DNA of 15,760 nucleotides from Candidatus Schekmanbacteria bacterium RIFCSPLOWO2_02_FULL_38_14. Lineage in GTDB: Bacteria > Schekmanbacteria > GWA2-38-11. The position numbers and the translations under genes were made by a program. This document shows positions 1 through 15,760 of the stretch, piece after piece. Every line of letters begins with the position of its first letter. Position 1 is the stretch's first letter. The notes beneath the pieces are model-generated. The model saw nothing but the letters and a program-made list of their open reading frames with translations. It ran no database searches and was not told where the DNA came from. The stretch spans positions 1 through 15,760 of the forward strand of contig MGDH01000030.1 in assembly GCA_001790855.1 (NCBI GenBank), given 5' to 3'.

Positions 1-128
1 TCCGCATATCCCTTCGTTGCCAATACCCGCGTCAACGCACTGGTCAATGTCGTCTTACCGTGGTCTATATGCCCTATCGTCCCTATGTTTACATGTGGCT
101 TCTTGCGCTCAAACTTAGCCTTACTCAT
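1..128 (-). CDS. tuf: Elongation factor Tu, N-terminal part (gene runs off the left edge)
   Basis: EF-Tu is the GTPase that carries aminoacyl-tRNA to the ribosomal A site. The 42 visible codons start [20 protein letters not shown] and contain the P-loop G19-H-I-D-H-G-K-T26, the EF-Tu form of the G1 motif. The ATG at 128..126 is preceded by an AGGAGG Shine-Dalgarno sequence eight bases upstream. The gene follows fusA after 60 bases, the classic str-operon position (tufA-like). A second tuf ends at the right edge of the window. The visible parts of the two copies do not overlap, so their identity cannot be compared here. Identification is certain; only the 3' end is missing. Confidence 0.98.
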
Positions 129-188
129 AATACCACCCTCCTAATTAAATTTCAAAAACTCCTTAACCCTGAAACTTCTAAACTATTA

Positions 189-2282
189 TCAGGCTACTTT
201 CTCTACCCCCTGAACCTTGGTAATAATCTCCTCAGCTATTCCCTTTGGCACCTCATCATAATAGTAGAATTGCATTGTATATGTAGCCCTTCCCTGTGTC
301 ATAGACCTTATAACAGTAGCATATCCAAACATTTCTGCAAGCGGTACTGTAGCCTTAATAATCTGCGTACCGGGTCTGACTTCCATCCCCTTAATATGGC
401 CTCTTCTGGAATTAATGTCTCCAATTATGTCTCCAACATATTCTTCAGGAACAACAACCTCAACACTCATTATAGGCTCAATTAGTCTTGGCTGGGAATT
501 CTTAACAGCAGACTTAAACGCCATTGAAGCTGCAATTTTGAATGCCATTTCAGATGAGTCAACCTCATGGAAAGAACCGTCAAAGACTGTTACTGTGATA
601 TCAACTATAGGATAACCTGCAAGTACCCCGTTTTCTGTCGCTTCCTTAACACCCTTTTCAACAGCAGATATATATTCTCTTGGTATAGCTCCGCCAACTA
701 TATCATTTACAAATTGAAATCCCTTCCCATGCTCAGAAGGTTCTACTTTAAGCCATACGTGACCGTATTGCCCTCTGCCTCCTGACTGTCTTATAAACTT
801 TCCTTCTGCCTCAAAGGAATTTTTAATTGTCTCTTTGTAAGCAACCTGCGGCTTTCCAACATTTGCGGCAACCTTAAATTCCCTGAGCATCCTGTCTACA
901 AGTATTTCAAGATGAAGTTCTCCCATCCCGGATATTATTGTCTGGCTTGTCTCTGTGTCGAATGACACTTTAAATGACGGGTCTTCCTGTGCCAGCTTGG
1001 ATAAAGCAGTTCCAAGCTTCTCCTCATCTGCCTTTGTTTTTGGTTCTATTGCAACTGAAATAACCGGCTCAGGAAATGTCATCGCTTCAAGAATTATAGG
1101 GTATTCATTTGTACAGAGTGTATCTCCGGTAAAAGTGCTTTTAAGCCCTACAGCAGCCGCAATATCTCCTGCATTAACTTCCTTTATCTCTTCCCTTTTG
1201 TTTGCATGCATTTTAAGCAACCGCCCGATTCTTTCCTTTACTCCCTTGGTCGAATTATAAATATAGGACCCTGAGTTAAGAACTCCTGAATAAACCCTGA
1301 AGAATGTCAGCTGACCAACAAAGGGGTCTGCCATTATTTTAAAGGCTAAGGCTGTAAAGGGTTTATTATCATCAGCCAGAATTAAAACTTTTTCTTTTTT
1401 ATTGGAGTCAATGCCTTCTGTTGGAGGGATATCTATTGGTGATGGAAGAAAATCCACCACTGCATCCAAAAGCAACTGCACCCCTTTATTTTTGAATGCC
1501 GTACCGCAAATCACTGGTGTTATCTTGTTTTTTACAGTGCCTTCTCTTATTGTCTTTAACAGAACTTCCTCTTTAACATTCTCTCCGGATAAAAAACTAT
1601 GCATAATTTCTTCATTTACATCGCATAAACTTTCTATCATTTTTTCTCTGTATTCCTTTGCACTATTTAACTCCTGCTCCGGAATTTCTCTTATAGTATA
1701 CTTTGATCCCAGCGTATCTTCATCATAGCAGATTGCTTTCATTTTTATTAAATCAATAACTCCGTAGAAGTCTCCCTCCTTGCCCAGCGGAAGCTGAATC
1801 AATACCGGATTGGCGCCAAGTCTGGTCTTCATCATATTAATGCAGCGGAAAAGGTCTGCTCCAACTCTGTCCATCTTATTGACAAAGGCAATTCTCGGAA
1901 CCTTGTATTTATCTGCCTGTCTCCACACAGTCTCTGACTGAGGCTCTACCCCGCCTACTGCGCAAAAAACTGCAACAGCCCCGTCAAGAACCCTCAGAGA
2001 TCTCTCAACCTCAATTGTAAAATCCACATGGCCTGGTGTATCTATTATGTTAACCCTTAAGTCGCGCCAGAAGCATGTTGTCGCAGCAGAAGTAATGGTA
2101 ATGCCTCTTTCCTGCTCCTGCTCCATCCAGTCCATTGTAGCTGTTCCGTCATGAACCTCGCCCATTTTATGGGATATGCCGGTATAATACAGTATCCTCT
2201 CAGTAGTGGTGGTTTTGCCAGCATCTATGTGTGCCATAATTCCAATATTTCTAGTCATATTAAGGGGTATAATTCTTGGCAT
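189..2282 (-). CDS. fusA: Elongation factor G
   Basis: EF-G is the ribosomal translocase: it hydrolyses GTP to move tRNA and mRNA after peptide transfer and also helps recycle ribosomes. The protein is 697 residues, usual for the family. It shows G1 AHIDAGKT (17-24), the switch region with QERGITI (near 57-63), G3 DTPGH (81-85) and G4 NKMD (135-138). It also has the EF-G stretch [15 protein letters not shown] and the domain IV motif [10 protein letters not shown] chose the ATG at 2282..2280. It gives the standard N-terminus [14 protein letters not shown] and has an AGAGG sequence upstream. The open frame extends 12 codons further to a TTG that overlaps rpsG, an unlikely start. It follows rpsG by 16 bases and precedes tuf by 60, so it is co-transcribed with both. 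No truncation or unusual residue was seen. Confidence 0.98.
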
Positions 2283-2298
2283 TCCGGAAATCCTCTCA

Positions 2299-2772
2299 TC
2301 ACCATTTATAGTGGGCAAAGGCTTTGTTTGCTTCAGCCATCTTGTGGGTATCTATCTTCTTCTTAACAGCAGACCCTGTGTTGTTAGCTGCATCAATCAG
2401 TTCATCAGCAAGCTTATGCTGCATATCACCACCTTTTCTCTTCTTGGCAAAACCAATTATCCATCTTATAGCAAGAGATACCCTGCGGTCTGAAGGAACC
2501 TCTATAGGTATCTGGTATGTTGAACCACCGACTCTTCTTGATTTTACTTCAAGAGAGGGCCTAACATTTTCTATTGCCTTCTGAAACAGGTTTATGGGTT
2601 CTTTTAATTTGGTTTTCTCTTCCATTATATCAATTGCATCATAGAAAACCTTTTCAGCCAGTCTTTTCTTTCCATTTTTCATGATTCCGTTAATGAACCT
2701 CTGTATAAGCACAGAGTTGTATTTTAAGTCTGATGAAATTACTCTCTTTTTAAAAAGCTTTTTTCTTGGCAT
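2299..2772 (-). CDS. rpsG: 30S ribosomal protein S7
   Basis: S7 is the primary binder of the 3' major domain of 16S rRNA; it nucleates assembly of the 30S head and contacts the E-site tRNA. The 157 residues match the usual length (about 156). The N-terminus [15 protein letters not shown] is typical. The central block with [12 protein letters not shown] is the S7 signature, followed by the conserved R-W-I-I-G-F-A. The ATG start is 14 bases after the rpsL stop. That gap is purely AT-rich with no Shine-Dalgarno match, so translation is probably coupled to rpsL or initiated without SD pairing. In E. coli, S7 represses its own operon by binding the rpsL-rpsG gap. Here the gap is too short to hold that structure alone, so whether autoregulation exists is unknown. 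Confidence 0.98.
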
Positions 2773-2786
2773 AATTTATTTTAATG

Positions 2787-3158
2787 TTACTTGGCTCTTT
2801 TAGCACCATACTTGGACCTGCTCTTCTTCCTGTCAGCAACCCCGACAGAATCAAGAGACCCACGTACAATGTGATAACGCACACCCGGTAAGTCCTTTAC
2901 TCTTCCACCCCTTATCAATACTATGGAATGCTCCTGAAGATTGTGACCAATACCCGGAATATAGGATGTAATCTCAAACCCGTTTGTAAGCCTTACTCTT
3001 GCAACCTTTCTTAAAGCTGAGTTTGGTTTTTTCGGGGTCGTTGTATAAACCCTGACACACACACCTCTCTTTTGAGGAGAACGGTTTAACGCAGAAGAGG
3101 ATGACTTCTCCTTGAGTGCCTTGCGTCCATTTCTAACTAATTGATTTATTGTTGGCAT
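2787..3158 (-). CDS. rpsL: 30S ribosomal protein S12
   Basis: S12 sits at the decoding centre of the 30S subunit and controls codon-reading accuracy. The protein is 123 residues, starting [13 protein letters not shown]. It contains the decoding loop [13 protein letters not shown] with both lysines of the streptomycin-resistance site, and the second loop [14 protein letters not shown]. That loop includes the lysine of the second resistance site and the aspartate that RimO methylthiolates in some bacteria. The sequence is therefore wild type at the classical streptomycin positions. The ATG at 3158 has no close Shine-Dalgarno sequence: the nearest purine block (AAAGG) ends 21 bases upstream and lies in a hairpin. 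It is the first gene after the candidate str promoter in the rpoC-rpsL gap. Confidence 0.98.
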
Positions 3159-3178
3159 AAAAAATTAAACTAACCATT

Positions 3179-3201
3179 ACCTTTCCAAGCATTGAAAAGG
3201 T
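3179..3201 (-). promoter_or_regulatory. Hairpin in the rpsL leader
   Basis: On the minus strand ACCTTTTC and GGAAAGGT form an 8-bp stem (one G-U pair) around the 7-base loop AATGCTT. It lies 20 bases upstream of the rpsL start codon and just downstream of the candidate str promoter, so it would be in the 5' leader. The 3' arm holds AAAGG, the only Shine-Dalgarno-like purine block nearby. It could influence rpsL initiation or mRNA stability. A terminator is less likely, because the stem is short and no T-run follows directly; T6 comes only about 14 bases later. The pairing is visible in the sequence; the role is inference. Confidence 0.4.
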
Positions 3202-3206
3202 CGGTC

Positions 3207-3235
3207 TTATTACCAACATGAAGTTTATTTGTCAA
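3207..3235 (-). promoter_or_regulatory. Candidate sigma70-type promoter for rpsL-rpsG-fusA-tuf
   Basis: On the minus strand there is a perfect -35 hexamer TTGACA (3235..3230), a 17-base spacer and a -10-like TAATAA (3212..3207). The -10 matches the TATAAT consensus at only three of six positions, including the important first two. Upstream of the -35 lies an A/T-rich block with runs of T, similar to an UP element. This is the longest gap between protein genes in the window (106 bases) and marks the border between the rpo and str halves. A promoter here would let the str genes be expressed apart from rpoBC. The -35 and spacing are good; the -10 is weak, so this is moderate evidence only. Confidence 0.45.
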
Positions 3236-3264
3236 GAGGAAAATTTAAAAACCAAAAACTCTTT

Positions 3265-6200
3265 CTATTCTCTTTCGCTAAGATTGAGTTTCAGATTCTT
3301 ATATTTTTTAAGTCCTGTTCCTGCAGGTATAAGCCTTCCCATAATTACATTCTCTTTCAGACCCTTCAGGTTATCTATTTTTCCGTTTATACTTGCTTCA
3401 GTCAGGATTCTCGTTGTTTCCTGGAATGATGCAGCTGCCATGAAACTTTCTGTTGTCAGAGATGCCTTGGTTATCCCAAGAAGTATTGGTTCCCAGTCAG
3501 CAGGCTTCTTTTTGCTCTTTGTCATCTTTGCATTTTCATCTATCACTTCAAACCTGTCAACGGGCTGCCCTATGATAAAGTCTGTATCTCCGGAATCCTT
3601 TATCTTCACTTTCTTCAGCATCTGTCTCACGATTATTTCTATGTGTTTATCATTTATGTTGACTCCCTGAAGCTTGTAAACTTCCTGAACTCCAGCGACC
3701 ATATACTTCTGAAGCTCTTTTGGACCCAGGACTTTCAGGATATCGTGCGGGTTGGGCGAGCCGTCCATCAGAGGTTCACCAGCTTTTACAAATTCATCCT
3801 CCTGAACACTTATGTGTTTTCCTTTAGGAATCAGATATTCCTTTGGCTCTCCCTTGTCGGGTGAGATAACAATCTTGCGCATTCCCTTTATGAAACCTTC
3901 AAACCTTACTCTTCCGTCAATCTCGCTTATTATAGCCTGATCCTTTGGTTTTCTTGACTCAAGAAGCTCTTCAACCCTTGGAAGACCTACAGTTATATCT
4001 TTTGTCTTGGTCGTTTCTCTCGGGATTTTTACTATAACCTCTCCTGCTGAGATTGCATCTCCCTCATTAACTTCAAGACGAGCTCCTGTCGGAAGAATAT
4101 ATCTTGCACAGGTTTTATTGTTGTCATCTTTTATTGAAATTCGCGGCTGTTTCTTTTCCTCCTTATGCTCTACTATAACCTTCTTTGAATGTCCTGTAAC
4201 TTTATCAACCTCTTCCTGCATTGTTACATTTTCAATGATGTCCCCGAACTTGACCTTCCCTGTTTTCTCGCAGATTATTACTTTGCTGTGAGGATCCCAT
4301 TCAAACAGGAGTTGCCCTGCCTTTACCTCCTCTTTATCCTTAACCTTCATCTTTGCGCCATATTCAACTTGGTAATTCCTGAAACGTTTTTTCCCCTCCT
4401 CAACAATCAGCAAACTCTTTCTGCTGATAACAACAAGTTCTCTGTCTTTGGTCTTCAGGGTCTTTAGATTTTCAAATCTGACCTTTCCAGGGTTTTTTGA
4501 ATGGCGCATGGAAAGAGTCGCGCCGCCGCTTGCAGTACCACCAATGTGGAATGTTCTCATTGTAAGCTGTGTTCCCGGCTCACCTATTGACTGGGCAGCA
4601 ATTATCCCAACCGTATCTCCTATCTCTATCATCTTGCCGTTTGCAAGGTTTCTGCCATAGCATTTCACGCATACACCGGTTCTTGATTCACATGTTAAAA
4701 CTGAGCGGATCTTGACCTTGTCTATTCCCAGATCTTCTATTTTCTCAACTATTTCTTCATCTATCTCATCGTTTGCTTTTACGATCACCTCTTCTGTCAC
4801 AGGGTCTAGTATGTCATCAAGTGCATTCCTTCCCAAAATTCTTTCACCGAGAGGTTCAATTATCTCTCCTCCCTCCATCAATGCATCCAGCTCAATCCCA
4901 TCAAGCGTTCCGCAGTCTTCTTTAAAAATAATTAAATCCTGGGCAACATCAACAAGCCTTCTTGTCAGGTAACCTGAGTTTGCTGTTTTAAGTGCTGTAT
5001 CAGCAAGTCCCTTTCTGGCTCCGTGAGTTGAAATAAAGTATTCAAGCACTGAGAGCCCTTCCTTGAAATTTGACTCAATCGGGGTTTCAATTATCTCTCC
5101 TGAAGGCTTTGCCATCAAGCCCCTCATTCCTGCCAGCTGCTGCACCTGCTGGGAAGAACCCCTGGCACCGGAATCAATCATCATATATATTGGGTTGTAG
5201 TAACTCCCTTTTGTACACTCCACATTCGTAACTCTCTCATCATCTGTCTTGAGTTCACTTAAGAGCTCTTCTGAAAGTTTCTCTGTAGCATGAGCCCAGG
5301 TATCTATTACCTTATTATACCGCTCCCCTGCAGTTATTGCTCCCTCCCTGTGCTGTTTATCGATTTTGATTATATCGTTTCTTGCACCTTCAAGAAGCAA
5401 TGGTTTTTTCTTTGGAACCTTGAGATCATCTACGCATATTGAAATTCCGGCTTTAGTCGCATATTTGAATCCGAGTTCCTTTAATTTATCAAGAAATTCC
5501 ACAGTCTTTCTCGGTCCCACAATCCTGTAGCAATAACCCACAATCTCTGAGATGTTCTTTTTCTTCATCTCCTTGTCAACAAGCTCAAACGGTATTTCTT
5601 TTGGAACAATATCATATAAAATTGTCCTTCCGGCTGTTGTCTTTACCCTGTGTCCGTTTATCCTCACTTCTATCCTGGAATGAATATCAAGCTCATTCAT
5701 ATCACATGCTATTATTACCTCTGAAACACTTGAAAAACATTTTCCCTCGCCTTTTACCCCAGCTAGAGGTTTTGTCAGGTAATAGAGCCCGAGAACTATA
5801 TCCTGGCTCGGAACAGCCAGAGGTCTTCCGTCGGCAGGTGAAAGAATATTATTTATTGACATCATCAGCAGTCTTGCCTCAAGCTGGGCCTCGCTTGAAA
5901 GAGGCACGTGTACAGCCATCTGGTCACCGTCAAAATCCGCATTAAAAGCTGCGCAAACAAGGGGATGAACCCTTATGGCCTTCCCCTCAATTAGTATAGG
6001 GTCAAAAGCCTGTATTCCAAGTCTGTGAAGAGTTGGTGCGCGGTTCAGGAGCACTGGGTGGTCCTTTATGACCTCATCAAGAATATCCCATACCTCTGGT
6101 CTGAGTTTATCAACCATTTTTTTCGCGCCCTTGATGGTCGTCACAAACCCTTTTTTCTCAAGTTTGTGATAGATGAAAGGCTTGAAAAGCTCCAGAGCCA

Positions 6201-7473
6201 TCATTTTAGGAATACCGCACTGATTAAGCTTCAGAGTTGGGCCAACAACAATAACTGACCTTCCTGAGTAATCCACCCTTTTACCCAAAAGGTTCTGCCT
6301 GAACCTTCCCTGTTTTCCCTTAAGCATATCACTGAGAGATTTCAATGGTCTCTGATTTGCTCCCTTCAAAGCCCTTCCGCGCCTTCCGTTGTCAAACAGT
6401 GCATCAACTGATTCCTGAAGCATTCTCTTTTCATTTCTGATAATAACATCAGGAGCTTCAAGCTCTCTCAGTCTTTTTAGCCTGTTATTCCTGTTAATAA
6501 CCCTTCTGTAGAGGTCATTTAAATCTGATGTGGCAAACCTTCCCCCTTCAAGAGGAACAAGAGGTCTCAGCTCAGGAGGGATAACAGGTATAACACCCAA
6601 AATCATCCATTCAGGCTTATTAGCTGAACGCCTGAAAGCCTCAACTATGCGCAATCTCTTTGTTAAATTCTTTTTGCTCTGAACTGATTTTGATTTATTG
6701 ATTTCCTTGCGAAGCGATTCTGAAAGGCTGTCAAGGTTAAGACTTTTTAGAAGGTACCTCAATGCCTCTGCTCCGATTCCTGCCTGGAATCCCTGTGGCG
6801 CTGAGTTGTACTGATTCCTGTATTCATCTGTTGTGAGATTGTGAGCTTTAAGATGCTCTTCAATTTTGTTGGCAGCCCCTTCCCATGCTGCGCCGCATAT
6901 CTGGCATATCTCCTTGCCATCTTCTATACACCATTTTCCCTCTATGACTTTTGCATACTGGTCTTCTGTTAAAAGGTCGTTGTCCCTGTAAGGGTTATCA
7001 ACTCCGTTTTTATTTTTTGGTTCTCCTTCTTCAATTACAACAAAGGCTTCAAAATAGAGAACCCTTTCAAGCACCTTTAGTGACATATTAAGCAGAGCAC
7101 CGACTCTGCTGGGAAGCCCTTTTAAAAACCATACATGCGCAACCGGTGAAGCAAGCTCAATATGGCCCATCCTCTCACGTCTTACCTTTGACTGAATTAC
7201 CTCAACACCGCATTTCTCGCAAGTTATACCTCTGTGCTTCATTCTCTTGTATTTACCGCAGTTACACTCCCAGTCCTTGATAGGACCAAAAATTTTAGCA
7301 CAGAACAAACCATCCCTTTCAGGCTTAAATGTGCGGTAGTTTATTGTCTCAGGTTTGGTGACTTCCCCATACGACCACGATCTTATTCTTTCAGGCGAAG
7401 CCAGGGATATTTTTATTGCGTTAAATTTTATTGGGTCTTTTGCTTCGTTAAAATGAGAAATAAAATCATCCAA
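3265..7473 (-). CDS. rpoC: DNA-directed RNA polymerase subunit beta', with an extra zinc-finger insert
   Basis: Beta' forms the clamp and much of the active centre of RNA polymerase. The 1402 residues include the N-terminal zinc site C70-x-C72...C85-x2-C88 and the catalytic magnesium motif NADFDGD (511-517). The second zinc site is formed by a cysteine in EDCGT and the cluster [12 protein letters not shown]. The trigger-loop motif [12 protein letters not shown] is followed by a long insert of about 190 residues before [11 protein letters not shown], the SI3 position of Gram-negative bacteria. Unusually, residues about 175-228, between LTEDQY and GIGAEAL, hold an insert with C190-x2-C193-x13-H207-x3-H211 then LTTDEYR, resembling a Ros/MucR zinc finger. 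The start is TTG at 7473, with AAGGAG eight bases upstream and no in-frame ATG nearby; it gives the normal MDDF N-terminus. It lies 70 bases after rpoB. Confidence 0.98.
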
Positions 7474-7516
7474 GATTTTTTCTCCTTATAATTTTAAATT
7501 TGCAATATTATCATAG

Positions 7517-7535
7517 GGACTCAAATTTTTGAGCC
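7517..7535 (-). other. Small hairpin in the rpoB-rpoC gap
   Basis: On the minus strand GGCTCAAA and TTTGAGTCC form an imperfect stem (6 bp of CTCAAA/TTTGAG, or 5 bp if the tight two-base loop opens, plus GG/CC across a one-base bulge). It lies just after the rpoB stop codon and well before the rpoC ribosome binding site. No T-run follows, so it is not an intrinsic terminator. It may affect mRNA stability or processing between the two largest genes, or may have no function. Only the pairing is seen. Confidence 0.25.
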
Positions 7536-7543
7536 TCTACAGT

Positions 7544-10500
7544 CTAATCTCTCTGAACGAGTTCAACATCCAAAGCCAAGCTCTGCAGTTCCTTTAGCAG
7601 AACATTAAAGGATTCCGGGAGTCCAGGCTCAGGAGGATTCTCTCCTTTTACAATTGACTCATACATCGCTGTTCTTCCAGAGAGGTCATCAGATTTGACT
7701 GTAAGCATTTCCTGAAGGGTATAGGCAGCACCATAAGCCTCAAGTGCCCATACCTCCATTTCTCCAAGTCTCTGCCCTCCAAACTGAGATTTTCCTCCAA
7801 GGGGCTGCTGGGTAACAAGCGAATAGGGACCAATTGACCTTGCGTGGAGTTTATCATCAACAAGATGATGAAGTTTGCTTATATAAATATATCCCACTGT
7901 TACTTCCTGGTCAAAAGACTCACCTGTCTTGCCATCGAAAAGAACAATCTTCCCTGATTTTGGAAGGTTTGCTTCTTCCAAAAGTTTCTTTATATCATCT
8001 ATTGATGCCCCGTCAAAAACGGGTGTTGACATGTATATCCCGTTTTTCAGCTCTTTCACCATATCCTTCAAATCTCCGGAACTCAATGAATCTATATGCT
8101 TTGATATTTTTGGATTGTTGTAAATATCCTTAATTTTGGCTCTGAGAGACGGATAATCTCTTACAAGGGCTTCTTTGACTCCGAGTGAGTTTGCCTGTGC
8201 TATGATATCTTTATTTACAACCTCACCCTTCTTACACAATACCAAGTCTGTTTTCCCTGCCTTGAGGTCTTCATCAAGTTCCCATCCTATGCACTCTTCA
8301 ATATCTTTTTTAACTGAAGATATGCTTGTCCTGTCAATAAGTTCTTTAACCTTTTTCCCAAGCTCCATTGCTGCCCATCCAAGATGGGTTTCCAGAATCT
8401 GCCCGACATTCATTCTTGAAGGAACTCCCAGGGGATTTAGTATCATCTCTATTGGTGTGCCGTCAGGAAGAAAAGGCATATCCTCTTCCGGAACTATCTT
8501 TGATACAACACCCTTGTTGCCATGGCGTCCTGCAATCTTGTCTCCGACAGCAAGCTTTCTTTCTGTTGCAACATAAACCTTTACAAGCTTTATAACTCCC
8601 GGCGCCAGTTCATCTCCTTTTTGAAGCCTTGCAATTCTCTTACCCCTTATTGTCTCAAGTATGTGAATCTGGTCTTCTGCTTTATCAATAAGATTTTCAA
8701 TTCTGTCCTGAAGCTCTGAATCCTTTATCTGGATTTTTCCGTATTCTTCAGGAGAAATGGCTTTTAACTTTGCAGCTGTTATCTTTGTGTTTTTAGGAAG
8801 AATAGATTTTCCTGTTTCATGGTGATAGTATTTCTCTTTTGTTACTGCATTGAGAAGTATACGGTATATTTTTTTATTTCTTTCCTCCATTATAATTCTT
8901 ATTTCATCATCAAAATTCTTTTCTGCCTTTCCAATCTCCTCATCCTCAATGGTTTTGCTCCTCTCGTCTTTATCCACACCCTTTCTCGAAAAAACCTTTA
9001 CATCTATAACAACACCCTCTGCGCCCGGAGGCATTTTAAGGGAGGTATCGCGAACATCTCTTGCCTTTTCCCCGAATATTGCCCTTAAGAGTTTCTCCTC
9101 AGGAGAAAGCTGGGACTCACCTTTTGGAGTTATTTTTCCCACCATTATATCTCCTGCCTTTATCTTTGCTCCAATATACACTATGCCGCTTTCATCCAGA
9201 TTCTTTAAAGCCCCTTCTCCAATATTTGGTATATCTCTCGTAATCTCTTCCGGACCGAATTTTGTATCTCTTGCCTCCACATCATACCTTTCAATATGGA
9301 GTGATGTATAACTGTCATTCTTAACCAGTTTCTCGCTTACTACTATTGAATCCTCAAAGTTATAACCTTCCCATGGCATAAATGCCACAAGCACATTGCG
9401 GCCGAGGGCTAAATCGCCCTTATCAGTAGAGGGACCATCTGCAATGACCTGCCCCTTCACTATATTCTCACCCTTTTTTACAAGCGGCCTCTGGTTTATG
9501 CAGGTATTCTGGTTTGAACGCTGAAACTTTTTAAGGGTGTAAATATCTACATTTGTGCTTTCGCCAGCACCATCATCATTCTCTCCCCCAGCCATTATAA
9601 CAATTCTTGCGGCGCTAACATTTTCTACTATTCCGCTTCTTCTTGCCACAACAACACATCCGCACTCTCGCGCCACAATTGATTCCATTCCTGTTCCTAC
9701 AAGCGGAGCCTGCGGGCAGAGAAGCGGAACACTCTGGCGCTGCATGTTGGAACCCATCAGGGCGCGGTTTGCATCATCATGCTCCAAGAACGGAATAAGC
9801 GCAGTAGCAACGCTGACAAGCTGTTTTGGGGAAACGTCTATATAGTCAACTCTCTCAGGAGGAAGTATTACAAAATCGCCCCCTCTTCTTGCAGAAATTC
9901 TGTCAGACATAAGTTTCCCGCTTTTATCAACAGGTGCATTTGCCTGTGCAATATTAAACTTATCCTCCTTGTTTGCGGAAAGGAATTCAACCGCGCTGCT
10001 GACACGCCCGTTTACAACCCTGCGATAAGGGGTCTCAATAAAACCAAACTCGTTTACTCTCGCATAAGTACTGAGAGAAGCTATCAATCCGATGTTTGGT
10101 CCTTCTGGAGTTTCTATTGGACAGATTCTCCCGTAATGGCTTGGCTGCACATCCCTGACTTCAAACCCAGCCCTTTCACGCGTAAGGCCTCCGGGTCCAA
10201 GCGCCGACAACCTTCTTTTGTGCGTGAGTTCAGAGAGAGGATTTGTCTGATCCATAAACTGGGATAGCTGGCTTGACCCGAAAAATTCTTTTATTACTGC
10301 AGTAACAGGCTTTGAATTTATCAAATCAGTTGGCATTAAGGTTTCTGAATCCTGGATGTTCATTCTCATTCTTTCCTTAATTGCCCTCTCCAGCCTGACA
10401 AGCCCTATTCTGAACTGATTTTCCAGAAGCTCACCCACTGTTCTAACCCGCCTGTTTCCAAGATGGTCAATGTCATCAATCTCTCCAATTCCGTTTTTCA

Positions 10501-12037
10501 GCTTAATCAGACATCCTATGGTCTGGATTATATCCTCCTTGGTAAGAACTTTTAAATCCAGAGAATGTTCGAGAGCTAATTTTTCATTTAATTTTAATCT
10601 TCCAACCCTCGAAAGATCATATCGTTTTGGATCAAAAAGCAGGGCATTGAACAGGCTTGAAGCCGTTTCCTTTGTAGGAGGATCTCCCGGCCTGATTCTT
10701 CTGTAAATTTCCTCAAGTGCATTCTGTTGCGAGTTACACTTATCTATTTCAAGCGTCTTGCTTATGCAGAGGTCAAAATACTCCTCATCTCCGGCAAGAA
10801 TGTCAACTTTTGTAATATTGGTCTGGAGTATTTTATCAATAAACTCATCAGTCAGTCTCTCACCGCACTCCCCAAGCACCTCTCCGGTTTTTGAATCTAC
10901 CACATCAGATGCCAGAATCATTTCAGAAAGCTCATCCATGTTTACAGGAATATTCTCCACTCCGCTTGCCTTAAGGGACTGGAAAGCCTTTAGGGTAATT
11001 TTGCGGTTTTCCTTTAAAATCAGTTCCCCTGTTTTCGGGTCTTTCAAATCTACAGGAGCCTTTTGCCCTATGACTGTTTTCTGAAGTATTTTTGACAGAG
11101 TTTTTTCCTTATGGTTTAACTTGATTTTATCTGTTTTGTAGAACTGTCTGAGGATATCCTCTGTGCTGAAACCAAGTGCTTTCAGGAATACTGTTATTGG
11201 AATCTTTCTTCTTTTATCTATTTTCACATAGAGTATGTCTTTATAATCAAATTCAAAATCAAGCCACGAACCCCTGTATGGAATGACACGGCATGAATAG
11301 AGGAGTTTTCCGCTTGAGTGTCCCTTGCCTCGGTCATGGGTAAAAAATACTCCTGGTGACCTGTGCATTTGACTTACAATCACTCTCTCAGTACCGTTTA
11401 TTATAAATGTTCCGTTACAGCCTACGCTTATTTTTTCATTTTCATCATCTATGACCTCTGTCATGAGAGGGAACTCTCCGAGATATACTTCCTGCTCCTT
11501 TATCTCCCTTATATTCTTCTCACCCTCCTCAGTATCTTCCCACATTATTAACTGAACCTTTACTTTCAGGGGAACTGCAAATGTCTTTCCCCTTTCCAGA
11601 CATTCAGATACACTGTATTTAAGCTTTAAGCTGACCCGTGAATTGCACTCCTGACATCTCTTGTAGAAAACCCTTCCGCTGCATTCAGGGCATTTTGTAC
11701 CTGAGAGTTCAGAAATCTTGGAATGACTGCACTTAGAGCAGACAATTGTATATCTCTCCTGCATACCTTTAAGTTTTCCGCATTTGCATTCCCACTGACC
11801 GAGCTCATAGCTTATAAACTCAAGAGAAATCTTTTCTGTATAGTCCTTTATTGGGAATATTTCTCTGAATACTGCCTGAAGTCCCACCTCTTCTCTGTTT
11901 TCTGGCAGCATATCCATCTGAAGGAAATCTTCAAAGGACCTTTGCTGAACCTCAATGAGTGAAGGAATTCCCATAACAATTGGGATTTTCCCAAAATCCT
12001 TCCTCAAAATACGATCATTAAACTCCAATTCTTCCAT
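7544..12037 (-). CDS. rpoB: DNA-directed RNA polymerase subunit beta, with an N-terminal double zinc-ribbon insert
   Basis: Beta forms the active-site cleft with beta' and binds rifampicin where sensitive. At 1497 residues it is long (E. coli 1342, B. subtilis about 1190). Residues 82-139 are an insert with eight paired cysteines: C84/C86, C100/C103, C116/C119 and C128/C131. It sits between [10 protein letters not shown] and [12 protein letters not shown], which adjoin in ordinary beta subunits. Residues about 292-432, including [12 protein letters not shown], occupy the place of the E. coli SI1 insert. The rifampicin cluster (588-617) reads [20 protein letters not shown] onward, with D596, H606 and S611 all of the sensitive type. 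The C-terminal half has the conserved [12 protein letters not shown] and ends LDVELVQRD. The ATG at 12037 has an AGGAGAGG Shine-Dalgarno just upstream. It lies 31 bases after rplL. Confidence 0.98.
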
Positions 12038-12068
12038 ATCCTCTCCTAAAAAATAAGAGTAAAAAGTG

Positions 12069-12458
12069 CTATTTCAGCTCTATTGTGGCTCCAACAGCTT
12101 CAAGCTTTTTCTTCATCTCTTCTGCTTCTGCCTTTGCAATACCTTCTTTTACTGTTTTAGGAGCTCCGTCAACCAGGTCCTTGGCGTCCTTAAGGCCAAG
12201 CCCTGTAATTGCTCTCACCTCTTTTATTACCTGGATCTTGTTGCTTCCGGCACTTGTTAAGACCACTGTAAACTCTGTTTTCTCCTCCTTAGCCTCTGCA
12301 GGCTGGGCTGCAGACATCTGCATTCCAATCGGCATTGCCGAAGCAGCTGTTACCCCAAATTTTTCCTCAAGCTCTTTAACAAATTTTGAAAGCTCAAGAA
12401 CTGTCATATTTTCTATAAACTTAACTACTTCTTCCTTTGTTGTTGCCGTTTCTTCCAT
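12069..12458 (-). CDS. rplL: 50S ribosomal protein L7/L12
   Basis: L7/L12 is the multi-copy stalk protein that recruits and activates the translational GTPases (IF2, EF-Tu, EF-G). The 129 residues show the usual layout. The N-terminal dimerisation helices come first ([19 protein letters not shown]), then an Ala/Met/Pro/Glu-rich hinge (about 37-60). The C-terminal factor-binding domain has the conserved [20 protein letters not shown] and VDGAPK. The ATG start has AAGGAG about seven bases upstream, a strong site fitting the high copy number needed relative to L10. It is 27 bases after rplJ and 31 before rpoB. That second gap is too short for the attenuator and RNase III site known in E. coli. 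Confidence 0.98.
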
Positions 12459-12485
12459 TTTTATCTCCTTTTTGAAAAATTATCC

Positions 12486-13001
12486 TTATTTCTTTTTATC
12501 ACTGATTGCTGAAATCACGTTTATAAAACCTCTTAAAACTCCGCCAAGCACATTGACCATACCGCTGGCTGGAGCATTAAACGAAGCCATCATCCTTGCA
12601 AGTAAAACTTCCCTGGGTGGAGTATTTGCGAGCTCTTTTATCTCAGAAATGCCAAGAGAACTCCCCTCAAAAACCCCCGCCTTGAGTTGAAGCTTTGGAT
12701 TTACTTTGGAAAAATCCAGTAAAATCTTTGCAGATGCCACAGGGTCTGAAAAGCATAATGTTACAGCAGTTGGTCCTGAGAAATGTTCCTTAATCTGGCT
12801 GAAATCTGTCCCATCTGAAGCCATATCAGCCAGTGTGTTCTTTACAACTCTGAGCTCTGCTCCTGCCTTTCTGAGCTTTCTTCTGAGCTCAGTCACCTCC
12901 TTAACAGTAAGCCCTCGATAATCACTCAAAATACCTGCGCTTGCTGAATTAAAACGATCTTTCAGGTATTGAATTTTTTCTTTTTTAAGTTCTCTTTTCA
13001 C
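12486..13001 (-). CDS. rplJ: 50S ribosomal protein L10
   Basis: L10 anchors the L7/L12 dimers to the 50S subunit at the base of the stalk. The 171 residues show the family's N-terminal features SAGILSDYRGLTV and ELRRKLRKAGAELRVVKNTL, and a long C-terminal helical part for L7/L12 binding. The start is GTG at 13001, with GGAGGT six bases upstream; no ATG competes. The gap from rplA is only 19 bases. The L10-(L12) complex represses this gene in E. coli and other bacteria through an mRNA leader in front of rplJ. No such leader fits here unless it lies within the end of rplA. A small KKK tail ends the protein. Confidence 0.98.
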   Translation of the reverse strand: MKRELKKEKIQYLKDRFNSASAGILSDYRGLTVKEVTELRRKLRKAGAELRVVKNTLADMASDGTDFSQIKEHFSGPTAVTLCFSDPVASAKILLDFSKVNPKLQLKAGVFEGSSLGISEIKELANTPPREVLLARMMASFNAPASGMVNVLGGVLRGFINVISAISDKKK

Positions 13002-13020
13002 TTTGCTACCTCCAGTCTCG

Positions 13021-13725
13021 TCACTTAACTATATTCATAACTTGCCCAGTATCTATTTTAACCCCGACTCCCATTGTAGAAGATACTGTTATCTTTTTTA
13101 TATATTTCCCCTTGCTTGAAGCAGGCTTAAGCCTGATTACAGCGTTTATAAAAGCCCTGAAATTTTCCACCAGTTTAGCCACATCAAATGAGGCTTTCCC
13201 CACCGAACAGTGAACAATTCCTGCCTTTTCAACCTTAAATTCAATTTTGCCTGATTTTATTTCCTTTACAGTCCTTCCTATATCAAAGCTTATTGTTCCT
13301 GTTTTTGGATTTGGCATCAATCCTCTCGGACCAAGAATCTTGCCGAGTTTTCCTACAGAACTCATCATATCAGGAGTTGCCACAACCCTGTCAAAATCAA
13401 GCCATCCATCCTGAATTTTTTTAATGATATCCTCTCCGCCAATAAAATCAGCGCCTGCCTCTTTTGCCTCCCTCTCTTTCTCACCCTTTGCAATTGCTAA
13501 AACCCTGACCTTTTTCCCAATACCATTTGGAAGCACAACCGTCCCTCTTATCATCTGGTCTGCATGCTTCGGGTCAACTCCGAGATTTACTGCTATATCA
13601 ATTGACTCATCAAACTTAGCCTTTGCAGAAGCCCTTGCCAACTCAAAAGCCTTTTCAATGTCATAAATCTTTTCCCTGTCTACTGTTTCCAGGATACTTT
13701 TGTATCTTTTACCCGCTCTTGCCAT
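13021..13725 (-). CDS. rplA: 50S ribosomal protein L1
   Basis: L1 forms the mobile stalk next to the E site and helps release deacylated tRNA. The 234 residues are the usual length. Seen are the N-terminal RYKSILETVDREKIY, the conserved GTVVLPNGIGK, the family hallmark LGKILGPRGLMPNPKTGT and the C-terminal SSTMGVGVKID. The ATG at 13725 has GGAGGA eight bases upstream. It is 37 bases after rplK and 19 before rplJ, in the standard L11-L1-L10-L12 order. L1 often represses its own operon by binding a mimic of its rRNA site in the mRNA. I did not identify such a mimic in the short rplK or rplA leaders. Confidence 0.98.
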   Translation of the reverse strand: MARAGKRYKSILETVDREKIYDIEKAFELARASAKAKFDESIDIAVNLGVDPKHADQMIRGTVVLPNGIGKKVRVLAIAKGEKEREAKEAGADFIGGEDIIKKIQDGWLDFDRVVATPDMMSSVGKLGKILGPRGLMPNPKTGTISFDIGRTVKEIKSGKIEFKVEKAGIVHCSVGKASFDVAKLVENFRAFINAVIRLKPASSKGKYIKKITVSSTMGVGVKIDTGQVMNIVK

Positions 13726-13762
13726 ATTCAGCTTTTCCTCCTTAACTCAAATTTTGCTGTAT

Positions 13763-14194
13763 TTATTCCTGAACCTGAATCCCCATGCTTCTGGCTGTAC
13801 CTTCTACAGTCCTTATAGCTGCCTCAATATTAGTTGTATTAAGGTCAGGCAACTTCAGCTTGGCTATCTCTGCTATCTGAGCTTTTGTTACTTTTCCAAC
13901 CTTTTGCTTAAGCTGATCTGAAGCACCCTTTGCTACGCCTGCAGCCTTTTTCAGAAGAATTGAAGCAGGTGGTGTTTTAACAATAAATGTAAAAGAACGG
14001 TCACTGAATACGGTTATCTCAACCGGCGTTATTATCCCTGGCTCCAAGGCTTGAGTTTTTGCATTGAAGGTTTTGCAAAACTCCATAATGTTCACCCCGT
14101 GCTGACCAAGTGCAGGTCCAACAGGAGGCGAAGGATTTGCCTGACCTGCAGGAATCTGTAATTTAATCTGAGTCAATACCTTTTTTTTAGCCAT
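13763..14194 (-). CDS. rplK: 50S ribosomal protein L11
   Basis: L11 lies in the GTPase-associated centre of the 50S subunit, binds the thiostrepton region of 23S rRNA and takes part in RelA-dependent stringent signalling. The 143 residues include the N-terminal domain with [20 protein letters not shown] (the proline-rich face contacted by thiopeptides) and [13 protein letters not shown]. The C-terminal rRNA-binding domain contains KTPPAS and ends with the conserved ARSMGI. The ATG at 14194 has GAGGAG about six bases upstream. It starts only 10 bases after nusG, so the two are surely on one transcript. Nothing unusual was seen. Confidence 0.98.
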
Positions 14195-14204
14195 ACATAT
14201 CTCC

Positions 14205-14738
14205 TCAAGTTATTTTTTCCACCTGTAAAAACTCAAACTCAACAGGAGTTGATCTTCCAAAGATTGATACCATTACTTTTATCTTCTCCTTCTCCATATT
14301 TGCCTCTTCTACAACTCCTGAAAAACTTTCAAAAGGACCATCAACTACCCTGACTGCCTCACCTTTAGTAAATCTGTCTTTAAGCTTGGATTTGCTCGTT
14401 CCTGTAACAGACTGGTTTAAGATTTTATCTATCTCATCATTCCTTAACGGACTCGGGTTTTTTGAGCCTCCAAGAAACCCGGTAACCTTTGGTATGTTTT
14501 TAATGATATGCCATGTTTCATCATCCATCTCCATCTCTACAAGCACATATCCGGGAAAGAATTTTCTTGAAGTAGTAACTCTAACCCCTTTTCTTAAATT
14601 GGTCACATTTTCAGAAGGGACCAGCACTCTTGAAACCTTATCCAGAAGAGTCTGTTTCTTTATAAGCTCCTCAATAGCTAATTTGACCTTATTTTCATAA
14701 CCTGAATAGGCATGTACCACATACCATTTTTTTGCCAT
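14205..14738 (-). CDS. nusG: Transcription termination/antitermination factor NusG
   Basis: NusG binds the RNA polymerase clamp, increases processivity and links polymerase to Rho or to ribosomal protein S10. The 177 residues are near the family norm (E. coli 181). The N-terminal NGN domain begins [16 protein letters not shown] and has [14 protein letters not shown] and VTGFLGG. The C-terminal KOW domain is [19 protein letters not shown] and following. No extra domain is inserted. The ATG at 14738 follows AAAGG at about nine bases. It sits 66 bases after the secE stop, the standard secE-nusG-rplK arrangement. The polymerase clamp it meets here carries an additional zinc-finger insert in RpoC, which could alter that contact (inference). 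Confidence 0.98.
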
Positions 14739-14804
14739 TTTCTGTTACCTTTAAAAAATCAGTTTTTATAATTTACTTCACCGGATTTTCCGTAGCTGCT
14801 GCAT

Positions 14805-15290
14805 TTACAGGTTCTTTTGCTTCAGAACCGTAATCCTTCTTAATACTGTGTCATTTGAACCAAATGAATCCTTTACATTCAGTTTAACTGTATAAACACC
14901 ATGTTTTGAAAACTTATGCGTGGCACTTTTTATCTTTGCATATCCGCTGCTTGGATAATCCCATATACCATCATTATCAAAATCCCACCTCACCATAAGC
15001 AGCGAAACATCGTCTTCTTTATCATAGGAATTGGTTGCATTAAATGTAAAAGTTGTATTTATATCCCCTGAGGCAGGAGTTATTTCAAATGATGCTTTTG
15101 GAGCGGAATTAAGAATCCTTTTGACACTATTTGAAAGCACAATATCTACAATGCCAAGATAAAAAGCAACTACCAGTACAACAATAATCACAACTTTGGT
15201 AGAATCAGTTGTCTCTGGCCTGGTGGGCCAGCTTACTTTTTTTAATTCAACCTTTACTTCCTTGAAAAATTCCTTTAACTTTTTCCACAT
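14805..15290 (-). CDS. secE: Preprotein translocase subunit SecE fused to a C-terminal PKD domain
   Basis: SecE clamps and stabilises SecY in the protein-export channel. Residues 1-60 are a complete minimal SecE. An amphipathic N-terminal helix (MWKKLKEFFKEVKVELKKVS) leads to the signature VSWPTRPET, then one membrane segment (about 33-53). Ordinary SecE of this type ends near here. This one continues to 161 residues with a PKD-type beta-sandwich (about 62-156): APKASFEITP, RWDFDNDGIWD (the PKD W-D-F motif, with a D-x-D-x-D-G calcium-loop pattern at 103-111), THKFSKHGVYTVKLNVKDSFG and a final RRITV strand. With standard SecE topology the domain lies outside the membrane. I chose the ATG at 15290, six bases after AGG. 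A TTG two codons earlier abuts the Shine-Dalgarno. The first part is certain; the fusion is read directly in one frame. Confidence 0.95.
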   Translation of the reverse strand: MWKKLKEFFKEVKVELKKVSWPTRPETTDSTKVVIIVVLVVAFYLGIVDIVLSNSVKRILNSAPKASFEITPASGDINTTFTFNATNSYDKEDDVSLLMVRWDFDNDGIWDYPSSGYAKIKSATHKFSKHGVYTVKLNVKDSFGSNDTVLRRITVLKQKNL

Positions 15291-15378
15291 ATCCAACCTA
15301 CTTTAACCTGAAAGCCTTAATAAATATCCTGCAGGCTTCCATATATGTTTTTTTATTCAAACTGTCTAACAATCTTCA

Positions 15379-15452
15379 CAGGCCAGGAGGGATTTGAACC
15401 CCCAACACCCGGATTTGGAGTCCGGTGCTCTATCCGTTAGAGCTACTGGCCT
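15379..15452 (-). tRNA. trnW: tRNA-Trp (anticodon CCA)
   Basis: A full cloverleaf can be folded on the minus strand. The acceptor AGGCCAG pairs with CTGGCCT and is followed by discriminator G at 15379. The D stem is GCTC/GAGC. The anticodon stem CCGGA/TCCGG surrounds the loop CTCCAAA, with anticodon CCA at 15418..15416, and the T arm is GGGGG-TTCAAAT-CCCTC with one G-U pair. The anticodon reads UGG, so this is the tryptophan tRNA. The CCA tail is not encoded and must be added by nucleotidyltransferase. tRNA-Trp between rpmG and secE is a common conserved neighbour set, and here it must be cut out of a longer transcript. Confidence 0.97.
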
Positions 15453-15460
15453 ACTATAAC

Positions 15461-15483
15461 CTGCTTCTTTACAAGAAAAGCAG
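15461..15483 (-). other. Inverted repeat just upstream of tRNA-Trp
   Basis: On the minus strand CTGCTTTT and AGAAGCAG can pair (6 Watson-Crick pairs plus one G-U and one A-U) around a 7-base loop. It lies 8 bases upstream of the mature 5' end of the tRNA, in the 63-base gap after rpmG. There is no T-run, so it is not a convincing terminator. It could mark a processing site between the rpmG mRNA and the tRNA. Only the pairing is seen; function is a guess. Confidence 0.25.
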
Positions 15484-15515
15484 ACAGTAAACTCCAAATC
15501 TTAAGCTCCTGCAAA

Positions 15516-15671
15516 CTATTTTGTCTCCTTGTGCAAGGTATGTTTTCTGCAAGAACTGCAGTACTTAGAAAATCCCAGCCTGTCAGGCGTGGTCCTCTTG
15601 TTCTTGGTAGTAGTATAATTCCTTTCTTTACATACCTCACATGCCATAGTAATTATTATTCTCTCAGCCAT
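15516..15671 (-). CDS. rpmG: 50S ribosomal protein L33, zinc-binding (C+) form
   Basis: L33 is a small 50S protein near the E site. The 51 residues contain C11-x2-C14 (CEVC) and C38-x2-C41 (CSSC), the two halves of a zinc ribbon, so this is the cysteine-containing form. The signature [10 protein letters not shown] lies between them. The protein ends with the typical KHTLHKETK. The ATG at 15671 has AGAAGGA upstream and follows the tuf stop by 12 bases, so the two are co-transcribed. A second in-frame ATG at codon 9 would remove the first beta strand and is less likely. I see no cysteine-free paralogue in the window. Confidence 0.96.
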
Positions 15672-15683
15672 TAATTTTCCTTC

Positions 15684-15760
15684 TTAAGCAATTATTTCGC
15701 TTATTACTCCCGCGCCCACTGTTCTTCCTCCCTCTCTTATTGCAAACCTCAGTTCCTTCT
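15684..15760 (-). CDS. tuf: Elongation factor Tu, C-terminal end (gene enters from the right edge)
   Basis: The last 25 codons encode the EF-Tu C-terminus, with FAIREGGRTVGAGVISEIIA before a TAA stop. This is the end of domain 3, very strongly conserved in the family. The gene lies directly upstream of rpmG, the tufB-like position found in many bacteria at the head of the secE-nusG-rpl-rpo cluster. It is a second tuf copy in the same orientation as the one at the left edge. Its start and promoter are outside the window. Confidence 0.97.
   Translation of the reverse strand, partial: KELRFAIREGGRTVGAGVISEIIA

Follow-up and report, generated by a model that had tools for sequence, protein, structure and literature searches.

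The SecYEG translocon is among the most conserved machines in cells, and SecE is a core part of this universal export channel. In single-helix SecE, the N-terminus lies in the cytoplasm and the C-terminus outside, and, to our knowledge, no SecYEG subunit has been described with a folded external domain such as that reported here. Ordinary single-helix SecE has been classed among the tail-anchored proteins (PMC3087755). On its own, SecYEG fails to bind BAM and has no periplasmic domains that are large enough; BAM is bound by the periplasmic parts of SecDF and YidC (PMC7695460; PMC8082313). In the holo-translocon (SecYEG-SecDF-YajC-YidC) with BAM, and likewise with PpiD/YfgM, periplasmic domains at SecYEG meet partners (PMC7695460, PMC8082313), but these domains are carried by accessory proteins that come and go, whereas the domain described below belongs to the core.

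Three further systems were used for comparison. At the exit of Sec61, the Ig-like domains of TRAP-alpha, -beta and -delta form a cradle, and TRAP-alpha touches translocon loop 5/6 (PMC10279528). TssP, which belongs to an envelope-anchoring complex of a Bacteroidota type VI system, has a single membrane helix together with two periplasmic domains of PKD-like type (PMC10781749); it resembles the present protein in placing PKD-like periplasmic domains after a membrane helix in a secretion machine, but it is not a Sec component and its two domains were recognised by structure prediction. In the collagenases ColG and ColH, the PKD domain binds calcium through an Asn at the domain start together with the main-chain carbonyl that follows it, through both Asp of D-x-D, and through the Asp of V-x-D; the bound ion brings the N-terminal linker into line with the axis of the domain and increases stability (PMC4356367).

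The window analysed here is the whole stretch of 15,760 nucleotides and belongs to a genome (G000) of 2.68 Mb in 43 contigs (99.4% complete). According to gene names assigned from the translations, its minus strand carries, in order, the start of tuf, rpmG, tRNA-Trp, a secE gene, nusG, rplK, rplA, rplJ, rplL, rpoB, rpoC, rpsL, rpsG and fusA, and the secE gene thus occupies its usual position (tuf-rpmG-tRNATrp-secE-nusG-rplK). The first-pass annotation had claimed that one open frame at this position joins SecE to a PKD domain, and a single uninterrupted frame at 14805-15290 does encode a complete one-helix SecE followed by a PKD domain. The relevant features are as follows.

15378 to 15453, minus strand: tRNA-Trp, directly upstream of secE, also found in the relative G003 (locus L002)
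14805 to 15290, minus strand: secE-PKD gene, 160 codons from the ATG plus the stop codon, the sole SecE of G000
15114 to 15275, minus strand: SecE family domain, residues 6-59 (PF00584 and TIGR00964 above cut-off)
15132 to 15194, minus strand: single transmembrane helix by hydropathy, about residues 33-53, VVIIVVLVVAFYLGIVDIVLS
14829 to 15110, minus strand: PKD domain, residues 61-154, predicted periplasmic (PF18911 and PF00801 above cut-off; PKD chains are the top fold matches)
14205 to 14738, minus strand: nusG, next after secE in the operon, with an orthologue at the same place in G003

The gene starts with the ATG at 15290 and ends with TAA (14805-14807); an alternative in-frame TTG lies two codons upstream of the ATG (15296), and residue numbers given here count from the ATG and would read 2 higher from the TTG. 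Curated profile thresholds were used as cut-offs for both domains. The SecE portion scored 71.4 bits with the Pfam SecE profile PF00584 (cut-off, 22.7; E, 5.9e-20) and 59.7 bits with TIGR00964 (cut-off, 27.55), and the PKD portion, for which the first-pass annotation had left open that no profile might match residues 62-156, scored 43 bits with PF18911 (PKD_4; cut-off, 27; E, 4.7e-11) and 36.4 bits with PF00801 (cut-off, 23.5). The SecE domain shows a cytoplasmic amphipathic helix, the VSWPTRPET loop and the membrane helix, with a hydropathy peak of 3.08 at residues 33-51. We regard the fusion as firmly established, and the function of the added domain is what we infer below.

No second SecE was found in the 99.4%-complete genome G000 by protein search or with PF00584, and a separate normal SecE elsewhere in this genome was accordingly rejected; the long form is therefore the one used by the cell. 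The SecE-borne domain is also the only PKD_4 domain found in G000 (one match), the corresponding numbers being one in the incomplete genome G001, three in G003 and 13 in G002. The genes secD and secF lie side by side in G000, and an Omp85 protein is also encoded, so that an outer membrane and a periplasm are very likely. Since the C-terminus of single-helix SecE lies outside, the PKD domain is predicted to be periplasmic and to project outside the inner membrane, in agreement with the extracytoplasmic side proposed in the first-pass annotation. About 100 residues would thus have to cross the membrane, and the fusion should therefore be unable to insert in the simple tail-anchored manner, which raises a question of biogenesis: how a domain of this size reaches the far side of the membrane, perhaps through Sec channels that are already in place.

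The phylum is small and little studied, and is represented in the collection by four genomes. In G003, which belongs to another family of this phylum, the same fusion (180 aa) is situated between rpmG/tRNA-Trp and nusG-rplK-rplA as in the window, and both the SecE and the PKD profiles again exceed their cut-offs. The two remaining genomes, G001 and G002 (the latter rated 98% complete, in 20 contigs), gave no match for secE, nusG or rpoB; the whole secE region seems to be missing from these assemblies, and they cannot be used as tests of the fusion because all three genes are absent. An artefact, in which an assembly chimera or read-through would have joined secE to an unrelated fragment, is hardly credible. 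It could be argued from the window being a single 15.8 kb contig of a genome in 43 contigs and from an apparent frameshift at the 3' end of the gene, but an independent genome from a different family carries the same fusion, 56% identical overall, at the same operon position, which refutes an artefact for the SecE-PKD junction and confines doubt to the last few codons. In G003, the relative in which the locus is present, SecE does not end near residue 60 but continues into the PKD domain, and the chimera against which the first-pass annotation had cautioned is thereby disposed of.

The doubt concerning the last codons arises from the following feature.

14773 to 14835, minus strand: DYGSEAKEPVNAAATENPVK and a stop codon, read in another frame; probably what remains of the ancestral C-terminal tail, and similar to the tail of the G003 protein

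This frame stops just before nusG, and the G003 protein, which ends in TETAKKENIVK, likewise stops just before nusG. Judged from this resemblance, the 3' end of secE-PKD in the window appears to be frameshifted relative to G003, and a flexible tail seems to have been lost from the window copy by a small insertion or deletion, either real or a sequence error. The last residues (about 156-160) and the absence of the tail in the window copy may accordingly not be ancestral. None of this affects the PKD domain, which is complete.

To place the fusion among other SecEs, 102 distinct SecEs from fetched loci, including suspiciously long frames, were collected, and the residues following the conserved helix were counted. 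In 98 of the 102, the helix is followed by 1-9 residues, and in the two fusions by 102 and 121. The known single-helix SecEs (Thermotoga maritima SecE, 3DIN chain D; the Bacillus type; L044 and L031) share with the fusion the cytoplasmic helix, the SWPTR loop, the membrane helix and the place in the operon, but stop only a few residues beyond the helix, whereas SecE-PKD has about 100 more. With 102-121 residues after the helix, the fusions do not end as short tail-anchored SecEs do; they belong to the SecE family without being tail-anchored, the short end being usual in the family and no defining rule. The SecEs of G221 (L082) and G079 (L083) have an additional hydrophobic segment of about 27 residues after the conserved helix, which would return the C-terminus to the cytoplasm. 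A folded C-terminal domain was found in two of the 102 SecEs, namely the two fusions. The sample is thin within phyla, and rare SecE fusions may exist elsewhere.

A profile of both fusions was also run over 386 genomes (about 257 families), with further surveys of the phyla of G110 (12 genomes) and G101 (seven), and no other protein spanning SecE and PKD was found among the matches listed, which for the 386 genomes were the best by E-value. A further candidate in G224 (C54), whose match started in the membrane region, proved to be a lipoprotein-like PKD protein, and no relative was found in scans of viral contigs. The closest PKD sequences among the matches listed were those of long multi-PKD proteins in another phylum, encoded by open frames of 1172 aa (L003, G101; about 44% identity) and 1244 aa (L142, G398); these proteins are a possible hint, from sequence likeness, to the donor family of the PKD domain of SecE. 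The first-pass annotation knew of no described SecE-PKD fusion, and our search of the open literature likewise found no earlier description. SecE-PKD is apparently an undescribed conserved domain fusion, a variant of SecE in a core essential machine.

Among solved structures, the best match of the SecE part was T. maritima SecE (3DIN chain D), and the PKD part matched collagenase PKD domains and that of an endoglucanase. AlphaFold2, run without a deep alignment, gave low-confidence models (pLDDT 47 alone, and 53 with five rows, an alignment that was still shallow after viral PKD sequences had been added). The pLDDT 53 model contains strands at residues 65-70, 81-86, 97-103, 131-140 and 146-155, and with this model the first 12 Foldseek entries were all PKD-containing structures (best, ColH s2b; E, 2.9e-5); this outcome agrees with the profile result and is not independent proof of the geometry. 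The PKD domains of Clostridium ColG and ColH (4jgu, 4aqo, 4tn9) are matched in both sequence and fold, and share with the present domain the WDF core, the H-x-F and G-x-YTV-x-L-x-V-x-D motifs and the calcium-ligand positions. SecE-PKD differs from them in having Glu for the second D of D-x-D, in a longer WDFGDG turn (WDFDNDGIWDYPSSGY), and in being membrane-bound at the translocon, whereas the collagenase domains are secreted.

By profile alignment, the equivalents of the collagenase calcium ligands, which occur in part of the PKD family, are N61, D90, E92 and D141, encoded at the following positions.

15108 to 15110, minus strand: Asn61 codon, equivalent of the calcium-binding linker Asn of collagenase PKD, by alignment
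15015 to 15023, minus strand: Asp90-Lys91-Glu92 codons, equivalent of the calcium-chelating D-x-D with Glu at the second position, by alignment
14868 to 14870, minus strand: Asp141 codon (LNVKDSFG), equivalent of the third acidic ligand, by alignment

All four residues are invariant between the window and G003 fusions, and SecE-PKD is predicted to bind calcium through them. The first-pass annotation had instead placed possible calcium binding at the D-x-D-x-D-G loop (residues 103-108; D103-D105-D107-G108). This loop, whose second Asp is Glu in G003, aligns with the WDFGDG turn, which in solved PKD domains does not chelate this calcium; it was therefore rejected as the PKD calcium site, and a second, different calcium site there is conceivable. 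As N61 lies only some eight residues past the membrane helix, calcium, if bound, would stiffen precisely the point at which the domain joins the helix.

The constraint on the added domain was estimated by comparison of the two fusions. The SecE parts are 68% identical and the PKD parts 52%, as against 55% for NusG, 79% for RplK and 76% for RpmG of the same two genomes; the PKD part is thus conserved about as well as NusG and less well than the SecE part. In the PKD part, dN (0.53) is well below dS (2.56, saturated, so that the direction alone is meaningful), which indicates that amino-acid changes have been selected against and that the domain is constrained. These values bear on the reading in which the domain is a near-neutral appendage, captured once in an ancestor, tolerated since its folding takes place outside the membrane, and doing no more than stabilise SecE. 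Other SecEs examined work without a PKD domain, the fusion is seen in one phylum only, and the C-terminal tail has apparently already been lost by frameshift in the window genome, all of which would suit such an appendage; a useless domain, however, would be expected to decay or vanish since the two families parted, whereas core motifs and calcium ligands have been kept with dN far below dS. We consider this reading rather unlikely.

The reading we favour, to which we give an even chance of being correct, is that the PKD domain serves the core translocon as a periplasmic docking module, rigid and probably stabilised by calcium, and so helps hand exported proteins onward. The N-terminal 60 residues would do the ordinary job of SecE, with the amphipathic helix on the cytoplasmic face and a single tilted helix that clamps SecY from behind; since this essential part is unchanged, channel assembly should be ordinary. 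The PKD domain, once translocated, would stand in the periplasm as a permanent part of every SecYEG complex and would allow the core channel to keep hold of a partner there (SecDF, a chaperone, or Omp85/BAM parts), in this way helping to pass exported proteins onward. Both this role and its partner are what we infer from the retention of the fusion in two families, its place as the sole SecE and sole PKD_4 domain found in G000, the constraint on the PKD part, the kept ligand residues, and the presence of SecDF and Omp85. Precedents are the contacts of SecDF and YidC with BAM (PMC7695460; PMC8082313) and the PKD-like domains of TssP (PMC10781749). Against docking, SecDF already makes periplasmic contacts, so that the PKD domain is not needed as a replacement (with SecD and SecF both encoded, substitution for an absent SecDF was rejected); only two fusion sequences are known, with the PKD part less conserved than the SecE part; and the structure models are of low confidence.

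Next in preference, together with the tolerated appendage, stands a chaperone at the exit site, in which the PKD domain would lean over the pore, touch the emerging polypeptide and limit back-sliding or misfolding. The TRAP subunits offer a precedent, and an analogy only, in placing Ig-like beta-sandwiches on the side where polypeptides leave the Sec channel (PMC10279528), and a beta-sandwich of about 95 residues would adjoin SecY in every complex. TRAP, however, consists of separate proteins whose several domains form the cradle, which the one domain fused to a core subunit here cannot do alone, and the SecE helix lies at the back of SecY; a direct chaperone role is thus improbable. Attachment to the envelope, in which the domain would bind peptidoglycan, lipopolysaccharide or another surface polymer and fix the sites of translocons, is very unlikely, the domain being short and single. 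PKD domains are nevertheless common in surface and polymer-binding proteins, and the nearest PKD sequences among the matches listed belong to long multi-PKD proteins of other phyla, both of which would fit such an anchor.

A further proposal, that this built-in periplasmic domain acts at the channel exit, by TRAP-like contact with substrates or by handover to the outer-membrane machinery, on every SecYEG and in a calcium-stiffened form, is put forward tentatively and is somewhat more doubtful than docking itself. The core SecYEG of bacteria has been described without a periplasmic domain large enough to meet partners, and accessory proteins are credited with such contacts (PMC7695460, PMC8082313). 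That a core subunit bears a PKD domain in two families means that the core translocon can be extended. SecE-PKD provides a minimal natural system for the role of a domain at the channel exit, in which the domain can be deleted without touching the essential part, and it opens the question of how exported proteins are met on leaving the channel.
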